Part shown: in pieces, positions 1-64,000 of the stretch
Layout of the letters: the number at the start of each line of letters is the position of its first letter
How positions within the stretch are numbered: the stretch's first letter is position 1
Assembly (NCBI GenBank): GCA_030655515.1
Contig: JAURVI010000044.1
Location: 1 to 64,000, forward strand
From: Polaromonas sp.
GTDB lineage: Bacteria > Pseudomonadota > Gammaproteobacteria > Burkholderiales > Burkholderiaceae_C
Length of the DNA: 64,000 nt
Direction of reading: 5' to 3'
Notes under the pieces: model-generated
What the model saw: only the letters and a program-made list of their open reading frames with translations
Told to the model about the DNA's origin: nothing
The model's database searches: none
Program-made: the position numbers and the translations under genes

Positions 1-1
1 C

Positions 2-556
2 ATCAAGGAATGGGGCATGGAGCAGTTTGTGCGCGACAACCGCGTCAACATGATTTATGAAGGCACCAACACCATCCAGTCGCTCGATTTGCTGGGCCGC
101 AAGATTCTGGGCAACAACGGCGCCACCTTGAAAAAATTCGGCAAACTGATTGCGGCGCTGGTGGCGGAGGAAGGCGTCAACGAAAAAATGGCCGAATTCA
201 TCAACCCGCTGGCCGGGCTGGCCGACCAGATGACCCCGTTCACGACCGAAATTGGTTTCAAGGGTTTCCAGAATCCCGACGAAGTGGGTGCGGCTGCGGT
301 GGATTACTTGCGTGTGGCCGGCCACCTGGTGTTTGGTTACTTCTGGGCACGTATGGCGCAAGTGGCGCTGCGTGAAGTTGCGGCGGGCAACACCGACAAG
401 TTCTACCAGGCCAAATTGCAGACGGCGCGATTTTATTTTGCCAGGCTGTTCCCCGAGACCGCAACACTGATGCGCACGGCCCGTTCGGGTAGCCAGTCGC
501 TGATGGAAACTGACGAAGCGCTGGCCTGGAACGGTGCCGGTGACGGTCACCGATGA
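2..556 (+). CDS. Acyl-CoA dehydrogenase, C-terminal part (5' end outside window)
   Basis: The reading frame is open from base 2, so this is the last 184 codons of a gene that starts upstream. The residues IYEGTNTIQSLDLLGRK are typical of the flavin-dependent acyl-CoA dehydrogenase C-terminal helical domain. They are followed by the extra C-terminal helical extension found in the longer, roughly 590-600-residue members used in beta-oxidation. The enzyme family oxidises acyl-CoA to enoyl-CoA and passes electrons to ETF. Thioesterase, isomerase and enoyl-CoA hydratase genes follow on the same strand, which fits a fatty or aromatic acyl-CoA degradation locus. Substrate chain length cannot be judged from this fragment. 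Confidence 0.9.
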   Translation: MKEWGMEQFVRDNRVNMIYEGTNTIQSLDLLGRKILGNNGATLKKFGKLIAALVAEEGVNEKMAEFINPLAGLADQMTPFTTEIGFKGFQNPDEVGAAAVDYLRVAGHLVFGYFWARMAQVALREVAAGNTDKFYQAKLQTARFYFARLFPETATLMRTARSGSQSLMETDEALAWNGAGDGHR

Positions 557-611
557 AACGGCGTACGGGTGGTCCGCGGGAAAATTAAAAAATCAAATGA
601 ACCCGTCTCTT

Positions 612-714
612 TCTGGCTCCTTCCCCCGCTGGGGGAAGGAGCCAGAGTCTGAGGCTACCGCGGCCTCCATTGCACTTCACCTTCCCCCTTTGGGGGAAGG
701 CCGGGATGGGGGCG
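612..714. repeat. Pair of GC-rich hairpin repeats
   Basis: Two inverted repeats lie between the dehydrogenase and the thioesterase gene. The first has a perfect stem of about 16 bp (612-627 with 631-646, loop GCT). The second is CCTTCCCCC (680-688) with GGGGGAAGG (692-700) followed by CCGGGATGGGGGCG. Neither is followed by a T-run, so they look like interspersed repeats rather than standard terminators, although they could halt or stabilise transcripts. A degenerate relative lies inside the MmeI-like gene at 33580-33617. The rest of 557-840 shows no credible gene. Confidence 0.75.
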
Positions 715-840
715 CGTCCCCTCATCATCCGCTTCGTTAAAAACACCTTCTGACGCACGCTCATCGGGAGTTCGCACAAGGGGTTTTTCCGCGTCACCCG
801 CACGACTGCCTGAAACGACTATCTCCTGCATACTCCCAAC

Positions 841-1683
841 ATGAACCCCCACTCCTTTGATGCCGCCGTTACCCTCACCCCCCTGACCACGGGCGCAGAT
901 GCCGCTGCGCCGGGCCGCTTCACCGGCGTCAGCAGCCCGGCTTACTGGAACATGATCGGCCCCTACGGCGGCATCACCGCCGCCACCGCCATGCAGGCGG
1001 TGATGCAGCACCCGGGTCGGCTTGGCGAGCCGATCGCGCTGACGGTGAACTACGCCAGCGCCCTGGGGCCGGGCCCGTTTACCGTGCAGGCCACGCCGGT
1101 TCGCACGAATCGCTCCACCCAGCACTGGAGCGTTTCGCTGTCGCAGGCCGATGCCGCGGGCGCGGAGGGTGTGGTCATGACGGCCACCGCCGTGACCGCT
1201 GCGCGGCGCCAGACCTGGGGGGTCAGCGACAGGCCCATGCCTGCGGTGGCGCCACCGGCCGATGCCGAACGACTCACCCTCAAAGCCGGCGTCGAATGGA
1301 TCAATCGTTATGAAATGCGGCCTCTGGCAGGGCGATTCCCGGACGTCTGGGACGGAAGCGGCACTCACAGCCTGAGCCGGCTGTGGGTGCGCGACGATCC
1401 GCCGCGTCCGCTCGACTTCCCTTCGTTGGCGGCGCTGGCCGATGTGTTTTTTCCGCGGGTGTGGCTGCGACGCGCGACGCGCGTGCCGGTGGGCACGGTG
1501 TCCATGACGATCCACTTCCATGCCGACAGCGGGCAGTTGGCGGAAAGTGGCGATGGTTTTCTGCTCGGGCAGGCCGAGGCGCAGGCCTTTCGCAACGGTT
1601 TTTTTGACCAGACCGCCCAGTTGTGGAGCGGAAGCGGTACGCTGCTGGTCACCACCAGCCAGACCGTTTACTACAAAGAGTGA
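841..1683 (+). CDS. Acyl-CoA thioesterase family protein (double hotdog)
   Basis: This 280-residue protein has the layout of TesB-like and 4HBT_3 thioesterases, two hotdog-like halves in one chain. The N-terminal half contains GPYGGITAATAMQAVMQHPG, the usual hotdog helix region. The C-terminal half carries HSLSRLWVRDD and a FLLGQAEAQAF strand. Such enzymes hydrolyse acyl-CoA to free acid and CoA in the cytoplasm. It lies downstream of an acyl-CoA dehydrogenase and upstream of an enoyl-CoA hydratase on the same strand, so it probably serves acyl-CoA turnover. No signal peptide is visible. Substrate is not predictable. Confidence 0.8.
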   Translation: MNPHSFDAAVTLTPLTTGADAAAPGRFTGVSSPAYWNMIGPYGGITAATAMQAVMQHPGRLGEPIALTVNYASALGPGPFTVQATPVRTNRSTQHWSVSLSQADAAGAEGVVMTATAVTAARRQTWGVSDRPMPAVAPPADAERLTLKAGVEWINRYEMRPLAGRFPDVWDGSGTHSLSRLWVRDDPPRPLDFPSLAALADVFFPRVWLRRATRVPVGTVSMTIHFHADSGQLAESGDGFLLGQAEAQAFRNGFFDQTAQLWSGSGTLLVTTSQTVYYKE

Positions 1684-1688
1684 AGATG

Positions 1689-1810
1689 GCCCCCACGCTC
1701 GTCACTGCGTGTACTTCGCTGCCCCCCGAGGGGGCTGAACTTGCTTGGGGCGGCCCTTCGCTGCGTTCGGCGGCCCCCACGCTCGTCACTGCGTGTACTT
1801 CGCTGCCCCC
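1689..1810 (-). repeat. Tandem copies of a GC-rich interspersed repeat
   Basis: A 38-base block beginning GCCCCCACGCTCGTCACTGC occurs identically at 1689-1726 and 1773-1810. The first copy continues through CCCCCCGAGGGGGC and CTTGGGGCGGCCC. Read on the other strand, this is the same family as the copies at 14452, 18199, 59309 and 59720. It fills most of the 190-bp gap between two genes. No terminator T-run is present. Confidence 0.85.
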
Positions 1811-1874
1811 GCTGCGCACACGGGTTTCCGCAAGAATTTTGAAACCGTTTTGAAACAGCTTCTGAAAGGCCGTC

Positions 1875-2468
1875 ATGGAAAAATCTGTTGATTTTTATTT
1901 CGACTTCGGTAGCCCGGCTGCCTACCTGGCCTGGACGCAGTTGCCCCGGCTCTGCGCAGACACTGGGGCCGCACTGAACTACAAACCGATGCTGCTGGGC
2001 GGCGTGTTTCAGGCCACCGGCAACCGCGCGCCCATCACGGTTCCGCTCAAAGGCAGCTACCTGTTCGAAGACCTGGGGCGTTTTGCCGAGCGCTACGGGG
2101 TGGTCTTGAACCGCAACCCGCATTTCCCGGTCAATACCGTCACGCTGATGCGCATGGCCACCGGCCTGCAGATGCGCGCCGACCCGCGCTTTGACGCTTA
2201 CGTTGCAGCGATGTTCGAAGCGATGTGGGTCAGCGCCAAAAACCTGGGCGATTCGGCCACGGTGGCCGAGGTGCTGGCAGCGGCAGGTGTGGATGCCGCC
2301 GACCTGATGGCGCTGGCCGCCGACCCGGCGGTGAAAGACCAGTTGCGGGCCGACACGGAGGCGGCTGTCGCGCGCGGCATCTTTGGCGCGCCGACCCTGT
2401 TTGTCGGTGCGAAAATGTACTGGGGTCAGGACAGGCTGGACTTTGTGCGCGAAGCACTGAGCCGATAG
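1875..2468 (+). CDS. 2-hydroxychromene-2-carboxylate isomerase family (DsbA-like fold)
   Basis: The 197-residue protein opens with VDFYFDFGSPAAYLAW, the signature start of the kappa-class GST/HCCA isomerase family. It ends with RGIFGAPTLFVGAKMYWGQDRLDFV, the usual GAPTF-like loop and terminal helix. Characterised members isomerise 2-hydroxychromene-2-carboxylate in naphthalene degradation with glutathione, but many homologues sit in general acyl-CoA loci, as here. The serine of the SP motif (FGSPA) replaces the CxxC of true DsbA oxidases. The ATG at 1875 has a GAAAGG ribosome-binding site. Its role in this locus is inferred from neighbours only. Confidence 0.85.
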   Translation: MEKSVDFYFDFGSPAAYLAWTQLPRLCADTGAALNYKPMLLGGVFQATGNRAPITVPLKGSYLFEDLGRFAERYGVVLNRNPHFPVNTVTLMRMATGLQMRADPRFDAYVAAMFEAMWVSAKNLGDSATVAEVLAAAGVDAADLMALAADPAVKDQLRADTEAAVARGIFGAPTLFVGAKMYWGQDRLDFVREALSR

Positions 2469-2530
2469 TTTGAAATCACTTTCTTGTGTGCCGCACCCAC
2501 TCCAATAACTCCCTAACTTCAGGAACTGCG

Positions 2531-3307
2531 ATGAGCAACCCATTCAAAGACATACTGGCCCACACGGAAAGCGGCGTGACGACCATCACGCTGAACCGGA
2601 TCGACAAGAAGAACTCCATCACCTCGGCCATGTACGCCGCGATGGCCGATGCGCTGGACGCCGCCGCCACCGATGCAGCCGTGTACGCGGTGGTGATTCA
2701 GGGCCATGAAAGCATTTTTTCCGCCGGCAATGACATTGCCGATTTTTTAAACGGCTCGTCGCTCGCCCAGGACTCGCCGGTGTTCCGTTTTCTGCGCGGC
2801 ATCAGCAGCTTCCCCAAGCCGCTGGTCGCCGCGGTGTGCGGTCCGGCGGTGGGCGTCGGCACCACCATGCTGCTGCACTGCGACCTGGTCTACGCCGGCG
2901 ACAACGCCGCGTTTTCCATGCCCTTTGTCAATCTGGGCGTGTGCCCAGAAGCCGGGTCGAGCTTGCTGGCGCCGCGGTTGATGGGTTATGCCCGCGCGGC
3001 CGAGGCGCTGCTGCTCGGCGAGCCGTTCACGGCCGAGTCGGCGCTGGAGATGGGGCTGGTCAACCGCATTGTGCCGCCGTCGCAGGCCAATGCGCTGGCG
3101 CAGAGGCAGGCGCAAAAACTCGCGGCCAAGCCGCTCAGTTCGCTGCTGGAGACCAAGCGTCTGCTGAAAAAAAGCCAAACCGACCCCCTCACCGAACGCA
3201 TGGCCGAAGAGCTCGCCAGCTTTAGCCGCATGTTGCGCGAGCCGGCGGCACGCGAAGCCTTCAGCGCCTTCATGGAAAAGCGCAAGCCCGATTTTTCAAA
3301 AATTTGA
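2531..3307 (+). CDS. Enoyl-CoA hydratase/isomerase family protein
   Basis: This 258-residue crotonase-fold protein hydrates 2-enoyl-CoA in beta-oxidation-type pathways. It shows the oxyanion-hole region ESIFSAGNDIADF, the second CoA-loop region VAAVCGPAVGVGTTML, and FVNLGVCPEAGSSLL, where a catalytic glutamate normally lies. The ATG at 2531 is preferred over an upstream in-frame ATG at 2486 because AGGAAC lies just before it and the alignable domain starts there. The length is normal for the family. A strong hairpin terminator follows about 85 bp after the stop. Confidence 0.9.
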   Translation: MSNPFKDILAHTESGVTTITLNRIDKKNSITSAMYAAMADALDAAATDAAVYAVVIQGHESIFSAGNDIADFLNGSSLAQDSPVFRFLRGISSFPKPLVAAVCGPAVGVGTTMLLHCDLVYAGDNAAFSMPFVNLGVCPEAGSSLLAPRLMGYARAAEALLLGEPFTAESALEMGLVNRIVPPSQANALAQRQAQKLAAKPLSSLLETKRLLKKSQTDPLTERMAEELASFSRMLREPAAREAFSAFMEKRKPDFSKI

Positions 3308-3391
3308 GCCCCGCGATTGGACGGGTGAACGGTAACGTGACGAAGTGTCTGGCGCTGCTGCCCGCTGGCGGGGCGTTCCCGGCTTGACATG

Positions 3392-3417
3392 AAAAAAGCC
3401 ACCTGCAGGTGGCTTTT
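3392..3417. terminator. Bidirectional hairpin terminator
   Basis: AAAAGCCACCTG/CAGGTGGCTTTT forms a perfect palindrome (3394-3417), with A-run on the left and T-run on the right. It lies between the convergent stops of the enoyl-CoA hydratase gene and the minus-strand ABC binding-protein gene, so it can end transcripts from both sides. Confidence 0.85.
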
Positions 3418-3434
3418 GAGGGCTTGCCGGCCGA

Positions 3435-4592
3435 TTATTTGAAGTATTCGGAAACCACTTTCCATCGGCCGTCGACAATTTGCGACAGGCGCGAGGAATC
3501 GCTGCCCAGCCGCTTGGTGGGTGAGAAGCTGTAGGGGGCGCTGCCAAAAATGTCCGGCGGCATGGTCATCGTATCCATCGCTTTGATGAAGCTCTCGGTG
3601 CTCAGGCCGGGGCCTGCTTTTTGAGCGGCCCTGGCAAAGTTGTCAATGATGGAGTAGCCGTAAACCGAGAAGATGCCCGGGTCTTCATTGAACTTGGTCT
3701 TGTACTTGTTGGCCCAGAAGCGGATGGGCTGCGAGGCCTCGTCCAGATAGGGGTTTTGCACCGTCATGACGGCATAAAACCCGTCCATGGCCTTGCCGCC
3801 GAGCTTGTGAATCAGGTCGAGGTAAGCCGCGCTGGAGCCGAGAAAGACGGGGTTGAAACCGGTCTTGCGCGACTCGCCAATGGCGCCTATGGTTTCACGG
3901 ATGACGGTGCCCAGCACCACCATCTCGCAGCCGGCGGCCTTCATCTTGGCGACTTGGGATGAAAAATCCGTCGCGCCCCGCTTGAAGGATGTTTTTTCGG
4001 TAAATTCCATCCCCAATGTTTTGAGGCCGGCTTCTCCCCCGCGCATCACTTCCAGCCCGAACTCATCGTCCTGGTACAGGGTGCAGACCTTCTTGATGCC
4101 TTTTTCCTTGACCAGTTTCGGCGCCGCGTTGCGTATCTGGTCGAAATAGGTCGCGGCGAAGGAATATTTGAGCTTGTGGAAGGGCTCGTACATTTCGCGC
4201 GCCGCTGTCAGCGGGAAGAAGTTGATGACGTTCTTCTCGAACTGAACCGGCATGGCGGCCAGATTTTGCGCCGTCCCGATATGGCCCACCATCATGAAAA
4301 TCTTGTCCTGATTGACCAGCTTCTGCGCCGCCAGCAAGGCCTTCTTGGGGTCATAGGCCGAGTCTTCAACAATCAGTTTGAGCTTGCGGCCATTGATGCC
4401 GCCCTGCTCATTGATCTCATCGACCCGCAGCATCATGCCCAGCCGGGTCTGTTTGCCGGCACCTGCCAAGGGGCCGGACAAGTCCTGGATCGAGCCCAGG
4501 GTGATTTCAGTCTTGCGCACGCCCTGCTGGGCCATGGAATAACCGGCACTGAGGGCCAGGACGGCCAGTGCCAGGGTGAATTTGAATTTCAT
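3435..4592 (-). CDS. ABC transporter substrate-binding protein, branched-chain amino acid type (LivK-like)
   Basis: The 385-residue protein begins with a signal peptide (MKFKFTLALAVLALSAGYSMA) followed by ITLGSIQDLSGPLAGAGKQ, the usual start of the periplasmic Leu/Ile/Val-binding fold (Peripla_BP_6). The start at 4592 is preceded by AGGAGA. The reading frame is open further upstream, but without signal-peptide character. No permease or ATPase genes lie beside it, so the rest of the transporter is elsewhere or downstream of another promoter. Ligands of this family include branched amino acids, amides and aromatic acids; the acyl-CoA genes nearby hint at an organic acid, which is inference. Confidence 0.9.
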   Translation of the reverse strand: MKFKFTLALAVLALSAGYSMAQQGVRKTEITLGSIQDLSGPLAGAGKQTRLGMMLRVDEINEQGGINGRKLKLIVEDSAYDPKKALLAAQKLVNQDKIFMMVGHIGTAQNLAAMPVQFEKNVINFFPLTAAREMYEPFHKLKYSFAATYFDQIRNAAPKLVKEKGIKKVCTLYQDDEFGLEVMRGGEAGLKTLGMEFTEKTSFKRGATDFSSQVAKMKAAGCEMVVLGTVIRETIGAIGESRKTGFNPVFLGSSAAYLDLIHKLGGKAMDGFYAVMTVQNPYLDEASQPIRFWANKYKTKFNEDPGIFSVYGYSIIDNFARAAQKAGPGLSTESFIKAMDTMTMPPDIFGSAPYSFSPTKRLGSDSSRLSQIVDGRWKVVSEYFK

Positions 4593-4632
4593 GGAGAGTC
4601 TCCTGTAAAACAAACACGGGTGCTGAACCCTG

Positions 4633-4795
4633 GGGAAGCGCGGATTTATTCGTCGTGGATTCCCGGCGCTTGGTTTGGGATGGGCTGCAAGGCGCAATTT
4701 GCAGCCAATAGCCGTAGCTATTGGCAAAAATTGCAACGCCGCAGACCGCCCAAGCCAAGTGATCGGGGGCCGCGAGGAATAAATCCGCGCTTCCC
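4633..4795. repeat. 163-nt palindromic element with 19-bp perfect terminal inverted repeats
   Basis: Bases 4633-4651 and 4777-4795 are perfect inverted copies (GGGAAGCGCGGATTTATTC). The inner arms also pair imperfectly, ending in the central stem GCCAATAGC-CGTA-GCTATTGGC at 4704-4725. The whole element can fold into one long hairpin. It fills nearly all the space between two divergent genes, leaving about 40 bp to one start and 21 bp to the other. No open reading frame or clear target duplication is visible, so it resembles a MITE or REP-type element. Confidence 0.85.
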
Positions 4796-4816
4796 AAGCA
4801 CTTTGGAGAAACTCCG

Positions 4817-5461
4817 ATGTCCGCCCACTGCTGCAGCCACGATGCCCCTGCCGCCGACACAAGGGCCGGCAGCCCGCGTTACAGAAAAATCCTCTGGATC
4901 GCGCTGGCCGTCAACCTGATCATGTTCGGCGTGGAGACCCGTGCGGGCTTGGGTTCCGGCGCCACATCCCTGCTGGCCGACGCGATTGACTTTTTTGGCG
5001 ACACGGTCAACTACGCCGTGTCCCTGGCGGTGCTGTCCATGGGGCTGGTCTGGCGCGCCCGTGCGGCCCTGCTCAAGGGCTCCGGCATGGTGGTGTTCGG
5101 CGTGTTTGTGATGGCCCGGGCCGTGTGGATGCTGACTCAGGGCGGCACCCCCGAAGCCTGGACCATGGGCGGCATCGGCCTGCTGGCCCTGCTGGCCAAC
5201 ACCAGCGTCGCCTTCATGCTTTACGCGTACCGCGAAGGCGATGCGGACATGCGCAGTGTCTGGCTGTGTTCGCGCAACGACGCATTGGGCAACCTGGCGG
5301 TGATGCTGGCCGCGCTCGGCGTGTTCGGCACCGGCTCGGCCTGGCCCGACCTGGCCGTGGCGGCCGTGATGGCAGGGCTGGCGATCACCAGCGGCTGGAC
5401 TGTGCTCCACCAAGCGATGCAGGAGCTCAAGGCGGTGCGGCATGCGGCCCCAAAGAGTTGA
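4817..5461 (+). CDS. Cation diffusion facilitator-like membrane protein
   Basis: The 214-residue protein has about six hydrophobic segments and resembles the membrane domain of CDF (CzcD-type) metal/proton antiporters. Paired acidic motifs are visible: DAIDFFGDTVNY in place of the usual HxxxD on helix 2, and SRNDALGN on helix 5. An N-terminal Cys/His segment (SAHCCSHDA) could bind metal. The C-terminal cytoplasmic domain of full-length CDFs is absent, so the protein is short for the family. It heads a copper-related gene set on the same strand, so metal export is the likely role. Metal specificity is not determined. Confidence 0.75.
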   Translation: MSAHCCSHDAPAADTRAGSPRYRKILWIALAVNLIMFGVETRAGLGSGATSLLADAIDFFGDTVNYAVSLAVLSMGLVWRARAALLKGSGMVVFGVFVMARAVWMLTQGGTPEAWTMGGIGLLALLANTSVAFMLYAYREGDADMRSVWLCSRNDALGNLAVMLAALGVFGTGSAWPDLAVAAVMAGLAITSGWTVLHQAMQELKAVRHAAPKS

Positions 5462-5516
5462 ATGGAGATTCGACGGACGCGGGAACTTTTTTTACTGATC
5501 GCTTATCATTAGTTTC

Positions 5517-5924
5517 ATGCGTGTCTTGCTCCTTGCCCTGATGATCGCCCTGCTGCCTGTGCGCGGCTGGGTCGGCGATGCAATGGCGACCGGGATGGCG
5601 GCTGGTCAATTGCAGTATCAACCGGAAGCTGCAAAAAGCATAGCCTCTCACGCCCATGAAACGGGGATGCAAGCCCATTTTAACCATGAAGCGGCGGCCC
5701 AGGCGGTTACTGACTGCGCGAGCCATGCCGCGGGCGGCACATCTCACACAGCAGACACACACTGCGGTTCCTGCTCCGTCTGCCAGGCCTGCCAAACGGT
5801 AGCGCTGTCAACCATGGCGCCGGATTTGACCCCTGTTGTCCACCGGTTCACCCGGCCCCGCGCCGTGGCGCCCCAATTCGCCAGCGCCGAAGCTGCACTG
5901 GGCCAAAAACCCCCCATCTCCTGA
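5517..5924 (+). CDS. Small secreted Cys/His-rich protein of the copper cluster
   Basis: This 135-residue protein has a hydrophobic N-terminus (MRVLLLALMIALLPVRGW), then several histidines and the cysteine cluster HCGSCSVCQACQ. The composition resembles DUF2946-type proteins often encoded in copper resistance loci, though the match is not firm. The Cys/His content suggests periplasmic metal binding or sensing, by inference. It lies between a CDF-like transporter and a TolC-type gene on the same strand. Function unknown. Confidence 0.6.
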   Translation: MRVLLLALMIALLPVRGWVGDAMATGMAAGQLQYQPEAAKSIASHAHETGMQAHFNHEAAAQAVTDCASHAAGGTSHTADTHCGSCSVCQACQTVALSTMAPDLTPVVHRFTRPRAVAPQFASAEAALGQKPPIS

Positions 5925-6034
5925 TTTCCAGGCCCGTACTGGGCCTGTACTTGCCTCCGGCACGGCCTTATCACCGTCACGCCCGGACACCGCGATTGGC
6001 CGCAATCGCCCCGCTTGTATTTCAGGAGATTTTT

Positions 6035-6331
6035 GTGCGTTTTATTTCAAACCCGCCCGCCCGCCTCGCCCCGTTGCTTGTGCTGGTTCTGCCCTTATGG
6101 GCAGGCGTCGCCCATGCGCAGGCGCCCACACCGCCCGCGCCGGCTGCGTTTCGCTCGGCACTTGAAGGCTACCAGCCCTACACCGACGAAAAGATCGTCC
6201 CCTGGAAAGAAGCCAACGACAACGTTGGCCGTATCGGTGGCTGGCGCGAATACGCCAAAGCGGCCCGTCAGCCGCAGGCGCCGGATGCCGCGGCCAAGCC
6301 CGACCCGCGCGCCGTGCAGGCCAAACCATGA
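6035..6331 (+). CDS. Small secreted protein of the copper cluster
   Basis: A GTG at 6035 with AGGAGA seven bases upstream is the preferred start, giving 98 residues. They begin with a signal peptide (LAPLLVLVLPLWAGVAHAQ) and continue to a soluble part containing YQPYTDEKIVPWKEANDNVG. The protein is rich in proline and alanine and has no cysteine. Its stop overlaps an ATG next to the TolC-type gene, so the two are probably co-translated. Similar short proteins precede TolC genes in other beta-proteobacterial copper clusters. No enzymatic motif is visible. Confidence 0.65.
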   Translation: MRFISNPPARLAPLLVLVLPLWAGVAHAQAPTPPAPAAFRSALEGYQPYTDEKIVPWKEANDNVGRIGGWREYAKAARQPQAPDAAAKPDPRAVQAKP

Positions 6332-6342
6332 CAGGAACCGCC

Positions 6343-7758
6343 ATGAGAACGTTTTTTCGATTGGGTGCTTTGTCCACCGCAAGCCTTGTGCTGGCAGGAT
6401 GCGCCTCGGTCAATTTTGACCAGGCCGTCCAGGACACCAACGACACCACCGGCTCCTTCACCCAGGGCAAGCTCGAGCTCAGCCGCACCCAGCAGCAGGC
6501 GCAGGCGCGCAGCAAGCTGGCCAGTGAGTTGCTGAACAGGCCCTTGACCCAGGATGACGCCGTGCAACTGGCCCTGGCCAACAGCCCGGCGGTGCAGACT
6601 TTGCTCGCGCAGAGCTGGTCTGACATGGCGGCGGCCAACCAGACGGGCCGCATCGCCAACCCCGTTTTCACCTTTGAACGCATGCGTTTTGCCGACGAGC
6701 TTGAGCTCGGGCGCCTGTTGTCATTCGGTCTGCTGGACCTGCTGACACTGCCCAGGCGCCTGGAGATTTCGCGCGGCCAGACCGCGCAGGCGAAAGTGCA
6801 GCTCAGCGCCAGTGTCGTCGAGCAGGTCACCCAGGTGCGCCAGGCCTGGGTGCGCGCGGTGGCGGCGCAGCAGACCCTTGAATACGCCGTGCAGGTCAAC
6901 CGCACCGCGCAGGCGGGTGCCGAGCTGGCCAAACGCATGCAGCAAGTCGGCAATTTCAACAAGCTGCAGCGGGCACGGCAGCAGTCTTTTTATGCCGATG
7001 CCGCGGCCCAGCTGGCGTCCAGCCAGCACGCGACCACCGCTGCCCGCGAGGAGTTGATTCGCCTTCTGGGCCTGACGGACGAGCAGGCGACGCAGTTGAA
7101 GCTTCCGGAACGGCTGCCCGACCTGCCCAAGGCACCCCGGCCGGCGGGCGTTGTCAACGCCAATGCCATGCAGCAGCGCCTGGATGTGCAGATGGCACGC
7201 AGCCAGCTCGACCTCGCGGGGAAATCCCAGGGTTTGAACCTGCTCAACAGCCTGGTTGATGTGGAACTGGGGCTGCGCCGCGACACCGTGTTCGACAACA
7301 CCCACGGCACCAGCACGCCGCGCAGGGGGTTTGAGCTGGGCATTCGCCTGCCGATCTTCGACTGGGGATCGGGGCAGCGCGACGCCATGAACGCGCAATC
7401 GCTGGCAGCAGCCACCCGGTATGAAAGCACGGTGCGCAGTGCATCGTCGCAGTTGCGCGAAAGCTATTCGGCTTACCGCACGGCCTACGACGTGGCCAGG
7501 CATTACCGCGACGAGATCGTGCCCCTGCGTAAAACCATGGCCGAAGAAAACGTGCTCCGCTACAACGGCATGCTGATCGGCGTGTTCGAACTGCTGGCCG
7601 ACACCCGCGACCAGATTTCCAGCGTGACGGCGGCCATCAATGCCTACCAGCAGTTCTGGCTGGCCGACGCAGCGCTGGCCGCCTCGATGACCGGCAAACC
7701 GACGTCCATGGGCGCCATGCCGATGGCTGGCGCCGCCGCCGCCGAAGCCGGCCACTGA
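6343..7758 (+). CDS. TolC family outer-membrane lipoprotein
   Basis: The 471-residue protein starts with a lipoprotein signal (LVLAGC, lipobox cysteine near residue 20) and carries the two long alpha-helical repeats of outer-membrane efflux proteins (TolC/CusC type). The ATG at 6343 is chosen because AGGAAC precedes it and because it puts the lipobox in a normal position; an ATG at 6328 is also in frame. TolC-type proteins form trimeric channels that export substrates delivered by an inner-membrane pump and a periplasmic adaptor. Neither partner is encoded here. The C-terminal tail is Met/Ala-rich (MGAMPMAG), as is common in copper-associated proteins. Confidence 0.88.
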   Translation: MRTFFRLGALSTASLVLAGCASVNFDQAVQDTNDTTGSFTQGKLELSRTQQQAQARSKLASELLNRPLTQDDAVQLALANSPAVQTLLAQSWSDMAAANQTGRIANPVFTFERMRFADELELGRLLSFGLLDLLTLPRRLEISRGQTAQAKVQLSASVVEQVTQVRQAWVRAVAAQQTLEYAVQVNRTAQAGAELAKRMQQVGNFNKLQRARQQSFYADAAAQLASSQHATTAAREELIRLLGLTDEQATQLKLPERLPDLPKAPRPAGVVNANAMQQRLDVQMARSQLDLAGKSQGLNLLNSLVDVELGLRRDTVFDNTHGTSTPRRGFELGIRLPIFDWGSGQRDAMNAQSLAAATRYESTVRSASSQLRESYSAYRTAYDVARHYRDEIVPLRKTMAEENVLRYNGMLIGVFELLADTRDQISSVTAAINAYQQFWLADAALAASMTGKPTSMGAMPMAGAAAAEAGH

Positions 7759-7789
7759 GACACCGCATCAACGAACCCACAAAATCCTC

Positions 7790-9205
7790 ATGACAAACAG
7801 AAGAAATTTTCTCGCAGGTGCCGGTGCAATTACCACGGCGGTCGCAGCCGCCGCCGTCAGCAAGGTCGCCATGGCCGCCCTGCCCGAGCCCGTGCTCCAG
7901 ACCAAACCCGACACCATGCCCCCGCTGACGCCGACCACGGGCCGGCCGTATAACCCGGTGGTGACGCTCAACGGCTGGACGCTTCCCTGGCGCATGAACA
8001 AGGGCGTCAAGGAATTCCACCTGGTGGCCGAACCCGTGGTGCGCGAAATGGCCCCGGGCTTCAAGGCCCACCTGTGGGGTTACAACGGCCAGTCGCCCGG
8101 GCCGACGATCGAGGTGGTCGAAGGAGACCGCGTTCGCATCTTCGTGACCAACAAGCTGCCTGAGCACACCAGCATCCACTGGCATGGGCAGCGCCTTCCC
8201 AACGGCATGGATGGCGTGGGCGGCCTGACACAAAAAGCCATCGATCCCGGCAAAACCTTTGTCTACGAGTTTGTGGCCAGGCGCCCCGGCACCTTCATGT
8301 ACCACCCGCATGCCGATGAAATGACGCAGATGGCGATGGGCATGATGGGTTTCTGGATTACCCACCCGAAAGCCAAACACCCGCTGATCGACGAGGTGGA
8401 CCGCGACTTTGTGTTCCTGCTCAACGCCTACGACATCGACCCGGGCGCCTACACGCCGAAGATCATGACCATGACCGACTTCAACCTGTGGAGCTGGAAC
8501 AGCCGGATCTTCCCCGGCATCGACCCGCTGGTGGTGCGCAAGAACGACAAGGTGCGCATCCGCATCGGCAACCTGACCATGACCAACCACCCGATGCACC
8601 TGCACGGGCATGAATTCCTGGTGACCGGCACCGACGGCGGCCCGACGCCGAAATCGACCCGCTGGTACGAGGTCACCACCGATGTGGCCGTGGGCCAGAT
8701 GCGGCAGATCGAATTTCTGGCCGATGAGGAAGGTGACTGGGCCTTCCATTGCCACAAGAGCCACCACACCATGAACGCCATGGGCCACGACGTGCCCACG
8801 ATGATTGGCGTGGACCACCGTGGCGTCGCCAAGCAAATCACCAACCTGATCCCGGACTACATGGTGATGGGCGAGCGCGGCATGGCCGACATGGCCGAGA
8901 TGGAAATGCCCTTGCCCGACAACACGGTGCCCATGATGACGGGTCAGGGTCCGTTCGGGTCGGTCGAAATGGGCGGCATGTTCTCCGTCGTCAAGGTACG
9001 CAAGCACCAGAAACCCGGGGACTATAAAGACCCGGGCTGGTACAAGCATCCGGCCGGTGAGGTGGCCTATGAATGGGCAGGTTCGCTGCCCAATCCTGCA
9101 CGCTTCGCCTCGGAGGGCGGCCAGTCCATGCCGGTTCAAAACATGCCCATGAAAGAAGTCGAAGTTCAGGTCCGCAAGCCCTCCATGGGCAATATGAAGC
9201 ATTGA
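7790..9205 (+). CDS. Multicopper oxidase (CopA/laccase-like)
   Basis: The 471-residue enzyme has a Tat-like N-terminus (NRRNFLAGAGA, cleavage near AMA|AL) and all four copper motifs: HWHGQ, YHPHADE, HPMHLHGHEF and HCHKSHHTMNAM. The last fits HCHxxxHxxxxM, giving a type 1 copper site with an axial methionine. Such enzymes oxidise Cu(I) or phenolic substrates in the periplasm and reduce oxygen to water. The C-terminal third is rich in methionine (MADMAEMEMP), which favours cuprous oxidase activity. It follows the TolC-type gene by about 30 bp and precedes a cupredoxin. Confidence 0.92.
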   Translation: MTNRRNFLAGAGAITTAVAAAAVSKVAMAALPEPVLQTKPDTMPPLTPTTGRPYNPVVTLNGWTLPWRMNKGVKEFHLVAEPVVREMAPGFKAHLWGYNGQSPGPTIEVVEGDRVRIFVTNKLPEHTSIHWHGQRLPNGMDGVGGLTQKAIDPGKTFVYEFVARRPGTFMYHPHADEMTQMAMGMMGFWITHPKAKHPLIDEVDRDFVFLLNAYDIDPGAYTPKIMTMTDFNLWSWNSRIFPGIDPLVVRKNDKVRIRIGNLTMTNHPMHLHGHEFLVTGTDGGPTPKSTRWYEVTTDVAVGQMRQIEFLADEEGDWAFHCHKSHHTMNAMGHDVPTMIGVDHRGVAKQITNLIPDYMVMGERGMADMAEMEMPLPDNTVPMMTGQGPFGSVEMGGMFSVVKVRKHQKPGDYKDPGWYKHPAGEVAYEWAGSLPNPARFASEGGQSMPVQNMPMKEVEVQVRKPSMGNMKH

Positions 9206-9242
9206 TCCATTTTTTTTAACCCCACCCCTTGAAAGGTATTTA

Positions 9243-9761
9243 ATGAAATCACGAAACATCCTGCTTGCAATTCCTGCCGCCTTGCTCGCCATGACCGCCA
9301 TGGCGGCTGGCAACCACGCTGGCGGTCATGACGGCGTCGCCGAGATCGGCAAGCCCGGCGTCGCATCCCAGGTCACGCGCACAGTGATTGTCGACATGAC
9401 CGACGATATGCGCTTTCACTCCTCGAAAATCGCCGTCAAGCAGGGTGAAACCATCCGCTTCGTCGCCAAGAACTCCGGCAAGGTCAAGCACGAAATGGTG
9501 CTGGGCACCCTGAAAGAGCTCAAGGAACACGACGAGGTGATGAAGAAAAACCCGGAGATGGAACACGCCGACGACAACATGGTCACGGTCGCGCCGGGCA
9601 AAAGCGGCGAGATCATCTGGCAATTCACCAAAGCCGGCAAGGTTGACTTCGCCTGTCTGCAGCCCGGCCACTATGACGCGGGCATGAAGGGCCTGGTGAC
9701 TGTGGCGGCGAGCAGCAAAATTCCGGTCCAGGGAGATGGCCATGCCGATCACAAGCATTGA
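9243..9761 (+). CDS. Periplasmic cupredoxin
   Basis: This 172-residue protein has a signal peptide ending near MTAMAA, then a plastocyanin/azurin-type domain. The type 1 copper ligands are visible: histidine in GKVKHEMVLG, then cysteine, histidine and methionine in FACLQPGHYDAGMKG. An N-terminal HAGGHDG and a C-terminal HADHKH segment add further metal-binding potential. It probably carries electrons or copper for the oxidase encoded just upstream. The 3' end overlaps the next gene by 26 bp, so the two are likely translated together. Confidence 0.9.
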   Translation: MKSRNILLAIPAALLAMTAMAAGNHAGGHDGVAEIGKPGVASQVTRTVIVDMTDDMRFHSSKIAVKQGETIRFVAKNSGKVKHEMVLGTLKELKEHDEVMKKNPEMEHADDNMVTVAPGKSGEIIWQFTKAGKVDFACLQPGHYDAGMKGLVTVAASSKIPVQGDGHADHKH

Positions 9762-10242
9762 GGTTTTTTCCCGTCGGTCGGCGCTGCGGTTGCCGCTGGC
9801 CATCGTCGGGGCCGCGGTTCTCGGTCAACCATTGCGAGCGCTGGCTCGCAGCGACAAAAACCAGATCACGGTCTGGAAAGACCCCAACTGCGGCTGCTGC
9901 AAGGACTGGATCAAGCACCTGGAGGCCAGCGGCTTTCAGGTGCAGGTCCACGACGCCGGCAACACAGCAGCCAGAACCCGGCTGGGCGTGCCCGAAAAAC
10001 TCGGCTCGTGCCACACCGCGCTGGTCGGCGGCTATGCCGTCGAAGGGCATGTTCCCGCCCGCGAAATCCGCCGTCTCCTGAAGGAACGTCCACAAGCCAT
10101 CGGCCTGGCCGTTCCCGGCATGCCGGTCGGCACACCGGGCATGGATGGGCCAGTCTATGGCGGGCGCAAAGACCCGTATGACGTGCTGCTCATTCGCCGT
10201 GATGGCAGCGCGCCTGTTTATCAAAGCTACCACCGCGCCTGA
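9736..10242 (+). CDS. DUF411 metal-binding protein
   Basis: The 168-residue protein has an N-terminal hydrophobic, Tat-like segment (SRRSALRLPLAIVGAAVLG). It then shows the DUF411 core with VWKDPNCGCCKDWIKHLEASG, a CxCC motif in a thioredoxin-like setting, plus GSCHTALVGGYAVEGHVPA. DUF411 proteins are recurrent partners of copper resistance operons and probably bind or shuttle Cu in the periplasm. An ATG at 9742 is an alternative start. It overlaps the cupredoxin gene. Confidence 0.88.
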   Translation: MAMPITSIEVFSRRSALRLPLAIVGAAVLGQPLRALARSDKNQITVWKDPNCGCCKDWIKHLEASGFQVQVHDAGNTAARTRLGVPEKLGSCHTALVGGYAVEGHVPAREIRRLLKERPQAIGLAVPGMPVGTPGMDGPVYGGRKDPYDVLLIRRDGSAPVYQSYHRA

Positions 10243-10253
10243 CAGGACTACCC

Positions 10254-10541
10254 ATGAAACACTTCACGACTCTTATCACCGCACTCCTGGCTTCTGCCGC
10301 TTTTGCACAGACGGCATTGCCCCTGACCGACGCAGAAGTCCGCAAGGTCGACAAAGACAACGGCAAGATCACCCTCAAGCATGGCGAGATCAAAAACCTC
10401 GACATGCCGCCCATGAGCATGGTGTTTCAGGTCAAGTATCCTGCACTGCTGGACAAGGTCAAGGCGGGAGACAAGATCAGTTTTACTGTCGACAAAATCA
10501 ACGGCGCATTCACCGTTCTTTCGATAGAGCCACGTCCATAA
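10254..10541 (+). CDS. CusF/CzcE-like periplasmic copper-binding protein
   Basis: A 95-residue secreted protein (signal peptide to about residue 18) of the small beta-barrel CusF family. The metal site is seen in LKHGEIKNLDMPPMSM. Relative to E. coli CusF (His36, Trp44, Met47, Met49), the His and two Met are conserved and the tryptophan that caps Cu(I) is replaced by Met. CusF hands Cu(I)/Ag(I) to an RND efflux pump, but no such pump is encoded nearby. It is the last gene of the copper cluster, 11 bp after the DUF411 gene. Confidence 0.85.
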   Translation: MKHFTTLITALLASAAFAQTALPLTDAEVRKVDKDNGKITLKHGEIKNLDMPPMSMVFQVKYPALLDKVKAGDKISFTVDKINGAFTVLSIEPRP

Positions 10542-10640
10542 CCGATGCCATAGCCCCGCACCCATTTTGATGGACTGCGGGCTTTTTCACGACCGGAAAA
10601 GCTTGCTGCAGCGGCCGGCGGCTCGTGCTATGGTTCGCGC

Positions 10641-12011
10641 ATGCCAAAAACCATACGCTACACCCTGCTGTCGTTGCGCGACCTGGCCGTCTCTGCCGGG
10701 CCGTTTTTACTGCTGGCGGTGGGCTTGCTGGTGCTGGCCTATGCGTGGCTGGACCCGAACCCGCCCAAGCGCGTCACCTTGGCCACCGGCCCGGCGCAAA
10801 GCGCTTACGAGGAGTTTGGCAAGCGCTACGCCCGACTTCTTGCGAAAGACGGCATCGAAGTTGTGTTGCTGCCCTCCGAAGGGTCGGCCGCCAATTTGCA
10901 GTTGCTGCGCGAGGGCAAGGCCGATCTTGGATTTGTGCAGGGCGGCACCAGCGAAGCAGGCACAGGCAACGACGAGCAACTGGAATCGCTGGGCAGCCTT
11001 TTCGTGGAACCGGTGTGGCTGTTTTACCGCGAAGACGCTGCGCGCAAGGTCGCGTCGGAGGCCAACGTGCGCAGCGCAACGCCGGAGGCTCGCGATGCGG
11101 CAGGCGTGGGGGCCACCCTCAGCACCCTGACGCAACTGCAGGGCCTGCGCGTCAACGTCGGCACACCCGGCAGCGGCGTCCCCAACCTGATGGGCAAGCT
11201 GCTGGAGAGCAACCGCATCGAAACCAGCGTCCTGAAAATCTCCCAGCTCGAGCAGACGCCGGCCACCGTCGCCTTTCTGGCCGGCGAGCTGGACGCCATT
11301 GTTTTTGCCTCGGCCCCCGAGTCATTGATGGTGCAGATGCTGCTGCAGACGCCGGGCGTCAAGCTGATGGACTTTGCGCAAAGCGAAGCCTACTCGCGCC
11401 GCTTTGCGTTCTTGAGCCCGGTCGTGCTGCCGCGCGGCGTGGTGGACCTGGCGGCCAATATTCCGCCGCAAGACGTTCGCCTGGTGGCGCCCACCACCAC
11501 GCTGCTGACGCGAACCGGCACCCACCCGGCGCTGCTGCAACTGTTTGCGCTGGCCGGCAACGAGATTCACGGCAGCGCCGGCTGGTTCAAGCGGGCGCGC
11601 GAATACCCCAACGTCAAAAACAACGAGCTGCCGGTCGCCAAAGAAGCCGAGCGCAGCATCCAGGCCGGTGCGCCACTGCTGCAGCGCTACCTGCCCTTCT
11701 GGGTCGCCAACCTGGTCGAACGCATGTGGCTGGTGATGGGCATCATCATCGCGGTGCTGCTGCCGCTGTCGCGCATCGTGCCGCCGCTCTATGAGTTTCG
11801 CGTCCGCTCGCGCATCTTCAGGTGGTACGGCCAGCTCAGGGACATCGAGCACCGCATTGAAAGCACCGGCGACAACAGCGCGCTGCTCGAAGAGCTCAAC
11901 AGCCTGGAGAACCGCGCCGAGAAAATCAGCGTGCCGCTGTCTTACACCGACGAGCTGTATGCGCTGCGCAGCAATATTCATCTGGTGCGCAAGAAGCTGC
12001 AAAGGCTGTAG
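10641..12011 (+). CDS. TAXI family TRAP-type solute-binding protein, membrane-anchored
   Basis: The 456-residue protein starts with one membrane segment (PFLLLAVGLLVLAYAW) and continues with VTLATGPAQSAYEEFGKRYA and a DLGFVQGGTS motif, both typical of TAXI-type periplasmic binding domains. A second transmembrane helix (WLVMGIIIAVLLPLSRIV, near residue 365) leads into a cytoplasmic, partly coiled tail. TAXI proteins bind small acids such as glutamate or other organic anions. No TRAP permease gene lies beside it, and the C-terminal anchor suggests a receptor-like role instead of free shuttling, which is inference. Confidence 0.8.
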   Translation: MPKTIRYTLLSLRDLAVSAGPFLLLAVGLLVLAYAWLDPNPPKRVTLATGPAQSAYEEFGKRYARLLAKDGIEVVLLPSEGSAANLQLLREGKADLGFVQGGTSEAGTGNDEQLESLGSLFVEPVWLFYREDAARKVASEANVRSATPEARDAAGVGATLSTLTQLQGLRVNVGTPGSGVPNLMGKLLESNRIETSVLKISQLEQTPATVAFLAGELDAIVFASAPESLMVQMLLQTPGVKLMDFAQSEAYSRRFAFLSPVVLPRGVVDLAANIPPQDVRLVAPTTTLLTRTGTHPALLQLFALAGNEIHGSAGWFKRAREYPNVKNNELPVAKEAERSIQAGAPLLQRYLPFWVANLVERMWLVMGIIIAVLLPLSRIVPPLYEFRVRSRIFRWYGQLRDIEHRIESTGDNSALLEELNSLENRAEKISVPLSYTDELYALRSNIHLVRKKLQRL

Positions 12012-12084
12012 CGGGAACAGCCTCCGGAGAACTTCTACCAATTCATTTTTCGGGCGAATCGCGCGCGCGCTGCGCGCGGCCTTG

Positions 12085-12486
12085 TCACAGCGGCGTGAAC
12101 ATCGGCACCATCGCGCCGCTGTCGCTGGGTTTCATCACCACCTTCACCCGGTCGCCGATGCGGATCGCGTCCAGGTCGCAATCGACAATGTTGGTCATCA
12201 TCGTCACGCCGTCGTCCAGCCGCACATAGGCGATGGCGTAGGGTACCGGCCCGACGCGGCGGCTCACGCTGAAGGTGTATATCGTGCCGATGCCGGCCGA
12301 CTCTTTCCACTCGGTCTTGTCGCTCATGCAGAACGGGCATTGGGGCCGCGGGTACCAGTGCGGCTTGTTGCACGCGCTGCAGTGCTTGATCAGAAGTTTG
12401 CCGGCATGGGTGCCGGCCCAGAAGGCTTCGTTGTCGGGGTAAATCTGCGGCGCGGGAATTTGGCGCACTTGCGTGGGGGTACTCAT
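12085..12486 (-). CDS. DUF35 OB-fold acyl-CoA-associated protein with zinc ribbon
   Basis: The 133-residue protein has a rubredoxin-like zinc ribbon (CSACNKPHWYPRPQCPFC, two CxxC knuckles) followed by an OB-fold (SAGIGTIYTFSVSRR, VRLDDGVTMMTNIVD). DUF35 proteins pair with non-decarboxylating thiolases or related enzymes, stabilising them or presenting acyl-CoA. The gene lies 4 bp downstream of the thiolase gene, so they form one transcription unit and probably one complex. Exact substrate is not known. Confidence 0.9.
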   Translation of the reverse strand: MSTPTQVRQIPAPQIYPDNEAFWAGTHAGKLLIKHCSACNKPHWYPRPQCPFCMSDKTEWKESAGIGTIYTFSVSRRVGPVPYAIAYVRLDDGVTMMTNIVDCDLDAIRIGDRVKVVMKPSDSGAMVPMFTPL

Positions 12487-12490
12487 GGTC

Positions 12491-13657
12491 TCAAGCCCTT
12501 TCCAGAATCAGGGTGGCGCTTCCGTGGCGTGAACCGAGCAAACCACCGGTGCCTTGCGCCAGCGCAAGACCACAATTTTTAACCTGCACCGCCGGGTGCG
12601 CTTCGCCGCGCAACTGCCGCACCGCCTCGATCACCTTGGTGATGCCGCCGCGATTGGCCGGGTGGTTGTTGCAAAGCCCCCCGCCGTCGGTGTTGAAGGG
12701 CAGCTTGCCGACACCCGAGATCAGGTTCCCATCGGACACGAATTTTCCGCCCTCGCCTTTTTTGCAAAAGCCCAGGTCTTCGAGCTGCATCAGCACCGTG
12801 ATGGTGAAGCTGTCGTAGATCGACACATATTGAATATCCGCCGGTGTGACGCCCGCCTCGGCGAATGCGCGTGGACCGGACCAGGCTGCGCCGGAGTAGG
12901 ACAGGTCGATGTTGCCGCTTTCCTGCCCCTTGATGGCTTCCCCCGCGCCCAGCACGTTGATCACCGGGCGCTTCAGGGAACGGGCGATCTCGGGCCGGGT
13001 CACGACCAGGGCGCCGCCGCCATCGCTCACCACGCAGCAATCGAGTTTGCGCAAGGGGTCGGAGATCAGCGGCGAGTTGACCACGTCTTCCACCGTGACG
13101 ACATCGCGCAGCATGGCATGCGGGTTGTGCTGCGCATGGTGCGATGCCGCGACCTTGATCCACGCCAGTTGCTCGGCGGTGGTGCCCCAGTCATGCATGT
13201 GGCGCTGGGCCACCATGGCGTACATGTTGACCGTGACCGGCCCGAACGGCGCCTCGAACGGCACGTCCGGCACGTTCGGGCCCCAGTTGCGCGGCTGCGT
13301 GCCGCTGGACGCTTCCGAACGCGGCCGCCCGGCCAGCGTGATCAGCGCGACGTTGCATTTGCCCGCCATGATGGCTTGCGCCGCATGCGCCACATGGATC
13401 AGGTAGGACGAGCCGCCGGTTTCGGTCGAGTCGATATGGCGCGGGTGCAGGCCAATGTAGTCGGCCATGCTGAGCATGCCCAGCCCCGGCGCGTCACCGG
13501 CGCAAAAATAGCCGTCCACGTCCTGCAGCGAAAGGCCTGCGTCCTCCAGGGCGCCGCGCGCGCACTCGGCATGCAACTGGGCCACGGTCTTGTCGGGTGC
13601 CTTGCGTGTCGGGTGCTCGAAGGCACCCGCGATGCAGGCTTGTTGTTTGATGCTCAT
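12491..13657 (-). CDS. Thiolase family protein (SCP2/acetyl-CoA acetyltransferase-like)
   Basis: The 388-residue protein belongs to the SCP-x-type thiolases. Visible features are the CGVVSDGGGALV-like segment (LDCCVVSDGGGALVVTRPE), GFCKKGEGG, and the C-terminal NTDGGGLCNNHPANRGG block, with CGLALAQGTGG near the end. Classical nucleophilic cysteine placement differs from biosynthetic thiolases, as is usual in this subgroup. Such proteins cleave or form C-C bonds in acyl-CoA chains in fatty acid, steroid or terpenoid catabolism. It is paired with a DUF35 protein downstream. The start has only a weak ribosome-binding site. Confidence 0.88.
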   Translation of the reverse strand: MSIKQQACIAGAFEHPTRKAPDKTVAQLHAECARGALEDAGLSLQDVDGYFCAGDAPGLGMLSMADYIGLHPRHIDSTETGGSSYLIHVAHAAQAIMAGKCNVALITLAGRPRSEASSGTQPRNWGPNVPDVPFEAPFGPVTVNMYAMVAQRHMHDWGTTAEQLAWIKVAASHHAQHNPHAMLRDVVTVEDVVNSPLISDPLRKLDCCVVSDGGGALVVTRPEIARSLKRPVINVLGAGEAIKGQESGNIDLSYSGAAWSGPRAFAEAGVTPADIQYVSIYDSFTITVLMQLEDLGFCKKGEGGKFVSDGNLISGVGKLPFNTDGGGLCNNHPANRGGITKVIEAVRQLRGEAHPAVQVKNCGLALAQGTGGLLGSRHGSATLILERA

Positions 13658-13675
13658 GGTTCGTTGATGTCATGA

Positions 13676-13697
13676 AAAATGATGGGGCGTTCATTTT
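13676..13697. promoter_or_regulatory. Inverted repeat in front of the thiolase-DUF35 pair
   Basis: AAAATGA (13676-13682) and TCATTTT (13691-13697) are perfect 7-bp inverted arms around an 8-base spacer, about 20 bp upstream of the thiolase start. Position and symmetry fit a repressor operator such as those of TetR-type regulators, but no regulator gene is adjacent and the assignment is tentative. Confidence 0.3.
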
Positions 13698-13845
13698 CGG
13701 TGCAACGCACCCCGTGCGCGGTCTCGTGCGTGACACGGCGCAAGCGCCATGGATTGTCGAGCCGCAATTTAAAAACTTGTCCGATGGTCCTGCGTGTTGC
13801 CGCAGGAGCGCCTGCTTGTGACGGCCTGAACTTGCCGGCACAAAC

Positions 13846-14382
13846 TCAAAGGCCCAGCGCCTTCCAGCCGTCAAGGCCGAGTTTTTCCAGCGTCTGGATG
13901 TTCTGCTCAAAAATCGCTTCGGCTTCAGGAAAAGCCGCCACCGCACGTGCCACACTTTCCTCGCGCAACAAGTGCAATATCGCAAACGGCGCACGGTTGC
14001 TGTAGTTGCTGATGTCGTCCGGTTCGGTGCCCTCGAACTGAAACCGCGGGTGAAAGCTTGCAAGCTGCACCACGCCTTCCAGCCCGTGCTCGTCCACCAC
14101 GCCTTCGGCCAGTTCGGTGAAGTCGTTGAAGTCGAGAAAGTCCGGAAACAGCGTCGGGTGAATCAGCAGCGTGGTGTCGACTTCTTCGGCAGGCGTGACC
14201 ACCAGCAGGTCCAGCTCGCGGTCCAACTCTTCGAGCAGGTCGTCGGCATGGCGCGCATGGCTGACGACCAGGCGCACCTGGTTCTTCACGTAAACCGCTT
14301 TGGCGAACGGGCACAGGTTCAGGCCGATCACGGCTTTTTCGAGCCAGTGACGCGTTTGAGTCAGGACTTCGTCGTCGGTCAT
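13846..14382 (-). CDS. DUF1415 family protein
   Basis: The 178-residue protein matches the conserved DUF1415 pattern: an early LEKAVIGLNLCPFAKAVY segment, then LLIHPTLFPDFLDFNDF and a C-terminal FHPRFQFEGTEPDDISNYSNRAPFAILHLLRE. The function is unknown; family members are cytoplasmic and widespread in proteobacteria. The start at 14382 is preferred because GGAG lies six bases before that ATG; an ATG at 14388 is also in frame. It is downstream of ettA, separated by a genomic repeat. Confidence 0.88.
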   Translation of the reverse strand: MTDDEVLTQTRHWLEKAVIGLNLCPFAKAVYVKNQVRLVVSHARHADDLLEELDRELDLLVVTPAEEVDTTLLIHPTLFPDFLDFNDFTELAEGVVDEHGLEGVVQLASFHPRFQFEGTEPDDISNYSNRAPFAILHLLREESVARAVAAFPEAEAIFEQNIQTLEKLGLDGWKALGL

Positions 14383-14451
14383 AAGCATCTCCAGGAAGCT
14401 ACACGCAATGAGCGATCGCGAGAATTCTTCAGCCCAGCAGGGGCCGCGGAA

Positions 14452-14525
14452 CCGGCTTCGCCGGGCCGCAGGCGCAGCGCCCCCTCGGGGGGCAGCGCAT
14501 TACACGAAGTGAAAAGCGTGGGGGC
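14452..14525 (+). repeat. GC-rich interspersed repeat
   Basis: The block shares GCCGGGCCGC, the perfect palindrome-like CCCCCTCGGGGGG and TTACACGAAGTGAAAAGCGT with the copies at 59309 and 59720, and its reverse complement resembles that at 1689. It sits between the ettA stop and the DUF1415 gene. Its last bases reach within a base or two of the ettA stop codon. Confidence 0.85.
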
Positions 14526-14526
14526 A

Positions 14527-16188
<1,662 letters not shown>

Positions 16189-16528
16189 CAGGATATAACT
16201 TAAAAAAAAGAAAAAACAACGCAAAAGAAACGGCCCGCATGCCGCCTGTGAGCAGGCGTCTTGCAGGTTTCCTTGCAGACTAAACACACACCGTAGCTGG
16301 GGGGTCCGGCACCTCAAATCAAGGCGCTTTTCTGGTGTGAATACCTGGATTATCGTTCCATGCGACAATGCCCAGGTTGCTGGCTCCAGTTGCCTGCAAT
16401 ATTTAGGCACACCTTCGGTGACAGTTTGGGTGCCCAGCCTGACTTTGTTCCCCATCTGCCTTTCACTGGCGGAGGCTTTCAACAGCTCCCGACAGGCCGA
16501 TCTTCAGCGCCCCAGCGGTGCATTACCA
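16189..16528. other. Divergent intergenic region between ettA and rhlE
   Basis: About 340 bases without a credible gene. An in-frame extension of rhlE exists from 16337 but encodes 64 residues unlike any helicase N-terminus. The region is more A/T-rich near 16200-16230 and 16390-16420 and must hold the promoters of both genes. RhlE-type genes often have long 5' leaders, which would fit the distance. No clear riboswitch or operator was recognised. Confidence 0.5.
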
Positions 16529-18196
16529 ATGACTTTTGAAAATCTGAATCTGGCCCCGGCCATTCTTAAAGCCGTGCTTGAGCAAGGCTACGACACACCC
16601 ACCCCCATCCAGGCCCAGGCGATTCCCGCCGTGCTGGCCGGCGGCGACCTGCTCGGCGGCGCCCAGACCGGCACCGGCAAAACGGCGGCCTTCGTGCTGC
16701 CCATGCTGCAGCGCCTGTCTTCCGAGCCAGCCCTGAAAAACAAGCGCGGCGTCAACGCCGTGCGCGCCCTCATCATGACGCCCACGCGCGAACTGGCCGC
16801 CCAGGTCGAGGAAAGCGTGCGCGTTTACGGCAAATACCTCGAACTGAGCTCCATGGCGATGTTCGGCGGTGTCGGCATGGGCGCGCAAATCGACAAACTG
16901 CGCCGCGGCGTCGATATTCTGGTCGCCACCCCCGGCCGCCTGCTCGATCACGCCAGCCAGGGCACACTGGACTTGGGCCAGGTACAAATCCTGGTGCTCG
17001 ACGAAGCCGACCGCATGCTCGACATGGGCTTCATCCACGACATCAAGAAAGTGCTGGCCCTGGTGCCCAAGCAGAAGCAGTCGCTGCTGTTCAGCGCGAC
17101 CTTCAGCGATGAAATCCGCGAGCTGGCCAACGGCCTGCTGAAAAATCCGCAAAGCATCCAGGTCACGCCGCGCAACACCACGGTGCAGCGCATCACGCAG
17201 ACGATTCACCCCGTCGGCCGCAGCAAGAAGAAAGCGCTGCTCACGCACATCATCAACGAGCACAACTGGAGCCAGGTGCTGGTGTTCACCCGCACCAAGT
17301 TCGGCGCCAATAATGTGGCCGAGCACCTGACGAAAAACGGCATCCCCGCGATGGCGCTGCATGGCAACAAGAGCCAGACCGCCCGTACCCAGGCCCTGCA
17401 GGACTTCAAGAGCGGCAGCATACGCGCGCTGGTGGCCACCGACATCGCCGCCCGCGGCATCGACATCGATGAGCTGCCACACGTCGTGAACTACGAAATC
17501 CCCAACGTCAGCGAAGACTATGTGCATCGCATCGGCCGCACCGGCCGCGCCGGCAACAGCGGCGAGGCCGTGAGTCTGGTGTGCCTGGACGAAGAAGGCT
17601 TCATGCAGGACATCGAGCGCTTCACCAAGCAGAACATCGAAAAAGTCATCGTGCCCGGTTTTGAAGCCGAGCCCGGCGAAAAAGCCGAGCCGCTGGCCAT
17701 GGGCCGCCAGACCATCTGGGGCGGCCTGGGCAAACCGCCCAGTCGCGACGTGATGCAGGCCGCGGCCAAGGCCGCGCGCAGCGAAATGATGACACGCGTG
17801 CGTGAGAACAAACCTCAGTCAGGCCGTGGCGCCGGCAATGCAGGCGGCGGTGGCGGCAATGGAAGAGGCCGCAACGGCGGTGGCGGGCGCAGCCAGCCCC
17901 AGGGCGGCCAGCCGCGCCAGAACTCGGACTACTCGCAAGGCGGCCGGCCGGCACAACAGCAAGCGCGCAACCCCAATGCACAGGCACCAAGACACCGCGA
18001 CCCCGAGGAACGCGGTGACGCACAACCCACCAGCCATGTCTCCTCAGGGTTCCCCTCATCGGGCCAGCCCACGGGCGGCAACCGCGGCAGCTTCCGCGGC
18101 GGTCGGCCAGCCGGCGGCGGACGATCCGGTGGCCCGGGTGGCCGGAGCAACGGGTCGGGCCGCTCCGGCAATTCTGGCTCGTTTACGGGCCGATAG
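16529..18196 (+). CDS. rhlE: DEAD-box RNA helicase RhlE
   Basis: The 555-residue helicase has the Q-motif ([13 protein letters not shown]), motif I AQTGTGKT (residues 45-52), [19 protein letters not shown], the DEAD box in [21 protein letters not shown], and the C-terminal motifs [12 protein letters not shown] and [10 protein letters not shown]. The last 120 or so residues are low-complexity and rich in Gly, Arg, Asn and Gln, an RNA-binding tail typical of RhlE. It remodels rRNA and mRNA in ribosome assembly and cold adaptation. The start at 16529 is chosen because MTFENLNL aligns with RhlE N-termini. Confidence 0.93.
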
Positions 18197-18198
18197 CA

Positions 18199-18262
18199 GG
18201 CCCCCACGCCCGCTCACGGCGTGTTGTGGCCCTCTGGCCGGGCTTGCTTGGGGCGGCCCGGC
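18199..18262 (-). repeat. Degenerate copy of the GC-rich interspersed repeat
   Basis: Immediately after the rhlE stop the sequence GGCCCCCACGCC...GGCTTGCTTGGGGCGGCCCGG resembles the element at 1689, with drift in the middle. It lies between convergent rhlE and cupin genes. No T-run follows, so termination activity is uncertain. Confidence 0.6.
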
Positions 18263-18331
18263 GGCTGCGCGCCAAAACCCGGAGAATGGGCCTGGACGGC
18301 GGCACACCGACACTGGCCGCAAACGCGTCCG

Positions 18332-18721
18332 TCAACCCTGCACGAACAGCGTCACCAGCGGGTCCGGTCCGATCTGGCGGCTCCAGTGGCCGTGCATTGC
18401 CGGGTCAAAACTGGCGCCCGGCGGCAGCAGGTCCGCCGAATAAAAATGCTCGCCGGGTTTGAACACCCGCGACACGCCCCCCTGCAGACCGATTTCCATC
18501 TGGCCGCCGAGAATGAAGACCCACTGCGGCGTCACCGTGCAGTGAAACTGGCTGCGAAACCCCACCGGGCTGTGGCGCAACCGGTAGCCCGAGGAGGGAA
18601 GCAGCGGCGACAGCAAGGCTTGCGGCGAGCCTTCGGTCAGCGTGATCGGCTCGTCGCGGAATTTGGCGCGGCCGTCGGCGCCGGTGTAGAGAATGACTTT
18701 GGTGACATGAGGCATGGGCAT
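18332..18721 (-). CDS. Cupin domain protein
   Basis: The 129-residue protein has a single cupin-like barrel, with FHCTVTPQWVFILGGQMEIGL as first motif and FKPGEHFYSADLLPPG followed by HGHWSRQIGPDP as second. Histidines that could bind metal are present but spaced loosely. Function is unknown; small cupins bind metals and act as enzymes or sensors. An ATG at 18715 (MPHVTK) is an equally likely start. No operon partner on the same strand. Confidence 0.7.
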   Translation of the reverse strand: MPMPHVTKVILYTGADGRAKFRDEPITLTEGSPQALLSPLLPSSGYRLRHSPVGFRSQFHCTVTPQWVFILGGQMEIGLQGGVSRVFKPGEHFYSADLLPPGASFDPAMHGHWSRQIGPDPLVTLFVQG

Positions 18722-18903
18722 TCCGGAAGAAGATTGAAAAAGCGGTGGGTTCAGGGCGGCGGCGTCTGGTCATTGGGTCGGCCACCCCCTCGAGGCTTTG
18801 TGCATTGTCTCCCATGCCTGCGGCTTGCAGCGTGCCAAGCCGGCTGACCGGTAGCGGGCATGCGGTGGCCTTCTTTAGGCCGCGCCCGTTTCGCGCCCCA
18901 CTG

Positions 18904-18955
18904 CAATAGCTATTGAAAACATAGCTGCTTACGCTCATATCTGCTGGGTTCGCGC
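18904..18955 (+). repeat. A/T-richer interspersed repeat with CAATAGCTATTG palindrome
   Basis: The palindrome CAATAGCTATTG (18904-18915) is followed by AAAACATAGCTGCTTACGCT. The CTATTGAAA...AGC pattern is reminiscent of a short repeat frequent in Comamonadaceae intergenic DNA, recalled here without a search. A related fragment (GCTATTGAAATCAGAGC) occurs inside ybgC near 59673. It lies in the leader of the downstream thioesterase gene. Confidence 0.45.
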
Positions 18956-18995
18956 CCATTCATCTGTAAAATACACAAAAAAAAAGGAATCCCCA

Positions 18996-19544
18996 ATGAC
19001 CCCGGAACAAACCCTTGCGCAATGGATTGAGCAGCGCAACACCGTCGTCGAGCGCATGCTGGCCGGCGGTGGCAAGCCGGGCCTGGCCCGCCCCGAGATG
19101 GTGGCCGGCAAAACCGGACTGGAAATATTGCAGGCCATGCTGGCCGGCACCCTGCCCTTCTCGCCCATTGCCGAGACACTGGATTTCTCGCTGATCGAGG
19201 TCGAACCCGGCAAAGCCGTCTTCCAGGGCACCCCACAGCTCAGACACTACAACCCGCTGGGCAGCGTGCATGGCGGCTGGTATGCGACGCTGCTGGACTC
19301 TGCGCTGGCCTGCGCCATACACACCATGCTGCCGGCGGGCCGTGCCCACACAACGGCCGAGCTCGGTGTCAACATCGTGCGTGCAGCCTCACACACAACC
19401 GGCCCGCTGCGCGCCATCGGCACCGTCATTCACTGCGGCAGACAACTGGCCACCGCCGAGGCCCGCATCGTCGGACCCGACGGCAAGCTCTACGCCCATG
19501 CCACAACGACTTGTCTGGTGTTTGAAACGCCGAAGCCGGGGTAG
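18996..19544 (+). CDS. PaaI-type hotdog thioesterase
   Basis: The 182-residue protein carries a single 4HBT hotdog domain. The signature HYNPLGSVHGGWYATLLDSALACA includes the HGG and the acidic residue of the catalytic helix, and AELGVNIVRAA is the following strand. Family members hydrolyse aromatic or medium-chain acyl-CoA in the cytoplasm. The first 45 residues are an N-terminal helical extension. GGAAT just before the ATG can serve as ribosome-binding site. Confidence 0.85.
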   Translation: MTPEQTLAQWIEQRNTVVERMLAGGGKPGLARPEMVAGKTGLEILQAMLAGTLPFSPIAETLDFSLIEVEPGKAVFQGTPQLRHYNPLGSVHGGWYATLLDSALACAIHTMLPAGRAHTTAELGVNIVRAASHTTGPLRAIGTVIHCGRQLATAEARIVGPDGKLYAHATTTCLVFETPKPG

Positions 19545-19861
19545 ATTGGCGAAGCGCGGTCATATATGGACTCCCCCACAACGGCAAGAAACTGACCGAT
19601 AGATCGGCTTTTGGGGAAGCGCCTGCAGTCGTCTATCCGGCATCTGTTGTAGGCTCTGTTGTGACCCGTACCGACATGGAATCTGCGTCACCGATGCGCC
19701 AGTCGTCACAAGCGGCAGGCAAGCTGAAGGAAGAGTTATCGGCGTCTGTCGATGTGGGGTGAACCCGGTTGGCATGAGGGTCTGAAAACAAAAAAGCCCC
19801 GATTTACGGGGCTTTTAGGGTGATTACCAGACTTCTTGGGAAGTCTTAGAACCTACTCTCT
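19545..19861. other. Intergenic region downstream of the thioesterase
   Basis: About 317 bases with no gene supported. A 71-codon minus-strand frame has no recognisable feature. The right end holds the tRNA-Ser terminator at 19785-19816. Nothing else was identified. Confidence 0.5.
19785..19816 (-). terminator. Rho-independent terminator of tRNA-Ser
   Basis: AAAAGCCCCGATTTACGGGGCTTTT (stem GCCCCG/CGGGGC, 19796-19812). Read on the minus strand it ends in a T-run, about 45 bases downstream of the tRNA-Ser 3' end. Confidence 0.85.
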
Positions 19862-19954
19862 TGGCGGAAACGGAGGGATTCGAACCCTCGATGAGGCTCT
19901 ACACCCCATACTCCCTTAGCAGGGGAGCACCTTCGGCCACTCGGTCACGTTTCC
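19862..19954 (-). tRNA. tRNA-Ser (anticodon GCT), CCA encoded
   Basis: The 93-nt minus-strand sequence folds as a class II tRNA. It has a GGAAACG acceptor arm paired with CGTTTCC, a D-arm ACCGAGTGGCCGAAGGT, the anticodon arm CTCCC-CTGCTAA-GGGAG with anticodon GCT, and a long variable arm. The T-arm has GGTTCGAATCC, and the 3' end is GCCA with CCA in the genome. It reads serine AGC/AGU codons. It lies downstream of lysC on the same strand and has its own terminator. Confidence 0.97.
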
Positions 19955-20014
19955 TGATTTCTGGCTGAGCGCGGATTATCGCACGACTCGGGCGTTTGTC
20001 GAGCAATCCGGGGT

Positions 20015-21283
20015 TCAGGCAGTCGGCTGGTCCAGGTCAAAGGCTTTGTGCAGTGCGCGCACGGCGAGCTCCATGTATTTTTCGTCGATCACGACCGAGG
20101 TCTTGATTTCGCTGGTGGAGATCATCTGAATGTTGATGCCCTCTTCGCTCAGGCAGCGGAACATCTTGCTGGCAATACCGACATGGCTGCGCATGCCGAT
20201 GCCGACGATGCTGACCTTGCAGATTTTCGCGTCGCCGGTGATTTCCTGCGCGCCCAATGCGGGCAAGACCTTGGCCTTGAGCAGGTCCATGGCTTTGGCG
20301 TAGTCGTTGCGATGCACGGTGAAGCTGAAGTCGGTCAGGCCGCCCTTGCTGATGTTCTGGATGATCACATCGACTTCGATGTTGGCGTCGGCGACAGCGC
20401 CGAGAATCTGGTACGCAATGCCCGGGGTGTCCGGCACACCGAGTATGGAGATTTTGGCTTCGTCGCGGTTGAATGCGATGCCCGATACGATGGCTTGTTC
20501 CATTTGTTCGTCTTCCTCAAAACTGATCAGGGTGCCGGACTTGGCCTCTTCGTCGATGTTGATATCCCAGGGCGTGAAGCTGGAGAGCACACGCAGCGGC
20601 ACCTTGTACTTGCCGGCAAACTCGACCGAGCGAATCTGCAGCACCTTGGAGCCCAGGGAAGCCATCTCCAGCATCTCTTCAAAGCTCACGGTGTGCAGGC
20701 GGCGCGCTTCGGGCACCACGCGCGGGTCGGTCGTGTAAACGCCGTCCACGTCGGTGTAGATCAGGCACTCGTGCGCCTTCAGCGCGGCCGCAACCGCCAC
20801 CGCGGAGGTGTCCGAGCCGCCGCGGCCCAGCGTGGTGATGTTGCCGGCCTCGTCCACGCCTTGAAAGCCGGTGATGATGACGACCTTGCCGGCGTTAAGG
20901 TCGGCGCGCACCTTCTGGTCGTCAATCGACTCGATGCGGGCCTTGGTGTAGGCATTGTTGGTTTTGATGGTGACCTGCCAGCCGGCATAACTGACCGCCT
21001 GCATGCCTTCGGCCAGCAATGCAATGGCCAGCAGCGCGCTGGAGGCCTGCTCGCCGGTAGCCGCCAGCGCGTCCAGTTCACGGTTGCAGGCGTCACCGGG
21101 TCGGGCAGGAGCGAGTTCTTTGGCCAGACTCAGCAGGCGGTTGGTTTCGCCGCTCATGGCACTGGGAACCACCACCATCTGATGGCCGGCCCGCGCCCAC
21201 TTGGCGACGCGTTTGGCGACATGGCGAATGCGCTCGGTCGAGCCCATCGACGTGCCGCCGTATTTATGAACGATCAAAGCCAT
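20015..21283 (-). CDS. lysC: Aspartate kinase
   Basis: The 422-residue enzyme phosphorylates aspartate at the start of lysine, threonine and methionine synthesis. KYGGTSMGS (residues 8-16) is the kinase signature, and TLGRGGSDTSAVAVAAALKA is the nucleotide-binding block. Two ACT domains fill the C-terminal part (from about 265; VPDTPGIAYQILGAVADANI and VGIGMRSHVGIASKMFRCLSE), which usually bind the feedback inhibitors lysine and/or threonine. Monofunctional, with no homoserine dehydrogenase fusion. Same-strand neighbours tilS and accA upstream, tRNA-Ser downstream. Confidence 0.95.
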   Translation of the reverse strand: MALIVHKYGGTSMGSTERIRHVAKRVAKWARAGHQMVVVPSAMSGETNRLLSLAKELAPARPGDACNRELDALAATGEQASSALLAIALLAEGMQAVSYAGWQVTIKTNNAYTKARIESIDDQKVRADLNAGKVVIITGFQGVDEAGNITTLGRGGSDTSAVAVAAALKAHECLIYTDVDGVYTTDPRVVPEARRLHTVSFEEMLEMASLGSKVLQIRSVEFAGKYKVPLRVLSSFTPWDINIDEEAKSGTLISFEEDEQMEQAIVSGIAFNRDEAKISILGVPDTPGIAYQILGAVADANIEVDVIIQNISKGGLTDFSFTVHRNDYAKAMDLLKAKVLPALGAQEITGDAKICKVSIVGIGMRSHVGIASKMFRCLSEEGINIQMISTSEIKTSVVIDEKYMELAVRALHKAFDLDQPTA

Positions 21284-21412
21284 GGCGTGATGTCAATCAG
21301 GGGTTGGGTTGCGAACTTTTGCTTTTTTTTTTGCGCGGAATTGCTGTCAAAAACGCCGCATCAGCAGGCACGGACCACCCGCAAACTTTTTAATTATACC
21401 GAGGAGAACCCG

Positions 21413-22423
21413 CTAAAAAGCGTAGTGCAAAACGTCGCCGGACCGCGTGACATGGCCTGCCCCCACCTTCAGGTCAATCCGGTGGCCGCGCGTGGTGCAG
21501 GCCGCAATCTGCGCCAGCAACTGATCGAGTTGCGCCGCGCTCGGCGTGGCCTGATGGGCATCCCGCAGCCAGTGGCGCAACGCGTTGGCTTGCCGCGCTT
21601 TCGACAGCCCCTGCAAGGCCTTGATCGCGGGCGGAATGCCCAGTACCTTGAGGTCTTCGCGAGCCACCTCCAGCAGCACCGCCTGCGCCTGCGCGGCATG
21701 GTGGGCACTGCGCGCAAAGGTGGCGCGGAACTGCGGAAACGCCTGCGCGAGCACCGGCAACAGGCGCGCCCGAATGCGGTTGCGAGTGTAGCGCTCATCG
21801 GTGTTGGTCGGGTCATCGACAAAGGCGACACGCTGCCCCAACACCCATTCGCGCAAAGCAGGCGCCGGGATTTGCAGCAACGGCCGGTAAAACACCACCC
21901 CATCGCGCTCAAACTGTGCCGGCATGGCCGAAAGCCCCGGCAAACCAGCGCCACGGCTGAGCGCCAGCAACAGCGTTTCAACCTGGTCATCCGCATGCTG
22001 GCCCAGCAGTACAGCGCTCAAGGTCTGCTGCTTTGCTGCGCCCGCCAGCGCCGCGTAGCGCGCCCGCCGCGCCGCATCTTCAGGGCTCTCTCCTGGCGCA
22101 GGGCCGGCATCGACATGCACCACGTGCAGCGGCACCGACAAGCGAGAACATACCGACTCGCAGACGCGCACAAAATCGGCGGCGGCGGCCTGAAGCCCGT
22201 GGTGAATGTGAATCGCCTGAACCTGGCCGGGCCAGCGCTGCACAGCGGCCAGCAGCAAGGCGGTGGAGTCGGCGCCGCCGCTGTAGGCCACGCCGAGCGG
22301 CGCAGTGGGGGAAATCGAGGCCAGCGCGGCCAGCGCCGGGTTGGGAAGGTCGAGGTCGAAACCGGCTCCGGAGGCGGCCTGCGGCTTATTTGGCGTCGGC
22401 TTTGGTGTCGGTGTAGCGGCCAT
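21413..22423 (-). CDS. tilS: tRNA(Ile)-lysidine synthase
   Basis: The 336-residue N-type PP-loop ATPase has SGGADST (residues 48-54), then [11 protein letters not shown] and [15 protein letters not shown]. TilS modifies cytidine 34 of the CAU-anticodon tRNA-Ile to lysidine so that it reads AUA. The protein is shorter than E. coli TilS (432) and lacks much of the C-terminal domain, which is common in beta-proteobacteria. Its start lies inside the 3' end of accA, a 38-bp overlap in another frame, so translation is probably coupled. Confidence 0.92.
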
Positions 22424-23363
22424 AACTTTGCAGGCGCTCGTAGCGGCGGTCCAGTAATTCCTTGACCTTCAAATCGCTGACCTGGCGAAACGCGTCGTTC
22501 AGCGCGCGCTTCAAAAAAGCCGCCATCTGTTTGTGGTCGCGGTGCGCGCCGCCCACCGGTTCGTTGACGATTTTGTCGATCACGCCCAGCGCCTTGAGCC
22601 GGTGCGCGGTGATGCCCAGGGCTTCGGCCGCCTCCTGCGCTTTGTCCGAGGTTTTCCAGAGAATGGAGGCGCAGCCTTCGGGGCTGATCACCGAGTAAAT
22701 GGAGTACTGAAGCATCACGACCTGATCCGCCACCGAGATGGCCAGCGCGCCGCCGGAGCCGCCTTCGCCGATGATGGTGGTGATGATGGGCACTTCGAGC
22801 TGCGCCATCTCGAAAATGTTGCGGCCAATGGCTTCCGACTGGCCGCGCTCCTCGGCATCTATGCCGGGATAGGCGCCAGGCGTGTCGACAAAGGTGAACA
22901 CCGGCAGCTTGAACTTTTCGGCGGTTTTCATCAGGCGCAAGGCCTTGCGGTAGCCCTCGGGCTTGCTCATGCCGAAGTTGCGCAGGCCGCGCTCTTTGGT
23001 GTCGCGCCCCTTCTGATGGCCCAGCACCATGCAGGCCGTGCCGTTGAAGCGGGCCAGGCCGCCGACGATGCTCAGATCGTCGGAGAAATGACGGTCGCCG
23101 TGCAGTTCCACAAAATCGGTGAAGAGCTCGCCCACATAGTCCAGCGTGTAGGGCCGCTCGGGGTGGCGCGCGATCTTGGTGATCTGCCACGGCGTCAGGT
23201 CGCTGTAAATGTCTTTGGTGAGCTGCTGGCTTTTTTTCGCGAGCTGGTCGATTTCTTCGGAGATATCGACGGCGGACTCGGTTTGCACGTAACGCAGCTC
23301 TTCAATTTTCCCTTCAAGCTCCGCAATCGGCTGCTCGAAATCGAGAAAGGTCTTTTTGGCCAT
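22386..23363 (-). CDS. accA: Acetyl-CoA carboxylase carboxyltransferase subunit alpha
   Basis: The 325-residue subunit transfers the carboxyl group from biotin to acetyl-CoA together with AccD. Hallmarks are [19 protein letters not shown] at the N-terminus, [20 protein letters not shown] (acetyl-CoA/oxyanion region) and [11 protein letters not shown]. The frame extends upstream, but the ATG at 23363 is preceded by AGGAGCAGACC and matches the family N-terminus. It overlaps tilS and follows a DNA glycosylase gene by 16 bp. Confidence 0.96.
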
Positions 23364-23379
23364 GGTCTGCTCCTCAGGC

Positions 23380-24084
23380 TTAAACTCGAACTTGCTCAGT
23401 ACCCAGAACCGGCAAGGGGTCCAGCGAGCGCCAAATATACCAAGTTGCAACGCTGCAATATGGCGCCCAGGCGGCGGCCACCTCGCGTGCGTCGCTGCGG
23501 CTGACCGATTCGCCGGAAAAATAGCTCTGGCTGATGCCGTTGAGCAGGCCGACGTCGTCCAGCGGCAGCACGTTGGGGCGCATCAGATAGAAAATCAGGA
23601 ACATCTCGGCCGTCCAGCGGCCAATGCCGCGAATGGCCACCAGTTCGGCAATGATGGCCTCGTCGTCCATCGACTCCCAGTCCTTGACATGCACGGTACC
23701 GGCGTCGAAATGGATCGCCAGATCGACCAGGTATTCGACCTTGCGCGCGCTCAGGCCGGCCGCGCGCATGTCGTCCACCTTGAGCTTGAGCACGTTGCCG
23801 GGCGTCATTTTTTTCGGCAGCGCATCAAAACGGTGCCAGACCGTCTGCGCCGCCTTCACGGAAATCTGCTGGCCCACAATGCTGCGTGCCAGCGTGCTGA
23901 AGGCGTCCCCGCGCGACTGCAGGCAGGCGTCGCCGAACTGCGGAATCAGGCGCTTCATGACCCGGTCTTTCTTGACCAGGTGTTTGCAGGCCTCGGCCCA
24001 GTAGGCGGGAATGGTGGTCGCGACCGGTTCGCCCACGTCGGCCAGCTCGGTGCTGGCCGGGCCGCTTTTTACGATCTTCTTCAT
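23380..24084 (-). CDS. DNA-3-methyladenine glycosylase (AlkA/HhH-GPD family)
   Basis: The 234-residue protein has the helix-hairpin-helix glycosylase core. [19 protein letters not shown] is the start helix. [20 protein letters not shown] is the HhH with a glycine-rich turn. The catalytic aspartate follows in [12 protein letters not shown]. It removes alkylated purines to start base excision repair. The start at 24084 (MKKIVKSGP) is preferred; the frame is open 50 codons further upstream but that sequence is basic and uncharacteristic. It sits between cysS and accA on the same strand. Confidence 0.88.
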
Positions 24085-24139
24085 AGCCGCTCGCCACCGT
24101 TTATCAAGGGATGGAGGCCTTTTTTTCTTGGAAAATGCG

Positions 24140-25516
24140 TCAAGACTGGACCTCCCAGGTCGTTCCACCGGCCGCGTCCTTGAGCACGATGCCGCGCGCC
24201 AGCATATCCTGGCGGATGCGGTCGGCTTCGGCAAAGTTCTTGGCCGCCTTGGCGATGGCGCGCTGAGTGATCAACGCGTCGATGGCGGCCTCGTCAAGAC
24301 CGGCGCCGGCCTGTAAAAAGGCAGCCGGATCGTTTTGCAGCAGACCCAGGCAACCTGCCAGCGCCTTGAGCAAACCCGCCAGCGCGGCCGACTTGCGTTT
24401 GTTGACCTCACCGGCCAGTTCAAACAGCACGGCCATCGCCTCGGGGGTACCGAAATCGTCGTCCATGGCTGCCTTGAAACGCGCGGCAAAGGGCTGCGCC
24501 CAGTCGATTTCTACCTGATCGGGCGGCACCAGCGCCAGTGCGGTGTACAGCCGTTTCAGCGAATTGCGCGCGTCGTCCAGGTGCGCGTCGCTGTAGTTCA
24601 GCGGGCTGCGGTAGTGGGCGCGGACGATAAAGAAGCGGACGGTTTCGGGATCGTACTTGGCAAGCACTTCCTGAATCGTGAAAAAATTGCCCAGGCTTTT
24701 GGACATCTTTTCGTTGTCGACCCGCACAAAGCCGTTGTGCATCCAGAACCTGGCCAGCGGCTTGCCGTTGGCCGCTTCGCTCTGGGCGATTTCGTTCTCG
24801 TGGTGCGGAAACTGCAAGTCAGCGCCGCCGCCGTGGATATCAAAAGTTTCGCCGAGCGTCTGGCAGCTCATGGCCGAGCACTCGATATGCCAGCCGGGCC
24901 GGCCTTTGCCGTAGCGGCTGTCCCATTTGGCGTCGTCAGGCTCGTCGGCCTTGGCCGACTTCCACAAAACAAAATCGAGCGGGTCGTCCTTGCCATCGTG
25001 TACCGCCACCCGTTCACCGGCGCGCAGCTCGTCGAGCGACTTGCCCGACAGCTTGCCGTAGCCAACAAACTTGCGCACGGCATAGTTCACATCGCCGTTT
25101 CCGGCGCGGTAGGCCAGGCCTTTTTTCTCCAGCGTCGCGATCATGCCCAGCATCTGCGGCACGTACTCGGTGGCGCGCGGCTCCAGCGTGGGCGACTCGA
25201 TGCCGAGCGCGCCAATGTCGCGGTGCATCGCCACAATCATCTCGTCGGTCAGGGTCCGGATGGTGATGCCGCGCTCGACCGCGCGCTTGATGATCTTGTC
25301 GTCGATATCGGTGATGTTGCGCACGTAGGTCACGCGCAAACCGCTGATCTTCAACCAGCGCTGCACCACGTCGAACGCCATCATCATGCGGGCATGGCCG
25401 ATGTGGCACAGGTCGTAAATGGTCATGCCGCACACATACATGCGTACCTGCCCGGGAACCAGGGGCGAAAAATCTTCCACGGCACGCGAGAGCGTGTTGT
25501 AAATGCGAAGGCTCAT
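24140..25516 (-). CDS. cysS: Cysteinyl-tRNA synthetase
   Basis: The 458-residue class I synthetase charges tRNA-Cys. The HIGH motif is seen as [13 protein letters not shown], the KMSKS loop as [12 protein letters not shown], and zinc ligands include [13 protein letters not shown] and the ECSAMS segment ([14 protein letters not shown]). The C-terminal DALR-like helical part is complete. Length matches E. coli CysS (461). It heads the leftward run cysS-glycosylase-accA-tilS-lysC; the gap to the divergent TPR gene holds the promoters. Confidence 0.96.
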
Positions 25517-25807
25517 GAAATGTCTGGGTGTTCAGTCTGGCTTGATTCGCCGAAACCGGAAGGAGTCGCTGGAACTGAGGCAGGTCATCGCGTACATCAG
25601 CAAAAGAGGGAAAGCTGCTCCGAAAGGTGGGGCCATGAAAACGCAGGCGGGCAATTTAACCAAAGACAGTCTCCCAGACTATAGCGCCCCTCAGAGATAC
25701 AATCGCCCAGTATATCCACCTGGTCAGAGTCCGTGCGGCAAGCCGCCACGTCAGCTTTTTCCAGGTTCGTGTTTCGTACCAGCCATCCCATGCTTTGCAG
25801 AGAAAAT

Positions 25808-26875
25808 ATGTCCAAGTCAGGTTCCCTTCCAAGCAATCCGCTGCCGGCCGCCCTGCGTTGGCTGGCTTTGGCGGCGGCCTTGCTCGTGTCGGCGGCACAT
25901 GCCGACGAGTACACCGACGTGAACGACCTGGTCCGCTCCGGTCAGTTGACGCAAGCGTTGACCAAGGCCGACCAGTACCTTGCGGCGAAGCCGCGCGATC
26001 CGCAAATGCGTTTTATCAAGGGCGTGATTCAGACCGAGGCCGGCAAACCGGCCGACGCGATCAGCACCTTTATCAAGATCACCCAGGACTACCCGGAGCT
26101 GCCCGAACCCTACAACAACCTGGCCGTGTTGTACGCCGGTCAAAACCAGTTCGACAAAGCCAGGGCGGCGCTCGAGATGGCGATACGCACCAACCCAAGC
26201 TACGCCACCGCCCACGAAAATCTCGGCGACGTGTACGCCAGGCTGGCCAGCCAGGCCTACAGCAAGGCCCTGCAGCTCGACGGCGGCAACAGCGCCGTGC
26301 CGCCCAAGCTGGCATTGATCCGCACCCTCTTCACCGCCGAGGTCAAAGGCCAGAAGCAGGCACCCAGCAACCAGTCCTCCGGGCCGGTCACGGTCCAGCC
26401 ACCGGCGGCACCCGTGCCGGCCAAACCTGCTGCGGCCGTGGCACCTCCCGCTCCCGCAGCTCCGGTGCCGGCTGCACCACCGGCTACCCCGGCTACGACC
26501 GCGCCTGCCCCGGCTCCCACGGTGCCGGCCGGCGCTGCTGAAAAAGAAGTTGAACGCACCGTGCGTGCCTGGGCCAGCGCCTGGGCCGCCAAAGACATGG
26601 CCGCCTACTTGGCCGCTTACGGCAAAGACTTCACCCCCCCCGGCAAGCAGTCCCGCAAAACCTGGGAAGAAGAGCGGCGCAGCCGCATCGTCGGCAAATC
26701 CCGGATCAGTGTGAAACTGAGCAACCTGTCCGTGGCCGTCAAAGGCAACACGGCCACCGCCCGGTTCAAGCAAGACTACAGCGCCGATGCGCTCCATGTG
26801 TCGAGCCGCAAGACGCTGGACATGGCCAAAGCCGGCGAACGCTGGCTCATCGTCAGGGAGTCGACCGGCGGCTGA
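25808..26875 (+). CDS. Secreted TPR protein with C-terminal NTF2-like domain
   Basis: The 355-residue protein has a signal peptide (LALAAALLVSAAHA), TPR repeats over residues 30-160 (LTKADQYLAAKPRDPQMRF, PEPYNNLAVLYAGQNQFDKA), a long Pro/Ala linker, and a C-terminal domain starting VERTVRAWASAWAAKDMAAY. That C-terminal domain has the NTF2/SnoaL-like pattern and resembles the C-terminus of the next gene's product. The likely location is the periplasm, with a role in protein interactions at the cell envelope. The ATG at 25808 is chosen for the signal peptide; an ATG at 25790 is possible. Confidence 0.78.
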   Translation: MSKSGSLPSNPLPAALRWLALAAALLVSAAHADEYTDVNDLVRSGQLTQALTKADQYLAAKPRDPQMRFIKGVIQTEAGKPADAISTFIKITQDYPELPEPYNNLAVLYAGQNQFDKARAALEMAIRTNPSYATAHENLGDVYARLASQAYSKALQLDGGNSAVPPKLALIRTLFTAEVKGQKQAPSNQSSGPVTVQPPAAPVPAKPAAAVAPPAPAAPVPAAPPATPATTAPAPAPTVPAGAAEKEVERTVRAWASAWAAKDMAAYLAAYGKDFTPPGKQSRKTWEEERRSRIVGKSRISVKLSNLSVAVKGNTATARFKQDYSADALHVSSRKTLDMAKAGERWLIVRESTGG

Positions 26876-26935
26876 CCGGCATGCGCACCCTCCAGCGCTT
26901 CCTTGATTGTTGACACTTTTTTTCTCACCCCCTCC

Positions 26936-28204
26936 ATGCAGCACGCAGCCGCAGCTCCACTTTTCATAGCACTATCGGTGCTGTGCAGCAACGCCGCAGC
27001 CGCCGAAACCCGAGCAACACAAAAAACGACGACGCGCGCGGTGGACGAGAGCCACAAAAAAAAGACGCGCCCGCCGGCCAGGCCGACGGTCAAGGACGGC
27101 GAAGCCGAAGCGCGTTTGATCGAGATTTACAAACTGGCGGGCCAGTCGAAAGGACGTGCGGCGCTGACCCAGGCCGAACGCCTGGTCAATGACCACCCCA
27201 ACTTCCAGTTGGCGCAACTGGTGTACGGCGACTTGCTGGCAGCCCGATCCCGCCCCCTGCGCACCATGGGCGACGTGCCCGACAACACGGCCAAAGCCGG
27301 CGCCGGCGTACTGGGCGATCTGCGCCAGGAGTCCTTGCTGCGCCTGAAGGCGCTGCGGGAAAGGCCGGCCGCGGGCACCATTCCCTCGCAGTTTCTGGCG
27401 CTGTCGCCGCGCAACAAACACGCGATTGCGGTCGATGCGTCGAAAGCCCGGCTTTATCTGTTTGAAAACACCGCCTCCGGGCTGAAGCTGCTGGGCGACT
27501 ACTACATCTCGCTGGGTCAATCCGGCGTCGAAAAATCCGTCGAAGGTGATTTGCGCACGCCGCTGGGCATCTACTTTGTCACCAGCAATCTGGACCCGAA
27601 ATCATTGAAAGACTTTTATGGTTCCGGTGCCCTGCCCATCAGTTACCCCAACCCGCTGGATGTCAAACGCGGCAAAACCGGCAGCGGCATCTGGCTGCAT
27701 GGCACACCGCCCACGCAGTTCTCGCGCGCCCCGCTGGCCACCGACGGCTGCGTGGTGCTGGCCAACCCGGATCTGGAGCGCATCATCCGGACCGTGGAAG
27801 TGCGCTCCACTCCGGTGGTGATCGCGCAAAGCCTCAAATGGGTGACGCCGCACAGAATCAAGACCGACGGCAAGTCCTTTGAAGAGGCGCTGCAAAGCTG
27901 GCACAAAGCGAAATCGGACGGCGATCTCGCCACGCTGGCCAGCCTGTACGCCAGCGACTTCAGCAGCTACGGCAAAACACTGGCCGACTGGACCAGCCTG
28001 CAACGCACTGAAATCGAAAAAATTCGTGGGCGCTCGGTGCAGCTCAAGGACGTGTCTTACCTGCGCTGGACCGACAGCGCCGACACCATGGTGGTCACCT
28101 TTGGCGAAGTTCTCAGCGGCTCACGCACCGGCCCGGTCCGACGCCAATACTGGGTGCGCCAGGGCCGTCAATGGAAAATATTTTTTGAAGGAGTGATTGG
28201 ATGA
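26936..28204 (+). CDS. L,D-transpeptidase (YkuD) with C-terminal NTF2-like domain
   Basis: The 422-residue protein has a signal peptide (IALSVLCSNAAAA), a helical region, and a YkuD catalytic domain. That domain shows AVDASKARLYLFEN, TPLGIYFV and the active-site block GIWLHGTPPTQFSRAPLATDGCVVL with its His and Cys. YkuD enzymes make 3-3 peptidoglycan cross-links or attach lipoproteins. The C-terminal 110 residues form an NTF2-like domain related to that of the upstream TPR protein. A TTG at 26903 is an alternative start. Its stop overlaps the next start (ATGA). Confidence 0.87.
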   Translation: MQHAAAAPLFIALSVLCSNAAAAETRATQKTTTRAVDESHKKKTRPPARPTVKDGEAEARLIEIYKLAGQSKGRAALTQAERLVNDHPNFQLAQLVYGDLLAARSRPLRTMGDVPDNTAKAGAGVLGDLRQESLLRLKALRERPAAGTIPSQFLALSPRNKHAIAVDASKARLYLFENTASGLKLLGDYYISLGQSGVEKSVEGDLRTPLGIYFVTSNLDPKSLKDFYGSGALPISYPNPLDVKRGKTGSGIWLHGTPPTQFSRAPLATDGCVVLANPDLERIIRTVEVRSTPVVIAQSLKWVTPHRIKTDGKSFEEALQSWHKAKSDGDLATLASLYASDFSSYGKTLADWTSLQRTEIEKIRGRSVQLKDVSYLRWTDSADTMVVTFGEVLSGSRTGPVRRQYWVRQGRQWKIFFEGVIG

Positions 28205-28800
28205 ATCACAGCAAATGCTCAACCGGGCGGCGCATGTGGCTGGCGCTGGCGGCCCTCAGCCTGGTGGCAAGCCAGGCCTGTGCCCAGAACGCGCCCAAAG
28301 TGAAATTTTCGACCAGTGTCGGCGATTTTGTCGTGGAGGTCTATCCCGACAAAGCGCCGAAAACAGTCGAAAACTTCTTGCAATACGTCAGGGACAAACA
28401 TTACGACGGCACCGTGTTTCACCGCGTGATCGACAACTTCATGGTGCAAGGCGGCGGCTACGACGCCGGCTATACCGAGAAAAAAACCCGCGCGCCGGTG
28501 CCGCACGAGGGCCGTGAAGCACTGGCCAAAGGCGGCGACAAAAACGTGGCCAGCACACTGGCCATGGCGCGCACCAACGACCCGAACTCTGCTTCCGCGC
28601 AATTTTTCATCAACGTCAAGGACAACGATTTTCTCAACCCGACACCGAGCGCTTTCGGCTACACGGTGTTCGGCAAAGTCGTCAGCGGCATGGACGTGGT
28701 CAACAAGATCAAGGCCACGCCGACCGGCCCAGGCGGTCCCTTCCCCGGCGATGTTCCCAAAACACCGATTCTTGTCAACTCTGCAACCCTCATCAAGTAA
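28201..28800 (+). CDS. Periplasmic peptidyl-prolyl cis-trans isomerase (cyclophilin)
   Basis: The 199-residue protein has a signal peptide (LALAALSLVASQACAQ) and a single-domain bacterial cyclophilin: FHRVIDNFMVQGGGYDAGY, ASAQFFINVKDNDFLN and [15 protein letters not shown]. The catalytic Arg of FHRV and the QFFIN active-site motif are intact; the usual tryptophan of cyclosporin binding is replaced, as in other bacterial forms. It assists proline isomerisation in the periplasm, like E. coli PpiA. It overlaps the L,D-transpeptidase gene by 4 bp. Confidence 0.93.
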   Translation: MNHSKCSTGRRMWLALAALSLVASQACAQNAPKVKFSTSVGDFVVEVYPDKAPKTVENFLQYVRDKHYDGTVFHRVIDNFMVQGGGYDAGYTEKKTRAPVPHEGREALAKGGDKNVASTLAMARTNDPNSASAQFFINVKDNDFLNPTPSAFGYTVFGKVVSGMDVVNKIKATPTGPGGPFPGDVPKTPILVNSATLIK

Positions 28801-28806
28801 ATCATC

Positions 28807-29316
28807 ATGAGCAATCCCCAAGTCGAACTCCACATTGCCGGCCACGGCGTCATCACCCTTGAGCTGGACCAGGACAAAGCGCCCAAGTCGGTCGCCAACT
28901 TCCTGAACTACGTCAACAAGGGCCACTACAACAACACCGTGTTTCACCGCGTGATTCCCGGCTTCATGGTCCAGGGCGGCGGCTTTGAACCGGGCATGAA
29001 ACAAAAGCCCTGCGACGCACCGATTGCCAACGAAGCCAACAACGGCCTGAAGAACGACAAATACACCGTCGCGATGGCCCGCACCAACGTGCCCGATTCG
29101 GCCACCGCGCAGTTTTTCATCAACGCCTCCGACAACGGTTTCCTGAACCACAGCGCGCCCACCCCGTCGGGCTGGGGCTACGCGGTATTTGGCAAGGTCG
29201 TGTCGGGCAGCGATGTGGTGGACAAGATCGAGGCTGTCAAGACCGGCAGCAAAGGCGGCCACAGCGATGTGCCGCAAACCGATGTCGTGATCGAGAAAGC
29301 CGTCGCGCTGGCCTGA
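28807..29316 (+). CDS. ppiB: Cytoplasmic peptidyl-prolyl cis-trans isomerase (cyclophilin)
   Basis: The 169-residue cyclophilin lacks a signal peptide and resembles Ppi[52 protein letters not shown]. It starts 6 bp after the periplasmic cyclophilin gene. The two proteins are clearly paralogues (FHRVI.. FMVQGGG.. in both) with different compartments, suggesting local gene duplication followed by gain or loss of the export signal. Confidence 0.93.
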
Positions 29317-29362
29317 GTCATGTCCGGACTGAGCCCGTTGCCGAGCTTGTGAAGTCCAGCCT

Positions 29363-30175
29363 GTGAGCAGCCCTGCGACCGTGCCCCGGATGGTGGAGAT
29401 CCAAGCGCCACCGGCCTGGCGCACGGTCGATTTCATTTCAGACCTGCATTTGCAGGCCAGCGAACCGGCCACCTTCACGGCTTGGCGGCACTACATGCAA
29501 GAAACACCGGCAGACGCGGTGTTCATCCTCGGTGACCTGTTTGAAGTGTGGGTGGGTGACGACGCCATCCGCGCCAAATTGCCTGCCGATTTTTCCGCCA
29601 GCGGCCATGCGCTGAACTTCGAGGAGCAATGCGCGCAGGTGCTGCAACAAAGCGCCGGGCGACTGGCCCTGTTCTTCATGCATGGCAACCGCGACTTTCT
29701 GGTCAGCCCGCGGTTCATGGCGCTGTGCCGCACCACGCTGCTTGCCGACCCGACCGTGCTGGCCTTTGCCGGCCGGCGCTGGCTGCTCAGCCACGGCGAC
29801 GCCTTGTGCCTGGACGATGTGGACTACATGCAGTTTCGCCGGCAGGTGCGCAGCGCCGCCTGGCAGCAGCAGTTTCTGGCCAAGCCGCTGACAGAACGTC
29901 AGGCGATTGCGCGCAGCCTGCGCCAGCAGAGCGAAGCGCGCAAGCAGTCGGCATTGGATCATGCCGACGTGGACACCCCCGCTGCCTTCCAATGGCTGGA
30001 GGCCGCCAACGCTCGGACCCTGATTCACGGCCACACCCACAAACCCGCAGAGCACGATCTGGGGCAAGGCTTTAACCGCGTGGTGCTCAGCGACTGGGAT
30101 GCGGCAGCCCGGCCCGCCCGCGCCGAGGTGCTGCGCCTGAGCGCCGCCGGCTTGCAGCGCATCCAACGGGTCTGA
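29363..30175 (+). CDS. lpxH: UDP-2,3-diacylglucosamine diphosphatase
   Basis: The 270-residue metallophosphoesterase cleaves UDP-2,3-diacylglucosamine to lipid X in lipid A synthesis at the inner membrane. Metal-binding motifs are intact: DFISDLHLQ, ILGDLFEVWVGDD, MHGNRDFLV, LLSHGDALCLDD and LIHGHTHKPA. The GTG at 29363 is used here; an in-frame ATG at 29390 (MVEIQAPP) is a good alternative because similarity begins about there. Its stop overlaps the next start (TGATGG). Confidence 0.93.
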   Translation: MSSPATVPRMVEIQAPPAWRTVDFISDLHLQASEPATFTAWRHYMQETPADAVFILGDLFEVWVGDDAIRAKLPADFSASGHALNFEEQCAQVLQQSAGRLALFFMHGNRDFLVSPRFMALCRTTLLADPTVLAFAGRRWLLSHGDALCLDDVDYMQFRRQVRSAAWQQQFLAKPLTERQAIARSLRQQSEARKQSALDHADVDTPAAFQWLEAANARTLIHGHTHKPAEHDLGQGFNRVVLSDWDAAARPARAEVLRLSAAGLQRIQRV

Positions 30176-30972
30176 TGGCGGCCATGCTGGACTGGCTGCA
30201 CCAGTTGTTCAAGGGCAAAGCGGCGGCCCGTGCCATCCCGGATGCCTTGTGGCAACACACGCTGGCCCGCTACCCTTTTCTGGCTCAACTGTCCGCGCCA
30301 GCGCAGGCCCGGCTGCGCGCGCTGAGCAGCCGCTTTCTCGCGCAAAAAGAATTTCACGGCGCGCAAGGCATGGTGATCACGGACGAAATCGCCGTCGCCA
30401 TTGCCGCGCAGGCCTGCCTGCCGGTGCTGCACCTGGACCGGGACCTGGCCTGGTACGACGACTTTGTCGGCATCGTGGTCCACCCCGGCCAGATGCTGGC
30501 GCGCCGCGAAAAGACCGACGACATCGGCGTGGTGCATCGCTACAGCGAAGTGCTGGCCGGTGAAGCGATGGAGCGCGGCCCGGTGACGTTGAACTGGCAG
30601 GACGTGGCGGCGGCAGGCGTGTCCGCCGGCCAGGGCTACAACGTGGTGATCCATGAGTTCGTCCACAAGATCGACATGCGTGACGGTGCGCCCGACGGCT
30701 GCCCGCCCCTGCCCTCGCGCGCTGCCCACGCGGCATGGCACGATGTCATGCAACCGGCCTACGACGCCTTTTGCGAAAAAGTAACCGTGGCCGAGCGCTT
30801 CGGCGGTGAGCCGACCTGGCTGGACCCGTATGCCGCCGAGTCGCCGGCCGAATTTTTTGCGGTGGCGTGTGAGGCCTACTTCGTGAACCGTCCGCGCTTC
30901 GCCGCAGACTTTGCAGCGCTGACGCCGTTGTTTGACCGGTTTTTCAAGAAGAATCAGCCTACAGCCGAATAA
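30175..30972 (+). CDS. MtfA-type zinc peptidase (M90 family)
   Basis: The 265-residue protein has the zinc site YNVVIHEFVHKIDMRDG (HEFxH with the glutamate as base) and a downstream YAAESPAEFFAVACEAYFV supplying the third ligand region. MtfA in E. coli binds the Mlc repressor of glucose uptake and has aminopeptidase activity; whether that link exists here is unknown. The start overlaps the lpxH stop by one base, so the pair is co-translated. The 3' end abuts the remains of a toxin-antitoxin module on the other strand. Confidence 0.88.
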   Translation: MAAMLDWLHQLFKGKAAARAIPDALWQHTLARYPFLAQLSAPAQARLRALSSRFLAQKEFHGAQGMVITDEIAVAIAAQACLPVLHLDRDLAWYDDFVGIVVHPGQMLARREKTDDIGVVHRYSEVLAGEAMERGPVTLNWQDVAAAGVSAGQGYNVVIHEFVHKIDMRDGAPDGCPPLPSRAAHAAWHDVMQPAYDAFCEKVTVAERFGGEPTWLDPYAAESPAEFFAVACEAYFVNRPRFAADFAALTPLFDRFFKKNQPTAE

Positions 30973-30984
30973 ACCGGCGCAAGC

Positions 30985-31113
30985 GACTATTCTGCCGTCG
31001 CCAGGGTCTTCCTCGACGCACGCCTGAAAATACAGCACGAGATATTCCTCGGTCATGAGGTCATCCACAAGGTTCCGGCGGGAAAATTTCTCAGCGCTGT
31101 GTTTTTCAGCCAT
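30985..31113 (-). pseudogene. Truncated addiction-module antitoxin (COG3636-like)
   Basis: The minus-strand ATG at 31113 opens a frame beginning MAEKHSAEKFSRRNLVDDLM and continuing TEEYLVLYFQACVEEDPGD. This matches the first 40 or so residues of HTH antitoxins of the HigA/COG3636 type (a typical pattern is DxxxYLxTEEdIaaYLxAalEEdP). After that the frame has no helix-turn-helix and runs antisense into the peptidase gene, so the gene is cut short. It follows a toxin remnant by 3 bp, the usual toxin-first order of this family. Confidence 0.6.
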
Positions 31114-31116
31114 GAC

Positions 31117-31299
31117 TCAATCCTTCCATTCTTTTGCAATTGCGGCGGCGCGCTCAATATCAGCATCTTGCGTGCGCTTGCCGCCACCCGCCAAGAGCAC
31201 GATCACCAGCGGGCCACGCCGCAAAAAAATGTCTCTTCGCCAATCAGGATAAGGTTGAGAATCACTGGCATTTCTTGGCTCAGCACACAGCGTTCGCGA
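31117..31299 (-). pseudogene. Truncated addiction-module toxin (COG3657/HigB-like) C-terminus
   Basis: The minus-strand frame encodes RRGPLVIVLLAGGGKRTQDA then DIERAAAIAKEWKD and stops at 31117. This is the C-terminal signature of RelE/HigB-like addiction toxins (a usual form is VVILLxGGdKstQdrDIerAkxxw). Upstream the frame loses similarity and meets an in-frame stop at 31300-31302. The catalytic N-terminal half is therefore missing. Together with the adjacent antitoxin fragment it is a decayed toxin-antitoxin locus. Confidence 0.6.
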
Positions 31300-31308
31300 T
31301 CAGCCGAT

Positions 31309-31334
31309 AAAAACCCCCGTCCCAAGGGGCGGGG
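31309..31334 (-). terminator. Rho-independent terminator of the minus-strand island
   Basis: On the minus strand CCCCGCCCCTTGGGACGGGG followed by GTTTTT forms a stem with one wobble pair and a T-run, starting four bases after the stop of the nucleotidyltransferase gene. It probably ends the transcript of the restriction island. Confidence 0.75.
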
Positions 31335-31337
31335 AAT

Positions 31338-32144
31338 TTACCCGCCATGATTCAACGACGCAAGCAAGGTATTGCAGAGCAAGTCATCCAGCACCGAAAA
31401 ATCAGGATTGTGCATTGGCGGCGCGTAATTCGCGAGCTGATCCAGACTGGATTCAATGAACGCATTGAGCCGGGGCTTGCGGGGCGTCACTTCCTGCTCT
31501 TGGGCGGCCCTCTTCTCGCGAAGCAGCTCATGAATGTCGGCCAGCACAAGCGGGTCTTTCACCATGGCCACGACAAGAGACTCAAACATCATGGGCGGCG
31601 CATCACTTTTGAGCATGGTCCACTGCGCCGCCAGTATGGGCCGCAGCACGTACAGGTATTTTTTTGAACGTACCTGCTCGCCCTGCAGGTACACGCGGTA
31701 GTTGCCACGGGCCATGTGCAGGTAGTGGTGAAACCCGCGCTGAGGCCGGTACACCAGGGCAGCAGCGCTGCGCAGGTGCGTCACAAACGCTTCATCTTGC
31801 CGATAAACCACGGGTGAGCTAAGCCACTCCACCAAAGTCGCATTGCCCTTGGCTAGCAACTGCAAGACCTTGCGCAAGTCCCACCCATTTACATCAAACA
31901 CCGGACCGGGAACTTCCTCAATCACATCGCGCAAAGGCCACACACGCAGGTAGTCACGCGCAGGCCGAAGGTAAATAAAGCGAATGTCGTAGTCGGAGTC
32001 AGGTGAAGCAAAACCCCAGCCCCGGCTACCCGACTCGCAGGCATACAGCACACGCACACCGTACTGCCGCTCTACCGCAGCCAGACGGGCCATCACTTGC
32101 GCGCGAATTTCAGGAGCAATCGGGTGAGGGTCATCAAGGAGCAT
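31338..32144 (-). CDS. Predicted nucleotidyltransferase, RlaP family
   Basis: The 268-residue protein has the DNA-polymerase-beta-type site ESGSRGWGFASPDSDYDIRF (GS, then DxD), with YACESGS typical of the COG3541/RlaP family. The rest is helical, with KKYLYVLRPILAAQW characteristic of the family. RlaP members have been linked to RNA repair, and related nucleotidyltransferases occur in defence and toxin-antitoxin settings. Its substrate is unknown. It follows the MmeI-like gene by 3 bp on the same strand and is followed by a terminator, so it is the last gene of that transcript. Confidence 0.8.
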   Translation of the reverse strand: MLLDDPHPIAPEIRAQVMARLAAVERQYGVRVLYACESGSRGWGFASPDSDYDIRFIYLRPARDYLRVWPLRDVIEEVPGPVFDVNGWDLRKVLQLLAKGNATLVEWLSSPVVYRQDEAFVTHLRSAAALVYRPQRGFHHYLHMARGNYRVYLQGEQVRSKKYLYVLRPILAAQWTMLKSDAPPMMFESLVVAMVKDPLVLADIHELLREKRAAQEQEVTPRKPRLNAFIESSLDQLANYAPPMHNPDFSVLDDLLCNTLLASLNHGG

Positions 32145-32147
32145 CGT

Positions 32148-35051
32148 TCACCTTGCCCCCGCCCGCGCCAAGTTCAACGCCAGCAGTCGCTTGAGGATTT
32201 CTTCGTCGGGCATGTCTGCGCGATAGTCAGTCCAGCCGTAAGCGGCGGCCACGGCAGCGTCGAGTTCCTGGCGGGCGGCGTCCAGCCAGGCTGGGCGCTG
32301 GTTGTAGAGCTTGGTCAGTGTGCGCTCGGCCAAGTCTTTTTCATGGCCGGGTTTGGGCAGGATGCGGTCCGGGTACGGGCTCACACTCATGCCCAGCGGA
32401 ACGACTTCAGGCACGCGCTGCGTCCACTCAGGCGGGTTGAGCCAGGCTTCGCGCAGGTTGTTCAGGCGTTTGGCGGCGCGGGCGATGGCCGGTTTTACAT
32501 CGGATTGCAAATCCGTGTAGTCAGGAAACGCGAATGTCTCGAAACAGGACTTGGCGTTGTAAGTGGGATCGTTGCCAACGCCATGCATCGACGCATTGGC
32601 CAGTGACCAAACTTCATGGATGCGGCTGGAGAGCACACCAAAAGTAAGATCGTCGGCACGGGCTACCACATTGAGCCGGGTATCGGGCAACACAGTGGCA
32701 TCCAGAAACACAAAGAAGCGATATTTAGACACACGCGGCGTTGCGATAAATCGTGGCAATCCATTCAAGGCATCGCGCAGAGAAACTCGCGCCTCCTCGT
32801 GAATCCACCAGAGCCGTCGAGTGCGCTCGCGACGCACTTTCATTCGCTCAGACTTCACACTACGCACAAGGTGAGAAAAAGGCGCATCGTATAGGGACGC
32901 ATCAGCCTCAAGCGTGTAGGCACCAAAGTCAATGACCCATGTGTCACTTGGTCGGCGAGTAATGTCTTGCCCGTTCCGCCACGGCTTCACCACGTCTGAA
33001 TTGGGGCGCCCGTGGGGGTTGGGCTTCTGCAACCACGAACGCGCCAGTTCGCCTGAAATATCGAAATCGCCGTATTTCTTGGTGCCCTCAAAACTGATAC
33101 CGGCATTTTCAGGCAGCGGCTTGGCGAGCGACATATCGCTCACAACCGAGCTGCCCAATTCTGAGGTGATTTGCTCAACACTTTTACCATTAAGGAAACA
33201 GCATTCGCCCCATCCAAAACTCACCAGCGACACGCGTACCGCAGCGCCGTCGTTAACCCATGCCTCGTCACTCCAGGCATCAAAAATGCGGGTGTTTTGC
33301 CTGATGGCATCAAGCACCGCGCGGTTTGAGCCACTGCGAATACTCTGGGTCGCCACCAAACCCGCAGCGCCTAAACCATGGGTCTCAATGGCTTGTCGGG
33401 CTTTATCAAACCAGTAACAAACCAAGTCCGCGCCACCGGGAACACGACCTGCAAACACCGTGTCCAGCGTCTCAAAGTACGCATCACCCAACTCACGGCG
33501 TTTTTTGCTGCCGCCGAGAAACGGCGGATTACCAATCACCACGCTGGCTCTCGGCCACACGGCTTCGACGGCGCGGGGAGATCCCCCATCCCTACCCTCC
33601 TCCAGCGGAGGGGGGAGAAAATCAACGAGCGCATCGCGGCACTCGATGTGGTCCAGCGGCTCCAGCACCGGGTTGGTCTTGAACTCGTAGCCGTGCAGCA
33701 GCCGCCACTGCAGCTCGCCAATCCACACCGTCACGCGCGCCAGCTCGGCGGCGTATTCGTTGAGCTCAATGCCCAGCATGTTGTGCGGGCCGGTCACCAG
33801 GTCGGCCTCGCGGTCCAGGCCCATGGCGGCGGCGGCGAGGTGGCTTTGGTGCTCGATGTCTTTGAGTGTCTTCAGGCCGAGGAACAAAAAGTTTCCGCTG
33901 CCGCAGGCCGGGTCGAGTACGCGGTAGTTTTTGAGCTGATCGAGCCAGCCAATGAACTTCGCTTGTGCGGCTTTGTAGTTCTTGTCGCCTTTTTTTGTAC
34001 TTTTGGCCAGCAGCCCCTTGATGACGGGCGCAAGTAACTCCCAAATCTGTAGCAACGGCCGTTGCAGCACGGGTTCGATAATCCGCATGATGGTGGCCGG
34101 GTCAGTGTAGTGCGCGCCCAACTGGCTGCGTTTGCTCGGGTCGAGACCGCGCTCGAACAGGGTGCCGAAAATTGACACGTCAATTGCGCTCCAGTTCAGC
34201 GCGGCGGCGTTGCGCAGCTCGGTCATCTCCATCACCGTGAGCTGCGGTACCTTGATCTTTTTGAACAAGCCGCCGTTGAACCACGGTATGTCGTCGTTGC
34301 CATACAGCCCGCCTTCACGCATGACCGTGAACAGGTTGCTCAGGCCAACGGTGAGTTTGTCGCTGGTGAGCTTGCGGTTGTTCACCAGCCCTTCAAACAT
34401 GCGACCCGGCAGCAAGCCCACGTCTTCGGAAAAAAAGCAGAACAGGCACTGGGTGAGGAAGTGAGCCACTTCGTCGGCGTGGGTCTGGAAAGCCTGCGCG
34501 TCTTGCTCCTTCGACGGCCCGCGCTTGCGTAAGCCGTCGGCGAGTGTGGCAAAGCTTTTGGCCGCTTCTTCGGTAATGTCGCGACTGGTTTTCTTGGGAC
34601 GAAAACTTTCGGGCGCGGTCCAGATACGGCGCAGCAGCGCCAGCTTGTCGGGCTGATCCAGCTCCGGCAGCAGGACGGTATGGGTTTCGGTCGGGTGGCC
34701 GGTGAACTGGGTGTAGATGCGAATGGTGAGACGGTCGCACACCACCAGAATCGGCGGGTTGCTCAGCGCCAGGCTGTAGCTCTGCAACTGCCGGAGCGCG
34801 GCATCGAGGTTTTTGCCCGGTGCCTTGTTCTCCCACGCAAATACGCCGCGCCGGAACACGTCGGCATAACCGGTGCGCCCGCCGATGATGCTGTTTTTTT
34901 CTTCAAACAGGTAGCCCGCTTCGCTGCCGGGCTTGTGTACGTCCAGCAGCTCGCACAGGTCGAGAAAGTGGCTTTGCGCCCCCTGCTCTTCATTGAGCTG
35001 AAAGGCCGGGCCGCCGGGGCCCCATTTTTGAATGAAGTCTTGCGGGGTCAT
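32148..35051 (-). CDS. MmeI-like type IIL restriction-modification enzyme
   Basis: The 967-residue single chain combines nuclease, methyltransferase and target recognition. The N-terminal nuclease motif is D64-X9-E74-X-K76 (ADVFRRGVFAWENK), the spacing known for MmeI. Then come methylase motif I VLDPACGSGNFLFLGL (near residue 380) and motif IV VVIGNPPFLGGSK (near 500), an N6-adenine type NPPF. The C-terminal half holds a recognition domain (WRNGQDITRRPSDTWVIDFG). Residues about 476-490 (PPPLEEGRDGG) come from a genomic hairpin repeat inserted in frame, between the motifs. Upstream lie ccdA/ccdB, 5 bp away. Apparently intact. Confidence 0.9.
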   Translation of the reverse strand: MTPQDFIQKWGPGGPAFQLNEEQGAQSHFLDLCELLDVHKPGSEAGYLFEEKNSIIGGRTGYADVFRRGVFAWENKAPGKNLDAALRQLQSYSLALSNPPILVVCDRLTIRIYTQFTGHPTETHTVLLPELDQPDKLALLRRIWTAPESFRPKKTSRDITEEAAKSFATLADGLRKRGPSKEQDAQAFQTHADEVAHFLTQCLFCFFSEDVGLLPGRMFEGLVNNRKLTSDKLTVGLSNLFTVMREGGLYGNDDIPWFNGGLFKKIKVPQLTVMEMTELRNAAALNWSAIDVSIFGTLFERGLDPSKRSQLGAHYTDPATIMRIIEPVLQRPLLQIWELLAPVIKGLLAKSTKKGDKNYKAAQAKFIGWLDQLKNYRVLDPACGSGNFLFLGLKTLKDIEHQSHLAAAAMGLDREADLVTGPHNMLGIELNEYAAELARVTVWIGELQWRLLHGYEFKTNPVLEPLDHIECRDALVDFLPPPLEEGRDGGSPRAVEAVWPRASVVIGNPPFLGGSKKRRELGDAYFETLDTVFAGRVPGGADLVCYWFDKARQAIETHGLGAAGLVATQSIRSGSNRAVLDAIRQNTRIFDAWSDEAWVNDGAAVRVSLVSFGWGECCFLNGKSVEQITSELGSSVVSDMSLAKPLPENAGISFEGTKKYGDFDISGELARSWLQKPNPHGRPNSDVVKPWRNGQDITRRPSDTWVIDFGAYTLEADASLYDAPFSHLVRSVKSERMKVRRERTRRLWWIHEEARVSLRDALNGLPRFIATPRVSKYRFFVFLDATVLPDTRLNVVARADDLTFGVLSSRIHEVWSLANASMHGVGNDPTYNAKSCFETFAFPDYTDLQSDVKPAIARAAKRLNNLREAWLNPPEWTQRVPEVVPLGMSVSPYPDRILPKPGHEKDLAERTLTKLYNQRPAWLDAARQELDAAVAAAYGWTDYRADMPDEEILKRLLALNLARAGAR
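33580..33617 (-). repeat. In-frame GC-rich hairpin repeat inside the MmeI-like gene
   Basis: On the minus strand CTCCCCCCTCCGCTGGAGGA followed by GGGTAGGGATGGGGG resembles the intergenic hairpin repeat at 680-714 (CCTTCCCCCTTTGGGGGAAGG plus CCGGGATGGGGG). It is read as LPPPLEEGRDGGSP, much like the LPPLGEGRDGG that the intergenic copy would encode. The insertion keeps the frame. Confidence 0.65.
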
Positions 35052-35056
35052 TTGAA

Positions 35057-35368
35057 TCAGTAGCCGTGCAGGGCAAAGTCCACGGCGCTGAACACGGCCT
35101 CTGCTTGAGCGCTGAGGCTGGCAACTGGACGGTGCAAGTCACTGGCCGGATACGCCACGATGCTAAGTGTGTCGAAAACAAGGGTTTCGCCCTGCACAGC
35201 GAACAACGGATAAAGACGGCTATCACCGCTGCGCAATGTTTTACGCAGCAGGGGCACCGTCAAGCGCAAGTCAGACCGGTTAACCCAAGAACTTTGCACG
35301 TCCACCACATAAGGCGTGAGTTCGCGCCACGCTTCAACCGGGTGGCGGTACACGTCAAACTGCGGCAT
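35057..35368 (-). CDS. ccdB: CcdB family toxin (gyrase poison type)
   Basis: The 103-residue protein matches CcdB in length (101) and layout: FDVYRHP at the start, VVDVQSSWVN, TVPLLRK, RLYPLFAVQGETLVFDT and a C-terminal helix. F-plasmid CcdB ends in Trp-Gly-Ile, which is needed to poison GyrA; this one ends His-Gly-Tyr, so target binding may differ. The start overlaps ccdA by 14 bp, which allows translational coupling. It is 5 bp upstream of the MmeI-like gene, so toxin-antitoxin and restriction genes may share a transcript. Confidence 0.85.
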   Translation of the reverse strand: MPQFDVYRHPVEAWRELTPYVVDVQSSWVNRSDLRLTVPLLRKTLRSGDSRLYPLFAVQGETLVFDTLSIVAYPASDLHRPVASLSAQAEAVFSAVDFALHGY

Positions 35369-35534
35369 TGGCTTGGGACTTGCCGTTTGTTTGTGATTCG
35401 CGCCAGCGGCGCACACGCTGGGCGTAGGACTCGCGCTTGTCACACCAATCGTTGTGCTGCGCAATCTCGGTGGCGCGAGCAGCAACCCACTGACGATTTT
35501 CGGCGCTCGCGGGTGCGTTGATTTTCTGGTGCAT
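35355..35534 (-). CDS. CcdA-like antitoxin (short)
   Basis: The ATG at 35534 has AAGGAG at ideal spacing and gives 59 residues. The C-terminal part, IAQHNDWCDKRESYAQRVRR, has the IxxxNxxxxxxG-like spacing of the CcdB-binding tail of CcdA. The N-terminal DNA-binding ribbon-helix-helix of longer CcdA proteins is not evident, so it is short for the family. Overlap with ccdB by 14 bp and the gene order support an antitoxin role. Assignment rests mostly on context. Confidence 0.65.
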   Translation of the reverse strand: MHQKINAPASAENRQWVAARATEIAQHNDWCDKRESYAQRVRRWRESQTNGKSQANAAV

Positions 35535-35562
35535 GGGAACTCCTTGCGGATTATTCATGCCA

Positions 35563-36018
35563 TTAGCCTCGCCGTTGTTGGGCTGGCAACTCGACAGCAG
35601 CGGCAAAATCAACTCCAGCGGCCTGACTCTTTCGCAAGTCGTGAGTGCGCCAGCCCATGCTGCCCACCGCTTCGTAGTGCTGGTTCATGCTGTCGATAAC
35701 CTCCTGATTTTCAGACTCCCACTGGCGGGCAAGACGCTGCGTTTCATCAGGACTGCGTTCGGCGGCGGCTTTGCGACCAGCCAGCCTCTCTGGCGTGAGC
35801 CAGCCATCGCCGATGCGGTAGGTGCTGGCTTCTTCCTGCACGCTATGGCTCTGCGTGCCGTTGGGCAGAGAAATCACTGGCGATACCTGCACCGTCGGCA
35901 CCGCCTTCATCGGCACCAGTTCAACGCGGCCGTCGGGGTAAAACACCACATCAAATAATTGACCCGCGTATTTTTTACCCAGCGATATCTGGCCGCTGAC
36001 ACCGACTTCCTTGAGCAT
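35563..36018 (-). CDS. Second CcdA-like protein with SpoVT/AbrB-like N-terminus
   Basis: The 151-residue protein begins VGVSGQISLGKKYAGQLFDV then YPDGRVELVP, a small beta domain like AbrB/SpoVT-type antitoxins. It contains QWESENQEVIDSMNQHYEAV then GSMGWRTHDLR, which has the ENxxxIxxxNxxxxxxG pattern of CcdA C-termini. AAGGAG precedes the start. It is the first gene of the minus-strand island, 28 bp before the short ccdA-like gene. It may be a DNA-binding antitoxin that represses the operon, or a fused two-domain antitoxin. Function inferred, not certain. Confidence 0.6.
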   Translation of the reverse strand: MLKEVGVSGQISLGKKYAGQLFDVVFYPDGRVELVPMKAVPTVQVSPVISLPNGTQSHSVQEEASTYRIGDGWLTPERLAGRKAAAERSPDETQRLARQWESENQEVIDSMNQHYEAVGSMGWRTHDLRKSQAAGVDFAAAVELPAQQRRG

Positions 36019-36106
36019 TGAGAACTCCTTGCAAACACTTCATGCCATCATGCCGCATGAAATACAGCGCGTCAAGCGGGCAGGATGACGGGTTGGCAGA
36101 CCCGGT

Positions 36107-36796
36107 TCAAGCCGCGTAGTAAAGCACCGCAATAAAGTGGCAAACCGTGCCGGCCGCCACAAACAGGTGCCACACAAAATGCCCGTAACGCAGCCGCCCG
36201 TCCAACGCAAAAAAAGCCACGCCCAGCGTGTAGGCCAAGCCGCCGGCGAACAGCCAGAACAGTCCCCAGCCGGGCATGAGTTGCCACATGGGTTTGATGG
36301 CAATCACGGCAACCCAGCCCATGGCGAGGTAGAGCACGGTCGAAACGCGGGGGTAGCGTATGCCGGCCACAGCCTTGACCGCGACGCCCGCGAGCGCCAT
36401 GGCCCAGACCAGTCCGAACAAGGTCCAGCCCCAGGGACCGCGCAGCACGCCAAGCGTAAACGGCGTGTAGGTGCCTGCAATCAGCAGGTAAATTGCGCCG
36501 TGGTCGAGAATCTGGAACACCTGCTTGGCGCGTGCGGCCCGTCGCATGGGAAGGGCGTGGTACAGCATGGAGGTGAAGTAAAGCAGCACCATGGTCACCG
36601 CAAAAATACTGGCACCGACGATGTCGGCGGCACCGCCGCGCTGCGCCGCGGCCACCACCAGGAAAGGCGCGGCGATCAGGGCGGCCAGCAGGGCCGCGCC
36701 GTGGCTGATGCTGTTGGCGATTTCCTCGCCCAGCGACTGCGGCCTGTCCTGCGGCAAGGCCGCAGTGATACCCAAAGTCGCGGCCGGGGCGGTCAT
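36107..36796 (-). CDS. Hemolysin III family membrane protein (PAQR-type)
   Basis: The 229-residue protein has seven predicted membrane segments and the conserved PAQR residues: GEEIANSISHG, TSMLYHALP, ILDHGAIYLLIAGTYTPF and a C-terminal YGHFVWHLFVAAGTVCHF. These His and Asp residues form a zinc site in the family. Members are linked to membrane homeostasis; the hemolysin name comes from a Bacillus protein and need not imply toxicity. It overlaps the DUF349 gene by 4 bp (ATGA), so they are one unit. Confidence 0.9.
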   Translation of the reverse strand: MTAPAATLGITAALPQDRPQSLGEEIANSISHGAALLAALIAAPFLVVAAAQRGGAADIVGASIFAVTMVLLYFTSMLYHALPMRRAARAKQVFQILDHGAIYLLIAGTYTPFTLGVLRGPWGWTLFGLVWAMALAGVAVKAVAGIRYPRVSTVLYLAMGWVAVIAIKPMWQLMPGWGLFWLFAGGLAYTLGVAFFALDGRLRYGHFVWHLFVAAGTVCHFIAVLYYAA

Positions 36797-39582
36797 CGCT
36801 TGAGCAGCGCTTTCAGCACGTTCTGCAAACGCCTGGCAGGGGCGGCGTCATAAGGCGCGGCCAGCACTTTGGCGATGTCCTGACCCCAGGTCTGCGCCGG
36901 TGTCGGGTCATGGCGTTTGGTGAGCAGCACCAGTTGCAACATACGGCGCGCGCTCAGGTGTTCGGCAGGGGTCGGCAACTCGGCAGCAATTTCCAGACGC
37001 AGCAGGGTTTCAAACACATCACCCTTGGGGGCGGCACCCAGTGCCTGGGTCCAGGCACTGCGTGTGACCGGTGTGACCTGTTTGCCCAATTCCTGAGCGC
37101 CTGGCAGCAGCGCCGGGTCGCGTTTTTCCCAGGCGCCCAGCAAATGGGTAAGCACCTCGCCGTGCGCCTGCTCGGTCAGCTTTTTCAGCGCATGCTGGGC
37201 ATGGTCGAAGGCTTCGCGCTGGGCGCGGAAGGCGGCATCGCCCAGGCGCGGGCCGCGTTCTTCGTAAGCCGGGCGCTCGCTGAAACGGCCGCGCTCTTCA
37301 CGCTCGGCGCGGTAGGGTTCGAACTTGTTGTCGGCCGGGCGCGCGCCGCGCCCATCGGGCTTGCCGCCGGGGCGGGCCTCCTTGCGGTCGCCGAACTTAC
37401 CGCCGCGGCCTGCGGCCATGGGTTCGGCCTTTTTCATGCCGGGACGGTCGTCGCCGCGCATGGCAATCACCGGCTTGGCGGGTTTGGGCGGCACAACGAA
37501 GGGCGCCGGTGTTGCGGGTTCTGCGTGCTCTGCCGGCTCCGCCTGTTCCGCTATCGTTTCAGGAGCCTCCTGCGAAGGTGCATCGATGGATAGCGCCTGA
37601 TTTGCCTCTAAATTTGGAGTGGCTTCAGTGCTTTCAGCGGTTGCGGCCTCTGCTTGAGGAGCCGCCGGGGCGGGAGGTGCGGGCGGCGCGTACTGGCCAC
37701 GCAGCGCCGCTTCCAGGTCGGCCATCGCGGCGCGGATTTTTTGCGCATCGCCGGTCACGTTGGCGGCATCCAGCGCTTTGGACAGCGCCAGCACCAGGCG
37801 GTCATGTTCACCCAGCGCCGACGCCGCTTTTTCGCGCTCGGCCGTCTTGCGCTGGAAGGCGTCGTCAATCGGTTTGCGGAAAGCGTCCCAGAGTTTTTGC
37901 TCCTGCTTGCGCTCGATCGGCACGCTTTGCGCCTCATGCTGCCAGCGCTGCTGCAAAGCCTTGACCGCATCGATGCGCAATTGCGGCTCGGCGCCCAGCA
38001 CCTGCGCCTCTTCAATCATGGCTTTGCGTTGCGCCAGGCTTTCGGCCCGCGCGGCCTTCAGCGGCGCGTCGGCGGCGTCCATGGCCGCCTTCCAGAGCGG
38101 CTGAATTTCGGCAAAGGCTTTCTCATTCAGGTGGCCGGCCGCCGTCCACTTCTCGACGAAACCGTTGAGGCTGCGTATCTGGTGCTTCCAGTCGGTGTTG
38201 CCGGCGTTGGCCGCAGCCCAGGCCAACACTTCGTCGATCAGTGTGCGGCGCTCGGCCTTGATGATTTCCGTCTGTTCCTTGGCTTTTTCCAGCCAGGTTT
38301 CCACCACTTTGTGGGCTTCGTTGCAAGCCTCGTCGAAACGCTTCCAGAGCGCATGGTTGGGCGTGCCGCCCTGGTCGCTGGTTTTCCAGAGCTCGCGCAT
38401 CGCGCGCAGCGCATCCTGCTGCTTGCGGCCGCCCATCGGTTTGAGCACCAGCGCTTCGGCTTTGGCGACCAGCTCTTCACGAATCTGGTCGGCCCGCCAG
38501 CGCTGCCAGCCTTCGAGCTCACCGGCCGCCGTCAGCGCGGCGTGGGCCGCGGCTTCCAGCGCGGCGTCGATGTTGCGGATGTTGTCCTTGAGCGCCTGGC
38601 GCAAATCAGCCGCCGCTTTCGGCGTGGCCTTGCCATGGCCGTCACCGACCGCTTGCTCCAGATTAGCCAGCGCCGCCTGCACGATGGCGGCGGACCTGGC
38701 GCGCATTTCCTGGAGCACCGCCGGGTCGAGTTTGACCTTGGGCGCGCGCGCCGGTCTGTCGCCTTCCGGCGCGTCGGCTGCGCGCTGCGCGCCGCGGGTG
38801 CTGCGCAGCTCATCGGCCCATACTGGCACCGCAGGCAGCGGTGCAGCCGCGTCTTCAGCAGCCGCCATGGCCAGTGACAAAGCGCCCTGAAAGGCTTCCC
38901 ACACGGCCAGCAACTGGCCGCGCGAGGCGTCCAGTTGCGGCGGGAACTTGGCGTCCACGCTGGGCCAGTTGCTGTCTTGCGCAAGCTCGTCGGCCTGGGC
39001 CTGCCAGTGCGTCACGTCGGCGCGCAACGCGTCCCACACGGCCTGGGCATCGCGCCAAGGTTTGGTCGACAGTACTTCGATACGCTGGGCAATCAGCACG
39101 GCGGCCTCGCGCTGCACCTGGGTGCGGTGCTGCAGGTCTTCAATGGTCTTGACGCGATCAGCGAGCTGCACTTTCAAACCGGCCAGCGGCGCGCGGGACA
39201 GCGGCGCGCCGGCTTTGGCGGCGTCACGCTGCCAGGCCAGCGCATCGGCCATGTTGAGTTTTTTCAGGACCAGCAAGGCGTTGCCTTTTTCGGCCCACTC
39301 GGCCGCCACGGCTTCCTGGCTCTTGAGGCGTTTGGCTTCGTCGAGCTTTTCCTTGAGCGGCTTGGCCGCGCCCTTGTCGCGGTTGGCCAGGTCCTTGTAG
39401 ACCTCGGCCATCTGCTCGGCACCGGGCTCGGTGGCCAGCCACGCGCGGATGCGCGCCGTGCGCTCGCCGGAGGTAGGCGCTGAAAAAGCACCGCCCGTGA
39501 GGTCGTCCAGCGAATGGCTGTCAGCCGGTTGGGTGGAAGGCGTTTTCACGGCGGAATTGTCAAGCTTGGCAGATGTGGACAT
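36793..39582 (-). CDS. Large DUF349 repeat protein
   Basis: The 929-residue protein is highly charged and helical, with repeated blocks such as WRDAKAAG, LWKAAMDAADAPLKAARAES and LWDAFRKPIDDAFQRKTAERE. These are typical DUF349 repeats with conserved tryptophans. Residues about 650-800 form a Pro/Ala/Glu-rich and Gly/Arg-rich linker (GGKFGDRKEARPGGKPDGRG). A C-terminal helical domain ends with KALLKR. DUF349 proteins are cytoplasmic with poorly known roles in envelope or ribosome-linked stress. The start at 39582 (MSTSAK) is preferred; 39597 is in frame. It overlaps the hemolysin III gene. Confidence 0.85.
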   Translation of the reverse strand: MSTSAKLDNSAVKTPSTQPADSHSLDDLTGGAFSAPTSGERTARIRAWLATEPGAEQMAEVYKDLANRDKGAAKPLKEKLDEAKRLKSQEAVAAEWAEKGNALLVLKKLNMADALAWQRDAAKAGAPLSRAPLAGLKVQLADRVKTIEDLQHRTQVQREAAVLIAQRIEVLSTKPWRDAQAVWDALRADVTHWQAQADELAQDSNWPSVDAKFPPQLDASRGQLLAVWEAFQGALSLAMAAAEDAAAPLPAVPVWADELRSTRGAQRAADAPEGDRPARAPKVKLDPAVLQEMRARSAAIVQAALANLEQAVGDGHGKATPKAAADLRQALKDNIRNIDAALEAAAHAALTAAGELEGWQRWRADQIREELVAKAEALVLKPMGGRKQQDALRAMRELWKTSDQGGTPNHALWKRFDEACNEAHKVVETWLEKAKEQTEIIKAERRTLIDEVLAWAAANAGNTDWKHQIRSLNGFVEKWTAAGHLNEKAFAEIQPLWKAAMDAADAPLKAARAESLAQRKAMIEEAQVLGAEPQLRIDAVKALQQRWQHEAQSVPIERKQEQKLWDAFRKPIDDAFQRKTAEREKAASALGEHDRLVLALSKALDAANVTGDAQKIRAAMADLEAALRGQYAPPAPPAPAAPQAEAATAESTEATPNLEANQALSIDAPSQEAPETIAEQAEPAEHAEPATPAPFVVPPKPAKPVIAMRGDDRPGMKKAEPMAAGRGGKFGDRKEARPGGKPDGRGARPADNKFEPYRAEREERGRFSERPAYEERGPRLGDAAFRAQREAFDHAQHALKKLTEQAHGEVLTHLLGAWEKRDPALLPGAQELGKQVTPVTRSAWTQALGAAPKGDVFETLLRLEIAAELPTPAEHLSARRMLQLVLLTKRHDPTPAQTWGQDIAKVLAAPYDAAPARRLQNVLKALLKR

Positions 39583-39907
39583 GGAAAAACGAAGCATATA
39601 AAAATGATTGAGGCCGAAGAAGCGAGGATCTTCAGGGATCGGGAAATTGCAGACTCGCCCTCCGGGCCGATGGCTTCAACAGGGAAAGGCAGGAACAGCG
39701 TACAAAAGAGGAGCCGCAGGACAAAACCCGCACCCCCCACCCAAGCTTCAGAAACAAAGCACTGCGGGTATTTTCGCTGTTTTTAAAACGCCGCCAATTA
39801 GGGCTTGTTCGGGCGCTTCGCTTGCCCTTCGGAGGCAGGCCGATCTGCGAGGCAACGACGCACACTGCGGCGCACAGCACAAAGCGAAATGGTTGTTGGC
39901 AGGCCCC

Positions 39908-40080
39908 AAAAGAAAAGCCCCGGTCAGCAGAGGGCCGGCCGGGGCTGACGGCGGGCGTGATGCTCATGCCGTCGGGCTTCGCAAAGAAGAGAAGTTCGTC
40001 TCCAGTGCGATGGGAGCAAGTGATTGCTCCCAGGTTGACCGGGATTGGCTACCCGGCGAATGCTTGAGGTACTCAAGCCC
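39908..40080 (-). ncRNA. Candidate structured small RNA with intrinsic terminator
   Basis: Read on the minus strand, the region contains successive stable hairpins: GCTTGAG-TAC-CTCAAGC, CCGGG...CCCGG, and a perfect 9-bp stem TGGGAGCAA-TCAC-TTGCTCCCA (40011-40032). It ends with a terminator stem GCCCCGG/CCGGGGC (39917-39945) followed by CTTTTCTTTT. A promoter-like pair lies just upstream. The length is about 170 nt. No match to tmRNA, RNase P RNA, SRP RNA or 6S RNA was recognised. It could be a free small RNA or a leader of the downstream DUF349 gene about 325 bp away. Confidence 0.6.
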
Positions 40081-40084
40081 TTGC

Positions 40085-40113
40085 AGCCTAAACCTCCGGC
40101 AGGCAGCGCGCAA
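40085..40113 (-). promoter_or_regulatory. Promoter-like element for the small RNA
   Basis: On the minus strand TTGCGC (40108-40113) and TAGGCT (40085-40090) are separated by 17 bases, the ideal spacing for a sigma-70 promoter. A/T-rich DNA (TTTTTAATTGCAAATTT) lies just upstream. Transcription would begin near 40078-40080. The -10 box matches the consensus only partly. Confidence 0.45.
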
Positions 40114-40564
40114 GTGGAAATTTGCAATTAAAAACCGGACGCCGATTGCGATTTTCTTGCGCTTTGACATCTTGCGGTCTTGTCCTGCATACAGATCAGC
40201 GTCACACGACGTGACGCGTCGAACAGGTCTGTTCGAATGTTCCGGCACTTTCTTCAAAAAAATACCGCAATTGCTTGAGATACCAACCAATTACTGACAA
40301 AACGTGCGGCGCAAGCTGAAACCTGGCGTCATGGCCTTGACTTAGGGCAAGCTCTCAAAAAACCTGCGAAGCAGCCAAAACCGGGGCGTTTGAGTCAAAA
40401 ATCAGCTCATATATTCTTTTTTGAATATAACAAATTTAAATAATAGTATTGACAAGTTATTTAGACCGCTCATAAAATTCGCCGTCCCAAGGAAAGCCAA
40501 GGGACGATCCGAACCCGGCAAAGTCAGACAAGGGGTCAACACCCGCAAGGGCGTTATTGAGTTA

Positions 40565-40654
40565 TTGGGGTCAGACACCCATTTCGCTGCGATGCATTGC
40601 ACCGCACCCGCAGGGCGAGCCAATAGGCTCGGCGAATTTGGGCTCCGACCCCAA
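40565..40654. repeat. Short element bounded by TTGGGGTC inverted ends
   Basis: TTGGGGTCAGA (40565-40575) and TCCGACCCCAA (40644-40654) are 11-base inverted ends with one mismatch around 68 bases. Ends of this type, GGGGTCGGAGCCC-like, are known around REP-associated transposase genes and REP-type elements in proteobacteria. No transposase is present, so it is a remnant or a non-autonomous element. Confidence 0.55.
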
Positions 40655-40709
40655 AAACTCCAATCAAAGCGCAAGGCTCAAAAAGCTGGTGCGCGTAGAA
40701 AGGAGTGCT

Positions 40710-41588
40710 ATGACAGCGCTAGAACCATCAAGCTCCGCATCCTTGGTGCGAGCCATTCAGAAAAGCGTCGGCGACAGTTTTGCAAGCATTGCAAACCCTA
40801 TTACCCACGGCTTTTTTGAAATTACCCACAACAGCTTTGCACTGCTCGGCTTGGCCGTTGTGTTTGCAGTGATCACCCTGACCGCCCAGCCCGACCTGCG
40901 CGAGGCCGGCGAATCCAGGCTGACGGCCTGGCTCCTCGAGCGCCAGGAAGCGGCGATTGGCTTTACCGAGCCCGGCGCCATTGACCGGGCCACGGCAGCC
41001 AACCCCAAAGACCTGCCCCGGCAGCAGGCTGCGGTGGCTTTCTGGCTCAGCAGAAAGTACGGCGTGGCGCCAGAACCCTTGAGCGTGCTGGTGGCAGAAG
41101 CCTTTGAAATCGGCAAAAAAGCCAAGCTCGACCCCACGCTGATCCTGGCCATCATGGCGATTGAATCGGGCTTCAACCCGTTTGCACAGAGTCCGGTGGG
41201 CGCCCAGGGCCTGATGCAGGTGATGACCAAGATTCACCACGCCAAGTATGAAAACTTCGGCGGCAAGCTGGCGGCCTTTGACCCGGTGACCAATCTTCGC
41301 GTCGGCGTCAAGGTGCTGCAGGAATGCATCGCCCGCGCAGGCTCGGTGGAAGCCGGACTGAAATTCTACGTGGGTGCGGCGAATATGGAAAGCGACGGCG
41401 GCTATGCAGCCAAAGTCATGGCCGAGCATGCCCGGCTGCTGGCCGTGGTCAGTGGCCGTGTACCCGCCTACGGCCCGGCGGTGCGTGCGCCCCACGCCAT
41501 CCCGGCATCCCTGCCGCTCAAGCCCGAGGAGCCAGGCCTGCCGGACGACAAGACCGGCGAAAAAATTGCCGGCCTGGCGCTGTCCTGA
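40710..41588 (+). CDS. Lytic transglycosylase (SLT domain), membrane-anchored
   Basis: The 292-residue protein has one N-terminal membrane segment (FALLGLAVVFAVITLTA) and an SLT domain with the catalytic glutamate in LAIMAIESGFNPFA and the GAQGLMQVM motif. It cleaves peptidoglycan glycan strands with anhydro-sugar formation, probably in the periplasm anchored to the inner membrane. The ATG at 40710 is chosen because AAAGGAG precedes it by four bases; the frame is open upstream without similarity. No operon partner upstream. Confidence 0.88.
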   Translation: MTALEPSSSASLVRAIQKSVGDSFASIANPITHGFFEITHNSFALLGLAVVFAVITLTAQPDLREAGESRLTAWLLERQEAAIGFTEPGAIDRATAANPKDLPRQQAAVAFWLSRKYGVAPEPLSVLVAEAFEIGKKAKLDPTLILAIMAIESGFNPFAQSPVGAQGLMQVMTKIHHAKYENFGGKLAAFDPVTNLRVGVKVLQECIARAGSVEAGLKFYVGAANMESDGGYAAKVMAEHARLLAVVSGRVPAYGPAVRAPHAIPASLPLKPEEPGLPDDKTGEKIAGLALS

Positions 41589-41644
41589 CAGGTCTTTGGC
41601 GCCGGGTTACGGGGCAAAACGCCAACTCCGCTACACTAGGGACT

Positions 41645-41766
41645 GTGCGCGACTGGCGATAGGCAAATCCCCTGCCTCTGAGGGCGTTTGCTGACGTGGG
41701 ATACCACTGGGAAGCGCACCGCTGACGTCCTCGGTGACAACAGCGTTCAGCCGTTCGCCTGGGCAG
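41645..41766 (+). promoter_or_regulatory. ZTP (ZMP/ZTP, pfl-type) riboswitch in front of glyA
   Basis: The leader shows the ZTP aptamer layout. P1 is GTGCGC (41645-41650) paired with GCGCAC (41714-41719), with GACTGGCGAT right after the 5' strand. The conserved GTGGGATACCACTGGGAAGCG block follows in two steps (GTGGGATACCAC, then TGGGAAGCG), and the 3' pseudoknot half is CCGTTCGCCTGGGCA (41752-41766). A TACACT box at 41632 could be the -10 element. ZTP riboswitches sense the purine intermediate that builds up when 10-formyl-folate is scarce and turn on one-carbon genes. GlyA feeds that pool, so the target is sensible. Recognised by eye, not by covariance model. Confidence 0.75.
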
Positions 41767-41815
41767 CCCTTGTTTTATTCCAGCAATAACAGGGACCACG
41801 TCTTGAAGGACTGCC

Positions 41816-43075
<1,260 letters not shown>

Positions 43076-43103
43076 ATTGTGTTTTTGACGTGGCGATAGA
43101 CCC

Positions 43104-43553
43104 ATGAAATGCCCCTTCTGCGGCAACCTTGAAACCCAGGTCGTCGAAACGCGGGTGTCGGAAGACGCAGATTTCATACGCCGTCGCCGCCAGTGCGGCG
43201 CGTGTGAAAAACGCTTCACCACCTACGAGCGTCCCGACGTCAACTTCCCGGCCATTGTCAAAAAAGACGGCCGCCGCATCGAGTACAAACGCAGCAAAAT
43301 CCTCGGCTCCATGAGCCTCGCGCTGCGCAAGCGTCCCGTCAGCACCGAACAGGTGGACGCTGCGATTGAGCGGATTGAAGAAAAGCTGCTGAACCTGGGA
43401 CTCCGGGAGGTGCCTTCCACCCGACTCGGCGAGCTTGTCATGCGCGAGCTGAAAAAGCTCGACAAAGTCGCTTACGTGCGCTTTGCCAGCGTGTACCGCA
43501 GCTTTGAGGACATCGACGAGTTCAAAACGCTGGTCGATGAAGTTCGGCGCTGA
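43104..43553 (+). CDS. nrdR: Transcriptional repressor NrdR
   Basis: The 149-residue protein has the N-terminal zinc ribbon ([13 protein letters not shown], then [12 protein letters not shown]) and an ATP-cone domain ([36 protein letters not shown]). NrdR senses ATP/dATP and represses ribonucleotide reductase genes. It follows glyA in the same direction. Length is normal (E. coli 149). Confidence 0.96.
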
Positions 43554-43618
43554 TACTGCGACCCGGAAGCATCAAATTAGGCTGGATGCGGGATTGCAGG
43601 ACTTGACCCCGCTCCCGC

Positions 43619-44947
43619 CTACAGCCCGTATTGCGCCCGCACCAGATGCGCGATGCCGATGCGCTCGAGCACCGGCATCGGGCACAGGAAAGTGACACGC
43701 ACCACCCCGGGCAGCCGGGCAATCTCGATGGAGCCGGTGATGGTGGCGCGGTTCAGGATTTCGTCGTAAGGCAGGCCGGTGGCCTTGGCGGCGCGCTCCA
43801 GACCATTCGTGGTGGCCTCGTTGAGGTTGGCGCCGGAGCCGATGAAGGTAATCGGGGCATTGTCCTCAAGAGGTACGCCGCCGAAACGCTGCGCCAGGGC
43901 GTGCGCCTTCTCCCGCAATTCCGGGGTGATGGGGCGCGCCAGCAGCGGCAAGTCCTCCAGGCGCTGCAGCAGGATCGGCCCGTCGAGGGTCAGCCCCTTG
44001 ATAACCTCCACTTGCAGTTCCACCTCGCCCGCCACGTCGGTAGTATGCACGGCGATCTCGCCATTGCCCTGCTGGGCGTGCATGTCCCCGATATAGATGC
44101 CCCCACCCGGCACCTTCACCGGGCAGATGACGACGGCGCCGGCCCGCACCGAATTGGCATCCATGTGGCCGTCCGTCTTGTGGCGGTTCAGTTCCTCCTG
44201 GCTCATGCCGTATTTGTGCGGGGCGTTGATGAGGAAAGCGCCGAAATCACCGCAGTTGTGGGAGTCCGGCAGGTCGCGTGACGGCGTGGTGCCGATGTTG
44301 CCCATGAAGGGCTGCATGCGTGAGACCAGGCCGACGATGTCGGCCTCCGCGAACGACAGGATCGAGTGCTGTTGCGATGCGGCAGGCAGGCGGGCAAATT
44401 GTTTCGCGTCTTTGGCGATGCGTTCGGCGATGTCCTTGCTGACCGTCACCGCGACCTGATTTTCCTGATCGAAAACAATGACATAACCATTGGTGAAGCG
44501 AAACGCACTCACCTCCGCGCCGCACACGTCGCAATGCACCGCCTGCTGCCCGATGCCTTCCAGATGGGTGGCAGGGCTTTGGGTGCCGCACTGGGGACAG
44601 AGCTTGGCGACAAAGGGGTCGCCCAGGTAGCGGCCGTCCACGAATTGCATCACCCCGGAAGAAGTGGCCAGCGAGGTCACTTCCACGCGCTTGAGCTTGA
44701 GGGCAATGGCATCGCCGACGGCGGCGCCTGCCACCGCCACGGGCTGGGTGACTTCATGGCCGCCCTGGAATTTCGGCGTGATCATCGGCCCCCAGCAACC
44801 GGGCGCCGTGCTGGCGACAATGGTACCGCCGTCTTTCACCGGACCGGACATTTTCAGGCTGGGACCGACAAGGCCGCCAGTAAAGGTGTTGACCCGCACC
44901 ATGTCCTGGGACACGGGGGATTTCAAGGTTAGGGTTTCGACCGACAT
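43619..44947 (-). CDS. Acetamidase/formamidase family hydrolase with zinc-ribbon insert
   Basis: The 442-residue protein belongs to the FmdA/AmdA family, with SAPGCWGP-like ASTAPGCWGPMI, PFMGNIGTTPSRDLPDSHNCGD, and GGGIYIGDMHAQQGNGEI. These enzymes hydrolyse short amides to ammonia and acid. An insert near residues 118-145 has two CxxC pairs (LCPQCGTQ and HCDVCGAE) and looks like a zinc ribbon. AAGGAGGAAGG precedes the start at 44947. No transporter for amides lies next to it, so its physiological amide is unknown. Confidence 0.85.
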   Translation of the reverse strand: MSVETLTLKSPVSQDMVRVNTFTGGLVGPSLKMSGPVKDGGTIVASTAPGCWGPMITPKFQGGHEVTQPVAVAGAAVGDAIALKLKRVEVTSLATSSGVMQFVDGRYLGDPFVAKLCPQCGTQSPATHLEGIGQQAVHCDVCGAEVSAFRFTNGYVIVFDQENQVAVTVSKDIAERIAKDAKQFARLPAASQQHSILSFAEADIVGLVSRMQPFMGNIGTTPSRDLPDSHNCGDFGAFLINAPHKYGMSQEELNRHKTDGHMDANSVRAGAVVICPVKVPGGGIYIGDMHAQQGNGEIAVHTTDVAGEVELQVEVIKGLTLDGPILLQRLEDLPLLARPITPELREKAHALAQRFGGVPLEDNAPITFIGSGANLNEATTNGLERAAKATGLPYDEILNRATITGSIEIARLPGVVRVTFLCPMPVLERIGIAHLVRAQYGL

Positions 44948-45152
44948 CGCCTTCCTCCTTCGTGCGCACCCCGCAGCGGGACGCGCCATGGTTGCCGACA
45001 AGACAGCAAAGCCGTCTCCTCGGGTCGGATCAGTATAGACCGCCGGCGCGCATTGCGCATGACGTATTCGTACCACGGCGATCAGGATTTCTACGGATTT
45101 TTATATTCCCGATTACACGGCTTTATGCGCCCCGAGTGAGGTCAGGCGCTGA

Positions 45153-45713
45153 CTATAGCGGGCAATGCGCCACCTTGCTCTTCACAGTACGGGGCCGTCC
45201 TGCGCTGCTGATCACAATCTGGCGGGCCTCCACACGGGTAGCAGACTCCGGGCAGACCGTGAGCGTGCCCGCCTGGAATGCGCCCGACGTGTAGCGGGTC
45301 GTCCCCATCGGGGTGTAAGACACATAGCTGATCACCGGGTCGTTGCCAGTCAGCCGAATGGGCTGCGGCAGTGCCTGCTCCCGCGACAAAATGACCTCAC
45401 CCGCATCCGGCGAAGCATTGTTGTTGGCGTCGTGAAACACGATCCAGCCCTGCTCCCACCCGCCCGTGCTGGCGCAGGAGTCACCCGCGGCCGACTTGCA
45501 GAGCACGACCCGGCCATTGCGCTTGATGGCTTCGCTGCGTGCAAGGTGGATGCTGGACAGGAGCGAATTGATCCCGGCGCTTAATCGCAGGGAATCAGCA
45601 AAGCCAGACATGGCCGGAGCCGCCAGCGTTTGAAGCACCGCCACAATCGCCAGCAGCACCAGCAGCTCGATCAACGTGACACCGCCAGAGCGGGAATGCC
45701 CCTGCCTGCCCAT
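45153..45713 (-). CDS. Type IV pilus minor pilin, FimT/GspH-like
   Basis: The 186-residue prepilin has the type III signal SGG|VTLIELLVLLAIVAVLQT, with glutamate at position five of the mature protein. It continues with the FimT/GspH pattern LLSSIHLARSEAIKRNGRV. Such minor pilins prime pilus assembly or bind DNA. It lies 190 bp downstream of pilY1 on the same strand, so it may have its own promoter. It is a second FimU-like protein besides the one at 52375. Confidence 0.85.
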   Translation of the reverse strand: MGRQGHSRSGGVTLIELLVLLAIVAVLQTLAAPAMSGFADSLRLSAGINSLLSSIHLARSEAIKRNGRVVLCKSAAGDSCASTGGWEQGWIVFHDANNNASPDAGEVILSREQALPQPIRLTGNDPVISYVSYTPMGTTRYTSGAFQAGTLTVCPESATRVEARQIVISSAGRPRTVKSKVAHCPL

Positions 45714-45903
45714 ACCCGCCTCCCCCGGATAAGTTGAGGCCGGTCTTGCGTCGGCCCAGCGTCCCTGTCTCGCGCTTGGAGACAGGGTTCTGGCCGCATC
45801 CTAGCGCTGGGACTGGGCGCTTGTCATCCTGCAATTGGGGGAGGAGAATTCATTCAGCGTCATTGGCGAGGTACGGCCAACCGTGGCGTCGATCAAGCAT
45901 GTC

Positions 45904-48900
45904 TTATTGCTTGTACCAGTAGGTGCGGCGCGGGCTCTTGGGCACTGTCGTGGTTGGGCTGCATACTCCCACCCCCGTTTTGCAATCGGGATCTAGGCCA
46001 CCATCACGACCTCCGCCGCCGCAACCGACGCAAAAATCCTTCTTGACTTCAGTGCCATTGGCCAACTTGATCGTCACAACACCCGTCGTCGGAGTGGGCG
46101 GCATGCCTCCGCCATCGTAGACCGTGACGCCGTACTTGCCGGTAAAGGGATTCAGCGCATACCCCTTGGCGAGACCCAGGTTCGAGGTGCATGATGTCAC
46201 GCTCGGCGGCGTAGGCTGGTTGGTCCCGAAAAATGTCGTTCCCCTGACCGTTGCCGGAGCATTCACCGACTTTTCGCCCGTTCCGAACGTCAGGTAGAAC
46301 CCACTCAACGATCCGTTATAAAGGGTGGCAGAGGCATCGAACAAAGCCGCCTCTGTAATGACTGCGCTAACCGGCAAGGCATTGGCATCTTTGCCTGTCT
46401 TGGTGTCCTTGAGCATGTAAAAACGGTTGGCCACGTTGTAGGCGGAGCCTGTCGCCGTGCTCTTGAGCGGATGCTCCCGGTCGCCCGATCCCAGCAGTAC
46501 CGCTTCGTAAGAAGTGCTTGCCCCGGTGGCACCGACCGACAGGACGCTGGGCGGGAAGAAAAACTTGCGGGGCGTCGTGCCACTGGCGCAGTTGCCCGTC
46601 GCGCAGCCCAGAGCCGCAAGCTTGGTAACCTGCCACTTGTCGGGGGTGCTGCCGCCAGCCGGTTCGAGGTCGACGCGCCAAACATTGCCACCCACATCGG
46701 CCGCGTAGAAACGGTCCGTCTTGCCATCGTTGTCGCGGTCTACAAAACTCAGGTCAGCCGGAATGGCCCAGTTCATGCCGGAGACCGCGCACGCGGCCTG
46801 CGTGCTGGTGCCGCTGCAAGACGATGCGCCTGCCGTGTAGGCAGCGTTCCAAACCCGCACGCCGGTGACTGCATCCACCACAAAAATACCGCGCCCCATT
46901 GTGCCGGCCGCAGGCGGCTCGGCATCCTCGGCCGGGTCATAGCCGGCGCCAAACACCAGAACCGGGTTGTCATAACCGCTGACCAGCGTCACCCGGGGCC
47001 GCGACCAGGTCTGACCCAACTCCCCAAAACCAGACGTACCGGAGCTGATTTTCCACATGAACTTCGGATTGGTCGGCTCCGTCACATCCAGGGCATAGAC
47101 GAAACGCCCGCCCCTGCGCATGGTCAGGTAAATATAGGCCTTGTCGATGCTGCCATCGGCCTTGAGCTTCTGGAACGCCCCCATGGAGCCATCGACAAAA
47201 TAATCTTTGGTCCGGGCGCTGGCGAGCACAGTGGAGGGCAGCTTCAGCTCCGGGCTGTTGATGCGCTGGCGGTTGAGCTTGTCGAAATGCTCCGCCAAAA
47301 CGAGGCCCCACAGCTCACCACCGGCGGGCACAGAGCCAATGGCGGCAGTCTGGCTGCCATTGATGGCACGGAATACGCCATCGTTGGCGCCGTAGTAAAC
47401 CACCAGGCCCCGGCTGTCGCCGTAATTGATCACGATGGGCCGCGAATGCAACACATCGCCATGAATGGAAGGACGGACCGTGTAGCCGCTGCCGGGACTG
47501 GCTTCATCGCCAAAATTATCTTCGCCACGCACCCAGTTGATCAGGGCGGTGCGGTCGCTGGTGCCGCTCTTTTGGGCGATGATGGTTCCCGTGGCCGGTG
47601 ACTGGGGAGTGGTCACCACGTTGTAAGTAAAGGAAGTGTCAGACACTTTCGTGATTGGGAAGCTGCCCACATAGCCGCCTTCATTGGTGCCGGCCGTGCC
47701 CCCGATACTGACCGTCTGGCCTGTCGTGAAACCATGCGCGGCGGCGGTGCTTGCAGTCACCACGGACCCGCTGCGTGTCAAGCTGGAAATCGTTTTCGGG
47801 GATGTGCTGCCATCGGCCGTGATCGTGCCGGTCGCCGGGCTGGCGGGCGTGATCGCCGCAATCGAATAGGTGAACGACTTGTTCCCCGTCTTCGTATAGT
47901 TAAACGTGCCGTTGTACTCAGGGATCGCGCTGTTGGTTGCCGGGTCGATCACACCCGTGATCGTTACAGAACCGCTGTTGGCAAATAAATGGTTCACGGT
48001 GGTCGTGACGGTGACGGTGGTGGTGCCCGCTGTACGCACCACACCGGGGTTAGGGTTGCTGTTGTAGGCCTCGATCATCCTGGTCGTTGACAGCACCTTC
48101 GCTGTTCCGCTGCCCGCGGGCGACACAGGCCCCTCGACGACCGTATAGGAAAAGGAATTCGCGTTGATCACCGTGACCGTGAAGGTTCCGTTGTACTGCG
48201 CTTGCGTGGCCCCTGCGATGGTGACCGATTGTCCCGTGACGTAACCATGCCCCGGCAGGGACACGGTCGCCAGGGTGCCGCTGCGCGTGATGGAGCTCAC
48301 GGCGAGCGGCGCTCCGGCGATGGACGCTGTGAAGGCGCCAGTGGCCGGACTGGGCGGGTATTCCACCACGGTGAAACTGAAAGAGGTGGGGTTTGTAACG
48401 TTGATCAGCGCTTTCTGCCCGTTGTACTCGGTCTGGTTGGCGCCGCTGATGGTGATGGAGTCCCCCGTGCTGAAGCCGTGGTTCGAGCCCGTGGTCACGG
48501 TGGCAGTCGTGCCCGATCTCGTGATGGACGAAACACTGACGCTGGCCATCGAGCTGAGCTGGGCGTCGGTGATGGAAGCGTTGGTGGTGGCAAACGCATT
48601 GGTGCCGTCTGACAGACTCGCATTGCATCCAGACCCACTTGGGCAGTAGGTGTACAGCTTGCGGGGCGAAGACGGCGTGCTGGCGTAATTCACCGTCAGG
48701 TTGCTCAGGCGGGACTGTTGCGCCGCCCCCCCTTTTTCGACCAGTTCACCGTCCGGCGAGTCGTAGGCGCCACCGGCGCCACGCGCGTCGTTGATGAAAA
48801 ATCCACCGGTTGAATCGGGTGCGGTGCTGGTGTCTTTTTTGGTCCAGAAACTGACGGCCGTCGGTGTGATGAAGCCGGTGCCCGAAGCGCTGATGGCCGC

Positions 48901-50136
48901 GTTGCCCAGGCTGTCGCCCAGCTTGAGCGTTGCCTTGTTCGGGTCAGGATTGGTCGGGTCCGGATACTCCAGGATGAACTGGTACTGCTTCAGGTTGCCC
49001 ACCCAGCGCGGGTTGGCGCTTGCATCAGGACGAAACATGCCCAGAAAGATCTGGTTCAGGTAAGTGCCTTGTGCATTGACGCTGACCGGCAGGCTGGCCG
49101 CGGAGAAAACGCTGTTGACGGCCTGGATTTCATTGAGGATTTTCAGGATGGCGGTTGAAATTTCGTTGTAGTCGGATGTGGCGAAATACTTGCCACCACC
49201 GTATTTGGCCATGCTGGTCATGAGGGCCGGGTAGTCCGGCTTGCACTGGGACCCGAGCAAGCCCACGGTGTAGGTCGTGATCGACTGGTTGCCGTCGAAG
49301 CCGCCGTAGATGTCGGTCTGGTACATGTAGCGCGCCCACTCGTCGGCATACAGGCCGGACCCATCCGTGTGATTGCCCATGGTGTAGCTGCCGCAACTGA
49401 AGGCACTGGTGCCGTAGGACCCTGACGGAATGGTGATAGCCGCCAACTGTGCTGCCGTGACGCCCGGCGCCGCAGCCAAAGCGGCCTTGGGGCTGCTGCT
49501 GCCGCTGTCTCCCGGCGATCCCGAGGCGGTAAAGGCGTTACCAATAAAAATGACGAAATTTTTCTGGCATCCTGCGGGCGGTGCCGTGTAGGTTCGCCCG
49601 GACAAACCCGTTTGACCGGCATAGTAGGCCCAGGCCTCCTGCATGGTTTGCCCGGTCGCCTCGCCGCTGGCCTTGATGTAACCGTTGCCCGCACCGCCCG
49701 ACGTTCTCCAGGTCTTGATCCAGGCCAGAAAATTGGATTTGGCCGTGCCTGACATCAACGCCAGTGGCTGGACCAGGCAGCCGCCTTCCGAGCCGCCACA
49801 ATTGGCGTCGTTGATGTCCCTGATGCCGTTGTTGTTGTAGACCATCAGCCCGATATTGACCGAGCCCTCCGGCAAGCTTGAAATCACGTTGTAGAGCGCG
49901 CATTGTTCAACGCCGCCCGCCGATCCGTTGAGAGAGGGCGCCGTGCCATCTGTGTAGGTGCAGTTCCCCGCCGCCGCTTCAAAATTTGCCGCATTATCCA
50001 GCACGAATAACACATTGGGAGGACTTGTTGTCCCGGCGTTGTCGCTGTAGATGTCGATGTCTTCCGCATGAATGAACGACGGCGCGCCGAGCAAGCCGAG
50101 CATCAGGACAATAAGGAAAGTTTGAAGAGTTTTCAT
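45904..50136 (-). CDS. pilY1: PilY1-type pilus tip/assembly protein with inserted beta-repeats
   Basis: The 1410-residue secreted protein has a signal peptide (FLIVLMLGLLGAPSFIHA) and an N-terminal von Willebrand-like domain starting NVLFVLDNAANF, where the metal site serines of DxSxS are replaced. The C-terminal beta-propeller has the PilY1 calcium loop DRDNDGKTDRFYAAD. Between them, about residues 530-855 form four tandem beta-repeats not part of standard PilY1. PilY1 sits at the pilus tip, controls extension and retraction, and can bind surfaces. The start at 50136 has AGAGG upstream. It follows pilX by 17 bp. Confidence 0.88.
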   Translation of the reverse strand: MKTLQTFLIVLMLGLLGAPSFIHAEDIDIYSDNAGTTSPPNVLFVLDNAANFEAAAGNCTYTDGTAPSLNGSAGGVEQCALYNVISSLPEGSVNIGLMVYNNNGIRDINDANCGGSEGGCLVQPLALMSGTAKSNFLAWIKTWRTSGGAGNGYIKASGEATGQTMQEAWAYYAGQTGLSGRTYTAPPAGCQKNFVIFIGNAFTASGSPGDSGSSSPKAALAAAPGVTAAQLAAITIPSGSYGTSAFSCGSYTMGNHTDGSGLYADEWARYMYQTDIYGGFDGNQSITTYTVGLLGSQCKPDYPALMTSMAKYGGGKYFATSDYNEISTAILKILNEIQAVNSVFSAASLPVSVNAQGTYLNQIFLGMFRPDASANPRWVGNLKQYQFILEYPDPTNPDPNKATLKLGDSLGNAAISASGTGFITPTAVSFWTKKDTSTAPDSTGGFFINDARGAGGAYDSPDGELVEKGGAAQQSRLSNLTVNYASTPSSPRKLYTYCPSGSGCNASLSDGTNAFATTNASITDAQLSSMASVSVSSITRSGTTATVTTGSNHGFSTGDSITISGANQTEYNGQKALINVTNPTSFSFTVVEYPPSPATGAFTASIAGAPLAVSSITRSGTLATVSLPGHGYVTGQSVTIAGATQAQYNGTFTVTVINANSFSYTVVEGPVSPAGSGTAKVLSTTRMIEAYNSNPNPGVVRTAGTTTVTVTTTVNHLFANSGSVTITGVIDPATNSAIPEYNGTFNYTKTGNKSFTYSIAAITPASPATGTITADGSTSPKTISSLTRSGSVVTASTAAAHGFTTGQTVSIGGTAGTNEGGYVGSFPITKVSDTSFTYNVVTTPQSPATGTIIAQKSGTSDRTALINWVRGEDNFGDEASPGSGYTVRPSIHGDVLHSRPIVINYGDSRGLVVYYGANDGVFRAINGSQTAAIGSVPAGGELWGLVLAEHFDKLNRQRINSPELKLPSTVLASARTKDYFVDGSMGAFQKLKADGSIDKAYIYLTMRRGGRFVYALDVTEPTNPKFMWKISSGTSGFGELGQTWSRPRVTLVSGYDNPVLVFGAGYDPAEDAEPPAAGTMGRGIFVVDAVTGVRVWNAAYTAGASSCSGTSTQAACAVSGMNWAIPADLSFVDRDNDGKTDRFYAADVGGNVWRVDLEPAGGSTPDKWQVTKLAALGCATGNCASGTTPRKFFFPPSVLSVGATGASTSYEAVLLGSGDREHPLKSTATGSAYNVANRFYMLKDTKTGKDANALPVSAVITEAALFDASATLYNGSLSGFYLTFGTGEKSVNAPATVRGTTFFGTNQPTPPSVTSCTSNLGLAKGYALNPFTGKYGVTVYDGGGMPPTPTTGVVTIKLANGTEVKKDFCVGCGGGGRDGGLDPDCKTGVGVCSPTTTVPKSPRRTYWYKQ
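47570..48545 (-). repeat. Four tandem ~80-residue beta-repeats within PilY1
   Basis: Each unit has the pattern SSITRSGT.ATV...HGF.TGQ.V.I.GA...YNGTF.VT..N..SF.YTVV..P.SPATG. Units run about 48545-48305, 48305-48085, 48025-47815 and 47810-47570. The third is more divergent and contains an insertion (GVIDPATNSAIPEYNG). Such repeats resemble beta-sandwich modules of adhesins or phage tail proteins. They sit just before the propeller. Confidence 0.75.
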
Positions 50137-50153
50137 GGCAACCTCTGTAAAAA

Positions 50154-50690
50154 CTAGGGGCAATCCACCGTGGCGGGTACCCGAATGGTGATTCCCTGAA
50201 TCTGGGAAACTTTGGTGCCCGATGCGCCGTCGATCACACCGGCCTGGATGTTCCACTGCTGCGTCTTGCAGGCAGAAAGCTTGGGAATCGGTTTGCCGCC
50301 TTCGTCTAAAATTATGTCTTGTTCTATGCCATCGAAACAGGGCATGTCGTTCGCTTTGGATGTATCCAGTTTTGTAGTCAGCACGGGAACTTCAACGAGA
50401 CATTTGTTCAGGGCTTCGACCTTCACCGTGTAAGTCGTGCCGCCCGTCGCCACCGCGACTGTTTGCGCCGGAATCAGGGCGAGGTTTTCAGTCACCTTGA
50501 TCTGCTCGATCACCTGCTCAATGACCTGCTGGGTCGCCGTGGCGGCCTCGGTCTGCGACTGCATGTTGCCTGCAATGCGAAGATTGGTATTGCCGGACCG
50601 GATGCTGAACACCACCAGCAGGGTCAGCACCACCAGCATGATCATGCTCACCAGCAGGGTGGACCCCGCCTCTTTTCTCGGGGAGTTCAT
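50154..50690 (-). CDS. pilX: Type IV pilus minor pilin PilX
   Basis: The 178-residue protein has the PilX layout. A short leader (MNSPRKEAGSTLLVSMIMLV) with a hydrophobic helix contains no Glu5, which is typical of PilX. The helical region NLRIAGNMQSQTEAATATQQ follows. It is part of the minor pilin complex with PilV, PilW and PilY1. It overlaps pilW by 4 bp. Confidence 0.85.
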   Translation of the reverse strand: MNSPRKEAGSTLLVSMIMLVVLTLLVVFSIRSGNTNLRIAGNMQSQTEAATATQQVIEQVIEQIKVTENLALIPAQTVAVATGGTTYTVKVEALNKCLVEVPVLTTKLDTSKANDMPCFDGIEQDIILDEGGKPIPKLSACKTQQWNIQAGVIDGASGTKVSQIQGITIRVPATVDCP

Positions 50691-51793
50691 TGGTCCCTCC
50701 GCGAACTTGGATTGACCACCCGGATCAGTTGACTGAATACCCGGCGCTTGAAGCCGTCATTGGGGGCGGCCGTTGCGCCCGCCAGGCCCAGGTTGTAGGT
50801 TTTTGTGTCCTGGTAACCGACGGAGCGTTCGTTGTTGCGCGCCAGCAGGTGAAGCCGAACGGCCATCACATTGGCCCAGTCGGCCACGGCAGCCGCATCC
50901 GTGGCATAGCTGTCGGGAGAGCCATCACCGGTGGCGGCGGCGGCATCGAAGCCGTAATCGATCTGCATCGTCTCAATGCCTTCCACCAGCGAGGTCGTCA
51001 CAAACTTTGGATTGCCCGCCTGTGCCGACAACTCCAGTCGCTTGAGTGTCGGTATGGAAATGCCGCCATCGTCTGTTTGGGCAACTGAGCAAGTTGAACC
51101 AGAGGCCGGCAGGTTGCAGGGGCTGATGAAATAAATATTGACCCTGTACTTGCGCAAAGGCGCGGCGGTCACGCCATCTTTGAGCTTCAGGTTGAACACG
51201 GCGGTGTCGACCGCTGGGGTGGCGGCCTTCGCCAGGACGTAGCTGAATTCAAGCGTCGGGGTCAAACCCGACTGCAGATAGAACTGCCCGACAACCAGCG
51301 CTCCTGTTGCGGTCACTTCGGGGTCGGCACGCCGGACCACCAGAATGTCGGTTCCATCCAGATGGTTGGCCGCATTCAGAGGACAGTCAGCGAATGCCGC
51401 CGGAAGCGTAGCCCCTGGCGCGTCGTATCCCTGAATCGAAAAAGGCAAGGCGCTGGACAGATCGGCGGCGCCGACCAGGCAGGGGTTGGGCAAGGCGCCC
51501 GGCACGGGCAAGTCATCCAGTTTGGAGAACTCTCCGAGATAGCCAGCGAGCTGGATATCTTCCTGCAAAAGCTGCGTCGCATAACGCCCGTTCTCGATCT
51601 GGCGGCTCGATTTTTCGAGTTCAGCCTGGGTGCTGCTTTGCCGGGCGATCAGGGCCGACAACCCGACAAGCAGGATCATGCCAATGGTGATGGAGACCAT
51701 CCACTCCATCAGGGTCATGCCCAGTTGCTGGCGCCGCCCTGGCGAGAAACGGCACTGCGGATACGGCAAAGAGCTTGATGAATGGGCGTGCAT
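50687..51793 (-). CDS. pilW: Type IV pilus minor pilin PilW
   Basis: The 368-residue prepilin has the cleavage context QLG|MTLMEWMVSITIGMILLV with glutamate at position five, and YATQLLQEDIQLAGYLGEF, a PilW hallmark. The large C-terminal globular domain is normal for PilW. It is predicted to be part of the pilus tip priming complex. It is 3 bp downstream of pilV and overlaps pilX. Confidence 0.88.
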   Translation of the reverse strand: MHAHSSSSLPYPQCRFSPGRRQQLGMTLMEWMVSITIGMILLVGLSALIARQSSTQAELEKSSRQIENGRYATQLLQEDIQLAGYLGEFSKLDDLPVPGALPNPCLVGAADLSSALPFSIQGYDAPGATLPAAFADCPLNAANHLDGTDILVVRRADPEVTATGALVVGQFYLQSGLTPTLEFSYVLAKAATPAVDTAVFNLKLKDGVTAAPLRKYRVNIYFISPCNLPASGSTCSVAQTDDGGISIPTLKRLELSAQAGNPKFVTTSLVEGIETMQIDYGFDAAAATGDGSPDSYATDAAAVADWANVMAVRLHLLARNNERSVGYQDTKTYNLGLAGATAAPNDGFKRRVFSQLIRVVNPSSRRDQ

Positions 51794-51796
51794 GTG

Positions 51797-52375
51797 TCAA
51801 CTCAAATCGGCAATTTGAAGGGGCGCAGTGACGGCCCTGCGCTGCGCGTCATCACCATAAAGATCAGTGGCGCAGTTCACGCCGGGCGGCGCTGCGGTCT
51901 TGCCGTTGCCCTGCCAGGCGACGCTGACCTGGTAGACGCCGGCGACCAGGCTGACACACCCGCGCGCGCCCAGCATGGCCCCCACATCGTCGCCGGTACT
52001 GGACTTCTCCGAGCTTCCGAGCAACAGACTGTTCCATTCCGTCATGTCCTGCACCGCACGGGCATTTTGTTCGGCCGTTCCCAGCGCACAGGCCGGGGCG
52101 AGCGCAGAACCCGAACCCAGATAGGGCGAGCCATTGACCGCCGTGGTGAACGCGTAGCAGGCCGCCACCTTGCGGTTGGCATTGATGCGGTTGACCATGT
52201 CCTGCAGCACCACCAGCGCCTGCACGCGCTGGTAGGACTCCACCTGGGAGCGCTGGCTCTGCAGCATGAGGCCCACCAGTCCCAGCAGGCCCAGCATCAG
52301 AATGACCAGCGTGACCAGCACCTCGATCAGGCTGGAGCCCTGCTGGCGCCGGCGTCGCTTGAGAAAGGAGTTCAT
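51797..52375 (-). CDS. pilV: Type IV pilus minor pilin PilV
   Basis: The 192-residue prepilin has QQG|SSLIEVLVTLVILMLGLLG followed by RVQALVVLQDMVNRINANR, typical of PilV. The ATG at 52375 shares its A with the fimU stop (TGATG) and has GGGGAA upstream; a TTG at 52381 is less likely. It works with FimU, PilW and PilX to initiate pili. Confidence 0.87.
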   Translation of the reverse strand: MNSFLKRRRRQQGSSLIEVLVTLVILMLGLLGLVGLMLQSQRSQVESYQRVQALVVLQDMVNRINANRKVAACYAFTTAVNGSPYLGSGSALAPACALGTAEQNARAVQDMTEWNSLLLGSSEKSSTGDDVGAMLGARGCVSLVAGVYQVSVAWQGNGKTAAPPGVNCATDLYGDDAQRRAVTAPLQIADLS

Positions 52376-52827
52376 CAGCAATTCCCCAACCTGCTCTTGG
52401 GCAGACCACTGAGCTCAAACGACACGCAGCGCGCCGAGCTTGCGCCATCGGCCGCCACCTGCAAACTTGACGCGAGCACCTGCTCCTTGAGCCTGCCGCT
52501 ACCCAGATAAACCACCTCGGCGACCGCGCTGGTCATGGTCAGCGCAGGAAAGGCAGCCTGCTGACTCAAGGTCACGGCGCCGGCTTTGACACTCCAGCCG
52601 TCTTTCCAGCCGCCGGCCGCAGCCACCAGGCCGACTTCCGCATTGCGCTTGATGGCCTCTGAGCGCGCATAAATGGCCGCAGTGGAAAAATCGCCGGCCG
52701 CTGTTTTCACACGCTGCCCGGCAATAAAGCTCTTGAACGAGGGCACGCCAATGCCCAGCATCACGCCCGCGATGGTAATCACCACCATCAGCTCGATCAG
52801 GGTAAAGCCACGGGACATGCGCCGCAT
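52375..52827 (-). CDS. fimU: Type IV pilus minor pilin FimU (GspH/FimT family)
   Basis: The 150-residue prepilin has [22 protein letters not shown] and the FimT/GspH segment DFSTAAIYARSEAIKRNAEV. The ATG at 52827 has AAGGGG eight bases upstream; an ATG at 52833 is too close to that site. It lies 12 bp after pilE and is coupled to pilV. Confidence 0.85.
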   Translation of the reverse strand: MRRMSRGFTLIELMVVITIAGVMLGIGVPSFKSFIAGQRVKTAAGDFSTAAIYARSEAIKRNAEVGLVAAAGGWKDGWSVKAGAVTLSQQAAFPALTMTSAVAEVVYLGSGRLKEQVLASSLQVAADGASSARCVSFELSGLPKSRLGNC

Positions 52828-52839
52828 TGCCATATCCCC

Positions 52840-53319
52840 TTACCAGCAATCGGCCACAGCGCTGGCCGTGCCGGATTTTGTTTTCGCACCCAACTGGTTG
52901 AGCGTCAGGGTGCCGCATTTTGTATCTTGGGACAACTGGGTATCCCTCGGTGTGCCGGTGATGAGGTAGGTCGGCGTGCCGGCCACTGCCGTGCAATTTC
53001 CGACCGCCGTGGGCATCGTGCAGGTAGCGGTGATGGTGTACTTGCTGGACACGTCCGCAGGCACCGTCATATTCAACTCTGGCACTGCTGCAGCGCCTCC
53101 GCCCGCGTAGCGGCGAGCATCCAGCAAGAACTGCTCCTGCTTGTTGGCAACCGCATACATGAAGCTCTGCGCCGCCGAGCGGTTGGCCCTGACGATGTAC
53201 TGGGTGTACGAAGGATAGGCCACCGCCGCCAAAATGCCGATGATGGCCACCGTGATCATGAGCTCGATCAGGGTGAAGCCATGTTGCCGGGCACGCATGA
53301 TGAAAATTCTTTTGTCCAT
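52840..53319 (-). CDS. pilE: Type IV pilus minor pilin PilE
   Basis: The 159-residue prepilin has [22 protein letters not shown] and [20 protein letters not shown], typical of PilE-type minor pilins. Two C-terminal cysteines could close a D-loop (KCGTL and a Cys next to the end). The start at 53319 (MDKRIFI) is tentative, with 53298 (MRARQHG) possible; neither has a clear ribosome-binding site. It heads the minor pilin operon, whereas in Pseudomonas pilE is last. Confidence 0.82.
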
Positions 53320-53407
53320 GTTTTGATTATTGGCCGGCCTCCCGGCGCCTGCCAGCCTGAGTCGATAAGTGGCGGGCTCATCCGGACAAGTGGTAAAAAC
53401 AGGCCCT

Positions 53408-54535
53408 ATGCTGCCGATCCACTTCCCCGCTGCCGCTCTCCAGGAGGCCACTGCGCAGGCGCTGCAGGCCACCCTGGTTTCCGACCCCAACCCCCGCGTC
53501 GGCTGCGTCATCGTCGACGCCCGCGGCCGCACGCTGGGACAAGGCCACACCCAGGCCGCTGGACTGGCCCATGCCGAAATCATGGCGCTGCGGGCTGCAC
53601 GCGCGGCGGGTTTCGACGTGCGCGGCGCCACCGCCTGCGTCACGCTGGAGCCCTGCTCCCACCACGGCCGCACCCCGCCGTGCTGCGATGCCCTGATCGA
53701 AGCCGGCGTCCATCGGGTGCTGGTGGCCCGGCAGGACCCCAACCCGCTGGTGGCCGGGCGCGGCATCGCGCGGCTGCGGGCAGCGGGCATCGAGGTGAGC
53801 GTGCTCGACGCCGATGACCCTGCGGCACTGGCCACGCGCGAACTCAACATCGGCTTTTTCAGCCGCATGATCCGCAAGACCCCCTGGGTGAGGATGAAGG
53901 TCGCCGCCTCGCTCGATGGCAAAACCGCATTGAACAATGGCGCGAGCCAGTGGATCACCTCTGAAGCAGCGCGCACAGACGGGCATGCCTGGCGTGCGCG
54001 CGCCAGCGCGGTGCTGACCGGCATCGGCACCGTGCTGCAAGACAACCCGCGCCTGGACGTGCGGCTGGTCGCGACAAAGCGCCAGCCGCATCTGGTGGTG
54101 GTGGACAGCCGCCTGGAGACGCCGCTGGACGCGCATCTTTTCATGGCGGGCCGCGCGCTCTATATCTACGCCGCAGAGCAAAATGATGCGAAAAAATCGG
54201 CGCTCGAAGCCCGTGGTGCGACCGTTATCTACCTGTCCGGCGTTAACGGCAAGGTCGATCTGGCGGCCATGCTGCGCGATCTGGCGCGGCGCGAGGTCAA
54301 TGAACTGCACGTCGAAGCCGGGCACAAACTCAATGGCTCCCTGATTCGTGAGGGGCTGGTTGACGAGTTTGTCGTTTACCTGGCGCCCAAACTGATTGGC
54401 CAGGGCAGCGGGATGGCCAGCTTTGGCCCGATATCTGAATTGTCTCAAGCGATCCCGCTTGAATTTAAATCCATAGATATGCTGGGGCCAGACTTGCGCA
54501 TCTTGGCCCGAATTCCGGGGCGTGAGCAATTTTAA
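53408..54535 (+). CDS. ribD: Riboflavin biosynthesis bifunctional deaminase/reductase
   Basis: The 375-residue enzyme has an N-terminal deaminase domain with the zinc site HAEIMAL and [19 protein letters not shown], and a C-terminal reductase domain ([35 protein letters not shown]). It carries out two early steps of riboflavin synthesis. The start at 53408 fits the family N-terminus. No FMN riboswitch was seen in the 90 bp upstream. The next rib gene is 770 bp away, on the far side of an antisense toxin-antitoxin pair. Confidence 0.95.
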
Positions 54536-54543
54536 GGAACCGG

Positions 54544-54954
54544 TCAAGGCAAGAAGTCTGCGGGCTGTTGCCCGCAGCGCAGGCCATCAATCTCAGCAAA
54601 GTGGATGTCAAGCGTGAGCAGGCCAGCACCGTGCTCCAATGCGCTGGCTGCTATCCAAAGATCATTGGTGGGGATGGGTCGCCCTTTGCGGCGCAATGCG
54701 GCAAAGACCAACGCGTAGTTGTCTGCGGTGGTTTCGCCGCAAACCACAGTGCGCACTCGGGGTGACTGCATGAATACACTGAGTTCCTCGCGATTCCTGG
54801 CTTCACGCGTGCCAGCCGCAAAGCCCGCCAGCAACTCGCCCAGAACCGTGGCGCAGATCAACAAGTCGGGGCAACGCTGAATGACAGCCACGATTTTGTC
54901 GTCGCCCCGCTTGAAGGCAACGTAGGCATTGGTATCCAGAACGATGCTTCTCAT
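54544..54954 (-). CDS. VapC/FitB-type PIN-domain toxin
   Basis: The 136-residue PIN-domain protein has the catalytic acidic residues: VLDTNAYVAF at the start, ATVLGELLAG with glutamate, and IPTNDLWIAASALEHGAGLL with aspartate. PIN toxins cut RNA, often initiator tRNA or rRNA. The gene ends 8 bp past the ribD stop in antisense orientation. Its antitoxin gene lies 9 bp upstream. Intact by sequence. Confidence 0.88.
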   Translation of the reverse strand: MRSIVLDTNAYVAFKRGDDKIVAVIQRCPDLLICATVLGELLAGFAAGTREARNREELSVFMQSPRVRTVVCGETTADNYALVFAALRRKGRPIPTNDLWIAASALEHGAGLLTLDIHFAEIDGLRCGQQPADFLP

Positions 54955-54963
54955 GGCGCGACG

Positions 54964-55224
54964 CTACTTCCACAACGCGGGGTCAACTTGCGCAAAGTCA
55001 CCTGTGACGGACTCAAAATCACGAGCATCTTGCACGCTCCAGGTCCCTTGCAAAGCGTCAAGGTCGTCAAAACGCTGCGAACCCTTGTCGGTTGAACGCA
55101 CACCCGCAACGGTTTCAAGCAACCGGACAACCAGAGAATTTAAACTACTGCCTTCTTGTTGCGCCTGTTTTTTAAGACGGAGAATAGCCTTCTCATCTAT
55201 CCCACGAATGCTGATCACAGTCAT
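54964..55224 (-). CDS. FitA/VapB-type ribbon-helix-helix antitoxin
   Basis: The 86-residue protein starts VISIRGIDEKAILRLKKQAQ with SSLNSLVVRLLETVAG, the ribbon-helix-helix pattern of FitA-type antitoxins. The C-terminal tail (FESVTGDFAQVDPALWK) would wrap the PIN toxin. AAGGTG precedes the start at 55224; the frame extends upstream but the family N-terminus begins here. It probably autoregulates the pair. Confidence 0.83.
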   Translation of the reverse strand: MTVISIRGIDEKAILRLKKQAQQEGSSLNSLVVRLLETVAGVRSTDKGSQRFDDLDALQGTWSVQDARDFESVTGDFAQVDPALWK

Positions 55225-55306
55225 GGCATCACCTTTGAATGCAATTTGAAGTAACAAATGATATCACCCACTCAATGACGTTCACCCATTCTGAGACAAT
55301 ACACCT

Positions 55307-55939
55307 ATGTTTACCGGAATCATCACCGGCTTGGGGCGCATCGTCACCATCCAAAGCCTGGGCAGCTCTTCAGACCACGGCAAGCGCCTCACCATTGAAG
55401 CGCCTGCGGGTTATCTCGACGACGTAGGTTTGGGCGACAGCATTGCGCTGAACGGCGCCTGCATGACCGTGATGGCGCTGGACAGCGCCATCAACCGGTT
55501 TTCGATTGAAATTTCGGCCGAGTCGCTGGCCAAAACCAGCGGACTGGCGGAGCCCGGCCCCGTCAACCTGGAAAAAGCGCTGCGTGCCCACGACCGCCTG
55601 GGGGGCCATATGGTGACCGGCCATGTCGATGGCATCGGGGAGGTGACGCACTTCGCCCAGGTCGGCGAGAGCTGGGAGCTGCGCATCCATGCCCCGCGTG
55701 CGTTGAGCAAATACCTCGCCTGCAAGGGCTCCATCACGGTCAACGGCGTGAGCCTGACCGTCAACCGGGTCACCGATCTGCCCGCTGAACAGGCAGGCTG
55801 CGAAATCAGCCTCAACCTGATCCCCCACACGGTACAAAACACAGCACTGGGTCATCTGCGAACACGATCACAAGTGAACCTGGAAATTGACCTGATCGCG
55901 CGCTATGTAGAGCGCATGCTCCAAGACAAGAAAGCCTGA
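55307..55939 (+). CDS. ribE: Riboflavin synthase alpha subunit
   Basis: The 210-residue protein has the duplicated riboflavin-synthase fold. [12 protein letters not shown] opens the first half, with [14 protein letters not shown]. The second half begins [15 protein letters not shown] with [13 protein letters not shown]. It dismutates two lumazines into riboflavin. Its start is about 80 bp after the antisense antitoxin start, so its promoter shares that gap. Confidence 0.96.
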
Positions 55940-55942
55940 ACC

Positions 55943-57052
55943 ATGACGATTGCCATCTCCCCTGTTGAGGACATCGTGGCCGATATGCGGGCCGGCCGCA
56001 TGGTCATCCTGATCGACGAGGAAGACCGTGAAAATGAAGGCGACCTGGTGCTCGCTGCCGACCATGTCACGCCCGAAGCCATCAACTTCATGGCGCGTTA
56101 TGGCCGGGGCCTGATCTGCCTGACGCTGACGCGCGAGCGCTGCGACATGTTGCAGTTGCCGCCGATGGTCACACGCAACGGCGCCAAGCACAGCACCGCC
56201 TTCACGGTGTCGATTGAAGCCGCTGTTGGCGTGACCACCGGCATTTCGGCGGCGGACCGCGCCCGCACCGTGCAGGCCGCCGTGGCCAGGAATGCAAAAG
56301 CCAGCGACCTGGTGCAACCCGGCCATATCTTCCCGCTGCAAGCGGTGGACGGCGGCGTCTTGATGCGGGCCGGCCACACCGAAGCCGGCTGCGATCTGGC
56401 CGGCATGGCCGACTGCTCACCGGCGGCGGTGATTTGCGAAATCATGAAGGACGACGGCACCATGGCGCGGCTGCCGGACCTGCAGCTCTTCGCCGCCGAG
56501 CATGGTTTGAAAATCGGCACGATTGCCGACCTGATCGAGCACCGTAGCCGCCACGAGTCGCTGATTGAAAAAATCGGCGAACGGACGATTCAGACCGCTT
56601 TCGGCGAGTTCGCCATGCATGCCTTCAAGGACAAGCCCAGCCAGGGCTTGCACCTGGCCCTCGTCAAGGGACAGTGGTCCCCAGGCAATACGGTGGCAGT
56701 GCGGGTACACGAGCCGCTGTCGGTGCTGGACACGCTGGAGACCAGCCGTTCGATGCACTCCTGGAGCCTGGATCAAAGCCTGACGCACATTGCCAAAGAG
56801 GGCAAAGGCGTGGCCGTGCTGCTCAACTGCGGTGAAAGCGCCGCGCAGTTGCTGGCGCAATTTGAAGGCACGGCACGGCCCAGCCAGGCACCGGAACGCG
56901 GCCGCATGGATTTGCGCACCTACGGCGTGGGCGCGCAAATCCTGCGCGAGTGCGGCGTCCACAAAATGAATTTGATGGGCAATCCGCGCCGCATGCCCAG
57001 CATGACGGGTTATGGCTTAGAGATCACCGGCTACATCGCCAAAAAGGAATAA
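55943..57052 (+). CDS. ribBA: 3,4-dihydroxy-2-butanone-4-phosphate synthase with degenerate GTP cyclohydrolase II domain
   Basis: The 369-residue protein has an intact RibB domain (residues 1-205) with [20 protein letters not shown] and [20 protein letters not shown]. The C-terminal domain has the fold of GTP cyclohydrolase II but lacks the zinc ligands (the usual C-X10-CDCG) and the YHRQEGRG-type loop; instead it reads [20 protein letters not shown] and LNCGESAAQ. It most likely makes only dihydroxybutanone phosphate. It starts 4 bp after ribE. Confidence 0.93.
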
Positions 57053-57054
57053 TC

Positions 57055-57519
57055 ATGTTTGGCGCAGAAAAAGGCTCGGCCGACAAACTTGACGGCAAAA
57101 AACTCTTGATCGGCATTGTCCAGGCGCGCTTCAATGAAAGCATTACCAACGCACTGGCCCAGGCCTGCCGGCAGGAACTGCTGGCGCTTGGTGTCGAAGA
57201 AAAAAACATCCGCCACATCAAGGTGCCGGGCGCGCTGGAAATACCTTCGGCCCTGCAGGCGCTGGCCGAGCGCAACGAATACGACGCGCTGGTGGCGCTG
57301 GGCTGCATCATTCGCGGCGAAACCTATCACTTTGAACTGGTCGCCAATGAAAGTGGCGCCTCGGTCAGCCGGCTGGCACTGGACTACCAGTTGCCAATCG
57401 CCAACGCCATCCTGACGGTGGAAAACGTGGCGCAGGCGCAAGCCCGCCAGATCGACAAAGGCCGCGACGCGGCGCGCGTTGCCGTGGAAATGGCCAACCT
57501 GCTGAATGAACTTGACTGA
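57055..57519 (+). CDS. ribH: 6,7-dimethyl-8-ribityllumazine synthase
   Basis: The 154-residue enzyme condenses the RibBA and RibD products. Motifs: [34 protein letters not shown], and [20 protein letters not shown] with the catalytic histidine. The ATG at 57055 follows the ribBA stop by 2 bp. It lies immediately before nusB. Confidence 0.96.
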
Positions 57520-57537
57520 TCCTCAACAAGCGCGCCA

Positions 57538-58053
57538 ATGACCGAAAAAATTCCGACAAAACCCAAACGCCCGCCGCAGACCCGCACCGGGCTGACCGAC
57601 ACCGGCGTGAAAAAAGCGGCGGACAAATCGGCCCGCACCCGCGCGCGCGAGTTCGCGATGCAGGCCCTGTACCAGCACCTGGTGGGCCGCAACGAAGCGG
57701 AATCCATCGATGCATTCACCCGGGAGTTGGTGGGTTTTCACAAGGCCGACTCGGCACACTACGACGCCCTGCTGCACGGCTGTATTAAGGACGCAGTGTT
57801 GCTAGACGCCAGCGTGGCGCCGCTGCTGGACCGCAAGATGAGCGAAATATCGCCGGTCGAACATGCGGTGTTGTGGATTGGCACCTACGAGTTCAAGTAC
57901 TGCCCGGATGTGCCCTACCGCGTGGTCATCAACGAATGCATCGAGCTGGCCAAGGCCTTTGGCGGCACCGACGGCCACAAATACGTCAACGGCGTCCTGC
58001 ACAAACTGGCGCCGGCCTTTCGGGCCGCCGAAGTCACCGCGGACAAAGCTTGA
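57538..58053 (+). CDS. nusB: Transcription antitermination factor NusB
   Basis: The 171-residue helical protein has the NusB pattern: [36 protein letters not shown] and [20 protein letters not shown]. NusB acts with NusE in rRNA antitermination. A 30-residue Lys/Thr-rich N-terminal extension precedes the domain. It follows ribH by 18 bp, the common ribH-nusB order. Confidence 0.95.
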
Positions 58054-58060
58054 ACGCCCC

Positions 58061-59257
58061 ATGAGAATTGCCCGGCGTGCGCAGCGCATTGAGCCTTTTT
58101 ATGTGATGGAGATCGCCAAAGCGGCGGCGACGATGGCCCGGGAAGTCGCCCACACCGCCCAGCCGATGATTTTTTTGAACATTGGCGAGCCCGATTTCAC
58201 CGCGCCACCGCTGGTTCGGCAGGCCGCCGCACGGGCCATTCAGGACGGCAACACCCAGTACACGCAGGCGACCGGCCTGCAAGCCTTGCGCGAATGCATC
58301 AGCAACTGGTACGCCACGCGTTTTCACGCCGATGTCGACCCTGGCCGCATCATCATCACCGCCGGTGCTTCAGCGGCCCTGCAACTGGCCTGCCTGGCGC
58401 TGATCGAGGCGGGCGACGAGATTTTGATGCCCGACCCCAGCTACCCCTGCAACCGCCACTTCGTCAGCGCCGCCGACGGCACCGCGGTGCTGATTCCGAC
58501 CACGGACGAAGAGCGCTTCCAGCTCAGCAGCGCCAAGGTGCAGGCCGCGTGGACAGCCGCCACCCGCGGCGTGCTGCTGGCTTCGCCGTCCAACCCGACC
58601 GGCACCTCGATTGCGCCGGAGGAGTTGCGCCGCATTCATGAGTTTGTCCACAGCCGCGGTGGCATCACCCTGATTGATGAAATTTACCTGGGTCTGAGCT
58701 ACGAAGAACGCTTTGGCCAGACCGCGCTGGCCATGGCTGATGGTTTGGGCGAGCGCATCATCAGCATCAACAGCTTCAGCAAGTACTTCAACATGACGGG
58801 CTGGCGCCTGGGCTGGCTGGTCGTGCCCGAGGCGCTGGCGCCGGTGGTCGAACGCATCGCGCAAAACCTGTTCATCTGCGCCAGCACCGTCGCCCAACAC
58901 GCCGCGCTGGCCTGTTTTGAACCCGACAGCCTGGCCGAATACGAACGCCGCCGCGCCGAGTTCAAGGCCAGGCGCGACTACTTCATTCCCGAACTCAACC
59001 GCCTGGGCCTTCGTGTACCGGTCATGCCGGACGGCGCTTTTTACGCCTATGCCGACTGCACGGGCGCCGCCGCCCGGCTGGGCGTTTCCGGCAGTTGGGA
59101 CTGTGCGTTTGAACTGATGAGACGCGCCCACTTGGCGGTGACGCCGGGTCGCGATTTCGGAACGATGGCTCCGGAGCGGTACATCCGTTTTTCCACGGCC
59201 AATTCCATGGCCCAACTGAAAGAGGCCGTCGCCCGGCTGGAGGCCGTCCTTGGCTAG
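58061..59257 (+). CDS. PLP-dependent aminotransferase, class I/II
   Basis: The 398-residue enzyme has GEPDFTAPPLV, TQATGLQALRECI, LASPSNPTGTSI, and the PLP-lysine in SFSKYFNMTGWRLGWLV. The C-terminal arginine region is intact (RYIRFSTANSM). The specificity is uncertain; similar genes are annotated as aspartate- or alanine-type aminotransferases. It follows nusB by 7 bp and its 3' end overlaps the longest possible ybgC start. Confidence 0.9.
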   Translation: MRIARRAQRIEPFYVMEIAKAAATMAREVAHTAQPMIFLNIGEPDFTAPPLVRQAAARAIQDGNTQYTQATGLQALRECISNWYATRFHADVDPGRIIITAGASAALQLACLALIEAGDEILMPDPSYPCNRHFVSAADGTAVLIPTTDEERFQLSSAKVQAAWTAATRGVLLASPSNPTGTSIAPEELRRIHEFVHSRGGITLIDEIYLGLSYEERFGQTALAMADGLGERIISINSFSKYFNMTGWRLGWLVVPEALAPVVERIAQNLFICASTVAQHAALACFEPDSLAEYERRRAEFKARRDYFIPELNRLGLRVPVMPDGAFYAYADCTGAAARLGVSGSWDCAFELMRRAHLAVTPGRDFGTMAPERYIRFSTANSMAQLKEAVARLEAVLG

Positions 59258-59909
59258 GCCGGGATCAACTGGGGCGAACCCAAATGGGGCGGCAGCGGAG
59301 AAAACCGTGCAATTTTCCGCCGGGCCGCCCCAAGGAAAATTAGCCCCCTCGGGGGGCAGCGTCTTACACGAAGTGAAAAGCGTGGGGGCCACATTCCAAT
59401 GGCCGGTGCGCGTGTACTGGGAAGATACCGACGCCGGCGGCATCGTGTTCTACGCCAACTACCTGAAATTTTTCGAACGCTCGCGCACCGAGTGGCTCAG
59501 ATCGCTGGGCATTGAGCAGCAGCGCCTGCGCGAGAGCACCGGCGGCCTCTTTGTCGTCACGGAGACCCGTCTGCGTTATCACCGCCCGGCCCGCCTCGAT
59601 GATGAACTGACTGTTACCGCGAGCCTGGCCGAAAAAGGCCGCGCGTCCCTGATAATCGAACAGAAGGCGCTATTGAAATCAGAGCAAAATGACCTGCCAT
59701 GCAATTACTCGGGCGACGGGCAATTTTCCGCCGGGCCGCCCCAAGGAAAATTAGCCCCCTCGGGGGGCAGCGCATTACGCGCAGCGAACAGCGTGGGGGC
59801 GACATTACTCTGTGAGGGCACGATACGCATCGGCTGGGTGGACGCCGCCAGCCTCAAACCTGCCAGAATTCCCGCTCACATCCTTGACCGTCTGGAAAGC
59901 ACAACATGA
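59250..59909 (+). CDS. ybgC: Tol-Pal-associated acyl-CoA thioesterase YbgC with in-frame repeat insertions
   Basis: The hotdog thioesterase core starts at about 59398 with VRVYWEDTDAGGIVFYANYL (catalytic Asp in DTDAGG) followed by KFFERSRTEWLRSLG, and ends IGWVDAASLKPARIPAHIL. Two stretches are not YbgC: an N-terminal one and an internal one, both reading QFSAGPPQGKLAPSGGS. Each comes from a copy of an 87-bp genomic repeat. The internal copy lies between two strands, before LLCEGTIRIGW. The start is uncertain: TTG 59250, GTG 59307, or GTG 59373/59382 inside the first repeat. It overlaps tolQ by 4 bp. Confidence 0.85.
   Translation: MARPGSTGANPNGAAAEKTVQFSAGPPQGKLAPSGGSVLHEVKSVGATFQWPVRVYWEDTDAGGIVFYANYLKFFERSRTEWLRSLGIEQQRLRESTGGLFVVTETRLRYHRPARLDDELTVTASLAEKGRASLIIEQKALLKSEQNDLPCNYSGDGQFSAGPPQGKLAPSGGSALRAANSVGATLLCEGTIRIGWVDAASLKPARIPAHILDRLESTT
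59309..59395 (+). repeat. 87-bp GC-rich repeat at the 5' end of ybgC
   Basis: GCAATTTTCCGCCGGGCCGC begins the copy, which continues CCCAAGGAAAATTAGCCCCC and TCGGGGGGCAGCG to GGGGGCCACATT. It is 87 bases long and nearly identical to the copy 411 bases downstream, apart from about ten substitutions. It supplies possible GTG start codons for ybgC. Confidence 0.92.
59720..59806 (+). repeat. 87-bp GC-rich repeat inside ybgC, in frame
   Basis: The second copy starts GCAATTTTCCGCC and ends GCGTGGGGGCGACATT. The offset of 411 bases from the first copy is a multiple of three, so both are read in the same frame. It has no stop codon in that frame. It is preceded by a fragment (GCTATTGAAATCAGAGC, near 59673) of a second repeat family. 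Confidence 0.92.
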
Positions 59910-60598
59910 ATCAGGATTTATCCATCGTCAGTCTCATTCTCAACGCCAGTTGGGTGGTCCAGGGCGTCGTGGCCTTGCTGGTCGGCGTGTCGATCACGAG
60001 CTGGGCCGCGATCTTCCGCAAGATCATCTCGCTCAAGCGCGTGCAGTCGCTCAATGACGCGTTTGACCGCGAGTTCTGGTCCGGCACCAGCCTGAACGAT
60101 TTGTATGCCGCAGCCACGCAGAACGCCAAACACAGCGGGCCGATGGAACGCATTTTCGCCAGCGGCATGCGCGAATTCCAGAAGCTGCGCGAGCGCCGCA
60201 TGGCGGACCCCAGCACCCTGCTGGACGGCGCCCGCCGCGCCATGCGCGCGAGTTACCAGCGCGAGGTCGATGCGGTCGAATCGAATCTGTCTTTCCTGGC
60301 TACGGTCGGCTCGGTCTCGCCTTACGTGGGCCTGTTCGGCACGGTCTGGGGCATCATGCATGCCTTCACCGGCCTGGCCGCGCTGGAGCAGGTCACGCTG
60401 TCGAGCGTGGCGCCCGGCATTGCCGAAGCGCTGGTGGCTACCGCGATTGGCCTGTTCGCCGCCATTCCCGCGGTGGTGGCCTACAACCGCTTTGCCCACG
60501 ACATCGACCGCGTGGCCAACAAGCTGGAGACCTTCATCGAAGAGTTCTCCAACATCCTGCAACGCAACCTGGGCGCGCAGTCGCCTTCAGGTCACTAG
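59906..60598 (+). CDS. tolQ: Tol-Pal system proton channel subunit TolQ
   Basis: The 230-residue protein has three membrane helices and the MotA/ExbB domain: FLATVGSVSPYVGLFGTVWG, then IAEALVATAIGLFAAIPAVV. With TolR it converts the proton gradient into force on TolA during cell constriction. It overlaps ybgC by 4 bp and precedes tolR by 14 bp. Length equals E. coli TolQ (230). Confidence 0.95.
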   Translation: MNQDLSIVSLILNASWVVQGVVALLVGVSITSWAAIFRKIISLKRVQSLNDAFDREFWSGTSLNDLYAAATQNAKHSGPMERIFASGMREFQKLRERRMADPSTLLDGARRAMRASYQREVDAVESNLSFLATVGSVSPYVGLFGTVWGIMHAFTGLAALEQVTLSSVAPGIAEALVATAIGLFAAIPAVVAYNRFAHDIDRVANKLETFIEEFSNILQRNLGAQSPSGH

Positions 60599-60612
60599 TC
60601 CAGGAGCCCACG

Positions 60613-61044
60613 ATGCCCGCAGTCAACTCGCGCGGCCGCGGCCGCCGCACCATCAGCGAAATCAACATGGTGCCTTTTATCGACGTGATGCTGGTTCTGC
60701 TCATCATCTTCATGGTGACGGCGCCGCTGATCACCCCCAGCATGATTTCCCTGCCCAAGGTCGGCAAGGCAGCCGGCCAGCCGCCCAGGCCGATCGAGAT
60801 ACAAATCGGCAAGGACGAGCGCATAGAAATCAAGACGGAAGGCAAATCGGTGAAGATCAGGCTCGGCGAGGTCGGAGCGGCCGTCAAGCGATTGCAGCCG
60901 GCGGTGCCGGCGAACGAGCAAGTCACGCCGGTGGTGATCAGCGCCGACAAGTCCATCCAATACGAAACCGTGGTCAAGGTCATGGACGCACTGCACCAAG
61001 CAGGCGTGGCCCGTGTCGGGCTGTCCGTGCAGACCGGCAACTGA
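60613..61044 (+). CDS. tolR: Tol-Pal system protein TolR
   Basis: The 143-residue ExbD/TolR-type protein has one N-terminal membrane helix, INMVPFIDVMLVLLIIFMVT with the proton-carrying aspartate, and a periplasmic domain ending VMDALHQAGVARVGLSVQ. It works with TolQ. GGAGCCC precedes the ATG. Confidence 0.95.
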   Translation: MPAVNSRGRGRRTISEINMVPFIDVMLVLLIIFMVTAPLITPSMISLPKVGKAAGQPPRPIEIQIGKDERIEIKTEGKSVKIRLGEVGAAVKRLQPAVPANEQVTPVVISADKSIQYETVVKVMDALHQAGVARVGLSVQTGN

Positions 61045-61068
61045 ACCCGGTTTCGGCCCCAGACATCC

Positions 61069-61965
61069 ATGCCCAGCGCTGCCGACCGCCTCGAATTTGC
61101 ACCACACCCCGAACCGGGCGCCTTGCGGGCCTTTGGCCTGGCCTTGCTGGCCCATCTGCTGCTGGGCGCGGCGCTCACCTGGGGCGTGAACTGGAAGCGC
61201 AGCAACCCCGATATTTCCTTTGAAGCCGAGCTGTGGTCCAGCTTGCCGCAGGAAGCCGCCCCCAGGCCGGTGGAAGCCCCGCCACCTCCGCCCCCTCCTC
61301 CTCCGGCACCCGAGCCGCAGGTCAAAGCTCCGCAGCCGGCGCCCACACCCGACGTGGATATTGCGCTGGAGCGTGAGAAAAAGCGCAAGCTGGAGTTGAA
61401 GCAGAAAGAGGCTGAGCTGCTGAAAGCGAAGGAAGAGCAGCAGCGCCTGAAAGAGCTTCAGGCAAAAAAAGAAAAAGAACAAAAAACGAAAGAAGAACTG
61501 GCCAGGCGCAAGGCTGAAGAGGCCAAAAAGCTCGAAGCCAAAAAAGTGGAGGAGAAAAAGCAGGACAAGCAAAAGCAGGCAGAAGCTGCAACAGAAAAAC
61601 AGCGGCAGGAAAATATCCGGCGCATCGCTGGCCTGGCGGGCGCCACGGGCGGCGCCGACGCCAAAGGTTCGGCGCAAAAATCAAGCAGCCCTTCGGCCAG
61701 CTACAAGGGGCGATTAGCCGCTTTATTTAAACGTAACATCAGCTTTGCAAATGCCGAGGACATTCAAGGCAATCCAAAAGCCGTTGTCCAGGTAAAAGTC
61801 TCGTCCACTGGAATCATCATGAGCGCAAAGTTGAGCAAATCCAGTGGCGTGCCAGCCTGGGACGAAGCGGTACTTCGGGCTGTTGAAAAAACGGAGCGCA
61901 TTCCTTTAGACGAAAACGGCAAGGTGGTGCCCGACTTTCCAGTCGAATTCGGCCCCAGGGATTAA
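61069..61965 (+). CDS. tolA: Tol-Pal system protein TolA
   Basis: The 298-residue protein has one membrane helix (FGLALLAHLLLGAALTWGV), a Pro-rich segment (PPPPPPPPAPEPQ), a long Lys/Glu/Ala coiled coil at about residues 100-185, and a C-terminal TonB/TolA domain (YKGRLAALFKRNISF, VKVSSTGIIMSAKLSKSSGV). It spans the periplasm to contact TolB and Pal. It is shorter than E. coli TolA (421), mainly in the coil. No tolB or pal follows. Confidence 0.93.
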   Translation: MPSAADRLEFAPHPEPGALRAFGLALLAHLLLGAALTWGVNWKRSNPDISFEAELWSSLPQEAAPRPVEAPPPPPPPPPAPEPQVKAPQPAPTPDVDIALEREKKRKLELKQKEAELLKAKEEQQRLKELQAKKEKEQKTKEELARRKAEEAKKLEAKKVEEKKQDKQKQAEAATEKQRQENIRRIAGLAGATGGADAKGSAQKSSSPSASYKGRLAALFKRNISFANAEDIQGNPKAVVQVKVSSTGIIMSAKLSKSSGVPAWDEAVLRAVEKTERIPLDENGKVVPDFPVEFGPRD

Positions 61966-62035
61966 CGCGACAGAGAGTCAACGCGGAAAGTTGTAAATGA
62001 AGTTCCATGGAACACTGCGTCATTTCCTCCAATTC

Positions 62036-62132
62036 CGTCATTGCGATTACCGCGTCGCATTCGCTCGCAATAACAGTAGCGTGGCAATCCATGGGTTCAT
62101 GGATCGCCACGGCCTTCGGCCTCGCGATGACG
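62036..62132. repeat. Palindromic interspersed element between tolA and dnaE
   Basis: CGTCATTGCGA at the left and TCGCGATGACG at the right form outer arms, and GTGGCAATCCATG (62081-62093) with CATGGATCGCCAC (62098-62110) form a 13-bp inner stem with one mismatch. It lies between convergent tolA and dnaE, so it could act as a transcription barrier. No gene is visible in the 223-bp gap. Confidence 0.7.
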
Positions 62133-62188
62133 AGACGCTTTCATCATTCGGGGCCTCGCTCAGGATTCATGACAGTTAGCGCTCGATT

Positions 62189-64000
62189 TCACTCATAGAC
62201 AATCTGCGCCAGCCCCTGGTCGGCCTGAGCCATCCAGCTCGCCAGCGCCGCATCCGTCGGGAAAAACTTCGCCGCGTCGCCGAGCTGCAACTCCGCACGG
62301 ACACCGCCGCGCTGGAGGCTCAGGCGCACCGGCAATCCGCGGCTGACCTCGCCCTGCTCGGACATCTCACGGCGCGGCGGGAAGTCCCTGACCATGCGCC
62401 GCACATCGGGCGCGGCACCATTGACCGCCACGCGCAGGTATTTGCCAAAGCGGCAGCGCGCCGCATCCAGGTCCCACACCTGCGTGACCTTGAGCCGCGA
62501 ACCGCCGCTGAAGCGGTCCGGCTGCAGGATGCCCTGCACGATGACCAGTTCATCGTCTTTGAGCAAGTGGCGGTTGGCGTTGATCAGCGCCTCGTCGGCG
62601 GTGGCCTCGATCACGGCTGATTTGTCGTCCAGCTTGAACAGCGCCAGCTTGCCGCGCTGGCCGTTGATGACCCGAAAATCGGTCACGATGGCGGCCAGCA
62701 GTTGCGGGTCGCGCGAGTCGATCAGCTCGTCGATCCTGCGTTTGGCGAACTGGCGCACTTCGCGCTCGACCTCGTCGAACAGGTGGCCCGACAAATAGAA
62801 GCCGATCGCCGTTTTTTCCTGCGTCAGACGCGCCTTGACGCCGAAAGGCACGGCCTCGACCAGCGGCGGCTCCTGCGTACTGGCCGCATGGGAGTCCGAC
62901 ATGTCGAACAGTCCGCCCTGATTCGCGTTGGCCTGCGTCGCGGCGGCAAATTCAAAAGCCCGGTCTACCGAGGCCAGCAGCGAGGCGCGGTTCAGTTGCA
63001 GGTTGTCGAAGGCCCCCGCCTTGATCAAGGCCTCGACCGTGCGCTTGTTGAGTTTGGACTTGTCGACCCGCACGCAAAAATCATAGAGCGAGGTGAAGGC
63101 CCCACCCTCCTCGCGCGCCGCCACGATGGCAGCAATCGCCTGCTGGCCGGTGCCCTTGACCGCGCCGAGGCCGTAACGGATGCTGGTGTCTGTGATCGGC
63201 TCGAAACGGTATTGGCCGCGGTTCACGTCGGGCGCTTCGAAGCTCAAGCCCATCTTCAGCGCATCGCCGAACAGCACCTTGAGCTGGTCGGTGTCGCCCA
63301 TCTCCACCGTCATGTTGGCGCAGAAAAATTCGGCCGTGTAATGGACCTTGATCCAGGCCGTGTGGTAGGCCAGCAGGGAATACGCGGCAGCATGCGACTT
63401 GTTGAAGCCGTAGCCCGCGAACTTCTCCATCAGGTCGAAGACCTCGTCGGCCTGGGCCTCGTTGAGCCCGTTCTTGGCGGCGCCATCGCGAAAAATCTGG
63501 CGGTGCGTGGCCATTTCGTCCGCATCTTTTTTACCCATCGCGCGGCGCAGCATGTCCGCGCCACCGAGCGAATAGCCGCCCAGAATCTGGGCGGTCTGCA
63601 TCACCTGCTCCTGGTAGACCATGATGCCGTAGGTCTCGCTGAGCATGTCGGCCACCAGCGGGTGAGGGTAAATGACTTCCTCGCGACCATGCTTGCGCGC
63701 CACGAAGCTCGGGATCAGGTCCATGGGCCCGGGGCGGTACAAGGCGTTGAGCGCAATCAGGTCCTCCAGGCGGGTCGGCCTGGCGTCCTTGAGCATGCCC
63801 TGCATGCCGCGGCTTTCAAACTGGAACACCGCTTCGGTCTTGCCATCGGAAAAAAGCCTGTAGACGCGGGCGTCATCGATAGGCAGGTCTTCGTAGCGAA
63901 AGTTCTGCTGGCCCGGGTGGCGTTCAATGATGAAGTCTTTGGCCAGCTCCAGAATCGTCAGCGTCGCCAGCCCCAGGAAGTCGAACTTCACCAGGCCGAT
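62189..64000 (-). CDS. dnaE: DNA polymerase III subunit alpha, C-terminal part (5' end outside window)
   Basis: The visible 603 residues correspond to the second half of the replicative polymerase. They include the palm end KFDFLGLATLTILE, DEMATHRQIFRDGAAKNG, the fingers region FAGYGFNKSHAAAYSLLAYH, a helix-hairpin-helix region (YGLGAVKGTGQQAIAAIV), and the OB-fold (IVTDFRVINGQRGKLALFKL). The gene runs out of the window at its 5' end. It is transcribed toward tolA. Confidence 0.97.
   Translation of the reverse strand: MGLVKFDFLGLATLTILELAKDFIIERHPGQQNFRYEDLPIDDARVYRLFSDGKTEAVFQFESRGMQGMLKDARPTRLEDLIALNALYRPGPMDLIPSFVARKHGREEVIYPHPLVADMLSETYGIMVYQEQVMQTAQILGGYSLGGADMLRRAMGKKDADEMATHRQIFRDGAAKNGLNEAQADEVFDLMEKFAGYGFNKSHAAAYSLLAYHTAWIKVHYTAEFFCANMTVEMGDTDQLKVLFGDALKMGLSFEAPDVNRGQYRFEPITDTSIRYGLGAVKGTGQQAIAAIVAAREEGGAFTSLYDFCVRVDKSKLNKRTVEALIKAGAFDNLQLNRASLLASVDRAFEFAAATQANANQGGLFDMSDSHAASTQEPPLVEAVPFGVKARLTQEKTAIGFYLSGHLFDEVEREVRQFAKRRIDELIDSRDPQLLAAIVTDFRVINGQRGKLALFKLDDKSAVIEATADEALINANRHLLKDDELVIVQGILQPDRFSGGSRLKVTQVWDLDAARCRFGKYLRVAVNGAAPDVRRMVRDFPPRREMSEQGEVSRGLPVRLSLQRGGVRAELQLGDAAKFFPTDAALASWMAQADQGLAQIVYE

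Follow-up and report, generated by a model that had tools for sequence, protein, structure and literature searches.

How can a short conserved gene take up two copies of an interspersed repeat and still be read as one protein? The question is raised by ybgC in a Polaromonas metagenome-assembled genome (G000; 2.65 Mb in 52 contigs, 84.8% complete, 5.2% contamination), from which a stretch of 64,000 nt, here called the window, was taken. The reading that we favour, with a probability of roughly 0.86, is that the copies in ybgC are tolerated as in-frame disordered spacers, and that insertions elsewhere are filtered by phase, frame and protein site.

Two repeat copies in the open frame of ybgC

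A single frame at 59250–59909 on the forward strand (219 codons and a stop) reads through both repeat copies, which lie at 59306–59395 and 59717–59806 on the same strand, are 91% identical over 90 nt and begin 411 nt, or 137 codons, apart. This confirms the two near-identical in-frame copies described in the earlier note. A 32-nt core of the repeat occurs twice in the window, compared to no matches in 100 shuffles. Both copies are translated as QFSAGPPQGKLAPSGGS followed by ten further residues; in the full inserts, defined by repeat searches and translation, copy 1 reads as QFSAGPPQGKLAPSGGSVLHEVKSVGA (codons 59310–59390) and copy 2 as QFSAGPPQGKLAPSGGSALRAANSVGA (codons 59721–59801). The frame matches Pfam families 4HBT (1.8e-15) and 4HBT_2 (2e-15, spanning the internal insert) as well as PDB entries 5v10 and 1s5u, the latter being Escherichia coli YbgC (1.6e-22). 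Copy 1 lies in an N-terminal extension, in keeping with the N-terminal position first proposed for it. There are two candidate start codons. TTG 59250 has GGAGG (59239–59243, forward strand), which from its sequence may be a ribosome-binding site, six bases upstream; GTG 59307, where the 90-nt copy 1 opens, has GGAG upstream at that same distance. A later GTG in the end of copy 1 may be a further candidate.

An AlphaFold2 model built from 46 sequences gave pLDDT above 90 for most of the core (block means 81–98 for residues 51–140 and 90–98 from residue 191 on) and 44–65 for both inserts (53–59 for residues 1–40; 65, 49, 57 and 44 across residues 141–180). The modelled strands 133–142 and 185–198 flank copy 2, and in the alignment to 5v10 the two matched pieces around it are only four residues apart. 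Given this gap and the low confidence between the strands, the copy 2 insert is modelled in the turn between two hotdog strands and is probably disordered there, which bears out the suggestion that it interrupts the hotdog domain between strands.

The nearest relatives (G004, G033 and G017) carry neither insert, and in them LLKSE and LLCEG are four residues apart; these relatives have neither the repeat DNA nor the residues that it encodes here, so the outcome named in the earlier note as refuting its reading, the residues present without the repeat, is not seen. The genus is most likely Polaromonas, as TolQ is 91% identical to that of a named Polaromonas MAG and approximately 79% identical to that of Rhodoferax. 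Elsewhere in the genus, 35 other ybgC loci were compared (L061–L096 minus our own, L096 being the 3' part only), of which one, in G026 (L087), has a repeat at the internal site and seven (L064, L065, L067, L077, L091, L092 and L093) match the profile immediately ahead of the conserved core, L065 in the opposite orientation. Two of 80 named ybgC loci have a match, in a Variovorax MAG and Hydrogenophaga aromaticivorans, both just before the core. The sequence GCTATTGAAATCAGAGC (59669–59685, forward strand), previously taken for a fragment of another repeat adjoining copy 2, was rejected as such: the alignment of relatives and a genome search identify it as native ybgC codons (ALLKSE), LLKSE is also present in relatives without the insert, and GCTATTGAAATCAGAGC occurs only twice in the genome, as GCTATTGAAATNANAGC.

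Two insertions within one short gene might indicate that ybgC is a decaying pseudogene, yet its frame is intact over its whole length, the protein is 82% identical to its G004 homologue and keeps the residues invariant in 46 homologues, the core is confidently modelled, and many other genes show the same in-frame pattern (see below). The only other match in the incomplete G000 assembly is a 29%-identical thioesterase, thus no spare copy of ybgC is seen. We consider decay most unlikely.

A known betaproteobacterial repeat

Judged by its sequence, the element is no new family: it is the Beta-proteobacterial Repeat Element (BRE), which is already known. Searching the genome confirmed an interspersed family, with at least 61 places in G000 found by blastn with the query copy (40 of 136 first-look candidates scored) and 43 by a core-pattern search, compared to none for the reversed control. 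A profile search found at least 80 copies in 54 clusters; as this count covers 194 kb of G000 stretches, the window included, the true copy number may be higher. The ends of contigs C13, C41, C45, C48 and C52 lie in or near BRE copies, thus the assembly probably breaks at the repeat and copies are undercounted.

Tandem copies recur with periods of 78–96 nt. Of the three places in the window outside ybgC where the same family had been reported, two stand: a copy at 1689–1760 on the reverse strand, followed in tandem by a partial copy at 1773–1810 (84-bp period), and a divergent copy at 14457–14525 on the forward strand, whose longest overlapping frame has no Pfam match. The third, reported at 18199, is a weak and degenerate BRE-like stretch (18201–18264, reverse strand, nhmmer E = 0.11) 3' of a helicase ORF ending at 18196. 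The window also contains GCTATTGAAAACATAGC at 18909–18925, which we take to resemble a repeat of this bacterial family, and an inverted repeat (4630–4679 and 4749–4798) with 50-nt arms that are 78% complementary and 69 nt apart.

The 5' hairpin of the element (ATTTTCC/GGAAAAT) keeps its pairing through base changes: 326 of 336 cells are paired in 48 distinct copies, compared to a mean of 290 and a maximum of 302 in 1000 shuffles, which ignore relatedness. The RNA fold of the element was no more stable than that of shuffles. Its 78-nt consensus matches 18 of 24 named genomes, including 17 places in Bordetella ansorpii and 56 in Bordetella genomosp. 5, the listed ones covering query positions 2–49 at 88–96% identity. 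BRE looks dispensable, since A-frame matches are missing from five of the 61 genus genomes, three of which (G022, G087 and G101, only G087 being > 90% complete) gave no match in any of four peptide searches. Six plasmid records have a BRE match, and in the incomplete gene table no annotated feature lies under the best BRE place in any of them.

Insertions in other conserved genes

We scanned 50 candidate ORFs with Pfam; these had been picked as open, a choice by which any gene that BRE had broken would be missed. Sixteen of the 54 clusters lie inside conserved genes with the frame kept, as judged by Pfam matches that extend across the insert or lie on either side of it: MoeA, Lnt, GlyQ, PurL, MoaE, an ABC ATPase (OppD-like), PrmA, an IcmF-like MeaB/mutase, an acyl-CoA dehydrogenase, the MCC biotin carboxylase, UvrA (two copies in tandem), an alpha/beta hydrolase, a low-molecular-weight phosphatase, GcvP, a GluQ-like synthetase and YbgC. 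Where we give a more specific name than that of the Pfam family, it is presumed from recognised sequence. For MoaE and the phosphatase the Pfam match covers one side only, the other side coming from homologues. Six further clusters form in-frame N-terminal extensions (OppC, heptosyltransferase, a VOC protein, IspF, GluQ and YbgC), the translation of which is less sure, as translation may begin downstream of these copies and so leave them out of the protein; one (MFS) forms a C-terminal extension. The remaining 31 are upstream of genes, gave no Pfam match in the frames scanned, or fall outside the scanned set. For each of the 16 internal sites, the insert is missing from two or more of the relatives G004, G033, G017 and G026, the comparison comprising three relatives for MccA and two for GluQ, and the MoeA relatives having a longer, unrelated loop.

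Reading frame and selection

Among 74 copies of at least 65 nt, 65 are stop-free in frame A, 59 in B, nearly all in D and 62 in E, compared to 22 in C and 20 in F. As BRE is thus mostly stop-free in four of its six frames, insertion in the right phase would leave the host gene open. The internal clusters are read in frame A in 11 cases, D in three and C in one, with one mixed (GlyQ) and none in B or E, so that 14 of 16 use A or D compared to an expected 46% (p = 7e-4). The consensus peptide has a net charge of 0 in frame A and -2 in D, and of +7 in both B and E. Genus-wide, among the best 150 listed matches per frame in 61 genomes, ORFs of at least 500 aa number 34 for A and four for B (p = 6e-8), with 12 for D and five for E, and the median ORF is 250 (A), 119 (B), 120 (D) and 85 (E); these are best matches rather than all matches, and the frame lists share copies.

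Net frameshifting indels are found in three of 28 gene-borne copies compared to 24 of 46 others (p = 4e-4), and in none of the 23 A-frame gene copies. The 28 include terminal extensions and leave out the partial acyl-CoA dehydrogenase copy, and the test is partly circular, since a gene broken by an indel would count among the others. If the inserts were removed before or during translation, through RNA splicing or ribosome bypassing, the protein would never carry them and neither frame nor peptide would matter, yet there is avoidance of two of the four open frames, and gene-borne copies less often carry a frameshifting indel. Such removal would suit an element composed of hairpin modules, with covariation in the first of them, and mobile bypassed inserts are known in other systems; Rfam has no family matching 58900–60000 at E up to 1. 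We give removal very little credence, and infer that the inserts are translated.

There is no sign of purifying selection on the insert peptide: pN/pS is 1.46 in A-frame gene copies and 1.15 in others, and in 281 of 300 random subsets the ratio did not exceed that of the gene copies. A codon-position test on the BRE copies gave no third-position excess. Some inserts mix frames, those of GlyQ in G000, OppD in G026 (with a partly cationic stretch) and the Variovorax biotin carboxylase.

The tolerated-spacer reading that we prefer would work as follows. A passive palindromic repeat of approximately 80–90 bp would spread in and between genes of Betaproteobacteria and, with four of six frames mostly stop-free, would keep a host gene open when inserted in the right phase. 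It would be tolerated at a terminus or in a turn, provided that the gene reads it in frame A or D, the peptide then being neutral or slightly acidic, rich in Pro, Gly, Ser and Ala, and likely to act as a disordered spacer of 25–30 residues. Tolerated insertions would survive selection and the rest would be purged; in ybgC a tolerated insertion would have occurred twice. The enzymes would accordingly stay active with their inserts, which would be close to neutral.

Re-used loops in other genomes

Many of the same loops hold BRE in other genomes. The GcvP loop does so in six in all (also G096, G097, G021, G090 and G099), the UvrA site also in G016 and G008, the phosphatase and YbgC internal loops also in G026, the MoaE loop also in G004, and the PurL loop also in G017 and in Limnohabitans sp. 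B9-3, where it is the one match in the whole genome. The biotin carboxylase loop is occupied in the Variovorax MAG and the OppD loop in G026, these being the mixed-frame inserts described above, the PrmA loop in G017 (weakly, E = 3e-4) and, in reverse orientation, in G033, and the IcmF loop in G017, again in reverse orientation. Further in-frame cases, with Pfam matches spanning or flanking the insert, include RecQ, RecJ, a FolC-like Mur ligase, hydantoinase B and an alpha/beta hydrolase and, in named genera, threonine synthase (Paracidovorax cattleyae), CobQ (Variovorax sp. UMC13) and a FAD oxidase (Xenophilus azovorans). Several of these further cases come from G090, an assembly of three contigs, and this argues against assembly error.

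The recurrence of BRE in the same loops in several species, GcvP in particular, and of N-terminal copies at ybgC would be expected if the insert peptide had been exapted for a selected function in regulation, interaction or localisation. Against this, the peptide shows no purifying selection at the codon level, the host proteins are unrelated and close relatives do without the insert. In four genomes the GcvP inserts also differ less at synonymous sites than their flanks (0.13–0.26 compared to 0.39–0.48, some 23 sites per pair), and therefore look, on these sequences, younger than the split, by re-insertion or gene conversion. We regard exaptation as very unlikely. A bolder reading, which we put forward tentatively and hold to be possible rather than probable, is that BRE is an active protein-decorating mobile element. 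It would return repeatedly, and in both orientations, to permissive loops that independent lineages share in the same essential enzymes. If true, the whole genus would be a natural loop-insertion experiment on its proteome.

Two other loci may be mentioned here. At G093:C5:2173049-2173375 (L356), four tandem BRE copies lie in frame in a 775-aa ORF, after a sulfate permease domain. In PurL of G004 (L271) the loop that bears BRE in other species holds a different peptide of the PLPRGEGWGEG type, presumably also repeat-like, as if permissive loops collect several repeat families.

Mobility

BRE is presumed to be mobile. A RAYT as its mobiliser is not supported: Y1_Tnp is found in 60 of 61 genus genomes, including the five without an A-frame match, BRE is absent from the 3.3 kb around our own Y1 gene and present at one of ten such loci in relatives, and neither a GTAG nor a CGTC tag occurs at either end of the consensus. 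As to MITE features, the internal hairpin covaries, and 15 filled/empty alignments gave by eye no consistent target-site duplication and no clean ends either. The Y1 transposase-like protein, mostly 235–280 aa, occurs approximately once in nearly every one of the 61 genomes, as if it were a conserved, domesticated gene.

Comparison with known systems

As published, BRE comprises units of 75–91 bp with high G+C content, in single and tandem copies, in hosts including Polaromonas, Rhodoferax and Bordetella, with 29 copies in Polaromonas sp. JS666 and some copies already noted to be wholly contained in coding sequences (Hot et al. 2011, PMC3110155). Our element agrees in its units of approximately 75–91 bp, single or tandem, its many scattered copies, and the match of its consensus, with up to 96% identity along 48 nt, to repeats in the two Bordetella genomes that were compared. 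The in-frame reading, frame preference, re-used sites and scale seen here go beyond the published account, as far as the available text of that paper extends.

GTAG/CGTC REPs are reported inside ORFs in a number of species, prominent among these ORFs being uvrA and further repair genes. Such tagged intragenic REPs occur in Opitutus, Thauera, Xanthomonas and others, with two Xanthomonas species having one at about the same place in recB, and Bordetella is listed among the species that have untagged REP-like repeats (Di Nocera et al. 2013, PMC3733652, in the available text). The BRE consensus, at 78 nt, exceeds these tagged repeats in length and lacks their end tag. In a literature search that reached few subscription papers, we found no other account of in-frame repeats in Comamonadaceae, Polaromonas or Betaproteobacteria, and no published description of a frame filter or re-used loops for BRE. 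In-frame intragenic palindromes are already known; here they prove to be common in Polaromonas-like bacteria, and what is new is the scale and the pattern for BRE. These inserts provide natural pairs of the same enzyme with and without an insert in related species, a test of the filter that selection imposes on in-frame insertion, and a list of the loops at which conserved enzymes permit insertion, and they are a warning that annotated proteins of these bacteria carry repeat-derived segments.

The closest parallel is with the palindromic elements of Rickettsia and Wolbachia, whose insertions keep the frame of conserved genes that are unrelated to one another (Ogata et al. 2000, 2002, 2005), and in the available descriptions a guanylate kinase with such an insert is reported to be translated and active, with changed affinity (PMC10969869, PMC3767692, PMC2229807). 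The likeness drawn in the earlier note holds for the mode of action, a palindromic repeat in frame in conserved genes (16 clusters in G000, compared by description), the element itself being the named BRE. BRE differs in its betaproteobacterial hosts, its tandem copies and its presence in both orientations. By our findings, protein-coding palindromes would occur not only in the intracellular Rickettsiales and in scattered cases of REPs but also in a widespread betaproteobacterial genus, on a scale similar to that in Rickettsia.
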